From assembly GCA_036881865.1 (NCBI GenBank), contig JBAJNM010000009.1, forward strand, positions 1 to 55,205: a stretch of 55,205 bases of DNA, read 5' to 3'. Origin of the DNA: Parvularculales bacterium. Lineage in GTDB: Bacteria; Pseudomonadota; Alphaproteobacteria; JAPOUT01; JBAJNM01. The translations under genes and the position numbers were made by a program. Positions 1 to 55,205 of this stretch are shown piece by piece (position 1 is the stretch's first letter; each line of letters starts with the position of its first letter). The notes below the pieces were generated by a model, which had not been told where the DNA came from, searched no databases, and saw only the letters and a program-made list of their open reading frames with translations.

Positions 1-234
1 CCTGATCGCGGGCCGTGCGTCTTTCAGGCTTCGGCGAATATCCCTACGCACATCGGCAGGTATGGACGACATAAGAGCGCGATATTCCGACTTACCAAAA
101 GCAAAAAAACCAACCGGAATACCAACCAACAACAGATTCAGTGCCAGGGAAACATACAAAACCCACCTCCAGCGTTTCCAGCGACGGCCTGCGGCCTCAA
201 GTTCCGGATTATTATTGGTATTGTCCATTGTCAT
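1..234 (-). CDS. Periplasmic heavy-metal sensor/resistance-like protein (partial)
   Basis: The reading frame opens at an ATG at 234 and runs off the left edge, so only the first 78 residues are present. After a short polar N-terminus and a basic stretch (RRWKRWRW), one hydrophobic segment at about residues 25-47 (YVSLALNLLLVGIPVGFFAF) anchors it to the inner membrane. The sequence after it (SSIPADVRRDIRRSLKDARP) resembles the start of the Metal_resist/CpxP-like periplasmic helical domain. Such proteins often sit beside an ECF sigma factor and act as metal or stress sensors, but no partner is visible here. The Shine-Dalgarno region is a direct duplication: a 10-base unit occurs twice at 236-255. 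The family call is moderate because the C-terminal part is missing. Confidence 0.55.
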   Translation of the reverse strand, partial: MTMDNTNNNPELEAAGRRWKRWRWVLYVSLALNLLLVGIPVGFFAFGKSEYRALMSSIPADVRRDIRRSLKDARPAIR

Positions 235-536
235 ATCTATTCTCCTCTATTCTCCTGCTTACTCAACACTGCCCTGAAACCCGATCAAGCCCGAATCCAA
301 AAGCACCTCTCCACCCGTTATCTCCACTTGTTATCACCCGCTTGCCCGACACCAAAATCATCACCGGAGTCAGGCATGGTCCCTTCAAATACGGGCCGGC
401 ACTATTCATGTTCCATACAAGGTTAAACGTACCGCAGACCGGATTCCGTCGCAGAATTATTTTTTATGGCTCCGGAGCCGGAGGGGAAGTGTGCCGCGGG
501 CCGCTGCTATGCTTGCCGACGTATGTTTGCCGTTGT
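235..536. other. Non-coding stretch
   Basis: No reading frame with protein-like composition was found on either strand. It holds the duplicated ribosome-binding unit of the gene to its left (236-255) and a 12-base perfect palindrome GGCTCCGGAGCC near 470-481. That palindrome has no T run on the correct side to act as a terminator for the minus-strand gene ending at 537. Confidence 0.4.
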
Positions 537-1337
537 TTATGTTGCGGGGCGCACGGAAAGATGGCGATAAGAAACAGATAAAACGGAAATAAACAATAAA
601 GTAACAAGCAGGAAACTTGCCAGAGAGACAACGAAAAACAGCAGAATAAACAAGACCGGCAGAAGAAGACCGGCCTCACCTTCCGCGCTGCCCAGAACAG
701 TGAACATAAGGACAAACACAAGTGAAAAAACGAGATAAAAAACCACAGACACCGGCAGTATTGCGCCCGCAGTGGCAAGGCACAACCGCCCGCAATTTCC
801 CCCGGTCATTGCCCAGGCCTCTTTGATCAACAGACCTCCCCTAACCGCCGTAAGAGGCAACAACAGGCTCAGGCGCACCTGCAAATAAAGTGTCACCAAT
901 AAAAAGAACAGAAATATGCCCACACTTAAAACACCGGCAGTGCGGTCAGCACCGTCCATGACGATCAAACCGAAAACCGTTCCTGCAATTAACAGAATGC
1001 CCGGCAAGGATACAACCACCGTCGCCAGAAGATAGCGCCGATAATAGCCGCGCCAACCCGCGTTGCGTTCCCCCAGTATGATATACCGGCTCCAGGGAAC
1101 GGCAAACAAAGGGAAAATTAACCACGGAAGCAAAATAATCCCATACCCCAGCAACGCAAGAGTACGAATTTCATAATAGTGATAATAGAACTCCAGCCCC
1201 AACGAATAAGCCGCCTGCAGAATAATCAGCGCGACATAGGCTAAAGCGGCGTACCGGACCAGACGCATCATGGCTCTTCCATGGCGGAAGAACCCTTCAT
1301 AGGTTTCTCTCAAAACTTCGACAACGGGTAATTTCAT
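537..1337 (-). CDS. Six-helix integral membrane protein, unknown function
   Basis: The 266-residue protein starts at the ATG at 1337 (MKLPVVEVLRETYEGFF). The in-frame extension upstream to 1469 is polar and overlaps the next gene, so it is probably not translated. An N-terminal amphipathic helix precedes about six hydrophobic segments. The motif pattern (LLIKEAWAMTGGNCGRL between helices) resembles glycerophosphoryl-diester-phosphodiesterase-type and DUF-type multi-helix membrane proteins of alphaproteobacteria, but I cannot name a family. The product should lie in the inner membrane. It follows the EamA exporter gene on the same strand, about 95 bases downstream. No catalytic residues are evident. 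Confidence 0.6.
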   Translation of the reverse strand: MKLPVVEVLRETYEGFFRHGRAMMRLVRYAALAYVALIILQAAYSLGLEFYYHYYEIRTLALLGYGIILLPWLIFPLFAVPWSRYIILGERNAGWRGYYRRYLLATVVVSLPGILLIAGTVFGLIVMDGADRTAGVLSVGIFLFFLLVTLYLQVRLSLLLPLTAVRGGLLIKEAWAMTGGNCGRLCLATAGAILPVSVVFYLVFSLVFVLMFTVLGSAEGEAGLLLPVLFILLFFVVSLASFLLVTLLFISVLSVSYRHLSVRPAT

Positions 1338-1432
1338 CCTGCCCCTGTTCCCTCCGAACTCACTTCCGGCCATTACACTACCATGCATCCGTGTCAGATT
1401 CCGCTCCGGAAACCGGAATGCCCTGACCGGCC

Positions 1433-2461
1433 CTATCCCCCCGAAAACCGCGACGCCATAAACCGCCATGGCCGGCCGTCAACAATCGCCAGACCCAGCC
1501 CGACAAGAGCAATTCCCGCCAAATGCCGCACGGTCAAAATCTCTCCCAAAATCAGAATTCCCAGAATTAACGCGCTCACCGGAACCAGAACCGTGACCAG
1601 CGTGACATTCGCCGCGCCGACATCAGACAGGAGTTTAAAATAGATAAAATACGCCACCGCCGATGACAGCACACCCAGACAAATAACCGAGACAATGGTC
1701 CAAACACCCGGAACCGGCAGCTGCCACGGGGCATCAATCCACACGACAAGGGGCAACAGGACCACCGCCGCGACCACCGCCTGACCCGCCGCCATGGCCG
1801 TCGGCGTTACCCCCAGCCCGTAAACCCGACGCGCATAAATGGCCGCAAAGGCATAACACAGTGCCGCCGCCAACACGGCTCCCTGCGCCAGAACATCAAC
1901 GCCTAACGACTCCAGCGCCTGTCCGCCGACAATGACCGCAACGCCTGCAAGGCTGACCACGGCACCGCCAAAACGGTGACCGGCAAGTTTCTCATCCTCT
2001 GTAAAAAAATGCGCCAGAACGGCAGTGAAAATAGCGCTCATGGTAATCAGGACCGCCGCCAGCCCCGATGCAATATGGGATTGCCCCCATGCAATCAGCG
2101 AAAACGGAACGGCGTTATTCAACAGCCCCACGACAACAAGCGCCGACCACGCTTTACGGGTGGCGGGCAATCGTTCACCACCGGCCCAAATAAAAACCAC
2201 CAAAACAAGGGCCGCCAGAAAAACCCGAAAAAACACGATGGTAAAAGGCTGCAGTTCTTCAACGGCAACGGCGACGAAGAAAAACGACGAGCCCCACAGT
2301 ACCGAAAGCACGATCAACAGGGTCCACGACCCTGCCGACATGGTCCGGTCAGGATTTAACACTCCGGCACCCATTGGTCTGGCGGCCACTGGTTTGGCGG
2401 CAGGTGGTCTAATACCGGGCAGTTTGCTGTTTTTCACGTTTTTATGTTCCCTGACCTTCAT
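1433..2461 (-). CDS. EamA/DMT-family transporter
   Basis: This is a drug/metabolite transporter superfamily protein with ten predicted transmembrane segments arranged as two EamA repeats. The first repeat begins with the typical SVLWGSSFFFVAVAVEELQP motif at about residues 53-72, and the second begins near VLAQGAVLAAALCYAFAAIYARR. The pattern FIYFKLLSDVGAANVTLVTVLVPVSA is the conserved end of the second repeat. Members export amino acids, nucleobases or other small metabolites across the inner membrane; the substrate cannot be read from sequence. The first 40 residues are polar and proline-rich, so the true start may be Met41 at 2341. Neither start has a strong Shine-Dalgarno sequence. Confidence 0.85.
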   Translation of the reverse strand: MKVREHKNVKNSKLPGIRPPAAKPVAARPMGAGVLNPDRTMSAGSWTLLIVLSVLWGSSFFFVAVAVEELQPFTIVFFRVFLAALVLVVFIWAGGERLPATRKAWSALVVVGLLNNAVPFSLIAWGQSHIASGLAAVLITMSAIFTAVLAHFFTEDEKLAGHRFGGAVVSLAGVAVIVGGQALESLGVDVLAQGAVLAAALCYAFAAIYARRVYGLGVTPTAMAAGQAVVAAVVLLPLVVWIDAPWQLPVPGVWTIVSVICLGVLSSAVAYFIYFKLLSDVGAANVTLVTVLVPVSALILGILILGEILTVRHLAGIALVGLGLAIVDGRPWRFMASRFSGG

Positions 2462-2590
2462 CCGTTTATGTTACATAGCCTTAATCCGGGGATTTATATA
2501 CTCAGGGTTTTATATTCCCTGAACCGGTACGGGGCTTCGAAATGCCTGACGGCACCCCGAAGGGGCTATTGCACCGTCCGGCTGCGCCGC

Positions 2591-2657
2591 ACCGTCTCAG
2601 ATTTATTTGCAAAAAGCCTGACGGAGCTGCCTACGGCAGAGCCGGCATGCGGATTTC
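2591..2657. repeat. Dispersed palindromic repeat, copy 1 (degenerate)
   Basis: Bases 2591-2615 are identical over 25 positions to 10486-10510 (core CAGATTTATTTGCAAAAA). The second shared core, GCCGGCATGCGGATTT, follows at about 2641 after a 25-base insertion that itself contains a CTGCC-TAC-GGCAG hairpin. The right arm that closes the palindrome in the other copies is missing here. Confidence 0.6.
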
Positions 2658-2806
2658 CTTATTGACCCGACGGAGCCGATAAGCGGTGATTCGCCTACGG
2701 ATTGCCGGTTACACCTCCTGCCGGTTTTGCCCGTTTCTCATGGCATCCGGGGCGCCCTGAACGCCGTTTTTCGGGCATATTATACGGATTTTACCCCTAT
2801 TAGTGC

Positions 2807-2834
2807 TTGACGTCCGTTTGAAAAGGGTTATTTT
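2807..2834 (+). promoter_or_regulatory. Candidate sigma-70 promoter for the adhesin gene
   Basis: TTGACG at 2807-2812 and TATTTT at 2829-2834 are separated by 16 bases, upstream of the adhesin gene. They would give a leader of roughly 190 bases. This is a prediction from consensus only. Confidence 0.4.
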
Positions 2835-2875
2835 GAGGCTGGTAATGAATTTAACGGAATCCTTGCACTTGACCG

Positions 2876-2978
2876 GATTCCACCCTGGCAGGGAAAGATC
2901 TCAATCAGGATGATGGCACATATCTATACGCCGGCGGCAGGCTGAGTGTCTGCGATGCGATTCCACCCCCGGGGGAAC
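2876..2978 (+). promoter_or_regulatory. Two related hairpins in the adhesin 5' leader
   Basis: The unit GATTCCACCC followed by a complementary G-rich arm and AA occurs twice, at 2876-2895 (CCCTGGCAGGG core) and at 2959-2978 (CCCCCGGGGG core). Both can fold as TTC..CCC/GGG..AA stems. The loop and flank sequences differ while the stems are kept, which fits an RNA element. No known riboswitch consensus was recognised. Confidence 0.35.
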
Positions 2979-3031
2979 TCTGACACGGCACTCACAATGA
3001 CAGAATGAAGAATCAGAAAAGGAAGAACGTA

Positions 3032-4717
3032 ATGATACAGAACTCCATTTTTTCGGGAACCTCTACTTTTTACCGGGGTATGATTTCGGTCGGCATTGCG
3101 GCGGCCTTCGCCTTTTCCGTCGGCGGGGTGATGTTGACCGGCAGCGATGCACGGGCACAGACGGTATATACGGCGGTAGATTGTTCATCGCTTACCGGAG
3201 ATGCGGCGACTAATTGTGCAGCGGCAAATGAAGCTGGACGGAGAGCCAATGAAGCGTATACGGAGGCAAATGGCAAGCTAAATCCGAGTGCTTTAGACAG
3301 CTATGTCCGGACCGGCGATGCTAAGAATAATCTTGACGATTTAGACGATGTTAACGCACCTGCTCCTTCAGATAATCAGATTCTTAAATGGAACGCCACT
3401 ACAAGTACATGGGAATTGGCAGCTGATGAAACCGGGACTTCGATGAATGATATTACTAGTGCGGTAAGTACAGAGACAACTAACCGGGAAACGGCGGATA
3501 CGGCTCTGGGCCAAAGAATAGATACTCTGACAACGACGGTAGGTACCAAGGCAGATACGACTGCGTTAAATACAGAGATAACTAACCGGGAAAATGCGGA
3601 TACGAATCTGGGCAACAGAATAGATACCGTGACGACGAGCGTAAGCAACACGAACACCAGAATAGATAATCTGCGCACTACCCTGAACTCGGAGTCCAGT
3701 GGTGGGGCGAATGATGGCCTTGCTTCGGATCTTGAACTGGCAAATGAAAGAACTGCGCGGACAAATGCGGATACGAATCTGGGCAACAGAATAACTACGC
3801 TGGAAGGCTCGTCGCAAACTGCAGATGATGTTACAAATGCTATAGCTGCTGCGGATATTGGCGATTTAAACAATATTGATGTATCCGGAGCACAAAGTGG
3901 TAATGCTCTTACATTCGATGGCAATGACTGGGTAGATACCGATCTGGATGCTACCTATGCTACGGATCAGGAACTGGCAGATCTGGAACTTGGCGATTTA
4001 GCTAATGTTGATTCTACTGCCGCTACAGATAATCAGGTTCTTAAATGGGACGACACTACCGACATGTGGACAGCGGAAGATAACGACCTTGGCGGATTAA
4101 GCGATGTTGATTTATCCGGTAATCGTGAAGAAAAGTACGTTCTTACCTGGGACGATACTGCTAATATGTGGGAAGCGAGAGAGGCCGACGTTACACAAGA
4201 GGAACTAGATGCTGAGGAAATGGCCCGGATAGATGCGGATAGGATGGAGCGAGAAGCCCGGATAGCGCAGGATGAAATCCATACCGCAAATATAGAGACC
4301 AATAGAGTTGATATAGCTGCCAATAAAGGAACGTTAGATGCCCATGGTGAGTGGATAGATGCCGCGACCGATACGTTAAATGACCATGAGATGCGGATTA
4401 CAACCACGCACGCTCTGGCAACAACAAACCAGTCCAACCTGATGGAACTGGATAACCGGGTTGAAGGACTGGCACAGGATGTGGATGTTGTGCGTGAAGG
4501 CGTCGCCATATCAATGGCAATGGCCGATGCGGCCCCCCTGTTGCCCGGCGAGAGGTTCAGTCTTACGGCCGGCTATGGTCAATATGATTCAGCGCAGGCT
4601 TTCGGAGTCTCCGGGTCGGTCCGGCTGGCAAAGCGTGTCACCGCCGCCGTAGCCGGCGGCTTTGGCCTGAAACAGAGAAAATTCGGCAGCAGAGCCAGCG
4701 TCAGCTTCAAGTGGTAA
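3032..4717 (+). CDS. Trimeric autotransporter-like adhesin with tail-fibre-type repeats
   Basis: This is a cell-surface adhesin candidate of the type Vc (YadA-like) class. I chose the ATG at 3032, which has AGGAAG upstream; an in-frame ATG at 3005 would add nine residues (numbering below uses 3005). A signal peptide lies at about 26-51, ending in ARA|Q. The passenger carries four repeats of the form DL.DV..P..DNQ.LKW....W (about 110-138, 287-314, 330-359, 361-393) like those of phage tail fibres. Between them are three coiled-coil segments of the type NRE.ADT.LGNRIDT (about 157-180, 190-214, 246-269). Heptad-rich sequence at 395-500 leads into a C-terminal anchor of about 70 residues (FSLTAGYGQYDSAQAFGVSG...) that ends in aromatic W, as in YadA anchors. 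The gene stands alone. Base composition is more AT-rich than its neighbours, which suggests transfer. Confidence 0.8.
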   Translation: MIQNSIFSGTSTFYRGMISVGIAAAFAFSVGGVMLTGSDARAQTVYTAVDCSSLTGDAATNCAAANEAGRRANEAYTEANGKLNPSALDSYVRTGDAKNNLDDLDDVNAPAPSDNQILKWNATTSTWELAADETGTSMNDITSAVSTETTNRETADTALGQRIDTLTTTVGTKADTTALNTEITNRENADTNLGNRIDTVTTSVSNTNTRIDNLRTTLNSESSGGANDGLASDLELANERTARTNADTNLGNRITTLEGSSQTADDVTNAIAAADIGDLNNIDVSGAQSGNALTFDGNDWVDTDLDATYATDQELADLELGDLANVDSTAATDNQVLKWDDTTDMWTAEDNDLGGLSDVDLSGNREEKYVLTWDDTANMWEAREADVTQEELDAEEMARIDADRMEREARIAQDEIHTANIETNRVDIAANKGTLDAHGEWIDAATDTLNDHEMRITTTHALATTNQSNLMELDNRVEGLAQDVDVVREGVAISMAMADAAPLLPGERFSLTAGYGQYDSAQAFGVSGSVRLAKRVTAAVAGGFGLKQRKFGSRASVSFKW

Positions 4718-4792
4718 GCGGGCAGACACCTGCCGTCTCTTCCTAGCATACAAGAGTGACGTTTCAGACGCGCCGTTAAACGCTAAGAGCGC

Positions 4793-5134
4793 CTATTTTG
4801 CGTCCTCGGCCTGTGCCGCCAGAGCATCCATCGGGATGGCGATCTCCGGCGGAACCCCGTTATTAATGGCGACACCATAAACAAGCACCAGAAGAGTCAC
4901 CAAAACACCGCCAAAGGCCGCAACGAGTCTCGCCCGAACATAGTTTAACAGATGGCGGTAATTCAGCGACAGATGAGCGATCACAGACGCTACCATGACC
5001 AGTCCGAACAGTTTATGGACCGGATGCATCTGTATGGTGAACGACGGCTTTTCGATAACAAACATCATCAGCCCGGATGTGGCCATGGCAACAAAGGAAA
5101 CGAATAATGAAACGGCAACAATTTTTCTAAACAT
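4793..5134 (-). CDS. DUF4405-like small membrane protein
   Basis: The 113-residue protein starts at the ATG at 5134 (MFRKIVAVSLFVSF). Three hydrophobic segments are visible (about residues 4-24, 38-58 and 70-90). The segment with HPVHKLFGLVMVASVIAHLSLNYRHLLNY has spaced histidines of the kind that coordinate haem in the DUF4405/cytochrome-b-like fold, so a membrane electron-transfer role is possible but unproven. It begins 20 bases after the remains of a DUF169 gene and probably ended the operon that began with the Ldi-like gene at 7374. A second, partial copy of this gene lies at 5311-5466 (about 90 % identical by eye). Confidence 0.6.
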   Translation of the reverse strand: MFRKIVAVSLFVSFVAMATSGLMMFVIEKPSFTIQMHPVHKLFGLVMVASVIAHLSLNYRHLLNYVRARLVAAFGGVLVTLLVLVYGVAINNGVPPEIAIPMDALAAQAEDAK

Positions 5135-5153
5135 TATTTTTGAACCTCTTCTG

Positions 5154-5310
5154 TCAGGACGATTTGACACCAGTAAAACGGCGGGCATCTTCGCCCGCAT
5201 AGCGGCCCATTGCCCGGTTAAGCGCAACGGCGGACTCGAGTAACCCGATAATCTCTCCCAACCGCGAACCGGGCAATGCCGCCGTCATTTCATCCGCGCG
5301 CATTCCCGTG
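5154..5310 (-). pseudogene. C-terminal remnant of a DUF169 gene
   Basis: Reading leftward from about 5310, the frame gives RTGMRADEMTAALPGSRL and then EIIGLLESAVALNRAMGRYA, ending at a stop at 5154. This matches the usual C-terminus of DUF169 proteins (TG...DE....IP...L......L......N). The matching N-terminus lies at 5577-5837, separated by a foreign DUF4405 fragment and a hairpin element. The middle of the domain, about 100 residues, is missing. No start codon suits this piece alone. The assignment rests on recognition of family motifs and has not been tested by alignment. Confidence 0.55.
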
Positions 5311-5466
5311 CGGAACCTCGTTATTAACGGCGACCCCATAAACAAGCACCAGAAGAGTCACCAGAACACCGCCAAAAGCCGCAACGAGCCGTGCCCGGAC
5401 ATAGTTTAACAGATGGCGGTAATTCAGCGACAAATGGGCGATAATAGATACTACCATGACCAGTCC
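5311..5466 (-). pseudogene. Fragment of a second DUF4405 gene
   Basis: These 156 bases align without gaps to 4850-5005 inside the intact DUF4405 gene, with about 15 mismatches by eye. Translated on the minus strand the fragment reads GLVMVVSIIAHLSLNYRHLL and onward; only four residues differ over about 52 (A/V, V/I, I/V, G/E). The mostly silent differences indicate that it came from a functional paralogue and is not a fresh copy. It lacks the start and the end, and is flanked on one side by the DUF169 C-terminus and on the other by a cluster of hairpins. Confidence 0.75.
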
Positions 5467-5576
5467 CTGATAGGGCTGAGATATTCGTTCTCACGGACAC
5501 AAAGCGGGAGCAGCCGCTTTGTGTATGCAATACCGTCGCCAACAATCCGGCATGCAGATTTTTGGCGACGGTATTG
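5465..5576. repeat. Cluster of four hairpins; dispersed repeat, copy 2
   Basis: Four perfect inverted repeats follow one another: CCCT-GAT-AGGG (5465-5475), TGAGA/TCTCA (5477-5493), CACAAAGCGG/CCGCTTTGTG with a six-base loop (5498-5523), and CAATACCGTCGCCAA/TTGGCGACGGTATTG with a 19-base loop (5528-5576). The last hairpin shares its outer arms (CAATACCGT..ACGGTATTG) and its core (ATCCGGCATGCAGATTTTT) with the copy near 10483. The element interrupts the DUF169 frame after about codon 73 (counted from 5795). Confidence 0.8.
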
Positions 5577-5837
5577 AGCCGTTCGAACCCAGAAAACACA
5601 CCCCGCCGGAACGCTTCCCGTCCGGCCCGTGGCGTCAGGCGGCGGCGGTGACACTCCCGGCGGCGGAGGGGCAACAGGGGCATCCCCCGGAGCGTAAAAG
5701 GATATGGCCAGAGGTTCCGCCAGCGGCCTGAGGGCTTCCCCGAGACGCTTCGCCCATAAAGCGTGCTTCTGATGCTCCGTTTTCTGCTGCGCCATGTGTG
5801 TCAACCCTTTCCGCTCCGTTGTTCCGCGTATTGCCAT
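5577..5837 (-). pseudogene. N-terminal remnant of a DUF169 gene
   Basis: The frame starts at an ATG at 5837 (MAIRGTTERKG) preceded closely by AGGAG, or at the ATG at 5795 (MAQQKTEHQ). It reads AKRLGEALRPLAEPLAISF and, after a proline-rich stretch, SVPAGCVFW. Both are typical of the DUF169 N-terminal half, where a conserved PAGC.FW motif carries a cysteine. The frame then enters the hairpin element and loses similarity. The start overlaps the end of the Ldi-like frame, which suggests former translational coupling. DUF169 proteins have no firmly established function. Confidence 0.6.
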
Positions 5838-7374
5838 CACTCCTGTAGCCCGTATAAATCTGAAAAGAATGGGCGTTAATATCCGTCTCAATCTCGATGG
5901 TTCTCTCATCCACAGCCCGCCACGACGAAAACCCGCCGCCGTCACACAATATCCTGACATTGCCGGCATCGGGCAATGTGGTCACGCGAAAAGATGTACG
6001 GTTTCCACGGGCCTCCGCATTGCCCGCAAAAACGGTTAGTTGCAACTGACCGGCCCGGGTATCATTCCACGCCTGTGCGACACCCAGAGAAGGATAGTCA
6101 ACACCCTCGACGGTCGGCGCATGGTGCTTATCAAGATCGGGGTGCAAAAACAGATTACGCCACGCACCGGGCTCTCCGACTTCCGCTACCATCGCCAATG
6201 ACGACATCTGCCCGCGGGGCCAGTCTTCGCCCAGATTAAACCAGAAACCGAAATCCCCGTTGTCCCTGCCAAAAAAACGGGGCTCGAAGTGCCGCTCGGC
6301 ATAATCCCTCAACCGCGCCTCGGTTACATAGTCACCATATTCCCGCGAGACCGCCAGCCCGAGAGCCATAAAGCGCGGGTCAGGCATTTCCAGTACGGGA
6401 GATTGCGGATTATCCCACCCCAGAAAACTGACGGCAGCACGGTATAAAAACTCGGCAAACGCCGGCGCCTGCGGCATCATGTAAAATGAAATCGCCAACC
6501 CCATGGGCGGTGCCGTCGTCTGCATGTGATCAACCAGAGGATCGTAATACATGGGAGCCCACTCCAGTTTCCCCTCCCCGCTGATGCCGAAATATCTATC
6601 CTTATTGTGTTCCAGCCACCGTCCGTAAACATGATGGGACGATTTGCCAAAAACCGCATCATAGAGCTGAAGCCCCAGTCCCGCCGCCGACAGGCAATAG
6701 GGCCAGATTTTCGTATTCTCGCAATGAGGCCCCAGAGGGCTGGCGGTCCACTGGCTGACCAGATGCTCGACAATCCTGTGCTGGGTCCATTCAAAGCGGG
6801 CGCGGTCAACGCCCGCGACCATGAACGGGTCGCCCCACTTGTCCTCTCCCGTTACATAGGCGTGAAGGGACTGAATGAGATTCAACCATCCCTTAAAGAA
6901 TAAATTACCGTCCGCGCCGATGGGGTCAGGCTGCATTCCCCACGGCTCGATATCATTGGCAACCCAGCCGGGGACGTCATACTCGCCGACCAGATGTTCG
7001 GGTATGAGCGCATCAATCCATTCCTGAGGATAGGATTTACGCCGCGGGTCGGGGCCGAACTGGGTGAGCCAGTCAATTGCCGCCCAATAGGTCACATGAC
7101 GTTCGGCGAGACCGTTGAGAATCTCCCCATAGACCTCGCGCCATGCCGGTGTTCTGTCGGCCATGACGCCGATGGCATAGCAGGATTCGGACAAGTCAAA
7201 GCGCGGAAAACTCAACATGGGCGGTGTCGAGGCACCATCCCACCACGGGTGAGGTTCGCCGTCTTCGGACCAGTCGTCGGGGGTTGTCGCCTTGCGGTGC
7301 AAAAAACGCAACCACCCCGCCGCGCGATCATTCAAGCGCGGATAAGAGTTGCGAATCTCCGGTCCGTGCATCAT
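5635..7374 (-). CDS. Linalool dehydratase/isomerase-like protein
   Basis: The 579-residue frame resembles the Ldi (linalool dehydratase/isomerase) alpha/alpha-barrel family. Visible signatures are FDLSESCY (Asp60 and Tyr66, spaced like Asp39/Tyr45 of LinD), GNLFFKGWLN near 156-165, and HCENTKIWPYC, whose cysteines 218 and 227 are nine positions apart like the catalytic Cys171/Cys180 pair. Family enzymes act on isoprenoid-type alcohols; the real substrate here is unknown. No signal peptide is seen. From about residue 512 (near 5838) the sequence becomes low-complexity and reads through the DUF169 start in another frame, so the natural stop was probably lost by a frameshift. The gene headed an operon with DUF169 and DUF4405. 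Confidence 0.7.
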   Translation of the reverse strand: MMHGPEIRNSYPRLNDRAAGWLRFLHRKATTPDDWSEDGEPHPWWDGASTPPMLSFPRFDLSESCYAIGVMADRTPAWREVYGEILNGLAERHVTYWAAIDWLTQFGPDPRRKSYPQEWIDALIPEHLVGEYDVPGWVANDIEPWGMQPDPIGADGNLFFKGWLNLIQSLHAYVTGEDKWGDPFMVAGVDRARFEWTQHRIVEHLVSQWTASPLGPHCENTKIWPYCLSAAGLGLQLYDAVFGKSSHHVYGRWLEHNKDRYFGISGEGKLEWAPMYYDPLVDHMQTTAPPMGLAISFYMMPQAPAFAEFLYRAAVSFLGWDNPQSPVLEMPDPRFMALGLAVSREYGDYVTEARLRDYAERHFEPRFFGRDNGDFGFWFNLGEDWPRGQMSSLAMVAEVGEPGAWRNLFLHPDLDKHHAPTVEGVDYPSLGVAQAWNDTRAGQLQLTVFAGNAEARGNRTSFRVTTLPDAGNVRILCDGGGFSSWRAVDERTIEIETDINAHSFQIYTGYRSDGNTRNNGAERVDTHGAAENGASEARFMGEASRGSPQAAGGTSGHILLRSGGCPCCPSAAGSVTAAA

Positions 7375-8049
7375 GGAGATGTCACCGGATTATCCAATCA
7401 CCCGATCAGCCATGATACAGGGTAAAAACGCGTCAATATCTTGTCAACGCATAAAAGGGGCATAAAATCATGGCCACGCTTCAGCCGTTAAACGTCACGA
7501 TCTGTTAAACGTCAGGGAAACCGCCATGACCATGGACATGACACTATGGACATGATCAGGGAACGGACAGCCACTTTCAACACGACAACTGACAGCAATG
7601 CAGAATGCCATGACGTTGTCATTACCGGCACCGGGGGCGGAGATTGTGCACCCGGCGGTCAATTCCCCGGGGACGTTGACTGTGCAATTTATCCGGAAAA
7701 TTGCGGCTTCCGAATTCAGGGAGCCCCGCGATTACGGCATCATGACGCCTCCGGCGCAAAAAAAGCCCATAAACCGGGAAAAATCCCATGATATCGACCG
7801 GCCGGGCGACAGAGGCCCGTGTGAGAGAAAATGAGGGGGTGTGCCGATAAACCCTTGCCGGATGCGGTTCAGAGTGTATTATGACCGCAGAACCCGGCGT
7901 GAAGTGGATGGGAACCGACAACAGCCCCGAACAGGCAGGCTTCGCTGAAAAGCGGATGATACGGCCTTGAGGGGTATTGCAAAAAGAAATCTGAACAGGC
8001 CCGGCCGGAGGCGGCTCCGCCGAGTCATGACAACCGAAAGGACAATAGT
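7375..8049. other. Non-coding stretch between divergent genes
   Basis: Short frames here lack protein-like composition. It contains the promoter regions of the divergent Ldi-like and TbpB-like genes, a repeated GTTAAACGTCA motif at about 7486-7514, and a GGCGG/CCGCC hairpin near 8006-8019. GAAAGGA upstream of 8050 is a good Shine-Dalgarno site for the lipoprotein gene. Nothing else was identified. Confidence 0.35.
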
Positions 8050-9102
8050 ATGAATATCATCCGGATTATGACAGCAACTTTTGCAATGGCACTTCTGGCC
8101 GCCTGCGGGGGAGGGACTAGCGGTGTACGGGCCCCGGTGGTGCCCGACGCCATGGTGACGGGCGACAACATAGTGATTGAGGACGGGCAACTGGGTTCGT
8201 TCGCGAATTTATCGCAAGACGGTGATAACGCCCTGAGCGCGGCCCGCCTGGCGGCGAACGGTAACGCTCTTGCCGCACCTTCGGGTGTTGAGGGTGGTGA
8301 TGCGGGTAGTGTGACCATGTCCTCCGGCACCACCGCTGTTGCCACCGCAACGGTCAACATCCCGGCATCAGGCACAACAACCTACGAGCTGGATATTGCG
8401 GGGGGAACGTTTCTGGATACCGGTAACACTTACGACAAGGCAATAAAAACCAGACTCCCTGCCGGGGCCGACACCTTTGAGGAAGTGATCCTGCTGCATG
8501 ATGACGGGGACGGGGACAGGACGGCCATTCTGGCACACAACAGAGAGAATAACGCCACCGTCCAATATATCGCCTGGGGCATCTGGGCGGAAGTACCGGA
8601 TGCCGGAACAGCTACTTATGGCGCTTTTGCAGACAGTACCTCCGGCCTCGTCTATAATCAGGACAATCTGCCCTCGGTTACCGGAACGGCCACTTATAAT
8701 GGTCACGCCGTCGGGGCCGCTCTGGTTCCGGGCCAAAGCACAAATCCGTTTGTGGCAGATGTTAGAATCGTAGCCGATTTTAAAGTTGCCAGTAACACCG
8801 ACTTCGGAAATGTTGAAGGAACGGTCGATAATTTCCGGTTCCAGAGAGGGGCTGCGCCCGTCACTTCGGTTGATCTAGAGATGGTTAATATTAGAACAAG
8901 CGGTGGAAATTCCGGATACAGTCAAGGGACTACAAGCGCGATGACCACCGGTGCCACCCCGGTGGCCCTGACGGGTGAGTGGACAAGCAGGTTTTATGGA
9001 ACGGAAGGAGGAAGCACTCAACCCGCTTCCATTGGTGGAACTTTCGGTGTGCAAGCCGCAAATAATCTGGCCCTGCTGGGTGCCTTCGCGGCAGACCGCT
9101 AG
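8050..9102 (+). CDS. TbpB-like (Slam-type) surface lipoprotein
   Basis: The 350-residue protein begins with a lipoprotein signal peptide whose lipobox LLAAC places the lipidated cysteine at residue 19, followed by GGG, a usual feature of surface-exposed lipoproteins. The C-terminal ~150 residues have the transferrin-binding-protein B beta-barrel pattern: TATYNGHAVGAAL, then VADFKVASNTDFGNVEGTVD, then GEWTSRFYGTEG, and a final GTFGVQ....LLGAFAADR. Such proteins are displayed on the outer membrane, often with help from a Slam translocon, and bind host or environmental iron, haem or other ligands. No slam or TonB-receptor gene is next to it. Its ligand cannot be predicted. CCCGGGA/TCCCGGG downstream may help to end transcription. 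Confidence 0.75.
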   Translation: MNIIRIMTATFAMALLAACGGGTSGVRAPVVPDAMVTGDNIVIEDGQLGSFANLSQDGDNALSAARLAANGNALAAPSGVEGGDAGSVTMSSGTTAVATATVNIPASGTTTYELDIAGGTFLDTGNTYDKAIKTRLPAGADTFEEVILLHDDGDGDRTAILAHNRENNATVQYIAWGIWAEVPDAGTATYGAFADSTSGLVYNQDNLPSVTGTATYNGHAVGAALVPGQSTNPFVADVRIVADFKVASNTDFGNVEGTVDNFRFQRGAAPVTSVDLEMVNIRTSGGNSGYSQGTTSAMTTGATPVALTGEWTSRFYGTEGGSTQPASIGGTFGVQAANNLALLGAFAADR

Positions 9103-9109
9103 ACACTTA

Positions 9110-9128
9110 CCCGGGACGCTCTCCCGGG
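9110..9128 (+). terminator. Candidate hairpin after the TbpB-like gene
   Basis: CCCGGGA at 9110-9116 pairs with TCCCGGG at 9122-9128 around a five-base loop, eight bases after the stop codon. No T run follows, so it may be a processing or stabilising hairpin and not a classical intrinsic terminator. A second small stem, CAGCC-TAC-GGCTG followed by AGCCTTTTTT, occurs near 9311-9334. Confidence 0.35.
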
Positions 9129-9379
9129 CCATCATCAGCGCCCCGTGATGCGGTTCGCATTTACATCTACTCCCCGGTGAAGCGAGGCGCGGAGGATGCC
9201 GTTAGGTTTCACGCTGACAGGTCTGTAATACTCGTCCACCCCTGTAAATTCATCCACCGGATGAATGCTGTCTCCTATAATACCCCTGCGGGGTAGTTTC
9301 GCTTCGCTCAACAGCAGCCTACGGCTGAGCCTTTTTTCGGAAGACAGAGCACCTTCGGTGAGGACAAGCGTGGCGGACC

Positions 9380-10066
9380 CTACTCTCTATCGCTGTCCGC
9401 CGACATTGCCGCGCGCAGCCTACCTTCGTGCAGCTTCGCTACAAGCCTCTCATGATGACAGGCCGACTCATGGGCCTGCCGTGCCTCTATCTCGTATGGC
9501 ACCAGTTTTATCCACATTCTAAAAAACGCCAGCGGTTCCTTTTTCGCGAACTCGGTCAATGCATCCAAACCGCCAATCTCTTCAAATACATCCCGTATCA
9601 AATCGACGTACGCCAGCGTTTTTTTGTTCAGCGCACCCGGCGTCCTGCCCCCCTGCCCCTTCTTAAAGGCATGTTTACGCAATTGCTGCGGAACATCGTC
9701 AAGTCCTGCGGTCTCCTCTTCTCTATCGCTGTCCGCCGATATTGCCGCGCGGCGCCTTCCTTCCTCCAGCCTCGCTTCAAGCCTCTCATGATGAGGGACC
9801 GACTCACGGGCCTTCTTCGCCTTCATCTCGTATGGCAGCAGTTTTATCCAAATTCTCGTATAAAACGCTTTCGGGTTCTTTTTCGCGAACCTGACCAATG
9901 CATCATAACCGCCGCTCTTTTCAAATGCCTGTTGCAGTATTTCGCCAACCGTCAGCGTTTTTTTGTTCAGCGCACCCGGCGGCCTGCCCCCCTGCCCCTT
10001 CTTAAAGGCATGTTTACGAAATTGCTTCGGCACTTTGCTCACACGCTGTTCTCTCCCGTTGCTCAT
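9380..10066 (-). CDS. DUF5681-like protein made of two tandem copies
   Basis: The 228-residue protein starts at the ATG at 10066, eight bases after GGAG. It consists of one module repeated in frame: HAFKKGQGGRPPGALNKKTL near residue 19 and HAFKKGQGGRTPGALNKKTL near residue 131, each followed by a helical part (GG.DAL..FAKK.P.AF) and ending in SADSDRE. The period is 336 bases (112 codons), and the copies have diverged noticeably. The KGQ.G.PPGA.NK motif is typical of DUF5681 proteins, which resemble small terminase subunits of phages and bind nucleic acid in some predictions. No other phage gene is adjacent. The protein is basic and charged, probably cytoplasmic. Its function is unknown. Confidence 0.65.
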   Translation of the reverse strand: MSNGREQRVSKVPKQFRKHAFKKGQGGRPPGALNKKTLTVGEILQQAFEKSGGYDALVRFAKKNPKAFYTRIWIKLLPYEMKAKKARESVPHHERLEARLEEGRRRAAISADSDREEETAGLDDVPQQLRKHAFKKGQGGRTPGALNKKTLAYVDLIRDVFEEIGGLDALTEFAKKEPLAFFRMWIKLVPYEIEARQAHESACHHERLVAKLHEGRLRAAMSADSDRE

Positions 10067-10267
10067 CTGTCAATCTCCGTCTGATGTTGCTGCCGCTCCG
10101 CGCCTCCGGAGCTGCTATTGTCCTTCGTCTTGTTTCCGGGCGCCAAAGGCGGGCGCCGAGCATGTTGTATCTTCATAACAAAGATCCTTTCATTGCCTAT
10201 CTATCCGGAAAACAGAGCGCCTGCGACGATCCGGTTTTCCTGTTCAGTTAATGATCTGTTAATGACG

Positions 10268-10296
10268 GATGGCGAACGGCTCCGGCGTTCGCCATC
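10268..10296. other. Strong 11-bp hairpin
   Basis: GATGGCGAACG at 10268-10278 is perfectly complementary to CGTTCGCCATC at 10286-10296, with a seven-base loop. No T run follows on either strand. It is probably a repeat-type or RNA-stabilising palindrome between the convergently placed intergenic repeats. Confidence 0.5.
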
Positions 10297-10480
10297 ACTG
10301 CCCAGAAGGTCAGACAGCTCATTATTCCTGATGCCGAATTCCGGCTTCTGACGCCCCGGTAACGGCTACCGCCCCTCCCGTGGGGCCCGGGTCAACCGAA
10401 CCGTGGAGTGTATTGTAGGGGTATCCCGTAAAAAAATTTCATACCGGCAGTTCACAAATGCGTTATACGGCTTTGCCTAT

Positions 10481-10542
10481 GCAATACCGTCTCAGATTTA
10501 TTTGCAAAAATCCGGCATGCAGATTTTTAGCAACGGTATTGA
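10481..10542. repeat. Dispersed palindromic repeat, copy 3
   Basis: TATGCAATACCGT opens the element and ACGGTATTGAACCG closes it, so the outer arms CAATACCGT and ACGGTATTG pair. Between them are the two shared cores CTCAGATTTATTTGCAAAAA and TCCGGCATGCAGATTTTT. It lies just beyond the mgtE stop codon and could serve as a 3' end stem for that transcript. It shares the arms with the copy at 5528-5576 and 25 exact bases with 2591-2615. Confidence 0.7.
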
Positions 10543-10551
10543 ACCGCTCGT

Positions 10552-11934
10552 TCAAACAAAAAGGGGCAGAAACAAAGCGGCCAGTCCCAGAAAAATCAAA
10601 AAGCCGAAACTGTCGGTCACAAAGGTCAAAATAACGCTCACCCCCAGCGCCGGGTCACGCCCCAGCCGTTCCATCATCAAAGGAACCGCAACGCCCACAA
10701 GAGCGGCCACCAGCAGGTTGAGAGTAATCGCGGCCGTCATCAGGCCCCCCAGTAACGGGTAGCCATACAGAAAAAACGTAATGAGCCCCATCACACCACC
10801 CCATAGCAGGCCGTTGACCAGAGCGACCATCAACTCCTTGCGGAACAGGTACATAACATTGCTTCCCCCGATCTGCCCGAGCGCCAGCCCCCGCACCATA
10901 AGGGCGATGGTCTGATTGCCCGTATTGCCCGCAATGCTGGCAACAATGGGCATCAGGGTTGCCAGAGCCACCAGACGTTCAATATCTTCCTCAAACAGTG
11001 AAATCACGCGGGAGGCGAAAAAAGCCGTCATCAGATTAAGGCACAACCACAACCACCGGCGGCGGGCGCTTTCAAAAACGCGGCCCAGAATGTCTTCATC
11101 CCCCGGCAAGCCTTCGCGGTTAAACGCCTCTTCTTCACTTTCCTCACGCACCACATCCATAATCCGATCTACCGTCAAACGGCCCATCAACTGACCATGA
11201 CGATCAACCACCGGTGCCGATATCAAATCGTAACGCTCAAAGGCCAATGCCGCATCACCCAGCTCCTCACCGGCCCGCACATAAACCGGATCACGGGTCA
11301 TGATGTCCGCTACGGATTGCTCCGGCCCATACGTCAAGAGCGACGTCAAAGGCAACACGCCGACCAGCCGCCGCGCTTCATCAATCACAAACAGCTGATC
11401 GGTATGGTCGGGAATGGAATCAAGACCACGCAGAAATGTAAGCGCCTCCTGAATGCCGGAGGCTTCTCCAATCACAAGCATATCCGGACTCATATACCGG
11501 CCTACGGTCTCCTCCGGATAGCCTGCAATCATATCCAGCCACCGCCGGCGGGCCGGCGGCAGACTTTTCCGGAGCCGCTCTACGACAGTTCCGGTAAGAC
11601 CATCGACAATCTCGTTTAAGGCTTCAGGGTCCATCATCCGGCAGAGGGCCACCAGACGGTCTTCCTCCATATCCTGAATGAGAGATTCGGCAACGCTATC
11701 GGTTACCTCATAAAGAGCATCCGCCGCAATATCAGGGTCCAGCAAATTCCACACAAGCGTGCGTTGCCTCGGAGGCAACATTTCCAACAGATGAGCAATT
11801 TCCGCATCCTGCAAGCTCGTAACGGCACTACGCAACGGCGCTTCGGACCCCTCAACGTCATGACCGTCAACAAGCTCCAAAACCGGTGCCAAACGTTCTC
11901 TAAAACGATCTTCGCTTGTTTGTAACGTCTCCAT
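10552..11934 (-). CDS. mgtE: Magnesium transporter MgtE
   Basis: The 460-residue protein has the full MgtE layout. An N-terminal superhelical domain (about 10-135, with LLEMLPPRQRTLVWNLLDP) is followed by two CBS domains (about 145-270, with YMSPDMLVIGEASGIQEAL and IMTRDPVYVRAGEEL). A linker helix leads to five transmembrane helices carrying the signature MPIVASIAGNTGNQT and ALMVRGLALG. It forms a homodimeric Mg2+ channel in the inner membrane, gated by Mg2+ binding to the N and CBS domains. Length is normal. It is divergent from the glycosyltransferase gene at 12002, and the initiator codons are about 70 bases apart. Confidence 0.96.
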   Translation of the reverse strand: METLQTSEDRFRERLAPVLELVDGHDVEGSEAPLRSAVTSLQDAEIAHLLEMLPPRQRTLVWNLLDPDIAADALYEVTDSVAESLIQDMEEDRLVALCRMMDPEALNEIVDGLTGTVVERLRKSLPPARRRWLDMIAGYPEETVGRYMSPDMLVIGEASGIQEALTFLRGLDSIPDHTDQLFVIDEARRLVGVLPLTSLLTYGPEQSVADIMTRDPVYVRAGEELGDAALAFERYDLISAPVVDRHGQLMGRLTVDRIMDVVREESEEEAFNREGLPGDEDILGRVFESARRRWLWLCLNLMTAFFASRVISLFEEDIERLVALATLMPIVASIAGNTGNQTIALMVRGLALGQIGGSNVMYLFRKELMVALVNGLLWGGVMGLITFFLYGYPLLGGLMTAAITLNLLVAALVGVAVPLMMERLGRDPALGVSVILTFVTDSFGFLIFLGLAALFLPLFV

Positions 11935-12001
11935 GAGTTCAACTTCTCCTTGTTATGCCGGATGTGCCTTTATGTTATACTCACGTCGGGTCATCATTAA
12001 T

Positions 12002-13072
12002 ATGTATAACGAAACCAAACAAGGATTGTCAGATCCCTTGCGTATTTTATGCGCCGGGAATTACGACGACCGTGATCAGGGACGCTTCTTTTACAGCGTC
12101 ATCCGAAAACTGACAGCCGGGTTTAACCGGACCGGGCACATGGTTTATCCTTTTTCGGACAGAGATATCGCCCGCGCCTCCAATATATTCCACACACGCA
12201 CTCTGGGAGTGAGGCAAACAAACCGGAAGTTTCTCATGGCGTGTGATCATTTCAAACCGGATGTCATCTTTCTTCTCCACGCCGATATTATAAAAAATGA
12301 AACCCTCCGCGAAATTCGCCACAAATACCCCCACGTTAAAATCGCCTATTGCTCGGTAGATCTGCCAACCCAACCCAGTACACGACAAAAACTCCACCGC
12401 TTTGCCGACGTGGTGGACACACTCTTTTTAACCTCATCGGGCGAAGATCAACGCCAGTTCGCACGGCCTCATAACAGGGTAGCGTTTATTCCTAATCCCG
12501 TTGATGCCTCCTGCGAGCGTTACCGCGCGTTTGAAAACCCAACCCCAAAAGCCCACGTCTTTGCCGCCATGACGGGCGAAAGCACCGACCCCAGAATAAA
12601 AACCGCCGAAGATTTGCGCCGCGCCCTGCCGGACCTCAGTTTCAGCTACTGGAGTTTTAGCGGTAACCCTTCTTTGCTGGGAGCGGATTATCTTGAAGAA
12701 TTGTCCGCCTGCCGCATGGGGCTTAATCTGAGCCGCAGCAATGATATGCCCCTTTATGCGTCTGACAGAATAGCGCAATATACCGGAAACGGATTGCTGA
12801 CCTTCACCCACGGCGCTACCGGTCTTCAGGCTCTTTATGACGACAATGAAATGGTCTTCTTTGATGACACTGAAGAGCTGATAGACAAGGTGCGTTATTA
12901 TGCCGAGAACGACAGCATGGCGCGAACCATTGCCGCCCGGGGTCATGCCAAGGCCCACGGTGTCTATAACGAACGCATCATAGCCCGCTATATTCTGGAC
13001 GTCATGACGGGAGATACGTCCCAAAGTGTGTGCGGTCATTATTTATGGCCCGCCGAACCTCTGACAGTGTAA
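12002..13072 (+). CDS. CgeB-like glycosyltransferase
   Basis: A glycosyltransferase of the GT-B type is encoded. The start at 12002 (MYNETKQGLSDPLRILCAG) is preferred because a TATACT -10-like box lies at 11976-11981; longer in-frame starts at 11933 and 11972 would overlap that box. The N-terminal half reads ILCAGNYDDRDQGRFFYSVI and FKPDVIFLLHADII, the first Rossmann fold. The C-terminal half has SACRMGLNLSRSND....ASDRIAQYTGNGLLTFTH, typical of the Glyco_trans_1_2/CgeB domain that binds a nucleotide sugar. It lacks membrane segments, so it probably acts at the cytoplasmic face. It stands alone between mgtE and sdhC, so no pathway is indicated. Acceptor and donor are unknown. Confidence 0.8.
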   Translation: MYNETKQGLSDPLRILCAGNYDDRDQGRFFYSVIRKLTAGFNRTGHMVYPFSDRDIARASNIFHTRTLGVRQTNRKFLMACDHFKPDVIFLLHADIIKNETLREIRHKYPHVKIAYCSVDLPTQPSTRQKLHRFADVVDTLFLTSSGEDQRQFARPHNRVAFIPNPVDASCERYRAFENPTPKAHVFAAMTGESTDPRIKTAEDLRRALPDLSFSYWSFSGNPSLLGADYLEELSACRMGLNLSRSNDMPLYASDRIAQYTGNGLLTFTHGATGLQALYDDNEMVFFDDTEELIDKVRYYAENDSMARTIAARGHAKAHGVYNERIIARYILDVMTGDTSQSVCGHYLWPAEPLTV

Positions 13073-13083
13073 TTTTATATCTG

Positions 13084-13111
13084 TTGCGAACGGGAGGCGG
13101 GGTGATATACT
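13084..13111 (+). promoter_or_regulatory. Candidate promoter of the sdh operon
   Basis: TTGCGA at 13084-13089 and TATACT at 13106-13111 are separated by 16 bases. They lie about 50 bases before the sdhC start at 13164 and just after the preceding gene's stop codon at 13072. Confidence 0.5.
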
Positions 13112-13163
13112 CAAAGCCGTGGCACAATAAAGGCAACCTCCTGCGGGAAGTTCTATAAATAAT

Positions 13164-13586
13164 ATGTCTCAAACACGAAAAGCGTCATCAGACCTCAAAC
13201 AACGTCCGCTTTCTCCCCACCTTCAGATCTACCGCCCCATGCTCACCATGATGCTCTCCATCATGCACCGCATCACCGGCGGTGCGCTTTATTTTGGTGC
13301 CCTGTTTCTGGCATGGTGGCTGGTCGCCACCGCTTCGGGACCGGAAGCCTATAGCGTGTTTCAGGCTTTCGCCGGCAGCCTCATCGGAAAACTCATGCTG
13401 TTCGGTTTTACCTGGGCGCTCATTCATCACATGCTCGGCGGCCTGCGGCATTTTTTGTGGGATACTGGACGCGGTTTTGACCTGCCGGTTGTCGAGTTCA
13501 TGGCAAAGGCCTCGCTGACAGGCTCCGTTATACTGACGCTTGTTATCTGGGCGTTCGTCCTGACGCTCACGGGCGGACAGGGTTAA
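13164..13586 (+). CDS. sdhC: Succinate dehydrogenase cytochrome b556 subunit
   Basis: This is the first gene of sdhCDAB. The 140-residue protein begins with the conserved [20 protein letters not shown] segment and [21 protein letters not shown], which contains residues of the quinone site. Three transmembrane helices follow, and the axial haem histidine is expected in [19 protein letters not shown]. Together with SdhD it anchors the catalytic SdhAB part in the inner membrane and passes electrons from succinate to ubiquinone. sdhD starts 13 bases after its stop. Confidence 0.95.
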
Positions 13587-13599
13587 GGGACGGCAGGGG

Positions 13600-13998
13600 A
13601 TGCAAAACAATCAGGACATGCAGACGCCCCTGCGGCGCGTCAAAGGGCTGGGGGCGGCCAAAGACGGCACCGAACACTTCTGGCGGCAAAGATTAACGGC
13701 CATTGCCAATGTTCCCCTTACGCTGATTATTCTGGTTTCCATCATTGTGAATGCCGACTCCGGCTATGCGGAGATGCGCGCCTATTTTAGCAATCCTCTT
13801 ATTGCAACGGCGCTTCTGCTTCTGATTATCAGCGGGCTCTGGCACATGCGTCTGGGCATGCAGGTCATTATTGAAGATTATGTTCATCACGAGGGCCTTA
13901 AAGTGCTATCGCTGATCGCCAACACGGCTTTTGTCGTGGTGCTGGCGGTCGTTTGCATATTGTCGGTGTTACGCCTGACCCTGACGGGCGCAGCCTGA
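13600..13998 (+). CDS. sdhD: Succinate dehydrogenase membrane anchor subunit
   Basis: The 132-residue protein has the SdhD pattern: [20 protein letters not shown] at the cytoplasmic N-terminus, three transmembrane helices, and [20 protein letters not shown], which carries the histidine and the Asp-Tyr pair associated with haem and quinone binding. AAGGGA nine bases upstream supports the start at 13600. Its stop is 11 bases before sdhA. Confidence 0.94.
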
Positions 13999-14009
13999 GG
14001 GACAAGCCA

Positions 14010-15794
14010 ATGTCTACGTATGAACTGACAGACCATTATTTTGACGTCATTGTTGTCGGTGCAGGCGGGGCCGGGTTGCGGGCTACGCTGGGGTGCGCAG
14101 AAAACGGTCTCAAGACGGCCTGTATCACCAAAGTATTTCCAACGCGCAGTCATACGGTTGCCGCACAGGGCGGTATCTCGGCAGCACTGGGCAATATGGG
14201 GCCGGATGACTGGCGGTGGCACATGTATGACACCGTAAAAGGTTCCGACTGGCTGGGCGACCAGGACGCCATCGAATATCTGTGCCGCCATGCACCGGAG
14301 GCCGTCTACGAGTTAGAGCATTTCGGCGTTCCTTTCAGCCGCACGGAAGAAGGCAAAATATATCAGCGTCCTTTCGGGGGAATGACCACCAATTTCGGCG
14401 AGGGGATTGCACAGCGCACCTGTGCGGCGGCCGACCGTACGGGACATGCCATCCTTCATACGCTGTATGGCCAGTCTTTGCGTCACTCGGTAGAGTTTTT
14501 CATCGAATATTTCGCTATTGATCTGGTGATGGAGGACGGCCGGTGCCGGGGCGTGGTAGCCTTGTCGCTGGAGGATGGTTCTCTGCACCGTTTTCTCGCA
14601 CATCAGACCATTCTGGCTACGGGGGGTTATGGACGGGCGTATTTCTCCTGCACCTCGGCGCATACCTGCACCGGCGATGGTTCCGCCATGGCCCTGCGCG
14701 CCGGATTGCCTTTGCAGGACATGGAGTTTGTCCAGTTTCATCCCACCGGCATTTATGGCTCGGGCTGCCTGATTACCGAAGGGTCGCGGGGCGAGGGCGG
14801 CTATCTTGTCAACAGCGAGGGGGAGCGCTTCATGGAGCGCTATGCGCCTTCCGCCAAAGACCTGGCCTCCCGCGATGTTGTCTCGCGCTCCATGACCGTC
14901 GAAATCCGCGAAGGGCGCGGTGTCGGGCCGCAGCAGGATCATATCTATCGGCATCTGGATCATCTCGACCCGGCGGTGCTTGCCGAACGGTTGCCGGGAA
15001 TTTCCGAGTCAGCGCGTATTTTTGCCGGTGTTGATGTCACGCGTGACCCTATTCCCGTTTTGCCGACGGTTCATTACAACATGGGAGGGATTCCCACCAA
15101 CTATCATGGCGAGGTGATTAACCCCACCGACACAGATGCCGATGCTACCGTGCCCGGCCTGATGGCGGTAGGAGAAGCGGCGTGTGTCTCCGTTCACGGT
15201 GCCAACCGGCTGGGGTCTAACTCCCTGATTGATCTGGTGGTGTTTGGCCGCGCAGCGGCCTTGCGGGCGTCCGAGCTGATTACTCCCGGCGAGCGTCATC
15301 CGGAGCCTAAAAAAGAGGCGGGTGACAATGCCATTGCACGTCTTGACCGTTTCCGTCATGCCTCAGGCAACACGAAGACCGCCGAGCTACGCCTGAACAT
15401 GCAGCGCGTCATGCAGAATAATTGCGCCGTTTTCCGCACCGGCGACGTTCTGGAGGAAGGGCGGACGCTGATCAATAACGTCTATCAGGGCATTGATGAT
15501 ATTTCCGTATCCGACCGCTCTCTCATCTGGAACTCCGATCTCATGGAAACCCTGGAGTTTGATAATCTGATTGTGCAATCTCTCGTTACCATGGAGGGCG
15601 CCGCCAAACGCACAGAAAGCCGGGGAGGCCATGCGCGGGAAGATTATCCCGACCGTGATGATGAAAACTGGATGAAACACACCCTCGCCCGGGTCAATGA
15701 TCAAGGTGCCGTGCGGCTGGATTACCGGCCCGTGCATAACCACACGCTCAGTAATGATGTACAATATATTCCTCCTAAGGAACGGGTATATTAG
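14010..15794 (+). CDS. sdhA: Succinate dehydrogenase flavoprotein subunit
   Basis: The start is the ATG at 14010 ([17 protein letters not shown]), because the in-frame upstream extension overlaps sdhD. The 594-residue protein oxidises succinate to fumarate. The FAD-binding fold begins with [16 protein letters not shown]. The histidine in [19 protein letters not shown] is the covalent FAD attachment site. Substrate and capping-domain motifs include [20 protein letters not shown] and the arginine in SRDVVSRSM. The C-terminal part ends with [18 protein letters not shown], the normal end. The length is that of alphaproteobacterial and mitochondrial SdhA. sdhB follows by 23 bases. Confidence 0.97.
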
Positions 15795-15817
15795 TTCTTT
15801 GAACAAGGATATGAATA

Positions 15818-16597
15818 ATGGTTGAGTTGAGATTACCGCGCAATTCACGACCCAAGGAGGGTAAAAACTGGCCCGCACCGGAGGCGGCTTCCGGCGCGAA
15901 GACTTTCCGGATTTACCGGTGGAGCCCGGATGATGACGACAACCCCCGCATTGACCGGTACACCATAGACATGGAGCAATGCGGGCCGATGGTTCTGGAT
16001 GCGCTCATTAAAATCAAAAATGAAACGGACCCCACGCTGACCTTTCGCCGTTCGTGCCGGGAGGGAATATGCGGCTCCTGCGCCATGAATATCGACGGCG
16101 TTAATACGCTGGCCTGTTTACGCGGGGTTGATGAAATTAAGGGAGATGTCAAAATCTATCCCCTGCCCCACATGCCGGTGGTTAAAGATCTCGTGCCGGA
16201 TTTGACAAACTTTTACACACAATATGCCTCTGTCGAACCATGGCTACACACGGAGACACCGGAACCCGGCAAGGAGTGGCGGCAAAGCCATGATGACCGC
16301 GAAAAACTGGATGGTCTTTATGAGTGTATCCTGTGTGCGTGTTGTTCTACGTCCTGTCCGAGCTATTGGTGGAATAGTGACCGCTATCTGGGTCCGGCCG
16401 CACTTCTTCATGCCTACCGCTGGCTGGTCGATAGCCGGGATGAGGCTACCGGCGAGCGTCTGGATGATCTGGAAGATCCCTTCCGGCTTTACCGATGTCA
16501 TACCATCATGAATTGCGCTAAAGCATGCCCCAAAGGACTGTCTCCGGCCAAAGCCATTTCCGAGGTCAAGAAAATGATGGTGGAGCGGCGCAGCTGA
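15818..16597 (+). CDS. sdhB: Succinate dehydrogenase iron-sulfur subunit
   Basis: The 259-residue protein carries three clusters. The 2Fe-2S site is [21 protein letters not shown]. The 4Fe-4S and 3Fe-4S sites lie in [17 protein letters not shown] and [17 protein letters not shown]. It transfers electrons from the SdhA flavin to the quinone site formed with SdhC and SdhD. It is the last gene of the sdh operon; uppP starts 62 bases later and may be read through. Confidence 0.97.
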
Positions 16598-16659
16598 CAG
16601 TGTCTGACCACTCTTGCTCCTCCATAAAAGCCACGCCTCCATAAGAAGGAATTTCTATC

Positions 16660-17463
16660 TTGCCTGTGGAGAGTATTATTCTTCTGGCCGTCATTCAGGG
16701 CATAACGGAATTTTTGCCGGTTAGTTCATCCAGCCATTTGAATCTTGTTCATATTTTCGGGGTTTCGCCGGATGGCGGCGTTCATGTGGATATTGCCGTT
16801 CATGTGGGCAGTTTGTTGGCCGTACTTGTCTATTTCAGGCATGACATCATGGCGCTTGCCAAAAGCACTCCGGGTCTTGTTGCCGGCAAGCCTTCTCCGG
16901 AGGGACGGATTTTATTATGGCTGATTGTGGCAAGTCTACCCCTTGGCGTTGCGGGCGGCATAGTATTGGCGGGAGGATATATTGACATGGTGCGCACGGG
17001 CGTGGTGATTGCCTGGGCCAATATCATTTTTGCCGTGCTTTTATATGCCGCCGACAAAACAGGGGCACACACACGTAACCTTCAAACCATGACAGCGCCT
17101 CATGCGTTGCTGGTCGGAATAGCACAAATGTGCGCCCTTATACCCGGAGCCAGCCGGGCCGGTGTTACCATCACCATGAGCCGCGCCCTCGGGTATGACC
17201 GGCAGGAGGCGGCACGTTTTTCCATGCTGCTGGCCATTCCGGCCATTGCCGGTGCAGGGCTGGGAGGGGGATTGCACGCCTTCGAGACAGGAACCCGCGC
17301 AGATTTAGCCGATCTGGCGTTGGGAGCGGGTTTGTCTTTTCTGGCAGCATTGACCGCCATTGCATTTTTTATGCGCCTGTTAGCGCATATCAACCTGACA
17401 GTTTTCGTAGTGTACCGTCTGGTGCTGGGGGCAGCATTGTTAGGCTGGCTTTATTCAGGATGA
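16660..17463 (+). CDS. uppP: Undecaprenyl-diphosphatase
   Basis: The 267-residue integral membrane protein dephosphorylates undecaprenyl diphosphate so that the lipid carrier can be reused for peptidoglycan synthesis. Signatures are GITEFLPVSSSSHLNLV near the N-terminus and ALIPGASRAGVTITMSRALG in the middle, which supply the catalytic glutamate, serine and arginine. Eight hydrophobic segments are visible. The start appears to be TTG at 16660, with AAGGA at a good distance upstream (16646-16650); no in-frame ATG lies near. Confidence 0.94.
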   Translation: MPVESIILLAVIQGITEFLPVSSSSHLNLVHIFGVSPDGGVHVDIAVHVGSLLAVLVYFRHDIMALAKSTPGLVAGKPSPEGRILLWLIVASLPLGVAGGIVLAGGYIDMVRTGVVIAWANIIFAVLLYAADKTGAHTRNLQTMTAPHALLVGIAQMCALIPGASRAGVTITMSRALGYDRQEAARFSMLLAIPAIAGAGLGGGLHAFETGTRADLADLALGAGLSFLAALTAIAFFMRLLAHINLTVFVVYRLVLGAALLGWLYSG

Positions 17464-17524
17464 TGCCGGGTATAAAAGAAGAGGTCATTAAAAAATTGAT
17501 TGAATCGCTTCGTATGAGTCATGC

Positions 17525-18046
17525 ATGAGTAAAGTGATTTACAAGACCGGTGACAAAATAATTGTTAATGACCTTATGCAAAAAGGGTATGCGTATGTTC
17601 TTTCCAAACCGGTGGGAAAGGATTTTGATCCGGAGTTTAGCCCTCACTGTACCCCCAAAGAGATGATGGCTCTTGGTGTATTTGAGGGAAAATACTGCAA
17701 TGACTGCACGGACGAATTGCCGGGCGACTGGTTTGAAAATGCCAAAACAAGTAAAACATCAAACCCCGAACTCAATTATTTTGGCGTAAAGAGCCGCCAA
17801 TCCCTAAAGGTATGGCAAGAAAAAGGATGGATTATCGGCCCTGACCCGAGAGGGTGGTTTCAATGGTATTGCCGCTATTATCTGGGGCGCAGAATTGAAA
17901 AGACAGATCAGGCTCAAATCAGGCGATGGAAATCTTTTGCGCGTCATGCCGGACAGATTAGAGCCAATTGTGACCGCGGAGATCTGTCCTGCCGTCCCAG
18001 ACAACGGCAAGCTCTTCTGCAATGGGCACACGACCCTTTTATATAA
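17525..18046 (+). CDS. Conserved-looking protein of unknown function
   Basis: I do not recognise a named family. The 173-residue protein is soluble and rich in aromatic and basic residues. Notable parts are a possible metal site around HCTPKEMMALGVFEGKYCND and C..E, and a striking C-terminal segment with DPRGWFQWYCRYYLGRR, then QIRRWKSFARHAGQI, then CRPRQRQALLQWAHDP. The tryptophan-arginine density suggests nucleic-acid or partner binding, but this is inference. It lies alone between uppP and the convergent NDUFA9-like gene. Codon use looks like that of its neighbours. Confidence 0.65.
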   Translation: MSKVIYKTGDKIIVNDLMQKGYAYVLSKPVGKDFDPEFSPHCTPKEMMALGVFEGKYCNDCTDELPGDWFENAKTSKTSNPELNYFGVKSRQSLKVWQEKGWIIGPDPRGWFQWYCRYYLGRRIEKTDQAQIRRWKSFARHAGQIRANCDRGDLSCRPRQRQALLQWAHDPFI

Positions 18047-18098
18047 GAAAACTTTTCACTATTCCTGACGGAGTGCCCGGAGCGATCTCTTTTACCTT

Positions 18099-19082
18099 CT
18101 ATGATTTTTTGTAGCGGTCGGCAAAATGACCGCCTGTGCGAAACCGCTCCAGATAGGTGGGTACTATCACCTCCAGCCCCGTAGGCGTTATGCCAAGTCC
18201 TTGTGCGGTGCGGTCTTCCGCAAGAGCCTCTTTGCTGACGATGTTGTCATACTCAAGCAACGCAACCTGATCTGCCGTCAACGGCGGCGACGGTAGCCAC
18301 TGCAAAAAACTGCCCATCAACCGGGCAACCGCGAAAGGAACAGGAACGAGCATTCTCCGACGTCCTATCATCCTGAGCAGCATCTCCATCAAGGAGCGAA
18401 AACTATATATCTCCGGCCCTCCAAGTTCATAAATCCGGCCCGGGGCGGCTTCATCTTCAAAGGCAGCGCATACGGCCTGTGCTACATCTCCCACATAGAC
18501 CGGCTGAAACCGTGTATGCCCCCCGCCGATCAAAGGCAGGCCCGGGGCCAGAAGCGCCATAGCGGCAAAACGGTTAAAGAAATCATCTTCCGGACCAAAC
18601 ACTACGGAAGGACGCACCACTACAGTTTCAGGACAAGATTCTCTGACGGCCTGTTCACCCCGGGCTTTTGAACGGCCGTAGGAAGAACGCGATTCTGCAT
18701 CGGCACCAATGGCAGACAGATGAACAAAATGCCGAACGCCACGGCGTGATGCACAGACCGCCAAAGAGGCTGCAGCCTGATGATGGATAGCATTAAATGT
18801 CCGGCGTCGTGTTTCATAGAGAATACCAACCAGATTGACGCATCCCCATGCTCCCTCCAGTGCGGCTTCCACCGAGGCGGGGTTGGTAATATCGGCGGCA
18901 ACTACATCAATCTGACCCACCTCGCCCATGGGTTTTAGATAGGGAGCCCGATTAGGATGGCGCACCGCCACCCGAAGACGGTATCCCCGCTTAGACAGAC
19001 GCCCCACAACATAACGTCCAATAAAACCTGAACCGCCAAAGACGGTAATCAAACGGTTTTCCAGTGATGGGTCTCTATTCAA
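18099..19082 (-). CDS. Complex I NDUFA9-like NAD(P)-binding protein
   Basis: The 327-residue protein is an atypical short-chain reductase. The Rossmann motif is VFGGSGFIGRYVVGRLSKRG at about residues 14-33. Later motifs are VNLVGILYE, HFVHLSAIGAD with SSYGRSKA (YxxxK), and VVVRPSVVFGPEDDFFNRFA. This pattern is that of the NDUFA9/39-kDa accessory subunit family, which in mitochondria binds NADPH in respiratory complex I. Bacterial members near uppP are common in alphaproteobacteria. It is immediately followed on the other side by grpE (19 bases) on the same strand, so co-transcription with hrcA-grpE is possible. Confidence 0.85.
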   Translation of the reverse strand: MNRDPSLENRLITVFGGSGFIGRYVVGRLSKRGYRLRVAVRHPNRAPYLKPMGEVGQIDVVAADITNPASVEAALEGAWGCVNLVGILYETRRRTFNAIHHQAAASLAVCASRRGVRHFVHLSAIGADAESRSSYGRSKARGEQAVRESCPETVVVRPSVVFGPEDDFFNRFAAMALLAPGLPLIGGGHTRFQPVYVGDVAQAVCAAFEDEAAPGRIYELGGPEIYSFRSLMEMLLRMIGRRRMLVPVPFAVARLMGSFLQWLPSPPLTADQVALLEYDNIVSKEALAEDRTAQGLGITPTGLEVIVPTYLERFRTGGHFADRYKKS

Positions 19083-19100
19083 CGTTTTCTATTCCCGTTG

Positions 19101-19919
19101 TCAGGATTCATTGCTCTCAGAATTATCATTATTACCGCTGCCGATACTTGCACTCTCGTCCTTAGTCCTGTCATCCTCAGTACTATCGTCCCCGGTGCTT
19201 TCGGCATTTGCAACCCCCACCTGAGCGGCACGCAAAAGCCTGTCCTCAAGCACATAACCGACACGCACTACTTCTACAACGTGACCTGCCGGCAGATCCG
19301 TTCCCGGCATTTCAAACAGGGCTTCATGAAAATTAGGATCAAACCGCTCGCCTTTCGGATTAACAGGCTTCACCCCGTGACGCTCCATAATAGATAAAAA
19401 CTCCCGCCGGGTGGCCTCTACGCCATCAACCAGCATCTTCACAGTATCCGGCCCCTCCTCAGCCTGACCCCGCACCGCCTCAAGCGTACGCTCCATATTA
19501 TCCGCAACAGATAAAATATCGCGGGCCAGTTTCATAATACCAAAACGCCACGCTTCAGCCCTGTCGCGCTCGGCACGACGGCGGGTGTTTTCCATCTCAG
19601 CCATGGCCCGCAGTAGTTTTTCTTTCAGGGCGGCAACATCGTCCTCGGCATCTTCATCCGGGACATCCTCATCCGGCGGTTCGCCTGATGGTGACTCCCC
19701 TTCTTTGCCGGTGCCATTCTTGTCTGCACCCTCTTTGTCATCGCCGGCCGCCATTTGAGACCCGGCACTCCGGTCCTGCTCCTGTGCGCTCTCATCAGGC
19801 GGAGCATCCGCCGACCCGCTTTTCACCTCCCCTTTCACCTCATTGGCGACGGCGCTTTCATCGTCAAGCCCGCCTGAAGAAGGTGCAGAGGAAGATTGGG
19901 AAGAAGTTGTGTTGTCCAT
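19101..19919 (-). CDS. grpE: Nucleotide exchange factor GrpE
   Basis: GrpE releases ADP from DnaK in the heat-shock chaperone cycle. The conserved core is at about residues 90-240: KLLRAMAEMENTRRRAERDR (long dimerising coiled coil), FGIMKLARDILSVADNMERT, and the beta-wing part RFDPNFHEALFEMPG with LRAAQVGV at the end. The 272-residue length exceeds the usual ~190-200, because an acidic, low-complexity tail of about 90 residues precedes the core and another acidic tail of about 30 follows it. It lies 85 bases after hrcA on the same strand. Confidence 0.95.
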   Translation of the reverse strand: MDNTTSSQSSSAPSSGGLDDESAVANEVKGEVKSGSADAPPDESAQEQDRSAGSQMAAGDDKEGADKNGTGKEGESPSGEPPDEDVPDEDAEDDVAALKEKLLRAMAEMENTRRRAERDRAEAWRFGIMKLARDILSVADNMERTLEAVRGQAEEGPDTVKMLVDGVEATRREFLSIMERHGVKPVNPKGERFDPNFHEALFEMPGTDLPAGHVVEVVRVGYVLEDRLLRAAQVGVANAESTGDDSTEDDRTKDESASIGSGNNDNSESNES

Positions 19920-20004
19920 CGATCAAAATAACCTTATCTACAGTGTAGTTTTACCAGATTTTATACGGAAGAGAAGAGAGAGTATTCATATCATCGTAGC
20001 GGCC

Positions 20005-21087
20005 TCATCGCGACAGGCGGCCTATCATGCCGGCGGCAAAATCTACCACCGGAATAATACGCGCATAATTCAACCGGGTAGGCCCGATCACTCCCAGAGC
20101 ACCAATGATGCGTCTATCGGCATTGCAATAGGGGCTTACGATCATTGATGATCCTGACAATGAAAACAATGACGATTCAGAGCCGATGAAAATCCGGATG
20201 CCTCCTGCACGTTCGGACAATTCCAGTAGTTTAATGAAATCCTCCTTGCGATCTAAATCATCCAAAAGATACTGGACCCGCTCAAGGTCTTCCATAGCCG
20301 TGACATCCTCCAAAAGACGGGAGTGTCCGCTGACAATCAGCGTTTTATCAAGAGACTCCCCTTCCCCCGCCTTGCCCGATTTCTGAACACCTGCCCATGT
20401 CGCCAACCCCGCCTCTATGACCCGCTGCGTTAGTTCATCCAATTCTGAACGTTGTGTTTTCATCTCCTGACGAATGCGCGAACGAGCCTCCTCAAAACTA
20501 CCACTCCGCAAATGCCGGTTGAGAAAATTAGCGGCTTCCACCAACATAGCAGGCGGCAAGCCCTTTGGCACATCAATTAAGCGATTTTCCACCTGTCCTT
20601 CTTCCGTCACAACAACAACCAGAGCCCGGTCTGCCTCCACAGGCACAAACTCTATATGCTTCAAACCAACGTTCTGTCTGGGTGCCAGAACAAGACTGGC
20701 GCAATGACTTAAACCCGAAAGCAAACTCAGAGCCTCATTGAGAATATCGTCAACATTATTGCCAGCCCCCGTAAGATGACCCTCAATGCGGGCCTGCTCC
20801 TCCGTGGTGAGGTTGCTGACTTCCATCAGACTATCCACGAACAGCCGTAAGCCGGCATCGGTAGGCAGACGGCCGGCACTTACGTGAGGCGAGAATAACA
20901 ACCCCATATCCTCTAAATCCGCCATAATACTGCGAACGGAAGCCGGTGACAGCGAGACGATAGAATCGCGGCTCACAAGACGTGAGCCTACCGGAGAACC
21001 GGTCTCCAGATAGGTTTCTACAATCTGGCGGAATATCACCCGTGAGCGTTCATTCAAATCCCGGATTGTGACAGATTTCGGCCTCAT
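20005..21087 (-). CDS. hrcA: Heat-inducible transcription repressor HrcA
   Basis: The 360-residue protein begins with the winged-helix domain (LNERSRVIFRQIVETYLETG, then GSRLVSRDS, SPASVRSIMADLEDMGLL). The GAF-like and inserted dimerisation domains follow, ending in IGPTRLNYARIIPVVDFAAG, the conserved C-terminal motif. HrcA represses groESL and related operons by binding CIRCE elements; no CIRCE inverted repeat was found in this window. A TATAAT-like box on the minus strand near 21133-21138 could be part of its promoter. The usual alphaproteobacterial neighbour rph is absent between hrcA and rdgB. Confidence 0.95.
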   Translation of the reverse strand: MRPKSVTIRDLNERSRVIFRQIVETYLETGSPVGSRLVSRDSIVSLSPASVRSIMADLEDMGLLFSPHVSAGRLPTDAGLRLFVDSLMEVSNLTTEEQARIEGHLTGAGNNVDDILNEALSLLSGLSHCASLVLAPRQNVGLKHIEFVPVEADRALVVVVTEEGQVENRLIDVPKGLPPAMLVEAANFLNRHLRSGSFEEARSRIRQEMKTQRSELDELTQRVIEAGLATWAGVQKSGKAGEGESLDKTLIVSGHSRLLEDVTAMEDLERVQYLLDDLDRKEDFIKLLELSERAGGIRIFIGSESSLFSLSGSSMIVSPYCNADRRIIGALGVIGPTRLNYARIIPVVDFAAGMIGRLSR

Positions 21088-21320
21088 GACCCACTCCGCT
21101 CCGTTTCTGGTATAGTGTAAATTGCCATCATCATTATACTACCAGTCCACATATATTCATGTGCCTATCATATTTCCAGCACTGTTGTGCTTACGGGAGT
21201 TTTTATGTGTTCATCGGACCGATTGCCCGGCAGAATACACGCTATCACACTTAAATCGGGAATTTTCCGGTATGTGAATAAATCGTGTTTTGCGCATTGG
21301 CAGCAGGTTATATCGTAATT

Positions 21321-21935
21321 ATGCCGCGTATTTTTTCCGGCGATCAACTCGTTGTGGCCAGCCATAACCAGGGTAAAATTAAAGAGATCGATGATCTCTT
21401 AACACCTCATGGCGTATCCGGCGTATCAGCAGCCACCCTCGGGCTGCCCGAGCCGGAAGAGACCGGCACGACATTTAAGGAAAACGCCATACTGAAAGCA
21501 CGGGCAGCGGCTTCTCTTTCGGGGCTTCCGGCGCTGGGGGATGATTCCGGCTTGTCTGCAACTGCCCTTGACGGGGCCCCCGGATTATACTCTGCGCGGT
21601 GGGCAGGACCACAGCGCAACTTTGACGATGCCATGGCGCGTTTGTGGCAAGAAGTCGAGAAAACCAAAAACCCCGATCACAGTGCCCACTTTACAAGCGC
21701 TCTGGCTCTTGTCTGGCCTGATCATCACGTAGAAGTTTTTGAAGGATATGTTCACGGCGTTCTTGTCTGGCCTCCACGGGGGGGAAAAGGGTTTGGGTAT
21801 GATCCCATGTTTCAGCCTGAGAGCCATAGTGTAACTTTTGGCGAAATGTCGCCCGATGAAAGACAGACCATCTCTCACCGCGCCCGTGCTTTTCACGATT
21901 TGATTCATGCATGCTTCACCCTCCGCGCACCTTAA
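21321..21935 (+). CDS. rdgB: dITP/XTP pyrophosphatase RdgB
   Basis: The enzyme hydrolyses dITP, dXTP and ITP to monophosphates, keeping deaminated purines out of DNA. The start is the ATG at 21321 ([19 protein letters not shown]). Motifs are [55 protein letters not shown], and near the C-terminus [11 protein letters not shown] with SHRARAF. Length (204) is normal. It overlaps the start of hemW by 29 bases, indicating a coupled pair. Confidence 0.95.
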
Positions 21936-23115
21936 TGGCATCCCTTTGGGGATTTATATTCACTGGCCCTTTTGCCGGTCTATTTGCCCCTATTGCGATT
22001 TTAACGTCCACAAGGAGCGCTCCATCGACCAGCAACAATGGCGGGATGCCTTGTTGCGGGAAATTGACCATACAGCCTCCCTTATCGGAGCGCACAATAT
22101 CGGAGCGCATAATCGCGTGGTGCAGAGCGTTTTTTTCGGGGGCGGCACGCCATCTCTGATGCCGCCGCAGACGGTGGCGGGCATTTTGGACCATATCGCC
22201 CATATCTGGCCGGTAGCAGAAAATATTGAAATCTCTCTGGAGGCTAATCCGGACGGTATGAACACCGCGCTCCTTAAAGATTTTCAAAGTGCAGGCATAA
22301 ACCGTATTTCTCTTGGGGTACAAGCTCTTGATGATGATGCGTTACGTTTTTTGGGACGCCGCCATACGGCGACCCAGGCCCTTGAAGCCGTGCGCTTATC
22401 CAGAAGAATATTTGACACTGTATCCATGGACCTTATATATGGACGGCCTCAACAAAGTTTAGCTGACTGGGAGGGGGAACTCCAACGTGCTCTTGCTGAA
22501 AAAACAGACCATCTTTCTCTCTATCAACTGACCATAGAGCCGCGCACACCCTTTTACCGTTCCCGTGAGCGCGGACGTCTTGCCATGCCCGACGAAGACC
22601 GATTGGCGGATTTATTTGAAATCACCCGCGAGATCTGCGCTGCCGCCAACATGCCTGCTTATGAAATATCCAGCCATGGTCAGGAGGTCAACCGGTGTCG
22701 GCATAATCTTACCTATTGGAACGGTGGCGAGTATGCCGGTATAGGCCCCGGGGCCCACGGACGCATTGAATATGACAACCGGCGCTTTGCCACCCGCACC
22801 ATATTGTCACCGGATGCGTGGCTTGCCCGTGTGGAGAGCGCCGGACACGGACTTGAAGTAATAGAGCCTTTAAATGGAGATGTATGCGGACAAGAACTCA
22901 TCATGATGGGGTTGCGGCTTACGGAGGGCGTTTGCCTGAAGAAATACACCCGTCTGACCGGCAAGCCTCTTAATGCCCGCTTGGTAGAAAAACTGATGAA
23001 GGACGGCCTCATTTGGCAACAAGAAAATCGCCTCGGGGCAACTCTGCGAGGCGTTTTGGTTCTGGATAACATTATTGCTACCCTCTTAGCCGACAGCGAC
23101 TATCTTAACCCCTGA
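21907..23115 (+). CDS. hemW: Radical SAM haem chaperone HemW
   Basis: The 402-residue protein belongs to the HemN-like radical SAM family. The 4Fe-4S cluster cysteines are in CRSICPYC (Cys23, Cys27, Cys30), the CxxxCxxC form. [19 protein letters not shown], and [21 protein letters not shown] follow, with the HemN_C domain at the end. In current understanding HemW binds haem and delivers it to respiratory proteins; older annotations call it oxygen-independent coproporphyrinogen oxidase. The first codons overlap rdgB. Its last 16 bases overlap the convergent LpoA-like gene. Confidence 0.93.
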
Positions 23116-24635
23116 AAATCGGCTTGCGGTCTTGCGGACACGGGCGGTCTTGCAAGAAAGGCCTGAGCTTCTGAAAATTCAGGTTCAGCTATCATATGAA
23201 CACCATCGGGGCGGATTTCGTAAACCGCCAGCGCCCGATTTATCAAACCATCAGGATAAAATTTAAAATCACCTCCAATCCCGCTAAATCCTTCCTCATG
23301 GGTAATATCTGCGGCGGAAAAGCGAGGCGCACCGAATGTTTCCTTCCTAGGGCGCATTCTATAGAGAGCGGCTACCATCTGAAGAGCATCATAAGCGAGG
23401 ATCGCCGAACGCGGCGGCGCATAGCCAAAGATTCCCGTATAGCGGCGCTCAAAATCTTCCCGAGGACCCTGAGGTGGAGCCGGATACCATCCCCCCTTCA
23501 GGGGTGGCACCTTTAGAAGAGAATTATCAGAATCCCATAACCCCGTGCCCATAAACTGAACCTCGCGGGGGTCAACATCAAAATAAGGAAATAACGGTGC
23601 TATGGCGTGAATTTCTTCTCTTCCTTCCGGTAGCAAGAGTGCCTGATAGGGCGGCTGTCCAAGGGTCTCACGATCTTCAAGTTCCTCAAGAGTTTTATCA
23701 ATTTCTTCAAGGGTGGTAGCAGAGGCAAAGAGATTTTGCCCCTGTTCATACTCCTGCCCACCAACTTCCAGTCGATACGCCTCCGGTCGAGAGTTTTCCT
23801 GCACCGGTTGATACGCCTCCAGTTGAGAGATTTCTTCCAGACGCAAGCGCTGTTCTTCCAGACGCGAGCGCTCTTCTTCCAGACGCTTCTGACGCACATC
23901 GTAATAAGAGAACCAGCGTACAGCCTCCAGTAGTTCATCAATATCTACACGAGGGTAGGTCTGTAATGCTGCAACACTACCCCCCACCCGCACTACCTCT
24001 TCTTCAAACACCTGAGCAACACGCATTCCATAACGATCTTCCGGAACAAACGCCGCAAAATTATACAAATTCTCACTAACAGCAAAACGAATAATACGAT
24101 CTACATCCTGCTCCGGAGGAAAGCCCATCAAATAAACACCATTACCGGCTATTTCTTTATCAGAAGAAAATGCCATCACAGGAATTCCATGAGGACGCGC
24201 AACATCGGCAACAACGCCCGTCACGCCAGAGAGCAATGGTCCCAAAATAATATCCGCACCCGCACGCACCGCCTCTTCCGCTGCATAGCGTGCACCGTCC
24301 GGCGTTCCTCGCGTATCCGCAGTTTTTAACACAAGGGTGGACAGGTTAGCCTCAAACAGAGCCATTTGAGCGGCGTCTAACATCGCCGTAGCAGTGCGCC
24401 GAACAGAGTCATCCTGCGCACTCAACGGTAGCAAAAGAACCATGCGCACTCTACCCCCCTGACCTATCGCCTCCGGTGAAGAAACAAGAGCGGAGGTCGT
24501 CGCCGGACCCTCGGAAGTTTGTGTAGCCGGTGTAGGAGACGATAGAGGGGAGGTGCAACCCGCCAGCACCACACCCGTAATAAACGCAAGAACCGATACG
24601 CGACGTAAGAGACAAATAGACGGGGAAAAATCCAT
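23100..24635 (-). CDS. LpoA-like penicillin-binding protein activator lipoprotein
   Basis: The 511-residue lipoprotein starts at the ATG at 24635 (MDFSPSICLLRRVSVL); the lipobox VVLAGC puts the lipidated cysteine at residue 27. The rest is a periplasmic-binding-protein type I fold like that of LpoA and leucine-binding proteins: RVRMVLLLPLSAQDDSVRRT, GADIILGPLLSGV, GIPVMAFSSDKEIAG, and FAAFVPEDRYGMRVAQVFEEE. In enterobacteria LpoA activates PBP1A at the outer membrane. Between the two lobes a charged segment of about 75 residues (about 247-323) is inserted. It is built of near-repeats of RLEEERSRLEEQ and LEAYQP/PEAYRL and probably forms a coiled coil. The gene is divergent from xerC. Confidence 0.8.
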   Translation of the reverse strand: MDFSPSICLLRRVSVLAFITGVVLAGCTSPLSSPTPATQTSEGPATTSALVSSPEAIGQGGRVRMVLLLPLSAQDDSVRRTATAMLDAAQMALFEANLSTLVLKTADTRGTPDGARYAAEEAVRAGADIILGPLLSGVTGVVADVARPHGIPVMAFSSDKEIAGNGVYLMGFPPEQDVDRIIRFAVSENLYNFAAFVPEDRYGMRVAQVFEEEVVRVGGSVAALQTYPRVDIDELLEAVRWFSYYDVRQKRLEEERSRLEEQRLRLEEISQLEAYQPVQENSRPEAYRLEVGGQEYEQGQNLFASATTLEEIDKTLEELEDRETLGQPPYQALLLPEGREEIHAIAPLFPYFDVDPREVQFMGTGLWDSDNSLLKVPPLKGGWYPAPPQGPREDFERRYTGIFGYAPPRSAILAYDALQMVAALYRMRPRKETFGAPRFSAADITHEEGFSGIGGDFKFYPDGLINRALAVYEIRPDGVHMIAEPEFSEAQAFLARPPVSARPQADFQGLR

Positions 24636-24807
24636 GAGTTGTACTATCCGACAAACGCTACGCGCCTGTGGACTCTGCTTTGCTGCCACATATATCCGAA
24701 CGTACTGGCAGTTTCGAGTGATGTAAACCTTTTGTCGCAGGCGACCTTTGAGGATAAAATAGCGTATTATAGACGAATCATGTCCCGATTCTGTTCCTTC
24801 TGATTGT

Positions 24808-25833
24808 ATGCGCACCATCACCGACAGGCTTACGCCCCAGACCCCTACTTCCACACGGGCTTTGCTGACAGACTGGCTCGGCTGGCTTGAAAATGAACGC
24901 CGGTTTAGCCCCGCCACCGTTGAATCCTATGGCCGGGATGCGGTGGATTTTTTCACTTTTCTGGCGGACCACCTCAGTGAACCCGTAAACCCTTCTATGC
25001 TAGCCTCTCTGGAGGCTTCTGATTTTAGAGCCTTTCTTACCCGTCGCCGTGATCAGGGAGTGTCCAGCCGGTCGCTGGCCCGCACTCTTTCGGGTTTGCG
25101 TTCCTTTTTTGGATTTCTCGTTCAGAGTGAATCAATGGTGCCAGACAATGTCGCTCTTGCAGCCCTGAAGAGACTATCTTCTCCCCGACTGGCCCGTACC
25201 CTCCCCCGCCCCCTAACCCCCGAGGCAGCCAAAGCTCTTGTTAGTATGGAAGACAAAACGGGAAACGGAAACGACACGGAGAATAATACGCCAAACCGGC
25301 AAAGTCAGGATGACCCAAAAGATCACAAAAAACCTCAATGGATAATTGCCCGCAACAGTGCCGTTCTTTTGTTGCTGTATGGGTGTGGATTGCGATTGGG
25401 GGAAGCCCTATCCCTAACAGCAGACGTATTACCTCTGGGGGATAGTTTGATGATCCGTGGCAAGGGTGGCAAAGAGCGTCTTGTCCCCATCATACCGGTG
25501 GTGCGCGAGGCCGTTGCAGAGTATGCAGCGCTTTGTCCTTTTGCACTTGAAACAGGCAGTGCTTTGTTTAGAGGTGCACGTAGCGGTGCTCTGGGGCCCC
25601 GTGCGGTTCAGGCTGTTGTAGCCAAAGCGCGAGCGCGTCTTAGCCTACCCCCCAGTGCTACCCCCCATGCCTTACGCCACAGTTTCGCTACACATCTTTT
25701 AAGTGCCGGAGGTGATTTGCGAACCATTCAGGAATTATTGGGGCACGCGAGTCTCTCCAGCACCCAGATATATACTGCCGTAGACGACCAACATCTTCTT
25801 ACTGTCTACAATAAAGCTCACCCTAGGGCGTGA
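24808..25833 (+). CDS. xerC: Tyrosine recombinase XerC
   Basis: XerC with XerD resolves chromosome dimers at dif. The N-terminal SAM-like domain covers about 16-115 ([20 protein letters not shown]). Catalytic residues of the C-terminal domain are visible: Arg196 ([10 protein letters not shown]), a lysine in RGKGGKER, His287 and Arg290 ([13 protein letters not shown]), His313 (LGHASLSST) and the nucleophile Tyr322. At 341 residues it is longer than usual because a hydrophilic insert of about 28 residues rich in Asn and Asp lies at about 148-175, between the two domains. It is convergent with lpd. Confidence 0.92.
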
Positions 25834-25848
25834 AGACCAGGATAAGTC

Positions 25849-27267
25849 TTACATGTGGATGGCACGTTTTTCCACGTCGAGAGCGGCCTCTTTGACAGCT
25901 TCCGTAAGAGTAGGATGTGCATGGCACGTGCGCGCAATATCTTCCGAACACGCCCCAAACTCCATGGCGATAGCCGCTTCCGCTATCATATTACCGGCAT
26001 CAACTCCCATGATGTGAACACCCAAAACGCGATCCGTTTCGGCATCTGCCAAAATCTTAACAAAACCATCCGTGGTGCGATTCACCTTAGCGCGGCCATT
26101 AGCAGTAAAGGGAAACTTGCCTGCTTTGTAAATTACACCCGCATTTTTTAACTGCTCCTCTGTCTGGCCAACAGCAGCCACCTCCGGTGCCGTATATACA
26201 ACCCCCGGAATGACGTCATAGTTTACATGAGACCACTGACCGGCCAGATGCTCGGCCACCGCGACTCCTTCATCTTCTGCCTTGTGCGCCAACATAGGTC
26301 CGGCAATCACATCCCCTATGGCATATATCCCATCCACGCTGGTTTTGAAGTGAGCATCCGTTTCCACACGACCCCTGTCATCAAGGCGCACGCCCACATC
26401 CTCCAACCCCAAACCACCGGTATAGGCAATGCGCCCTATAGAAATCAGCGCCACATCGGCTTCCAGCACCCGCGTCTCGCCCCCTGTAGCAGGCTCTACA
26501 TGAATCGCCAAATCACCATCACGTTTTTCAATAGCATTAACCTTTGTGCCTAATTCAAACTTCATACCCTGACGTTTCAGGAGGCGCTGAAACTGGCGGG
26601 AGATCTCGCCATCCATGCCGGGTGTGATGCGATCTAAAAACTCAACCACCGTCACCTGAGCCCCTAAACGACGCCACACAGACCCCAGTTCAAGGCCGAT
26701 ATAGCCGCCACCCACCACCAGCAGATGTTCCGGTACTTTCTCAAGAGATAAGGCACCCGTAGAGGAAACAATGCGTTTCTCATCAATCTCAATACCCGGT
26801 AGCGGGGCTACATCAGACCCTGTTGCAATAACAATACGTCCGGCAGTCAACTCGCGGCGCGTACCATCTGTAAAAAGAACCTCAACACGGCCCGGTGCCA
26901 CAATACGAGCGTTCCCTCGTATATCGTCTACCTTGTTTTTATTAAATAAAAACTCGACGCCCTTCGTATTGCCCGTAATTCCTTCATCCTTGAAAGCCAT
27001 CATCCTGATTAAATCAAGCCTGACACCATCCACGGCCACACCCATAGCATCCATATGAGCCGCTTCCTCGTAGAATTCAGATGCATGCAACAGCGCCTTT
27101 GAAGGAATGCACCCCACATTGAGGCAAGTTCCACCCGGTACGCCGCGTTTGTCTATACAGGCAACCGTCATCCCCAACTGCGCTGCCCGCACAGCACATA
27201 CATAACCGCCCGGGCCCGAACCTATAACAATTAAATCAAACACCGATGATTCGGAAGTCTCAGTCAT
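25849..27267 (-). CDS. lpd: Dihydrolipoyl dehydrogenase (E3)
   Basis: This FAD enzyme reoxidises dihydrolipoamide of the 2-oxoacid dehydrogenase complexes. The 472-residue protein shows the FAD motif VIGSGPGGYVCAVRAAQLG, the redox disulfide in GGTCLNVGCIPSKALLHAS, and the NAD-binding VVGGGYIGLELGSVWRRLG. AIGDVIAGPMLAHKAEDEG and the catalytic His-Glu motif HAHPTLTEAVKEAALDV follow. It lies four bases after sucB, so it is the E3 of the 2-oxoglutarate dehydrogenase complex in the same operon. Confidence 0.97.
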   Translation of the reverse strand: MTETSESSVFDLIVIGSGPGGYVCAVRAAQLGMTVACIDKRGVPGGTCLNVGCIPSKALLHASEFYEEAAHMDAMGVAVDGVRLDLIRMMAFKDEGITGNTKGVEFLFNKNKVDDIRGNARIVAPGRVEVLFTDGTRRELTAGRIVIATGSDVAPLPGIEIDEKRIVSSTGALSLEKVPEHLLVVGGGYIGLELGSVWRRLGAQVTVVEFLDRITPGMDGEISRQFQRLLKRQGMKFELGTKVNAIEKRDGDLAIHVEPATGGETRVLEADVALISIGRIAYTGGLGLEDVGVRLDDRGRVETDAHFKTSVDGIYAIGDVIAGPMLAHKAEDEGVAVAEHLAGQWSHVNYDVIPGVVYTAPEVAAVGQTEEQLKNAGVIYKAGKFPFTANGRAKVNRTTDGFVKILADAETDRVLGVHIMGVDAGNMIAEAAIAMEFGACSEDIARTCHAHPTLTEAVKEAALDVEKRAIHM

Positions 27268-27271
27268 GTTG

Positions 27272-28501
27272 TCACAAACTCAGGAGCAAGCGGTGAGGAT
27301 CTTCAAGGTTTTCCTTAATCCGCACTAAAAACGTTACCGCTTCACGCCCATCTACAAGTCGGTGATCATAAGAAAGGGCCAAATACATCATGGGTCGCAC
27401 AACAATATTTCCGTCCACCACAACCGGACGATCCTGCACACGATGCATCCCCAAAATACCTGACTGGGGTGTATTCAAAATCGGCGTAGACATCAAGGAC
27501 CCAAAAACACCACCATTAGATATGCTGAACGTACCGCCCTGCAAATCATCCATAGAAAGGCTTCCTTCACGGGCACGATGCCCAAAGTCACCTATGGATT
27601 TTTCTATATCCGCCAGACCCATAGATTGAGCATTCCGCAGTACCGGCACAACAAGGCCTTTATCAGTGGCTACCGCAATACCTATATGACAATAACGACG
27701 ATAGATAATCTCATTATTATCAATAGAGGCATTCACTGAGGGAACCTCCTCAAGAGCTGCCACGCATGCGCGTACGAAGAAACTCATATAACCAAGTCGT
27801 ACGCCATGTTTTTTTTCAAATAAATCCCGATATTCCGAACGTATCGCCTGCAACGCGCTCATATCAACTTCATTAAATGTCGTAAGAATAGCTGCCGTTT
27901 CCTGAGCAGCCTTGAGACGGGATGCAATCGTCTGACGCAACCGTGACATAGGGACACGCTCTTCCAGGGCGGACTCATCAACGGGCACGGAGGGGATAGA
28001 AACTCCACCGCCCCTCGCAGCACTCTCGGCGCGAACACCGGCAGCGATGGCATCCATGACGTCTTGTTTAACCACACGTCCACCTTTGCCGGTGCCCTGA
28101 ATGGCGGCGGCATCCACATTATTTTCTTCCACTAAGCGCCGTGCAGAGGGCGGCAGAGGCACCTCAGAAGAGCCTGATGGGGGCGCAGACGGCGTTGCCG
28201 GGGATGATGAAGGAGCCTCAGGAGCAGGTGTTAATGATGCGGGAGGTGCTGCTTCAGGCACCTCTCCTTCCGTCAGAGAACCCAGCAATGTTCCCACTTC
28301 TACCGTCTCACCGTCGGCCACATCAATAGCAGACAAAACGCCGGATGCCGGAGCCGGAACCTCTACAGTCACCTTATCAGTTTCCAACTCCACAAGGGGT
28401 TCATCTGCCGTAACAGCATCGCCCGGTTGTTTAAACCATTGCGCTACAGTGGCCTCGGTAACCGACTCACCCAACGCAGGGACACGGATTTCTTTAGTCA
28501 T
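27272..28501 (-). CDS. sucB: 2-Oxoglutarate dehydrogenase E2 (dihydrolipoyl succinyltransferase)
   Basis: The 409-residue core subunit transfers the succinyl group to CoA. The lipoyl domain is at about 1-75 with the modified lysine in [15 protein letters not shown]. An Ala/Pro linker leads to the peripheral subunit-binding domain ([20 protein letters not shown]). The acyltransferase domain ends with [23 protein letters not shown], holding the catalytic histidine and aspartate. It is 35 bases downstream of sucA and four before lpd. Confidence 0.97.
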
Positions 28502-28536
28502 AATTATTCATCCTCCGGTATGCCGGTTGTTGCCAA

Positions 28537-31437
28537 TCAATCTATTTGCAAAGCTTCGGTAAGAAGCTGGTTTAGCTGGCTCATATGCTGGCTCATCAAG
28601 CCGGTGGCGGTAGATGCACTCGCCGGTCTGCCAGCATAGCGGGCACGACGATAACGGGCATCAATATGCCCCAACACCCATTCAATATAGGGCTCTATAA
28701 AACTCCATGCGCCCATATTTTTGGGCTCTTCCTGACACCATATAACCTCAGCATTCGAAAAGCGTGAAAGTTCTTCTGCCAAACTCCGAACCGGAAACGG
28801 ATAGAGTTGCTCAAGGCGCATAATATAGACGTCGTTAATGCCGCGTTTTTCTCGCGCCTCATGGAGGTCGTAGTAGATTTTTCCGGAACACAACACAACA
28901 CGGCGTATTTCATTATCTGGTTTGAGTTCAACAAACCGGCCTTTTTGGGTTTGCGCTTCATCTCTCAGTATACGGTGGAAGGAGGCAGATGAAGAGAAGT
29001 CTTCAAGAGAGGACACGCACAATTTGTGACGTAGCAGAGATTTTGGCGTCATCAAGATGAGAGGTTTGCGGAAACTGCGATGCAACTGACGGCGCAAAAT
29101 ATGAAAATAATTTGCAGGCGTACTGCAATTTGCAACCTGCATATTGTCTTCGGCACATAATTGAAGGTAGCGCTCTAATCTGGCGGAAGAATGCTCCGGC
29201 CCCTGACCTTCATAGCCGTGGGGCAACAGCATCACAAGGCCACTCATGCGCAACCATTTATGCTCGCCAGATGAGATAAATTGATCAATCACCACCTGAG
29301 CACCATTGGCAAAATCACCAAATTGCGCTTCCCATAAAACCAGCGTCCTGGGCTCGGCCAAAGAGTAGCCATACTCAAAGCCCAAAACAGCGGCCTCTGA
29401 CAGCATAGAGTTAACCACCTCAAAATTAGCCGGACCGGAAGATATATGATTAAGAGGAATATACCGGTCTTCCGTCTCCTGATCTGTCAACACCGAATGA
29501 CGTTGCGAGAAAGTCCCCCTTTCACAATCCTGACCAGACAAGCGCACAGAAAATCCATCTTCCAACAAAGTTGCAAACGCTAAAGCCTCCGCTGTTGCCC
29601 AATCAATGTTTGAACCGCTTTCAAACATTTGGCATTTAGCATCCATAAGGCGGCGAATAGTGCGGTGGGCATTAAAATCATCAGGAACCGTACTGAGCTT
29701 AAGGCCGATTTTCCGCAATTTTTCCAGATCAACCGCCGTTTCACCGCGACGCTCATTGCCTCTGGCCTGCTCAAGACCTGTCCAGCGCCCATCCAGCCAA
29801 TCTGCCTTGTTGGGACGATAATTATTGGCTACGGCGAAGTCTGCATCCAGCTGTTTGCGGAACCCGGCACGCTGATGCTCTACTTCATCTTTGGTAACCA
29901 CCCCCTCTGCAATCAGTTTTTCTGCATACAGAGTAAATGTAGTCGGGTGATTCTTGATGGTTTTATACATCAGGGGCTGAGTGAACATTGGTTCATCACT
30001 CTCATTGTGACCATAACGGCGATAACAAATCATATCAATGACGACCGGTTTGCCAAATTTCTGCCTAAACTCGGTAGCAATACGAGCAGCGAACACCACT
30101 GCTTCCGGATCATCTCCGTTAACGTGGAAGATGGGAGACTGCACCATTTTAGCTACATCAGAAGGATAAGGCGATGACCGCGACAAATGAGGCGCCGTAG
30201 TAAAACCTATTTGATTGTTAACGATAAAGTGGATAGCACCGCCCGAGCGATGGCCTTTCAATCCGGACAGCCCGAAGCATTCCGCTACAACCCCCTGCCC
30301 CGCAAAAGCAGCATCACCGTGCAACAACAAAGGCAACACAGATTGGCGCGCCGTATCTTGTGCCTGATCCTGCTTAGCCCGCGCTTTGCCCAAAACAACC
30401 GGATCAACAATTTCCAAATGGGAAGGATTAGCGGTTAAGGACAAATGCACTTTGTTGCCATCAAACTCTCTATCAGACGATGACCCCAGGTGATATTTCA
30501 CATCTCCGGAGCCTTCCACGTCTTCCGGATTGGAAGAGCCACCTTGAAACTCGTGAAAGATGGCCTGAAAGGGCTTGTGCATAACATTGCCCAGCACATT
30601 GAGCCTGCCGCGATGTGGCATGCCCAGAACAATCTCCCGCACACCCATATTGCCACCTCTTTTGACAATCTGCTCTAATGCCGGAACCATAGCCTCACCA
30701 CCATCTATGCCAAAGCGTTTGGTGCCGGTGTATTTTGTATTCAGGAAAGTCTCAAAACCTTCCGCTTCCATGAGCTTCCACAACATCGCCCGCTTTCCCT
30801 CGGCAGTAAAAAATATCTCTTTGTCCGGCCCTTCAATGCGCTCTTGAATCCATGCTTTTTCTTCAGGGTCAGAGATGTGCATGAACTCTACTCCCAAAGT
30901 GCCACAATAGGTGCGTTTGAGAATGGCCAACATCTCTTGAATGGTGGCTGTCTCTAACCCCAACACATTATCAATGAAAATTGGACGATCCATATCGGCT
31001 TCTGTAAAGCCATAACTCTCAGGCAGTAACTCCGGATGAGATTTTACTTCCGCCAAACGCAACGGATCCAAATCACCGGCAAGATGACCACGAATACGAT
31101 AGGCACGTATCATCATAAGTGCACGTACAGAATCAAGAGTTGCACTGCGCACTTCCTCCTGTCCTATGTCGCCTGAGCGAGATTCAATTTTTTTCCTGAG
31201 AGCAGCGGTGACATCCTCATCCACTAAACTGTTTGCCGACTGTAACCGGTCGCGACGCGCCCATGACGGGCCATCCGCATCCGCTCCGCCTACAGAGTCA
31301 AAAAACGCACGCCACTCAGAATCAAGTGCCTCGTTGTTCTGACGGTATTGAGCATAAAGATGATCCATGTATGAAATGTTGCCGCTATTAAGAAAAGAAG
31401 CGTCCTTTGATGCCATTCCAGATGTTTTCTGTGCCAT
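28537..31437 (-). CDS. sucA: 2-Oxoglutarate dehydrogenase E1
   Basis: The 966-residue thiamine-diphosphate enzyme decarboxylates 2-oxoglutarate. The N-terminal motif YMDHLYAQYRQNNEALDSEW is shared by bacterial SucA. Substrate-site histidines are in MPHRGRLNVLGNVM. The ThDP/Mg site runs from LHGDAAFAGQGVVAECFGLS to IHFIVNNQIGFTT. The C-terminal part includes WEAQFGDFANGAQVVIDQFI and RMSGLVMLLPHGYEGQGPEH. It heads sucA-sucB-lpd. A 229-base gap to sucD suggests a separate promoter. Confidence 0.97.
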   Translation of the reverse strand: MAQKTSGMASKDASFLNSGNISYMDHLYAQYRQNNEALDSEWRAFFDSVGGADADGPSWARRDRLQSANSLVDEDVTAALRKKIESRSGDIGQEEVRSATLDSVRALMMIRAYRIRGHLAGDLDPLRLAEVKSHPELLPESYGFTEADMDRPIFIDNVLGLETATIQEMLAILKRTYCGTLGVEFMHISDPEEKAWIQERIEGPDKEIFFTAEGKRAMLWKLMEAEGFETFLNTKYTGTKRFGIDGGEAMVPALEQIVKRGGNMGVREIVLGMPHRGRLNVLGNVMHKPFQAIFHEFQGGSSNPEDVEGSGDVKYHLGSSSDREFDGNKVHLSLTANPSHLEIVDPVVLGKARAKQDQAQDTARQSVLPLLLHGDAAFAGQGVVAECFGLSGLKGHRSGGAIHFIVNNQIGFTTAPHLSRSSPYPSDVAKMVQSPIFHVNGDDPEAVVFAARIATEFRQKFGKPVVIDMICYRRYGHNESDEPMFTQPLMYKTIKNHPTTFTLYAEKLIAEGVVTKDEVEHQRAGFRKQLDADFAVANNYRPNKADWLDGRWTGLEQARGNERRGETAVDLEKLRKIGLKLSTVPDDFNAHRTIRRLMDAKCQMFESGSNIDWATAEALAFATLLEDGFSVRLSGQDCERGTFSQRHSVLTDQETEDRYIPLNHISSGPANFEVVNSMLSEAAVLGFEYGYSLAEPRTLVLWEAQFGDFANGAQVVIDQFISSGEHKWLRMSGLVMLLPHGYEGQGPEHSSARLERYLQLCAEDNMQVANCSTPANYFHILRRQLHRSFRKPLILMTPKSLLRHKLCVSSLEDFSSSASFHRILRDEAQTQKGRFVELKPDNEIRRVVLCSGKIYYDLHEAREKRGINDVYIMRLEQLYPFPVRSLAEELSRFSNAEVIWCQEEPKNMGAWSFIEPYIEWVLGHIDARYRRARYAGRPASASTATGLMSQHMSQLNQLLTEALQID

Positions 31438-31666
31438 GATATATAATGTGCCTACAGATCCTTAATCATTAGTGTACACCCGTTAGTGTAGATATAGAGC
31501 GTTCCGGTTTTTTATCACACCCCTGTTGCCGGGTCACAACAATTTGCTATCTGGCCTCCTTTGGCCATCCGGGGACATAAACAGTTGATTTTTCGCGCTA
31601 TAACAAACCATTTAAAGGATTTGCCGACCCCTCCTCATGTGAGCCCTGTATTTTAAAAACCACTCA

Positions 31667-32542
31667 TTAGTGAGAGAGGTGCTCTGCCAAAGTTGACCCC
31701 AGCGTTGCCGGAGAAGACGAGACGATAACCCCTGCCAAACGCATCGCCTCAATCTTATCTTCAGCGCTCCCGGCCCCTCCGGCAATAATAGCCCCTGCGT
31801 GACCCATGCGTCGCCCGGGTGGGGCGGTTACTCCAGCGATAAAGCCAACAACCGGTTTTTTTATGGAAGAGTTTTTAAGAAAATCAGCAGCCTCTTCTTC
31901 TGCCGTTCCACCGATTTCACCAATCATGATGATGGACGTTGTCTCATCGTCCGCTAAAAACATCTCCAGACAATCAATGAAATTGGTACCGTTCACCGGG
32001 TCTCCCCCAATGCCAATACACGTGCTTTGCCCCAGACCCACGGCCGTAGTCTGAGCCACCGCTTCATAAGTTAGCGTACCGGAACGAGAGACAATACCCA
32101 CCGACCCGGATTGGTGGATGTGTCCCGGCATAATACCAATTTTACACGCCCCGGGTGTGATAACACCAGGGCAGTTAGGCCCTACCAGTCGAGTACGGCT
32201 GCCTTGCAGAGCACGTTTTACCTTAACCATATCCATAACAGGAATACCTTCAGTGATGCATACCACCAACTCCAGTTCAGAAGCGATTGCCTCCAAAATG
32301 GCATCAGCCGCAAAGGGCGGAGGCACATAGACAGCACTTGCAGTAGCCCCTGTTTGCTCAACGGCTTGTTGAACCGTATCAAAGACCGGCAAATCAAGAT
32401 GGCTCTCCCCCCCCTTGCCGGGTGTTACCCCACCCACCATCCTGGTACCATAGGCAATGGCTTGCTCAGAGTGAAACGTCCCCTGAGCGCCCGTAAACCC
32501 CTGACAAATAACCCGCGTTTGCGCATCAATCAGCACCGCCAT
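31667..32542 (-). CDS. sucD: Succinyl-CoA synthetase alpha subunit
   Basis: The 291-residue subunit binds CoA and carries the phosphohistidine. The CoA-binding motif is [20 protein letters not shown], and [20 protein letters not shown] follows. The active-site histidine is in [16 protein letters not shown]. With SucC it converts succinyl-CoA to succinate with formation of ATP or GTP. It follows sucC by 13 bases. Confidence 0.97.
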
Positions 32543-32555
32543 GACCTGTCCCCTT

Positions 32556-33725
32556 TTACTTTTTGTTTCCGCTCATGGCGGCTGTAATTTTCTCTGCCGC
32601 ATCGCCAAGATCACTAGCGGTGATTACCGACAATCCGGATTCAGCAAGTATCTTTTCCCCTTGCTCCACATTTGTGCCTGCCAGACGCACCACAAGGGGC
32701 ACATCAAGGTTGACATCCTGAGCGGCCGCGACAACACCCTCAGCGATAATATCGCAGCGCATAATGCCGCCAAAGATATTGACCAAAATACCGCGTACTG
32801 ATTCATCAGAGAGAATAATTCTAAACGCCTGGGTTACTTTCTCCCGGGTCGCCCCCCCGCCAACATCAAGAAAGTTAGCCGGAGACGAGCCAAACAGTTT
32901 GATAATATCCATCGTAGCCATAGCCAACCCTGCACCGTTGACCATACACCCTACCTCGCCATCCAGTTTAATGTAGTTAAGGTCATGACCGGAGGCTTCA
33001 ACTTCTGCGGGATCTTCCTCGGTTTCATCCCGCAAATCCATAAGTGCCCTGTGTCGGTAAAGAGCGTTATCTTCCAGAGATACTTTGGCATCAAGACACA
33101 CCAGTGCACCCAAACCTGTCACAACAAGAGGGTTTATCTCAAGCAGACTCATATCACTCTCCACAAACGCTCTGTATAAAGTGTGCGTCAGAGCCACAGC
33201 CTGTTTAACACTATCTCCCTCAAGACCCAGAGCAAAAGCAATACGCCGACCATGAAACCCGCTAATGCCGGTGGCCGGGTCAACAGAGACCGTAACGATT
33301 TTCTCCGGTGTATTCGCTGCAACCTCTTCAATATCCATACCCCCCTCAGTGGATGCAATAAACGCCAAACGGCCCGTTGCACGGTCTACCAGCAAAGACA
33401 AATAAAGTTCGCGCGCAATATCCGCACCCTGTTCGATATAAAGCCGATTGACACGTTTACCCCCCGGACCCGTCTGATGAGTAATCAGCGTCATGCCCAG
33501 CATGCGCTCTGCCTCAGTGCGTACCTCCTGCACAGACTTCACCACTTTCACACCACCGCCCTTGCCGCGCCCACCTGCGTGAATCTGCGCTTTCACTACC
33601 CATGGCCCTTCAAGACTCTCGGCAGCCTTAACAGCCTCATCCACCGTGAACGCCGCTTTGCCTTTGGGCACCGGCGCATCATACTCTGCCAGCAACGCCT
33701 TTGCCTGATATTCATGAATGTTCAT
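32556..33725 (-). CDS. sucC: Succinyl-CoA synthetase beta subunit
   Basis: The 389-residue protein has an ATP-grasp domain at the N-terminus ([20 protein letters not shown], then [20 protein letters not shown]) and the phosphate-loop signature [19 protein letters not shown] with FLDVGGGAT. It supplies the nucleotide and succinate sites. It is co-transcribed with sucD. A metallo-hydrolase gene lies between it and mdh, where many alphaproteobacteria have mdh directly before sucC. Confidence 0.97.
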
Positions 33726-33759
33726 CTGTTCCCTGCCAACCCCGCGCGTTTATGGTGTG

Positions 33760-34833
33760 TCATTCAATAATGTCAATCTCACGAGACCCCGCAGGTAACG
33801 CAATATGTAATCCGTCATAGCCCAGCATAGTCCCTTCAGGGCGTATGTCGTCTACCCCGCGCATGAATATATCCACCATCAGGTCATTGAGAAGAGCCGG
33901 TACAATATGGGTGAGTACCAAAAGCCCCGCACCGGCCTCATTGGCACTTTCCGCAGCTTCCACGGGCGTTGCGTGATAATCCGTAATATCATGAAATATG
34001 GCAGCTATATTGGGTAATCCGGCCTCCTTAGCGTGGCGGGAAAGGGCCATCACCATATCCTTATTGAGAGCCTCGTGAATCAACACGTCTGTCCCGGCCC
34101 CTACCCGGGCGATATTGTCATGCTTGACCGTATCCCCGCTAATCACCACAGAGCGGTCTTCGTAATCAACCCGATAGCCATAAGCCGGAGCAACCGGTGC
34201 GTGATCGACCAAAAACGCCGTTACCCTGAAGTTACCATCATCCAAAACAATAGTTTCTGCCCCGGCATCACTGACTATAACCTCATGGAAAACAAGAGGT
34301 GCGGCAGCGGCAGGTACAACCGCCTCTCCATGATGGGCAATACGATAGCCGTCATCCAGATGGTAGGCCTCTTCAAATCCATTGACGACTCTCTCCACAC
34401 CCGGCGGGCCATAGACATCAAGAGGCTTTATGCGTCCCGCCGCCCAGCTTTGCAGAGCCACATCGCCCAGACCACTAATATGATCGGAATGCAAATGGGT
34501 AAAGATCACCCCATCCAGCGAGGCTTGAGGTAACAGGGCACGCGCCAAAGTCTGGCTTGAGGCTGCTCCTGCATCAAACAGCAAAAAATGTCCCCCCGCC
34601 AAAACCGCCACACACGGCCCGGCGCGTGACGGGTCGGGAATGGGTGAGCCGGAGCCGCACACGATAACATCCAGCGTATCATTATCCAGAAGTTCTGTTC
34701 CCGGAAACTGAAAAGCCGCCTGCAAGGCTCTTTCAAATAAAGCGTCCTGTACGGCCGGCACCTGAAGTGCCGCCCACACGCCGCCAGCCCCTACCGCTAC
34801 CACGACCACAATACCGATGAGTATTTTTCTCAT
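33760..34833 (-). CDS. Exported MBL-fold metallo-hydrolase
   Basis: The 357-residue protein has an N-terminal hydrophobic segment (IGIVVVVAVGAGGVWAAL) that acts as a signal or membrane anchor, so the catalytic domain should be periplasmic. The metallo-beta-lactamase motif is FTHLHSDHISG, which supplies two histidines and the Asp-His pair. Further ligands are in SGDTVKHDN (Asp) and near the C-terminus LTHIVPAL. The layout (GSGSPIPDPSRAGPCVAVLAG near 60-80) resembles RNase Z-like and arylsulfatase AtsA-like esterases. The substrate is unknown. It sits between mdh and sucC with short gaps (43 and 34 bases), so it is probably transcribed with the TCA genes. Confidence 0.82.
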   Translation of the reverse strand: MRKILIGIVVVVAVGAGGVWAALQVPAVQDALFERALQAAFQFPGTELLDNDTLDVIVCGSGSPIPDPSRAGPCVAVLAGGHFLLFDAGAASSQTLARALLPQASLDGVIFTHLHSDHISGLGDVALQSWAAGRIKPLDVYGPPGVERVVNGFEEAYHLDDGYRIAHHGEAVVPAAAAPLVFHEVIVSDAGAETIVLDDGNFRVTAFLVDHAPVAPAYGYRVDYEDRSVVISGDTVKHDNIARVGAGTDVLIHEALNKDMVMALSRHAKEAGLPNIAAIFHDITDYHATPVEAAESANEAGAGLLVLTHIVPALLNDLMVDIFMRGVDDIRPEGTMLGYDGLHIALPAGSREIDIIE

Positions 34834-34876
34834 ACTATCCTCTCCTACACTTGTTGTTACTTATTATTTAGCAGGA

Positions 34877-35866
<990 letters not shown>

Positions 35867-35896
35867 CTACTCCTGTCCCCTACCCAACTTACTCTA

Positions 35897-37024
35897 TCAC
35901 GCTCTGTCCTGCGGCAATACCCCATGGCCACGCTCCAGATATGCCACCGACTGCATCTCAGCCAAACGCGAAGCCGTACGACGAAACTCAAAACTGCCAT
36001 CCCCTGCCGGATAAATCGCCTCCGGCAATGCCGCCGCCGACATTACCAGTTTAGAACCATGCTCATAAAGTATATCAATAAGACTTACAAATCGCGCTGC
36101 TTCATTGCGCTTTTCCGGAGCTAATACCGGCACCCCATCAATCATCAACGTATGGAACCGGCTAGCCAGCGCACCATAATCCGCCACCCCCAAAGGCCGT
36201 GCGCACAGTTCCTCAAAAGAAAACCGCGCAGCCCCCATGGCAGCGCACGGCACCGTCAAAGTACGCCCCTTAACCTCAGCCGTCATGACCATAGGCGGGG
36301 TACCACCGGTTAACCGTTCAAATGCCTCATCCATGGCAACAACTGCTGCCTCATTCAGCGGTGAGAAATAAACCGGACGGCCCCCAAGTCGGTTGAGGCG
36401 GTAGTCTGTATCGCCATCCAACTCCAACACCATCATGTGGTCATGCAACAAATCAATAAACGGCAAAAAGCGTTGCCGATTTAACCCCCCTTCGTAAAGC
36501 CCTTCCGGTGCACGATTGGATGTCGCGACCACCACAACCCCCAGATCAAACAAATGCGAAAACAAACGGCCTAAAATAGACGCGTCCGCGATATCCGTGA
36601 CCTGGAACTCATCAAAACACAACAACGCCGCTTCGTGGGCAATATCCCGCGCTACCGGCGCTATAGGGTCACCACCCCCGCTACCACGTGATGATTTTTC
36701 TCCTTCACGCCACGTAAAAATACGCTCATGAGTCTCCGCCATAAAGGCATGAAAATGAACCCGGCGTTTGTTTGTCAAAGGAGCCGTATCAAAAAACATG
36801 TCCATTAACATGGATTTACCCCGCCCCACGCCTCCCCAAATATAAAGCCCTTTTGGCGGCTGACTCCTGCGACGAAATCCCGGCACACCAAAGCGCTTAC
36901 CCTTCCCATAACGCCCCAGAGCATTATGCAAAGCCTCAAGACGCGCAACCGTTGCCGCCTGCGCCACATCCACCTCAATGCAGTCGGAGGTTACCAGCTG
37001 GTCGTAAACAACAATCGGGGTCAC
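35897..37024 (-). CDS. zapE: Cell division ATPase ZapE (AFG1-like)
   Basis: The 375-residue protein is an AFG1/ZapE-type AAA ATPase. The Walker A motif is GLYIWGGVGRGKSMLMDMFF and the Walker B motif is ALLCFDEFQVTDIADASILG. The sensor region reads VVVATSNRAPEGLYEGGLNR, a family signature. ZapE interacts with the divisome in E. coli, and mitochondrial AFG1 helps respiratory complex quality control. Its position just before mdh is usual in alphaproteobacteria. Confidence 0.93.
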   Translation of the reverse strand: MTPIVVYDQLVTSDCIEVDVAQAATVARLEALHNALGRYGKGKRFGVPGFRRRSQPPKGLYIWGGVGRGKSMLMDMFFDTAPLTNKRRVHFHAFMAETHERIFTWREGEKSSRGSGGGDPIAPVARDIAHEAALLCFDEFQVTDIADASILGRLFSHLFDLGVVVVATSNRAPEGLYEGGLNRQRFLPFIDLLHDHMMVLELDGDTDYRLNRLGGRPVYFSPLNEAAVVAMDEAFERLTGGTPPMVMTAEVKGRTLTVPCAAMGAARFSFEELCARPLGVADYGALASRFHTLMIDGVPVLAPEKRNEAARFVSLIDILYEHGSKLVMSAAALPEAIYPAGDGSFEFRRTASRLAEMQSVAYLERGHGVLPQDRA

Positions 37025-37070
37025 GACATTATCTGGTCCCTTTTATGTATGTCGGCGCCAAAAACTATCC

Positions 37071-37526
37071 TCAACACCCACAAGCACACCCCGTCGCAGA
37101 CGGTTTATCCAACAACTCACCCTCTTTCAGTGCACCAGAGACTCCGGGCTGCCCATACTCGTCGCTAGGATGGCGCGTATAAAACGCCTCCCACGCCACC
37201 GATTGAGGATCAAGCACCCAATTTTTGTCAGACACTGCATAGCAACACGTGGTCTGCTCTTGTTCCAGAACCTCACCGCCTGAAGCGGCTCTAAAACGTT
37301 TATATAAATCTTGCAACTCATCCTCACTCTCAACTTGAATCCCCACATGAGAAAAACCAATAGCCTCACCACGAGACTCAATCACAAAATTGACCCGCGG
37401 ATCCTCCAACATCCACTTAGCATAATCCTGTTTGAGCACCGTCGGCGGCGTACCAAATAAGGCGCTGTAAAAACGAACCGAATGCTCCAAATCCTTAACG
37501 GAAAAACTAACGTGTAATCTTTTCAT
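37071..37526 (-). CDS. ArsI/CadI-type vicinal-oxygen-chelate metalloenzyme
   Basis: The 151-residue protein matches ArsI, the Fe(II) C-As lyase that demethylates trivalent organoarsenicals, and the related CadI. Putative Fe ligands are His5 (KRLHVSFSV), His60 (IGFSHVGIQV) and Glu113 (AWEAF). The vicinal cysteine pair Cys94-Cys95 in QTTCCYAVSDKNW is where ArsI binds trivalent arsenic. A C-terminal tail with Cys147, Cys149 and Cys151 ends the protein. Its start overlaps the arsR stop by four bases (ATGA), so the two are coupled. No arsenite pump or ArsM gene is nearby. Confidence 0.85.
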   Translation of the reverse strand: MKRLHVSFSVKDLEHSVRFYSALFGTPPTVLKQDYAKWMLEDPRVNFVIESRGEAIGFSHVGIQVESEDELQDLYKRFRAASGGEVLEQEQTTCCYAVSDKNWVLDPQSVAWEAFYTRHPSDEYGQPGVSGALKEGELLDKPSATGCACGC

Positions 37527-37867
37527 GAGATTTTCTCCTGTTCTTTGGCACTATATGACAAATGACATGCCCCACCACAGCAATCTTCGAGCAGCCACTC
37601 AACCAAATCATTCATGCAGGTTAAATTAGCCTCGTAAATTAAAGAACGTCCTTCGCGACGCACTGTTATAAGTCCGGCGTTTGTCATATCTTTAAGATGA
37701 AACGAAAGAGTAGCAGAGGGCACATCCAACAATTGCGCTAAGTTCCCTGCCGCAAGCCCACTTCCAGTTCCATCCGGGCTGTAGGCACTCACCAGGGCAC
37801 GAAACGCCGCGAGACGGGTCTCCTGCGACAGGGCGCTGAGGATTACGAGGGCATTTTTCATTTCCAT
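37523..37867 (-). CDS. arsR: ArsR-family metalloregulator
   Basis: The start chosen is the ATG at 37867 (MEMKNALVILSALSQETRLAA), about 114 residues; a longer frame begins at 37924. The winged helix-turn-helix is visible in NLAQLLDVPSATLSFHLKDMTNAGLI and REGRSLIYEA. Instead of the CVC motif on the recognition helix, cysteines lie near the C-terminus (EDCCGGACHLS), as in ArsR types that sense arsenite with a C-terminal site. It probably represses its own operon with the ArsI-like gene and is released by trivalent arsenicals, by analogy. Confidence 0.87.
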   Translation of the reverse strand: MEMKNALVILSALSQETRLAAFRALVSAYSPDGTGSGLAAGNLAQLLDVPSATLSFHLKDMTNAGLITVRREGRSLIYEANLTCMNDLVEWLLEDCCGGACHLSYSAKEQEKIS

Positions 37868-38048
37868 AATTCTAAATATATAAAAACATAGCGTATCTGT
37901 CAACCTTCCCTCCATATTTTCCATATTCCCCTCGGTTTTTTATGAGCAAATATCATCACCGTATCGGTGTACCCCTAAGTCAGGCATAAACAGAAACTGT
38001 TTTCACTTCAAAGCCAATCCTACATTCATGTAGTATGACGGACTCACT

Positions 38049-38729
38049 ATGCGTACACTTCATCATGGGATTTTGTGCCCCTTCAGCCGTAAAGTACGCC
38101 TTCTTCTGGCAGAGAAGGCTATACCCTTCCAGCTTGTGGAGGAGCCCCCCGGCTCATGCAGTGAGAAATTGCTTTCTCTCAACCCTGCCGGTGAAACGCC
38201 GGTTCTTATAGAGGCCGGCGGCCGCATTATCGCCGGGCACCGTGCCATTGAAGAGTATCTGGAGGAAGTCTACCCTGAGGTTTCTTTACTGCCTGAAACT
38301 ATTGAGGACCGTGCCGAGACCCGCCGCCTGGTTTCATTATTTGATGGTCGTATAAACGATGAAGTCACGCGTATTTTTGTCTACCAAAAAATAACCCGTC
38401 GGTTTATCCCCGCCCGTGAGGGCGGTGGTTCGCCGGACACGGCATATCTGAAGGCGGGACAGCATCAGCTAAGCCTCCACCTCGCATATATCAATCATCT
38501 GGCAGAACAACGAAACTGGCTGGCAGGGGACAAGATGAGCCGCGCCGACCTTGCAGCAGCTGCTCATTTTTCTTGTCTGGATTATTTGGGCGATGTGGCG
38601 TGGGAAAACCATCCCGACCTCAAAAGCTGGTATGTACGGCTTAAATCACGACCATCCTTTCGCGCCCTGCTGAAGGATCGCATAGCCGGTACACTCCCGC
38701 CGGATAATTATACCAATCTTGATTTTTGA
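38049..38729 (+). CDS. Glutathione S-transferase family protein
   Basis: The 226-residue protein has an N-terminal thioredoxin-like domain ([20 protein letters not shown], a Cys-Pro-Phe-Ser motif, and [13 protein letters not shown]) and a helical C-terminal domain with [19 protein letters not shown]. It is translationally coupled to queG (stop and start overlap in TGATG). The substrate is unknown; the same pairing is common in alphaproteobacteria. Confidence 0.88.
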
Positions 38730-39886
38730 TGATTGCTCCTTCCACACTTCAGGCGCGCCAAAGCCCCCGGACACGGAAGCATATTGAGCAGATGGCCACT
38801 GCTTGCGGATTAGATGCCATCGGCATCACTCATCCCACAGCAATTGCCGGACCGGGCAGGCGCCTTGAGCAATTTCTTGAGTCAGGCCGGCATGGCGATA
38901 TGGACTGGATGGAGCGTCATCAGGACCGGCGCGCCTCTCCGGCAACACTTTGGCCGGACGCCCGCTCTGTCATTATGTTGGGCATGAATTACGGCCCTTC
39001 GGACAATCCTCTCGCTGTGCTAAAAAAATCCGGCCATGGGGCCATCTCTGTTTATGCACGTGGTAAGGATTACCATGATGTTTTCAAAAAGCGCCTGAAG
39101 CGACTCGCCCGTGATATTCATGATGAATGGCACGCTCAGGTTAAAGTGTTTGTGGACACGGCACCCCTGATGGAAAAACCGCTTGCAGCGGCGGCAGGTC
39201 TGGGCTGGCAGGGCAAGCACACCAATCTGGTTTCGCGTGATCATGGGTCGTGGCTATTTTTAGGCGCTATCCTGACAAATCTTGCTCTACCGGACGACAC
39301 ACCTCATGAAAATCATTGCGGCAGTTGCCGTGCCTGTTTGGATGTATGCCCCACCCATGCTTTTCCGGCGCCTTATCAACTGGACGCGCGGCGTTGTATT
39401 TCTTACCTCACCATTGAGCATAAAGGACACATTGATTCTTCGTTGCGTCCCTTAATGGGCAATCGCATTTACGGATGCGATGATTGCCTCGCCGTCTGTC
39501 CATGGAACCGCTTTGCCCGACAGACACAAGAGATGGCCTTTCATCCCCGTAAAGAGTTACAAGCCCCTCTTCTCGAGGAATTGGTAACATTGGATGACAA
39601 AACCTTCCGCGCTTTGTTTTCCGGTTCTCCCATAAAACGTATTGGACGGACACGGTTTGTACGCAATGTGTTGATTGCTATAGGCAATTCTGCATGTCGC
39701 CCCCTTGCGGCAAGAGCAGAATCCCTTATAGATGACCGAGAGCCTTTAGTGCGAGCCATGGCGGTATGGGCGCTGGCCCGCCTTGACCCTTCACGTCATG
39801 AGGTTTTGAAAAGCCGGGCATTGCCTTATGAGCAGGACATCTACGTTCGCCGGGAATGGCATCGAAGGAGGAGTGATACATTATGA
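38729..39886 (+). CDS. queG: Epoxyqueuosine reductase QueG
   Basis: QueG reduces epoxyqueuosine to queuosine at position 34 of certain tRNAs, using cobalamin and two 4Fe-4S clusters. The start is the ATG at 38729. The cobalamin domain has [20 protein letters not shown] and [20 protein letters not shown]. The ferredoxin part has [16 protein letters not shown] and [15 protein letters not shown] short HEAT-like region ends the protein, which is 385 residues long. It overlaps the downstream SDR gene by four bases. Confidence 0.95.
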
Positions 39887-40767
39887 CCGCCTTGCGCTTG
39901 TTTTGTTTTGGATATGGCATGAGTGCCGCCGCGCTGGCGAACCGCTTGCAACCCCGTGGCTGGCGCATTGCCGGTACCTGCCGAACACCGGAAAAACTGG
40001 CGCATCTTAGCCGGAACGGCGTTGATCCTTTTTTGTTTGACGGTCAAACTCCCATGGTTGACGCGAAAGGCGCCCTTGCCGATACGAGCCATGTGCTTAT
40101 TTCCATCCCCCCTGATGAGGAGGGCGATGTAGTCATACGCCATCATGGTACGACACTTGGTGCTTTGGAGACACGCCGCTGGTGCGGTTATTTATCAACC
40201 ACCGGTGTCTATGGTGTGCGGGATGGATCGCTGGTTGACGAAACAACACCCACACACCCCACTACGGAGCGCGGCAAGCGACGGCAGAGTGCAGAACGGG
40301 AATGGAATTCTTTCGGAAAGATGTATAACTGGCCGGTTCATATCTTTCGGTTGGCAGGTATATATGGCCCCGGACGCAATGCTCTTTGTAGTCTCCGGCA
40401 AGGGCGGGCGCGGCGTATCAATAAACCCGGACAGATGTTTTCTCGTATTCATGCAGATGATATTGCTGCTGTTCTGGACGCCTCCATAACCCAACCCCGG
40501 GCCGGAGCCATATATAACGTGTGTGATAATGAACCTGCCCCTCCTCAGGATGTGGTCACGTTTGCAGCCAGCCTTTTGAACATTGACCCACCACCCCTTG
40601 AGCCGTTTGATAGCGCCGGTTTGTCGCCCATGGTGAGGAGGTTTTATTCTGAAAACAAGCGGGTTAATAATCAACTTATTACCCGGGAGCTAGGCGTTCA
40701 ACTGGCCTACCCTACCTATCGGGAGGGCTTACGGGCGCTGGCAAAACAGGGCGAGGGCCATGGCTAA
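39883..40767 (+). CDS. NAD-dependent epimerase/dehydratase-like SDR
   Basis: The 294-residue protein is an extended short-chain reductase of the YeeZ-like type. The nucleotide motif is [20 protein letters not shown], and the middle has [20 protein letters not shown] with [14 protein letters not shown]. The classical catalytic YxxxK is not obvious, since [10 protein letters not shown] stands in its place; activity is therefore uncertain. It overlaps both neighbours, the downstream glycosyltransferase by eight bases. Confidence 0.82.
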
Positions 40768-41938
40768 GGCAAAGCCTTGTGTGATGCAAATCATTCCGCG
40801 CCTTGAGGGTGGTGGTGCAGAACGCACCACGGTGGATGTTGCCACGGCCCTTGTTTCTGAAGGCTGGTTGCCTCTTGTGGTCAGCGCAGGGGGGCATCAG
40901 GTAGCTGCCATTGAGGCCATTGGAGCTGAGCACATCTGCCTGCCTGTGCACTCAAAAAATCCTGTAACTATCGTTCATAATATCAGACGCCTCCGTCACC
41001 TCATAGACAAGCATCAGGTAGATTTATTGCACGTACGCTCACGTGCACCGGCATGGAGTGTCTTGCGGGCAGCCCGGCGGTGCAACATACCTCTTGTGGC
41101 CACCTGGCATGGTGCCGTTCCGGACGGTCCGGCACTGAAAATCTTCTATAGCAGCGCCCTTGTGCGTGGCGATGTTGTGATTGCCAATTCTTGTTACACG
41201 GCAGAGAGAATAAAAATACGCTACCCTCGCCGTATAGCACGTCTTATTACTATTCACCGTGGCACAGACTTAGCGGCCTATGACCCGAAAAAAGAAGATT
41301 CCACCCGCACCACACGCTTCAGGCAGCAATGGAACGTGGGCACGGAAAGCATGTTAGCACTCATGCCTGCCCGTCAGTCACGCACAAAAGGCCATGATTG
41401 CGTAATAGAGGCGCTGGCTCAGCTTGACCCTGATTACCGACCGGTTGTGGTTTTTGCCGGTGGCTATGATTGGCAAAATGCGTATGGCATCCGCTTAAAA
41501 AATAAAGCCTGTGATTTGGGAGTAAAAGACGCCGTGCGGTTCGTGCCGCACATTGATGATATGCCCGGAGCATGTTGGGCAGCTGACATTATATTATCCC
41601 CTTCTTTGCAGGCGGAAGCCTTCGGACGGGTGGCGGTAGAGGGGCAAGCGGCAGGCCGTCCGGTAATTGTCGCAGACCATGGCGGTGCCCGAGAGACCGT
41701 TATCAACGATAATGAAGCGACTGCAACAGGCTGGCGGATAACGCCCGGGGATGCCACCACTCTGGCCCGCGCTTTACAAGAAGCCGCTGCCATGGGCCCG
41801 AAAGGCCGCACTATTATGGGTCAACGTGGTCGTAATTTTGTGGCTCCACGTTTTTCGTTGGATGCTATGTGTTCGGCCACTCTTGACGTTTATCGATCGC
41901 TTCTGCACTCTCCTCGACACTCCAGCCATGCAACATAA
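40760..41938 (+). CDS. GT4-family glycosyltransferase
   Basis: The 392-residue GT-B enzyme has MQIIPRLEGGGAERTTVDVA at the N-terminus and, in the donor-binding half, ILSPSLQAEAFGRVAVEGQAAGRPVIVADHGGA, which contains the EX7E motif of retaining GT4 enzymes (Glu-Ala-Phe...Val-Glu). It probably works at the cytoplasmic face in lipopolysaccharide or exopolysaccharide synthesis; the same gene follows queG in several alphaproteobacteria. argE follows by 11 bases. Confidence 0.88.
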   Translation: MAKAKPCVMQIIPRLEGGGAERTTVDVATALVSEGWLPLVVSAGGHQVAAIEAIGAEHICLPVHSKNPVTIVHNIRRLRHLIDKHQVDLLHVRSRAPAWSVLRAARRCNIPLVATWHGAVPDGPALKIFYSSALVRGDVVIANSCYTAERIKIRYPRRIARLITIHRGTDLAAYDPKKEDSTRTTRFRQQWNVGTESMLALMPARQSRTKGHDCVIEALAQLDPDYRPVVVFAGGYDWQNAYGIRLKNKACDLGVKDAVRFVPHIDDMPGACWAADIILSPSLQAEAFGRVAVEGQAAGRPVIVADHGGARETVINDNEATATGWRITPGDATTLARALQEAAAMGPKGRTIMGQRGRNFVAPRFSLDAMCSATLDVYRSLLHSPRHSSHAT

Positions 41939-41949
41939 GAGAACACACA

Positions 41950-43131
41950 ATGAGTGCCCCTTCATACAGCACCCGTGAAATGATTGACCGCCTGGTCAGT
42001 TTTGATACCACCAGCCGAAACTCTAATCTGGCTCTCATTGATTTTGCCGCCAACTATCTTGAGAGCCATGGTGTGACGAGCGTTCAGGTGACCAGCGATG
42101 ATGGCAACAAAGCCAATCTGTTTGCCACCCTTAAGTCCGATGGAACCCATGACCCCAAACAGGGCGGGGTCGTTCTGTCAGGTCACACGGACGTAGTGCC
42201 GGTGGACGGTCAACCGTGGACGACGGACCCGTTCACGGTAACGGAAAAAGATAACCGGCTTTATGGGCGCGGAGTGTGTGATATGAAATCTTTTCTGGCG
42301 GTTGCCCTTGCCGCCGTGCCCCGGTTTGTTACAGGAGATCTTCAGCGCCCTGTTCATTTAGCCTTGTCTTATGATGAGGAGGTAGGCTGTCTCGGTGCTC
42401 CGCGTCTTGTGCAATGGATGGCCGATGAGGGCATCCGCCCCGCTTTGGTAGTGGTAGGAGAGCCGAGCACCATGCGTGTCGTTACGACTCACAAGGGCAT
42501 TCGCACCTTTCGTGTTGAGATTACGGGACGGGAGGCTCATTCAAGCGCATCCGGCGACGGGGTGAATGCTATTACGATAGCCGCCCGCCTTATTGACTTT
42601 CTCAATAATGTGGCCCGTGAGATGTGTGAGAAAGATGCGCAGGATGACCGCTTTACCCCCCCTCATAGCACCATCAACATTGGATCCATTGAGGGAGGAA
42701 CTGCGGTTAATATCATTGCACGCCGGTGCACTTTTTCGTGGGAATACCGGCCACTACCGGTCATGGCAGACCCCACGCCTGAGGTGCGTCTTGAGCATTT
42801 CGTGCGTGATGTCATATTGCCGGAGATGCGCTCTATTGCACCTGAAGCCGATGTTCGAATTATTCCCGACGCTCAGGTACACGCCTTTTTAGGCAAGAAC
42901 GGCTCCCCTGCTGAAACTTTAGCACTTATGCTAGCCAACCAGAATGAAACCATCGGCGTTTCTTATACCACCGAGGCGGGCCTGTTTCAAAACGCCGCCA
43001 TGGAAAGTGTCGTATGCGGGCCGGGTGATATTGCACAAGCCCACAAGCCTGATGAGTTTATTGAATTATCCCAGATTGATCTGTGCGAGCAGTTCATGGA
43101 GCGCGTTCTGGCTTATGCAACCGGACCCTGA
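41950..43131 (+). CDS. argE: Acetylornithine deacetylase
   Basis: The 393-residue M20-family zinc hydrolase releases ornithine from N-acetylornithine. Metal and catalytic motifs are LSGHTDVVPVDGQPWTTDPF, GRGVCDMKSFLAVAL and SYDEEVGCLGAPRLV (catalytic Glu-Glu), then GEPSTMRVVTTHKG. The dimerisation lobe reads GREAHSSASGDGVNAI. It is convergent with argF, which lies seven bases away. Confidence 0.92.
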   Translation: MSAPSYSTREMIDRLVSFDTTSRNSNLALIDFAANYLESHGVTSVQVTSDDGNKANLFATLKSDGTHDPKQGGVVLSGHTDVVPVDGQPWTTDPFTVTEKDNRLYGRGVCDMKSFLAVALAAVPRFVTGDLQRPVHLALSYDEEVGCLGAPRLVQWMADEGIRPALVVVGEPSTMRVVTTHKGIRTFRVEITGREAHSSASGDGVNAITIAARLIDFLNNVAREMCEKDAQDDRFTPPHSTINIGSIEGGTAVNIIARRCTFSWEYRPLPVMADPTPEVRLEHFVRDVILPEMRSIAPEADVRIIPDAQVHAFLGKNGSPAETLALMLANQNETIGVSYTTEAGLFQNAAMESVVCGPGDIAQAHKPDEFIELSQIDLCEQFMERVLAYATGP

Positions 43132-43138
43132 TACCCCC

Positions 43139-44077
43139 TTAAAGCAGGCACCATCTCAAAATAGATTTTTGAACATGAAGGCGGTTTTCAGCCTCATCCC
43201 ACACAACGGATTGAGGCCCATCTATAACGCTTGCGGTTACTTCTTCACCACGGTGAGCAGGCAGACAATGCATGAAAATTGCCTCTCCACCGGCCGCCGC
43301 CATTAAAGATTCATCAACCTGAAAAGGTGTTAACACGGCATGACGCTGAGTTTTCGTGTCTTCCGAGTCGGTCATAGAAACCCACGTATCTGCCACCACA
43401 CACTCAGCACCGGCTACCGCTTCATAAGGTTCATGGGTAAGTGTCACCTGTCCCCCCGCCGCTTGTGCTTTCTTCAGAACCGCCACATCCGGCGACAATG
43501 AAGTCGGACACGCTAACACCAGTTCAAAATTAAACTGCGCCGCTGCATGAATCCAGGATGCCGCCACATTGTTACCATCGCCGACCCAGGCAATTTTGCA
43601 CCCCTCGATTGGCCCCTTATGTTCTTCAAACGTCATAACATCCGCCATGATCTGACACGGATGACTCCGGTTCGTTAACCCGTTGATAACCGGCACTTCA
43701 GCAGAAACCGCCAACTCCTCCAGATTATCATGGCTTGCACTGCGAAACATGATGATATCCACATAGCGCGATAACACTCTCGCCGTATCCGCAAGACTCT
43801 CCCCCCGACCCAGATGCATATCCACACCGTTCAACAACAACGTCTCACCCCCTAATTGACGCATGGCAACATCAAAAGAAACCCGCGTACGCGTAGAAGA
43901 TTTTTCAAAAACCATCGCCAACAAATAATTTTCAAGAGGACGGTCTGTATCAACTTTCACCACACCTTCACTACCCTTGCGATTTTCTTTACGCGCACGA
44001 GCATCATCCAGAATAGATCGCAAATCCTCTTTTGCAATGACATCAAGGTCAATAAAATGTCTCGGCTCACCGGTCAT
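43139..44077 (-). CDS. argF: Ornithine carbamoyltransferase
   Basis: The 312-residue enzyme makes citrulline from ornithine and carbamoyl phosphate. The carbamoyl-phosphate motif [17 protein letters not shown] is at about residues 60-76. [18 protein letters not shown] follows, and the C-terminal ornithine-binding motif is [20 protein letters not shown]. It is 31 bases downstream of argD on the same strand. Confidence 0.96.
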
Positions 44078-44108
44078 ATCTTATTCTTTCTTTTCGACTT
44101 TCCGGATT

Positions 44109-45293
44109 CTATGCGCTGTTCTGCGCCTTCAAAACTTTACAGGCTTTTGTCATACGGCTTATGAGTTCCTCAACATGGGACTCGTCAATAATAAGTGGCG
44201 GTAACAACCGGACCGTATTATTGGCCGCACCTACCGACAATACTCTCTCATTATAAAGAGCCTGTACCAACCCTACATTTGGACATTGACACCGCAAGCC
44301 GAGAAACAATCCCTCACCTTGTATACCCTCTATGATTTCAGGATATTGATCCGATATCATGGCAACGGATTGCCGCAATCTCAAACCGGTGGATACCACC
44401 TTTTCTAAAAATCCCGGCTCTAAAAGCACATCAAGCACCGCATTGCCCACCGCCATCGCCAGAGGATTGCCGCCAAAGGTTGAACCATGAGTTCCGGCTG
44501 TCATGCCGGAGGCAGCCGCTTCAGTGGCAAGACACGCCCCCATGGGAAAGCCTCCGCCGATACCCTTGGCCGTGGCTACAATATCAGGCTCAATGTCGGC
44601 CCATTCATAAGCAAACAATTTTCCCGTACGCCCCATGCCCGATTGCACTTCGTCTACAATCAAAAGCACTCCCCGTTCATCGCACAGGCCACGGATTTTC
44701 CGCAGCATATCGGACGGCACAGGACGCACGCCTCCCTCACCCTGAATAGGCTCCAGCAACACTCCGGCCGTAGCCGACGTCATCACAGATTCCAGCGCAG
44801 CCATATCGGCAAAGGGAACCTGAACAAAACCAGGCGACACGGGACCAAAACCCTCCAGATAATTCTCACGTCCCGTCGCTGCCAGTGCTGCAAGCGTACG
44901 GCCATGAAAGGCATTCTCCAGGGTAATAATTTCAAAACAATCTGCCTTGCCCCGGTGCGTATGATATTTGCGTGCCATTTTTATGGCACACTCAATGGAC
45001 TCGGAACCGGAATTGGTGAAAAAGACCGTATCTGCAAAACTGGCCGCTACCAACCTTTGCGCCAACTTCTCCTGACCGGAAATGTGATAAAGATTAGACG
45101 TATGCCACAGTTTTTGCGCTTGCTCCGTTAAGGTCTTCACCAGATGAGGGTGCGCATGCCCCAGAGAATTCACGGCGACCCCGGAAGCAAAATCCAGAAA
45201 GCGGCGACCATCACCCGTTACCAGCCATGGGCCTTCGCCATGGTCGAAAGCGATATCAGTGCGGTTGTAGACGGGAAGAACGGACTCTATCAT
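44109..45293 (-). CDS. argD: Acetylornithine aminotransferase
   Basis: The 394-residue PLP enzyme (class III aminotransferase) converts N-acetylglutamate semialdehyde to N-acetylornithine. Motifs include FLDFASGVAVNSLGHAHPHL, SGSESIECAIKMARKYH, VDEVQSGMGRTGKLFAYEW and the PLP lysine in VATAKGIGGGFPMGACLA. Together with argF it forms an operon driven from a strong-looking promoter at 45384-45411. Confidence 0.96.
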   Translation of the reverse strand: MIESVLPVYNRTDIAFDHGEGPWLVTGDGRRFLDFASGVAVNSLGHAHPHLVKTLTEQAQKLWHTSNLYHISGQEKLAQRLVAASFADTVFFTNSGSESIECAIKMARKYHTHRGKADCFEIITLENAFHGRTLAALAATGRENYLEGFGPVSPGFVQVPFADMAALESVMTSATAGVLLEPIQGEGGVRPVPSDMLRKIRGLCDERGVLLIVDEVQSGMGRTGKLFAYEWADIEPDIVATAKGIGGGFPMGACLATEAAASGMTAGTHGSTFGGNPLAMAVGNAVLDVLLEPGFLEKVVSTGLRLRQSVAMISDQYPEIIEGIQGEGLFLGLRCQCPNVGLVQALYNERVLSVGAANNTVRLLPPLIIDESHVEELISRMTKACKVLKAQNSA

Positions 45294-45383
45294 AAAAATA
45301 GCCTAATGTTAGAAACACGTATGGCACACTGTTTCCGGTGATGTGTTGTAGGAATTGCTTGAAAGTAGATAAACTAGGATACA

Positions 45384-45411
45384 AATATAAATTGTATGGT
45401 GGCTCTGTCAA
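45384..45411 (-). promoter_or_regulatory. Candidate sigma-70 promoter of argDF
   Basis: On the minus strand TTGACA (complement of 45406-45411) and TATATT (complement of 45384-45389) are 16 bases apart, close to consensus. This places the transcript start about 85 bases before the argD initiator codon and within a few bases of the end of the permease gene. Confidence 0.65.
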
Positions 45412-45415
45412 ATTG

Positions 45416-46237
45416 TTATGATTTCAATCGCCATCCTGTTCGGAAAATCCAATGGCACACTGTCCATAGGATAATGTTAAGCCCCCCCAAAAACAATACG
45501 CCCGCCAAAAGACTACCGTCGCTATGCCCTGTAAAGCCGTAACGAAACCCGTCAATCATGTAAAAAAACGGATTAACATGGGTAATATTGTAGGCCAGCT
45601 CGGGCAGTTGACGAACAGAATAAAACGTACCCGACAAAAACGACAGGGGCACTACAACAAAATTGGTGATAGCCTGCATATGATCGAACTTCTGTGACCA
45701 GATGCCGGTTATAATCCCCATCAGAGACATCGTTAAGGATGCATTTACAGCAAAATAGACGACAGCCCACCAATGTTTGACGTCCACCTCTACAAAAAAA
45801 GTAATACCCAGACCTGTCATTATAGCCACCAACAGTCCGCGTGTTACCCCACCCAGAGCAAACCCCAGATTAAGTTCACCCGCCGATAAGGGCGGCATAA
45901 GAAAATCAACCTCTGTTCCCTGTATTTTGGCAATCAACAAAGATGAGCCTGTATTGGCAAAAGCGTTTTGAATCGTGGCCATCATAATCAGTCCAGGAGC
46001 CAGAAAACTGGAAAACGGCACACCTGAAATATCCGGACGCAACCCACCCAGAGCCAAAGAGAAAACGGCCAGAAAGAGTAAAGTAGTGATAACCGGTGCC
46101 ATAACGGTCTGGGTTAGAATTTTGAAAAACCGTTGTACCTCTTTCAGATACAACGTCCAAAGCCCAAGCCAGTTTACAGCGCCGAAATGCCGCACTCCTT
46201 CAGCAGGATATTCTCTGACCCGTGTTATATCCGTCAT
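45416..46237 (-). CDS. ABC-2 type transporter permease
   Basis: The 273-residue protein has the six-helix ABC-2 permease fold. The N-terminal amphipathic part LWTLYLKEVQRFFKILTQTV leads into the first helix. IQGTEVDFLMPPLSAGEL and NFVVVPLSFLSGTFYSVRQL are typical of YadH-like permeases, and the final helix follows NPFFYMIDGFRYGFTGHSD. Such permeases export lipids, polysaccharide or drugs with a separate ATPase, which is not in this window. Position beside argD-argF is usual in alphaproteobacteria. Confidence 0.9.
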   Translation of the reverse strand: MTDITRVREYPAEGVRHFGAVNWLGLWTLYLKEVQRFFKILTQTVMAPVITTLLFLAVFSLALGGLRPDISGVPFSSFLAPGLIMMATIQNAFANTGSSLLIAKIQGTEVDFLMPPLSAGELNLGFALGGVTRGLLVAIMTGLGITFFVEVDVKHWWAVVYFAVNASLTMSLMGIITGIWSQKFDHMQAITNFVVVPLSFLSGTFYSVRQLPELAYNITHVNPFFYMIDGFRYGFTGHSDGSLLAGVLFLGGLNIILWTVCHWIFRTGWRLKS

Positions 46238-46318
46238 GGCGCTACTGTATCTTATTCAATGAAGAATTATAAAAACTACCCGCTAACATACGGTTCGTTT
46301 TTCTCATAAAAATAGCGT

Positions 46319-48538
46319 TTAAGCAAACGTGATGTTGTTCAAAGGCAATTCCCGAACACGCACACCGGTAGCCGCAAAAACGGCGTTAGCGACGGCAGGC
46401 GCTATAGGAGGCAGGCCCGGCTCACCACCGCCACCCAGAACCACATTATCGCCATTGATAATTTTAACCTCAATATCAGGCATCTCTTCCATGCGGAGTA
46501 TTTCATAATCATGAAAATTGCTCTGCACAACGGCACCCTCCTCCAGAGAAATCTCTCCGTAAAGCACCGCCGTCAGGCCATACACAATCGCACTCTCCAT
46601 CTGTGCCTCAAAGCCTGAGGGATTTACTGCAAAACCCGGGTCGGCACAACAATAAACGCGAACAACGCGTGGTGTGCCACCAGACAATTCGACGTCCGCG
46701 ACCTGCGCCACAATAGTCCCGAAAGAAGGCACCAGAGCAATACCCCGGCCATGACCGGCGGGCAATTTGCGTCCCCAGCCTGACATCTCCGCCACCCCCT
46801 CAAGGACCGCTTTATGACGCGGCGATTTGTTCAGCAGAGCCAGACGATACTCAAACGGGTCAACACCCGCTTTATGAGCGAGTTCATCCATAAAAGACTC
46901 TTTGAAAAATCCGTGCTGACTTTCATCCACCGAACGCCAATCTCCGAAACGCAAATGCATCGGTACATCCGGCAAGGTCCGTATGCGCTTGTTGGGAATA
47001 TCATAATAATCAACAAAAGCCGCCTCCGGTGGGGCCTCCTGATGCACATAGACATTATCCCAACTTACCGGACGGCCCGCACTCTCAAGGCCCGCCTTAA
47101 ACCGGCTCGTTGTGCAGGTGCGGTAATACGCCTTCTGAATATCCTCCTCCCGCGACCATATAACTTTCACAGGATAGTTTACCGCCTGAGCCACCCGCGC
47201 ACTGATAACCGCATAATCATCTCGCAACCGGCGTCCAAAACTGCCACCCATTTCCATTTGATGAAGGTTTATATTGTCCGCTGCAATGCCGGTAGCATCG
47301 GAAACCTCCGATATGGCACGTAGGGGAACCTGCGCACTCGTCCACAAATCACAAACACCATCATGAACCCAGCCCGTACAGTTAACCGGCTCCATGGCCC
47401 CATGAGCTAAAAAAGGAACCCGGTATTCCGCTTCAACCGTTGCAGGCGCATTGTCAGAGGCCGAAATGACATCCCCAGCCTCACCGAGAACATCACCGCC
47501 TTCGTCTCCCGCTTCACTCAGGGCTTTTTCATAGCGGTCAAACAATCCCTTCTGATCAAGATTATCGTTGGGCGTCTTTGAAAAATCCATCTCGACCGTA
47601 TCAAGAGCCTGTTGCGCCTGCCAATATCCCTCGGCAATAACAGCGACAAAACCGCCAAAGTTGATTACCTCCAAAACTCCCGGCATTGTTTTAGCTTGCG
47701 TGTCATTAACGGATTTAATGGTTGAATCCGGCACGGGCGCGGCGAAAATAGCACCATAGCGCATCGTTTGACCGGGGATGGTGGCATCAATGCCATATTG
47801 CGCCGACCCGTTCACCTTCTCATCAAGGTCAACACGGGGCATGGATTTGCCCATAAGTTTGAACTGGTCAGGTGTTTTGAGTTTGGGATGGGTAGGCAAA
47901 GACTGCCGAGAGGCGGCGTCTGCAAATACCGCATAGGCCGCCGACCTGCCGGACCCGTCATGCAACAATGTGCTGTTTGCGGTTCGTATGTCACCTGCCG
48001 GTACATTCCATGCCTCGGCGGCAGCCGCTATAAGCATCTCACGTGCGGCAGCGCCTGCAACCCGCATTCCTCTTTGCCCCGTCGCCCGTACCGACGAACT
48101 TCCTCCCGTTGCATAACCACCCGCTAACTTGGAAACCTGCGTCAGAATGCCATCAAGGGTCGGGTCAAGCCATGGCGGCGCATCCAGAGTGCCCGGTGCA
48201 AAAAACAAGCGCACCATGTGTTGAGAAACATAATCGCCGGTTGTCGGAGCTTCCATGACGGCAATTTTATCCCAATCGGCATCCATCTCGTCCGCCAGCA
48301 TCTGCACAAGAGACGTACGAACTCCCTGCCCCATTTCCGTGTGGGGAATAATCGCCGTTACCACATTATCAGCATCAATTTTAACCCAACTGTTAATGAG
48401 GTTTTCGCCCTGACCTCCGGCCACCAGAGGCTTTAACTCATCTACCGGATTGCCCGGACGCAAAGCGACCCCTACCACAAAAGCGCCACCCGCCAATAGT
48501 CCTGACCCGATAACCGCCCTGCGCGTCCATTTTGCCAT
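46319..48538 (-). CDS. IorB-like molybdopterin-binding oxidoreductase subunit
   Basis: The start chosen is the ATG at 48538 ([13 protein letters not shown]), giving 739 residues. The N-terminus has an RR motif and a hydrophobic stretch, so Tat export or anchoring is possible. The protein is the large subunit of the xanthine dehydrogenase family, of the isoquinoline 1-oxidoreductase beta type. Recognisable parts are [39 protein letters not shown], and [21 protein letters not shown] near the end, with the glutamate that acts in hydroxylation. Members oxidise aldehydes or N-heterocycles. It begins just after the IorA-like stop. Confidence 0.88.
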
Positions 48539-48539
48539 G

Positions 48540-49016
48540 TCAGGCGCTCCCCCCACCGGCGGCTTTTTTGATGGCCTTACGGATGCGGCTATACGTCCCG
48601 CAACGGCATATATTGCCGGACATGGCATCATCAATATCGTCATCTGTAGGGTTAGGGTTTTCCCGCAACAGCGCCACCGCCGACATGATCTGCCCTGATT
48701 GACAATAGCCACACTGAGGCACTTGTTCGTCTATCCATGCTTGCTGGATTTTGGATAGTTTTTCCTGCCCTCCGGCATCTCTGGTGGCAATTCCCTCAAT
48801 GGTGGTGATAGCCCCCCCATCAGCCGCCCCGATGGGAACGGAACATGACCGGACAGGCTGCCCGTTAAGATGCACCGTACACGCTCCGCATTGCGCAATG
48901 CCGCATCCGAACTTGGTACCCGTCAGGCCTAGCTGCTCGCGCACAACCCAGAGGATTGGTGTTGCATCATCAACATCAAGCACGTGGGAATCACCGTTGA
49001 TTGTAACGCTAACCAA
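48540..49016 (-). CDS. IorA-like 2Fe-2S subunit
   Basis: The 158-residue small subunit binds two 2Fe-2S clusters. The plant-ferredoxin site is [21 protein letters not shown], and the second is [16 protein letters not shown] with [17 protein letters not shown]. It passes electrons from the molybdenum subunit to an external acceptor, probably a cytochrome c for this class. It is adjacent to the large subunit, and no FAD subunit is present, as expected for the IorAB type. Confidence 0.93.
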
Positions 49017-49120
49017 AGTTTTGCCTTCGCTTCGTTTTAATCATTACTAAATCTTCTTATAAAACTATTGTGACAACTCCCCTCTTTTGAGTCAAGACAG
49101 ACGACCATCCTCATGACGCC

Positions 49121-50182
49121 CTACTTTTCCGGAAGAGCATTAATTCTCCAGATTAACTGATTTTTTATCTGTTCAACGTCGACCTCCATGAACGTCCGGT
49201 GCGAGGCTACGGCTCCGCGCCAAAGTTCTATCCAACACGCCAGCAGAATATCGCACACCTCTCCCTCAAGACCACGCACAATACGAAGACCACTATGGTG
49301 AATAACGGCACTACCGGCATCGGCGCCGGATGCCAGTTCAGCCTCATCTCCCATACCCGCAAACATGGCAATCAAAAACCGGGCCGCATCATCCGCACCG
49401 CCATCAACTCCCCCTACGGCCTCCGCCATAAAGGCATAATATTGCAAGCCCGTAAGCCGCGCGGCAAGACTTGCCAGTTCGCGGGTACGCTCCGGACCCA
49501 AAACCGTAATAAGTGCAGACAGGCCATTACGAATATAATCCATGGCATAGTTGCGGTTGGCTTTGGACAATCGTTCGGGCGGCCACCCGGCCTCCGGTGG
49601 CCTGGGCTGTTTGGCCTCATCATAAGGCGGTGGACGTTCATCAGGTTTAAATTGCAACCGTTCACTTCCATCAAGCACATGGTCATACTCCCTGAAATAA
49701 CCACACAGTCCAAACTGACCGGTCATATCTTCCGATACACACACAAACCCAAGCCTCGGATTACCCAAAGACGGACCATTTTGCGCATACCACCCTCTTA
49801 AAAATCCCCGACTCGTCTCAGGCGGCGCACCGCAAATAACAGCCCCGTCATACATCCAACGCGGATAGCGAAACCTCACCCATGCCTTTCTATCGGACTC
49901 CTCCATATATTCCACCGTAACACCCCCCATCCCGTTTGAGAGCACATGATATTGTGCACACGCTACCGCATCCGGAAGCCCTTCCAGATCAAGTTTTTTG
50001 AAACCGGATAAAAATTTCTCTTCATGTTGCTGCCGAAACAGATGAAACATCCATTCACCGGTAACTTCCGCCGCCTCCCGTGTAGCCACCATCAACTGCA
50101 ACCCCAGCAGATATTGATGATGAAGACCCGCCTGTGCTCTAATCCCTCCTGATACGCTTTTATTGTCCTGAACTTGCGTCAT
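49121..50182 (-). CDS. Protein of unknown function
   Basis: I do not recognise the family. The 353-residue protein is soluble and has a dense middle section with WVRFRYPRWMYDGAVICG, FLRGWYAQNGPSLGNPRLGF, then GQFGLCGYFREYDHVLDG. A proline-rich linker (DERPPPYDEAKQPRPPEAGW) leads into a helical C-terminal domain. Conserved-looking aromatic and arginine residues suggest an enzyme or ligand-binding fold. It starts near the divergent GST gene, whose initiator is about 130 bases away. Confidence 0.6.
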   Translation of the reverse strand: MTQVQDNKSVSGGIRAQAGLHHQYLLGLQLMVATREAAEVTGEWMFHLFRQQHEEKFLSGFKKLDLEGLPDAVACAQYHVLSNGMGGVTVEYMEESDRKAWVRFRYPRWMYDGAVICGAPPETSRGFLRGWYAQNGPSLGNPRLGFVCVSEDMTGQFGLCGYFREYDHVLDGSERLQFKPDERPPPYDEAKQPRPPEAGWPPERLSKANRNYAMDYIRNGLSALITVLGPERTRELASLAARLTGLQYYAFMAEAVGGVDGGADDAARFLIAMFAGMGDEAELASGADAGSAVIHHSGLRIVRGLEGEVCDILLACWIELWRGAVASHRTFMEVDVEQIKNQLIWRINALPEK

Positions 50183-50314
50183 AACACCCCTGCCTGTTCC
50201 AGGTTACCCGCCTTAACCCCCATATCGTATAAAGGGGGTTTAAATATCCTGCCCGATAGCGCAAAATCCGGCAAGAGGCCAACGATGGCCTCTGTCATTA
50301 TTACAGGAGGCGTC

Positions 50315-50923
50315 ATGCTCACATTACATTTTGCACCTAATTCCCGTGCGGTCCGTATTCTCTGGCTTCTTGAAGAACTGGAATTGCCTTACAAACTTAA
50401 CCGGATGGACTTTCATCCCAAAGACCTTAAATCTGACGAACATAGAGCGCGGCATCCTCTTGGACGTATACCGGTTCTGGATGACGGCGATACCTCCATC
50501 TACGAGTCGGGGGCTATCACCGAATACATCCTTGAGCGTCACAAAAACGGAGATCTTAAACCTGCCGTTGATGACCCCCGCTTTCCGGAATATCTGCAAT
50601 GGTTTCATTATTGCGAAGGCATGGTGATGCCACCGATCAATACCATCGTGGTTCACACGCTTTTGCTGCCACCGGAACGTCAGGACGAAACCGTACGCGG
50701 TCAGGCTCAGCGTCTGTTGAGCAAAGCACTGGCTCCCGTTGATGAAGCCATTGAGGGACGGGAATATCTGATAGGTGATTTTTCAGCGGTAGACATTATG
50801 CTGGGGCACTCTATTCTGATGAGTGACCGCATGGGCTGTGTATCGGACGATATGAAAAACCTTAAGGCCTACACAAAACGTATCAGCGAACGTCCGGCAC
50901 TGCAGAAAGCTCTGGCGGCATAA
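50315..50923 (+). CDS. Glutathione S-transferase
   Basis: The 202-residue protein starts at the ATG at 50315, after a near-perfect CAGGAGG Shine-Dalgarno site. The thioredoxin-like domain has MLTLHFAPNSRAVRILWLLE, HPLGRIPVLDDGDTSIYESG and AITEYILERH. The helical domain has YLIGDFSAVDIMLGHSILMS. The substrate is not predictable. It is different from the GST next to queG, with a NSRAVR motif in place of CPFSRK. Confidence 0.9.
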   Translation: MLTLHFAPNSRAVRILWLLEELELPYKLNRMDFHPKDLKSDEHRARHPLGRIPVLDDGDTSIYESGAITEYILERHKNGDLKPAVDDPRFPEYLQWFHYCEGMVMPPINTIVVHTLLLPPERQDETVRGQAQRLLSKALAPVDEAIEGREYLIGDFSAVDIMLGHSILMSDRMGCVSDDMKNLKAYTKRISERPALQKALAA

Positions 50924-51122
50924 GAGAACGTTCGACGCACCCAACCTCATGGGCGTATAGAAAACCGCAAAAAAATAAAGTGGCCAATATTGCGGTAAGC
51001 TGGCGGCCATCCGGATACAGTTAAGCCGGTAGCGATGCATTGAACCCCTTTGGGTTCAAACCCCCTGCAGCAGGCAATATTTTGCCACAAATAATCCTCT
51101 TGAAAAAAGGAGGATAAAGATT

Positions 51123-51374
51123 ATGAGTTCGATGAAAATTAAACAACTATTTGAGGGAGATTGGGAATTCGTCCAGTCGATCAGGCTACGCGCTTTAAAG
51201 CAATCTCCGGGTGTTTTCTTATCCAACTATGATGAGGAAGCACAATACGATACCGCAATCTGGAGAAGCCGACTGAGAGACGATTCCGGTGCAACTTTTG
51301 GCCTGTTTGATAATGATAAAATCATTGGCCTGACGGGTATAAAGATTTTGAATACATATACGAACTGGATTTAA
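51123..51374 (+). pseudogene. Truncated GNAT acetyltransferase
   Basis: The 83-residue frame has an excellent ribosome-binding site (AGGAGG) and the N-terminal part of a GNAT domain: DWEFVQSIRLRALKQSPGVF and FGLFDNDKIIGLTGI. It then ends at KILNTYTNWI before the acetyl-CoA-binding loop. The essential Q/RxxGxG/A segment is missing and is not found downstream in another frame. It is probably a decayed gene, although a short product could still be made. Confidence 0.6.
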
Positions 51375-51434
51375 GAAAATGAACAGGGTGGATATATCTG
51401 ATTGGAGTTTTTTCAGCGGTATGGCAATCCGAAC

Positions 51435-52421
51435 TTATTTTAGTGCGGCATCCGTTATTTCATGAGTCCAGGCTCCACGGGGTCTTCCGGTTATCACAGG
51501 ATCAGAGCCGCCGGCTAGAAGCGCATCGACGGTTCGCCGGTAATCCGCCGGGTCCAGAGCGCCGTTAGAACCTGCTGTGAGTTTGGCGATCTCACCCATC
51601 ATGCGAACCTGATGCTTTTCGGTTTGGGTTCCGGTTTCATCGTAATCCAGAATGATCAGTGCAGAATCATACGGATTGTCTTCGGTCCATTTCCACCCCT
51701 TCATTGAAGCACGGACGAACCGTATCATTTTATCTTTGAATGACCGGTCACCGAGCCTGTCTTCGAGAACATACAAGCCATCCTCAAGAGTTGACACGCC
51801 CTGATCTTCATATTTGAAACTTGTCAGTTCATCAGGCGATAACCCTGCGTCAATGACTTGCCAATATTCATTATAAGACATTGTGGAGATACAAGACGCC
51901 TGACCATTGAGAATAGGATCTATATTAAAACCCTGTTTTAACACTTCAACACCATCCCCCGAGGCATCTGTCTGAATTCCCAACTTGCTCATCCATGCCA
52001 GAAACGGGTACTCATTGCCGGAGAACCACACCCCGAGCGTTTTTCCCCTGAGATCACGCGTGGAGGTTACGCCTGAATCCTTTCTGCACGTTAGCATCAT
52101 ACCCGACGACTTAAAGGGTTGGGCTATATTCACCATAGGTACACCCTTTTCCCGTGCAGCCAGTGCTGCCGGCATCCACTCTACAGCAACATCGGCCCCA
52201 CCACCTGCCAAAACCTGCGTCGGAGCAATGTCGGGGCCGCCGGGTTTAATCGTGACGTCCAGACCTTCGTCATCATAGTAACCGTTTTTCAGGGCAACGT
52301 AATATCCTGCAAACTGCGCCTGAGTAACCCATTTCAGTTGTAATGTTAATTCATCCGCAGCAAAGGCCTGATTGGCGATTAGCCAAAAACCGGTAGCCAG
52401 GATCATATTTTTGAGTTTCAT
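51435..52421 (-). CDS. NMT1/THI5-type ABC substrate-binding protein
   Basis: The 328-residue protein has a signal peptide (MKLKNMILATGFWLIANQAFA, cleavage after AFA) and an NMT1/THI5 (SsuA-like) periplasmic-binding fold: LTLQLKWVTQAQFAGYYVAL, GYYDDEGLDVTIKPGGPDI, VLAGGGADVAVEWMPAALAA, and DLRGKTLGVWFSGNEYPFLAW. Relatives bind thiamine-pyrimidine precursors, riboflavin precursors or sulfonates. No permease or ATPase gene is next to it, so the ligand is open. The stop is at 51435. Confidence 0.85.
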   Translation of the reverse strand: MKLKNMILATGFWLIANQAFAADELTLQLKWVTQAQFAGYYVALKNGYYDDEGLDVTIKPGGPDIAPTQVLAGGGADVAVEWMPAALAAREKGVPMVNIAQPFKSSGMMLTCRKDSGVTSTRDLRGKTLGVWFSGNEYPFLAWMSKLGIQTDASGDGVEVLKQGFNIDPILNGQASCISTMSYNEYWQVIDAGLSPDELTSFKYEDQGVSTLEDGLYVLEDRLGDRSFKDKMIRFVRASMKGWKWTEDNPYDSALIILDYDETGTQTEKHQVRMMGEIAKLTAGSNGALDPADYRRTVDALLAGGSDPVITGRPRGAWTHEITDAALK

Positions 52422-52553
52422 TTCATGCTACTTGTCGGTTGATTTGTTGTCGTCAAAAGGGAGTAACCCGTAAGGTCGGCTATTTTTTTGATTTTCCTAT
52501 TAGGGATACCCTTAAACCTGCCTTTGAGGATGGGACGACAGTGACATGATGGC

Positions 52554-53450
52554 TCACCATATCTCAAAATTGGCATCGTAAAGACGCCAATAGGCTCTGG
52601 TGCCAGAAAGGGAGTCGTTTTCATGGGCATAATCCAAAGCTGTGTCTCCCGATTTGTCCCGCGCCGTGCCATCAGCCCCATGGTCCAGCAACAACTCAAC
52701 CAGTCTCTGCCGGCCAAGAAATGTTGCCGCATGCAGGGGCGTCCACCATTCTTCGGTGCGGGCACCTATATCAGCCCCACGGTCCAGCCAATATTTCACC
52801 CCTAACGGTTTTTCACTATTGAGTACCGCCGTATGCAGGGGTGTCAGTCCATACTTATTGCGGGCACCTATATCGGCCCCACGGTCCAACAACAAATCCA
52901 CCACCGCCGGCGCATTGTTATAACGTGCCACAAAATGCAGGGGTGTGAAGCCATCTTCATTGCGAACGTTGACCTCTGATTCACCCCCAAGAGCGGACTC
53001 TACATCCGCCACAGTGGCTACTTCCCAAAAATTTCTATTCAACAATACATTATTATCATCCGGCAACACGTTATTGTATTGTGCATAGACCAGCCGCCGG
53101 TAGGCGTTAGTGCCGATAAGGGATTCGTTTTCTCTGGCATAATTAAAAGGTGTGTTTCCCGATTTGTCCCGCGCCTCACCATTGGCCCCATGGTCCAGCA
53201 ACAAATCCGCCACTGCCGGCGCATTGCTATAACGTGCCACAAAATGCAGGGGTGTGAGGTCAATTTCATTGCGAACGTTGACATTATCGTACCGGCGGTG
53301 AGCGTACTCTACCTTCTCCACAGTGGCCACCTCCCAAAAAGATTTATCCAACAACGCGTTATATTTTTTCTGATCTTGCCCCAGAGGGAAATATATCAAG
53401 ACAACAAACAAAAACAGACACACCAAAGCGATACTTACATTTGTTTTCAT
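52554..53450 (-). CDS. Exported ankyrin-repeat protein (larger)
   Basis: The 298-residue protein begins with a hydrophobic signal or anchor (SIALVCLFLFVVLIYFPLG). Two copies of one module follow, each opening with LL(D/N)(K/R)(S/N)FWEVATV.(K/D)VE. In the first copy ankyrin repeats (TPLHFVARYSNAPAVADLLL, DHGANGEARDKSGNTPFNYA) reach about residue 110. The second copy holds three to four repeats, including TPLHTAVLNS and TPLHAATFLGRQRLVELLLD. The product should act in the periplasm or at the envelope. It lies 59 bases downstream of the smaller relative, probably one operon. Confidence 0.85.
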   Translation of the reverse strand: MKTNVSIALVCLFLFVVLIYFPLGQDQKKYNALLDKSFWEVATVEKVEYAHRRYDNVNVRNEIDLTPLHFVARYSNAPAVADLLLDHGANGEARDKSGNTPFNYARENESLIGTNAYRRLVYAQYNNVLPDDNNVLLNRNFWEVATVADVESALGGESEVNVRNEDGFTPLHFVARYNNAPAVVDLLLDRGADIGARNKYGLTPLHTAVLNSEKPLGVKYWLDRGADIGARTEEWWTPLHAATFLGRQRLVELLLDHGADGTARDKSGDTALDYAHENDSLSGTRAYWRLYDANFEIW

Positions 53451-53509
53451 GTCAAATTCCTTGGGTTACATCCCTTAACGGGAACTACTATATCAGAAAG
53501 CGCACCTTA

Positions 53510-53980
53510 TCAAGGTTGGGCCTCTTTCAGACGCCGGTAAGCTTCGGTATTTTTGAGAGCCTTGTTGAACTGGGAATAATCAAAAGGGGTCTTCCCCTTT
53601 TTGTCCTGTGCCGTTCCTTCGGCTCCACGGTTCAGTAAGACCTCAACCACCGCCGGTGTTTTGTTAAAGCGCGCCGCAACATGCAGGGGCGTTATCCCGT
53701 GAACCCCATCGCGGGCCTCTATATCAGCCCCATGGTCCAGTAACAGTTCTATCACCGCCGGTGTTTTGCTAGCTCCTGCGGCCCCGTGCAGGGGTGTTAA
53801 CCCACCCACTTTGCGGCCGTTGACATCAGCACCCTGGCCGAGAGCGGATTCTACATCCGCCACCGTGGCCATCTTCCAAAATGATATGTCCAGCAACACA
53901 TTATCTTGCGCCTGAAGGGGGGAATGCAAAATAGAAAATAAAATCAGACACCCAAAAAAGATACTCGCTTTTATCCTCAT
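53510..53980 (-). CDS. Exported ankyrin-repeat protein (smaller)
   Basis: The 156-residue protein has a cleavable signal peptide (MRIKASIFFGCLILFSILHS, cleavage near LQA|Q) followed by LLDISFWKMATVADVESALG, the same module opening as in the neighbour, and three ankyrin repeats (TPLHGAAGASKTPAVIELLL, then HGITPLHVAARFNKTPAVVE, then GKTPFDYS). It is upstream of the larger gene on the same strand. The shared module shows that the two genes arose by duplication. Confidence 0.85.
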   Translation of the reverse strand: MRIKASIFFGCLILFSILHSPLQAQDNVLLDISFWKMATVADVESALGQGADVNGRKVGGLTPLHGAAGASKTPAVIELLLDHGADIEARDGVHGITPLHVAARFNKTPAVVEVLLNRGAEGTAQDKKGKTPFDYSQFNKALKNTEAYRRLKEAQP

Positions 53981-54129
53981 GTCATATTCCTTGAGTTACG
54001 TTCTTCAATGAGATCATCATATTAGATCCCCCTCACATGTTAATACAGGCATTATCGTTAGTACAGATACCCCTGACTTTCGGCTCCACACCGGCAACTC
54101 CCGAAGGTGGCCATAGGGATTGTAAAGAT

Positions 54130-54160
54130 AAAGGCGGACCACATAATATGGCCCGCCTTT
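54130..54160 (-). terminator. Candidate intrinsic terminator
   Basis: AAAGGCGG at 54130-54137 pairs with CCGCCTTT at 54153-54160, with CCA/TGG extending the stem past one mismatch. It lies 26 bases beyond the stop codon of the small secreted-protein gene. The T-rich ends are present on both strands, so it may work in either direction. Confidence 0.6.
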
Positions 54161-54185
54161 CTATGGCTAATGTAAACTGATTGAC

Positions 54186-54395
54186 TTATTCCAACTCCTC
54201 GATCAAATCGAGATCTTCAATCAGTAAGCCAGTGGACTCCCACCAGTTTTCGATGCTGTTTCCCCAGCTGTCAAACTCACGTCTGAACCCGTCACCAACG
54301 TGAGTGGCATGGGCGGAAGTGGTCATAAAAACGACAGGGGTGCTATAAGCAAAAGCCATCACAAGGGCTATTGAAAGCATTGTTAGAGTTTTCAT
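54186..54395 (-). CDS. Small secreted protein of unknown function
   Basis: The 69-residue protein starts after AAAGGA. A signal peptide (LTMLSIALVMAFAYSTPVVF, cleavage likely after SAHA) leaves about 40 acidic residues (HVGDGFRREFDSWGNSIENW and a tail with IEDLDLIEELE). No family was recognised. Its own ribosome-binding site and a terminator downstream support that it is real. Confidence 0.6.
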   Translation of the reverse strand: MKTLTMLSIALVMAFAYSTPVVFMTTSAHATHVGDGFRREFDSWGNSIENWWESTGLLIEDLDLIEELE

Positions 54396-54592
54396 TGTTC
54401 TTTCCTTTTATTGTCTTTGGACTGCCGAAGCTGCTTGTAGCAGAACCTTTTTGTATTATTCGCTGACCGGAGGTAACTCCATCAGTATTGATTTCCATTA
54501 CGGAGAACCGTTGCTTCTTAATCTATCAGATAATCATATAGAATCACATCAAATATGCGCACCCCTCATGTATGGCTAAATGAGGTGACGGA
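54396..54592. other. Possible transposon end and leader region
   Basis: This gap lies between the small secreted-protein gene and the transposase start. Elements of the TniA/TnsB class have terminal repeats of about 20-30 bases beginning with TGT; one TGT occurs at about 54410 (TGTCTTTGGACTGCC). Only one end is in the window, so no inverted repeat or target duplication can be confirmed. Confidence 0.25.
54564..54585 (+). promoter_or_regulatory. Hairpin over the transposase ribosome-binding site
   Basis: CCTCAT at 54564-54569 pairs with ATGAGG at 54580-54585, a six-base stem with a ten-base loop. The GAGG of the Shine-Dalgarno site lies in the right arm, seven bases before the ATG at 54593, so the fold could limit translation of the transposase. 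Confidence 0.35.
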
Positions 54593-55205
54593 ATGATGAA
54601 CAGAGTTCGCCTCCAGCCCAACGAGCGGGTCTCCATCAATGGCGAGCCATATCAAATTATTTCCGTGTCAGAACTAAATAAGGTACGTGTTGCACATATA
54701 ACTCATGGTGCTGAACGCGACGTCTCCCCAGGTGAACTAGATCCTTATACGGATGCGACCTGCAGCAGACATAGGGAGTGGGATCAGTTAACCCCGAAGC
54801 AAAAGGAAAAAGCTCTAAAGAAATATGACGCCATAAAACCTCTCCTAAAGCTCAAAGGTAAAAAAGGCATATCAATAGCTGTTGCAAAGCGGGCATCTGA
54901 ACTCGGGAGAGACGAACGCACCTTGAGGCGTTGGATTTCAGAATACGAAAACCGTCCACAAAGTTCTACATTAGCCGGCAAAACATCACCCGGCGGAGTT
55001 CGCAAGAAACAAATAGATTCTAAGATTGAAACGATAATACAATCAGTAATCGAGAAGTACCACGAAACACCCGAGCGTCCAACAATGCGGCAAACACATG
55101 AAGAGATTTGCCGTAGATGCTATCAATCTCGTCTGAAACCTCCAAGTTATGGAACTGTCCAAAACCGCATCAATAGCCGCAACCGTTATGAGAGCTTAAT
55201 GCGGA
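54593..55205 (+). CDS. TniA/TnsB-like DDE transposase (partial, N-terminal)
   Basis: An open frame starts at the ATG at 54593 (MMNRVRLQPNERVSINGEPY) and runs off the right edge after 204 codons without a stop. The pattern matches the N-terminal domains of Tn5053 TniA/Tn552/TnsB transposases. A beta-rich start (VSINGEPYQIISVSELNKVR) is followed by a basic helix-turn-helix (AKRASELGRDERTLRRWISE). Next comes the second helical domain (SKIETIIQSVIEKYHETPER, then CRRCYQSRLKPPSYGTVQNR). The DDE catalytic core is beyond the window. Such transposases work with an AAA ATPase (TniB/TnsC) and TniQ. Codon use is more AT-rich than in the housekeeping genes, consistent with a mobile origin. Confidence 0.75.
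   Translation, partial: MMNRVRLQPNERVSINGEPYQIISVSELNKVRVAHITHGAERDVSPGELDPYTDATCSRHREWDQLTPKQKEKALKKYDAIKPLLKLKGKKGISIAVAKRASELGRDERTLRRWISEYENRPQSSTLAGKTSPGGVRKKQIDSKIETIIQSVIEKYHETPERPTMRQTHEEICRRCYQSRLKPPSYGTVQNRINSRNRYESLMR

Follow-up and report, generated by a model that had tools for sequence, protein, structure and literature searches.

The window analysed here, all 55,205 nucleotides of one contig (C9), comes from a draft genome (2.33 Mb, 89 contigs, completeness 98.7%) and contains three short palindromic repeats that share sequence in differing combinations, and the question is whether these belong to one dispersed family with modular cores, as an earlier note on this DNA had proposed. 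The three copies were located where that note had placed them, and they are indeed dispersed, palindromic and modular; the single family, however, resolves into two independent hairpin families that nest within one another, a short element named E36 and a longer one named B. Both are probably lineage-specific, non-autonomous, in-gene palindromic elements that resemble the Rickettsia palindromic elements (RPEs) and are biased towards hairpin loops. This reading draws on two sets of dispersed repeats whose helices covary and which nest in each other, on copies that keep the reading frame at sites left empty in paralogs, and on the failure to find either element in the relatives searched; all of it comes from one draft genome, whose copies are related by descent and thus not independent. 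The features of the window are as follows.

2599 to 2618, plus strand: left half of E36 in copy 1 (AGATTTATTTGCAAAAAGCC), following CCGTCTC, with the exact core and the same left junction as copy 3.
2619 to 2641, plus strand: foreign module of copy 1 (TGACGGAGCTGCCTACGGCAGAG) between the E36 halves, by direct reading; a related CGGAGCTGCCGGTGGCAGAGCCGGCATGCGG lies at C33:10642.
2642 to 2658, plus strand: degraded right half of E36 in copy 1 (CCGGCATGCGGATTTCC), with 3 mismatches to the second core.
5290 to 5466, minus strand: gene remnant, a partial duplicate of the DUF4405/cytochrome-b-like ORF at 4793-5227 (shared sequence and ORFs; Pfam for the full gene).
5487 to 5588, plus strand: copy 2, element B in complete form, a three-way junction whose P3 hairpin carries an insert in its loop (genome search with B model R1, E 2.1e-8).
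5538 to 5566, plus strand: E36 of copy 2 (GCCAACAATCCGGCATGCAGATTTTTGGC), replacing the TCT loop of P3 (alignment A4; uninterrupted loops on C76 and C52).
10482 to 10541, plus strand: copy 3, a decayed B consisting of hairpin P3 and a tail, with arms CAATACCGT/ACGGTATTG (blastn to B, E 0.002).
10494 to 10532, plus strand: complete E36 in the P3 loop of copy 3, directly 3' of the mgtE stop codon (match to E36 model R2 at 10497-10532, E 6.5e-8).
10552 to 11934, minus strand: mgtE, a neighbour outside the element (Pfam MgtE, MgtE_N and CBS).

The two cores described earlier are exact, CAGATTTATTTGCAAAAA at 2598-2615 and 10493-10510 and CCGGCATGCAGATTTTT at 5547-5563 and 10512-10528, and none of 100 shuffles reached 3 matches in either core scan. 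They are not, however, interchangeable modules: both are parts of E36, which sits in the loop of B's second hairpin, and they appear in different combinations because each element occurs within the other. The shared arms CAATACCGT/ACGGTATTG do flank copies 2 and 3, as claimed, but belong to the second hairpin of the host element B. A single arm is no rarer than chance (6 found against 3.6 expected, with one mismatch allowed); what is rarer than chance is the close inverted pair together with its common surroundings.

Copy 2 folds at -54.8 kcal/mol (z -8.9) and borders on a shortened duplicate of the 4793-5227 gene, which bears out its reported position in a gene remnant; remnant and gene match up to GACCAGTCC, and the break falls about 20 bp before the copy. 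Copy 3, which ends at the mgtE stop codon as had been noted, reads CAATACCGTCTC, E36, ACGGTATTG, with the remainder of B decayed; its fold has a z of -2.8, and its B part was not detected by model R1 in the genome search. Copy 1 calls for a correction: it lacks the arms, its second core is degraded, its fold is no better than shuffles (z -0.48), and model R2 matches it weakly (2602-2662, E 4.5). Its order is CCGTCTC, AGATTTATTTGCAAAAAGCC, TGACGG, then the small foreign hairpin and the right half of E36. The left junction CCGTCTC/AGATTTATTTGCAAAAA is common to copies 1 and 3, where uninterrupted B reads CCGTCTC/TGACGG. Copies 1 and 3 are both decayed.

E36 is about 36 bp long (consensus TTTATTTGCAAAAATCCrGCATGyGGATTTTTGGCt) and folds into a 10-bp stem with the loop GCATG. 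A covariance model (R2) built from 12 copies gave 18 strong matches (E <= 3.5e-5) at about 11 places genome-wide, besides some weaker ones; copies stand singly (C76, C75, C52 and the window) or next to one another (C29), and tandem arrays of 34-bp units occur on C50 (4.4 units) and C68 (5 units). Element B is a three-way junction of about 75 nt, laid out in the copies on C23, C33, C50, C58, C70 and C76 as GTCC..CGG, hairpin P2, linker TAT, hairpin P3 and CCG..GGAC; an uninterrupted example on C76 reads CAATACCGTCTCTGACGGTATTG. Model R1, built on four copies, found 13 strong genome matches (E <= 7e-7), among them window copy 2 with its 30-nt insert in P3; matches on C12, C51 and C2 (E 0.03-2) were left out of the count. 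Both elements thus exceed the handful of copies below which the earlier note would have given up a repeat family. With its GTT at the 5' side and AAC at the 3' side, B carries boxes in the reverse orientation to those of integron attC sites, and membership of that class is accordingly not supported.

The repeats occupy about 13 of the 89 contigs. In the window, the only matches of the two models are those at 2602-2662, 5487-5588 and 10497-10532, none of them beyond the first 10.6 kb; a match at 31338, in the dense-gene part, comprises 16 bases with no surrounding hairpin and was put down to chance. The proposed restriction to accessory DNA therefore holds within the window but not genome-wide, where copies also lie inside protein-coding genes. 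On C76, E36 lies in frame in the signal peptides of three paralogous genes (C76:2718, 3190 and 3888) encoding secreted cysteine-rich polypeptides, which read MKPLTTVM-FICKNPACGFLA-TFAIVMAFAFGTPAQAGD, or FICKNPA-YLFAKIRHADLLG-GFLA in the nested form. At least four paralogs (on C8, C12, C20 and C47) have MKTLTTFAFATLMAFAFGSPAQAGD or close variants at this site, without E36. The net gain at the C76 sites is 45 nt, or 81 nt where nested, both multiples of three, and no clear target-site duplication was seen at the C76 empty site. Such empty sites are paralogous, not allelic, and they give consistent boundaries, the lack of which would have counted against a family according to the earlier note. 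A 1099-aa ORF on C33 (L132:2723-6019) contains B four times in frame, and in three of these four copies the similarity between repeat units stops exactly at the start of B (GGGAATATGG/GTCC.. versus GGGAATATGG/GGAT..; CAATGCTATG/GTTC.. versus CAATGCTACG/ATAA..). Since units with and without B agree up to its first base, one boundary of B is fixed; the opposite end is followed by differing hairpins and is therefore defined less sharply. On C75, two large lipoprotein ORFs have E36 near their predicted starts, one of which may start downstream. Selection for openness in many reading frames is not claimed: 5 of the 6 frames of E36 are open, but 10% of hairpin-preserving shuffles match this, and the openness of B to reading frames was only slightly above shuffles (20/300).

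Repeats of this kind could also have arisen without transposition, if an accessory region rich in repeats underwent local duplication, replication slippage and template switching and the products spread with duplicated gene segments. The tandem 34-bp arrays on C50 and C68 agree with such an origin, as do the paralogous contexts of both C75 copies and two C76 copies, and both the C33 ORF and the gene remnant at copy 2 are duplication products. E36, however, recurs on many contigs with no homologous flanks, in settings as unrelated as signal peptides, B loops, intergenic DNA and the upstream sequence of several genes, and the empty signal-peptide sites show gain of the element alone. We regard duplication as an unlikely explanation.

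The stems of both elements covary. In E36, the arms change together (CCA/TGG, CCG/CGG, CTG/CAG), with G-C/A-U and C-G/U-A swaps and a covariation score of 0.233 against 0.126. In B, 95.2% of helix cells are paired and 15 pairs show two-sided change, with several alternative pairs at a given position, for example C-G, A-U and G-C at columns 20-67; the covariation score is 0.470, against 0.152 +/- 0.020 when shuffled (0/500), and although the fitting of alignment A4 to the structure inflates the pairing, slid controls reach at most 0.108 and still leave a wide margin. Strong covariation in all B helices and very stable folds would be expected if B, and perhaps E36, were a functional structured RNA or regulatory leader whose fold is under selection, that is, a multi-copy noncoding RNA family, and the five-unit E36 array on C68 does immediately precede the start codon of a short-chain dehydrogenase gene. 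Against this, there is no match to a known RNA family in Rfam, copies face either way with respect to genes and some lie antisense inside ORFs, and the elements are absent from the relatives searched. Among the non-Watson-Crick pair cells of B, G-T (4) does not outnumber A-C (9); the wobble pairs thus have no strand preference, and nothing indicates that an RNA transcribed from the modelled strand has been under selection. Template switching in replication can moreover itself generate hairpins and keep them by compensatory change (PMC8794818). We consider the RNA interpretation quite improbable. That the repeats are intrinsic terminators or mRNA-end hairpins, as the T-rich arms of copy 3 directly 3' of the mgtE stop codon might suggest, is very improbable indeed, as a scan lists no terminator at any of the three copies, no T-run comes after the hairpin, and many copies lie inside ORFs.

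The preferred reading, that of non-autonomous palindromic elements, draws its bias towards loops from the nesting. E36 lies in the P3 loop of B in window copies 2 and 3, with 29 nt replacing the TCT loop in copy 2, and copy 1 holds it at the corresponding position; E36 also lies within the loop of another E36, at GCAT^G, at C76:3214-3270 and 3912-3970, with a possible further case at C29:8020, and on C50 a B separates the left half of an E36 from the right half. Out of 2.33 Mb, the loops of E36 and B together account for only a few hundred bases, yet E36 is housed there in at least two independent cases (B P3 and E36), and perhaps in others. This suggests a bias of E36 towards hairpin loops, as a post hoc observation in which several nested copies may share one event; because loops hold E36 despite their tiny share of the genome, single-stranded hairpin loops are suggested as the insertion target.

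A mechanism can be outlined on these grounds. The window would hold decayed copies of two short, non-autonomous hairpin elements that spread within one bacterial lineage, E36 and B inserting between and inside genes and genic copies being kept where the reading frame survives. Movement may take place at replication, with the single-stranded hairpin being copied or pasted into a loop that one strand exposes, or else through an unrecognised transposase; either a single-strand transposase or copying at the fork would fit loop targets. The arms might be kept complementary by hairpin-templated correction, by selection on the fold, or by both, and their complementarity may come from template switching and not selection (PMC8794818). 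No Y1 (RAYT-type) transposase (PF01797) was found in the genome by a search that was positive in 10 of 14 control genomes. An IS1595-like ORF is present on C51. A bolder version, in which mutually nested hairpin elements with no transposase of their own multiply by entering the single-stranded loops of further hairpins and diversify secreted proteins through in-frame insertions in signal peptides and between cysteine-rich repeat units, is possible but doubtful.

Among known systems, RPEs are short, dispersed palindromic elements of an alphaproteobacterium, about 150 bp in the review cited, many of which lie in frame in protein-coding genes and add a peptide, and no dedicated transposase is known for them (PMC10969869, PMC3733652). 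E36 and B are likewise palindromic, dispersed, repeated within one genome and inserted in frame in protein-coding genes; unlike RPEs, they measure 36 bp and about 75 nt, the latter as a three-way junction, and E36 nests in loops of B and of itself. By analogy, E36 and B appear to work like RPEs; they are not filed as RPEs because size and fold differ and no homology emerged, the exact-core scan of Rickettsia contigs having given no E36. REPs of the GTAG and CGTC types are hairpins of 20-40 bp with known intragenic copies, the CGTC type being common in Alphaproteobacteria without a known transposase (PMC3733652). Unlike GTAG REPs, the aligned copies of E36 and B have no GTAG at either end, and the genome lacks the RAYT transposase. 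Judged by the CGTC definition used (an unpaired CGTC tag, a stem of 8-9 bp starting with AT, a loop of 4-5 and a tail such as CCA), E36 has neither tag nor such a tail, and although B usually starts with ..TTCGTCC, its GTCC pairs with GGAC and is not an unpaired tag, and its junction has two hairpins. Like MITEs, the elements are small, non-autonomous and dispersed, with inverted repeats or arms; no parental transposon came up in a search covering Y1 transposases, no long terminal repeats with a clear target duplication were seen, and E36 is far shorter. Template-switch (quasipalindrome) hairpins share compensatory arm change and copying at hairpins, but are known as local mutation, whereas E36 and B sequence is dispersed over many contigs.

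Exact copies of the core pattern number 14 in this genome, with single matches in 4 of 385 genomes of the class and none in three genomes of the same order; a scan of 84,980 species yielded 37 scattered stretches, of which those inspected look like chance or other hairpins. Matches in KLAP47 and other Rickettsiales belong to a different hairpin (AAATCCCGCATGCGGATTT) and were set aside as convergent, and an exact-core scan found no E36 in Rickettsia contigs. The B model gave nothing convincing in a further 141 genomes, of which three belong to the same order; a single match in G100 (E 0.002) was judged chance. A viral or plasmid origin was set aside, these partial searches being negative: E36 and a stretch of B had no exact match in IMG/VR, B none in plasmids, and the copy-3 sequence none in phages. 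The E36 peptide and core sequence were not found in the literature. The best reading is that E36 and B are lineage-specific among the relatives searched.

Rickettsia is the main source of what is known about in-gene palindromic elements, whose mode of movement has been unclear since their discovery. E36 and B would be a small-scale native case of "jumping palindromes" that remodel proteins: two unrelated hairpin elements from a sparsely sampled alphaproteobacterial order, with insertions that keep the reading frame, have empty counterpart sites in the same genome, show a reproducible boundary and enter hairpin loops. Together these features point to single-stranded hairpins as the target. The covariation of B also serves as a warning that a DNA repeat forming a three-way junction can look exactly like a conserved structured RNA.

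The accessory region of the window encodes one member of a multi-copy lipoprotein family with the terminus GTFG...LLGAFKAD, which occurs in single and tandemly fused forms of up to 2461 aa:
Window, 8050-9102
L042 (contig C76), 4611-6608
L043 (C75), 3-3308 and 4564-11946
L132 (C33), 2-2611, 6493-7617 and 15540-16583

Genes of this family are present on several contigs bearing E36 (a hairpin element of ~36 bp) or B (a three-way-junction element of ~75 nt), and two members tested against Pfam gave no matches. At 3005-4717, the accessory region also encodes a protein that resembles trimeric autotransporters and has a YadA anchor domain. A minus-strand ORF (9380-10066) carries a 339-bp tandem repeat in two copies (~80% alike) and shows a weak likeness to DUF5681, below the cut-off.

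Further short hairpin modules (CTGACAGGTCTGTAATACTCGTCCA.., TACCCCTGCGGGGTA, and TTTTTTCGGAAGACAGAGCACC..GGTGAGG) were observed at 9170-9400 of the window and found again on C70, C75, and C52; these probably represent additional element families. Rickettsiales and KLAP47 MAGs (L086, L087, L092, L112) possess a repeated hairpin pair of their own, AAATCCACAAGTGGGATTTG.. and CAAAATCCCGCATGCGGATTTTGTA, the centre of which is likewise GCATGC, a likeness to E36 that is probably convergent.

Secreted polypeptides also form a large paralog family, whose short cysteine-containing segments are repeatedly preceded by a signal-peptidase-like motif (..ITPAHAGD). The family is encoded at the following loci:
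L042, 2718-4238
L132, 2723-6019 (1099-aa ORF, up to ~10 occurrences of the motif)
L190, L192, L195, L197, L198, L200, L201, L206, and L207

Pfam matches were likewise absent for the two members tested, and the paralogs could constitute a multi-peptide precursor family.
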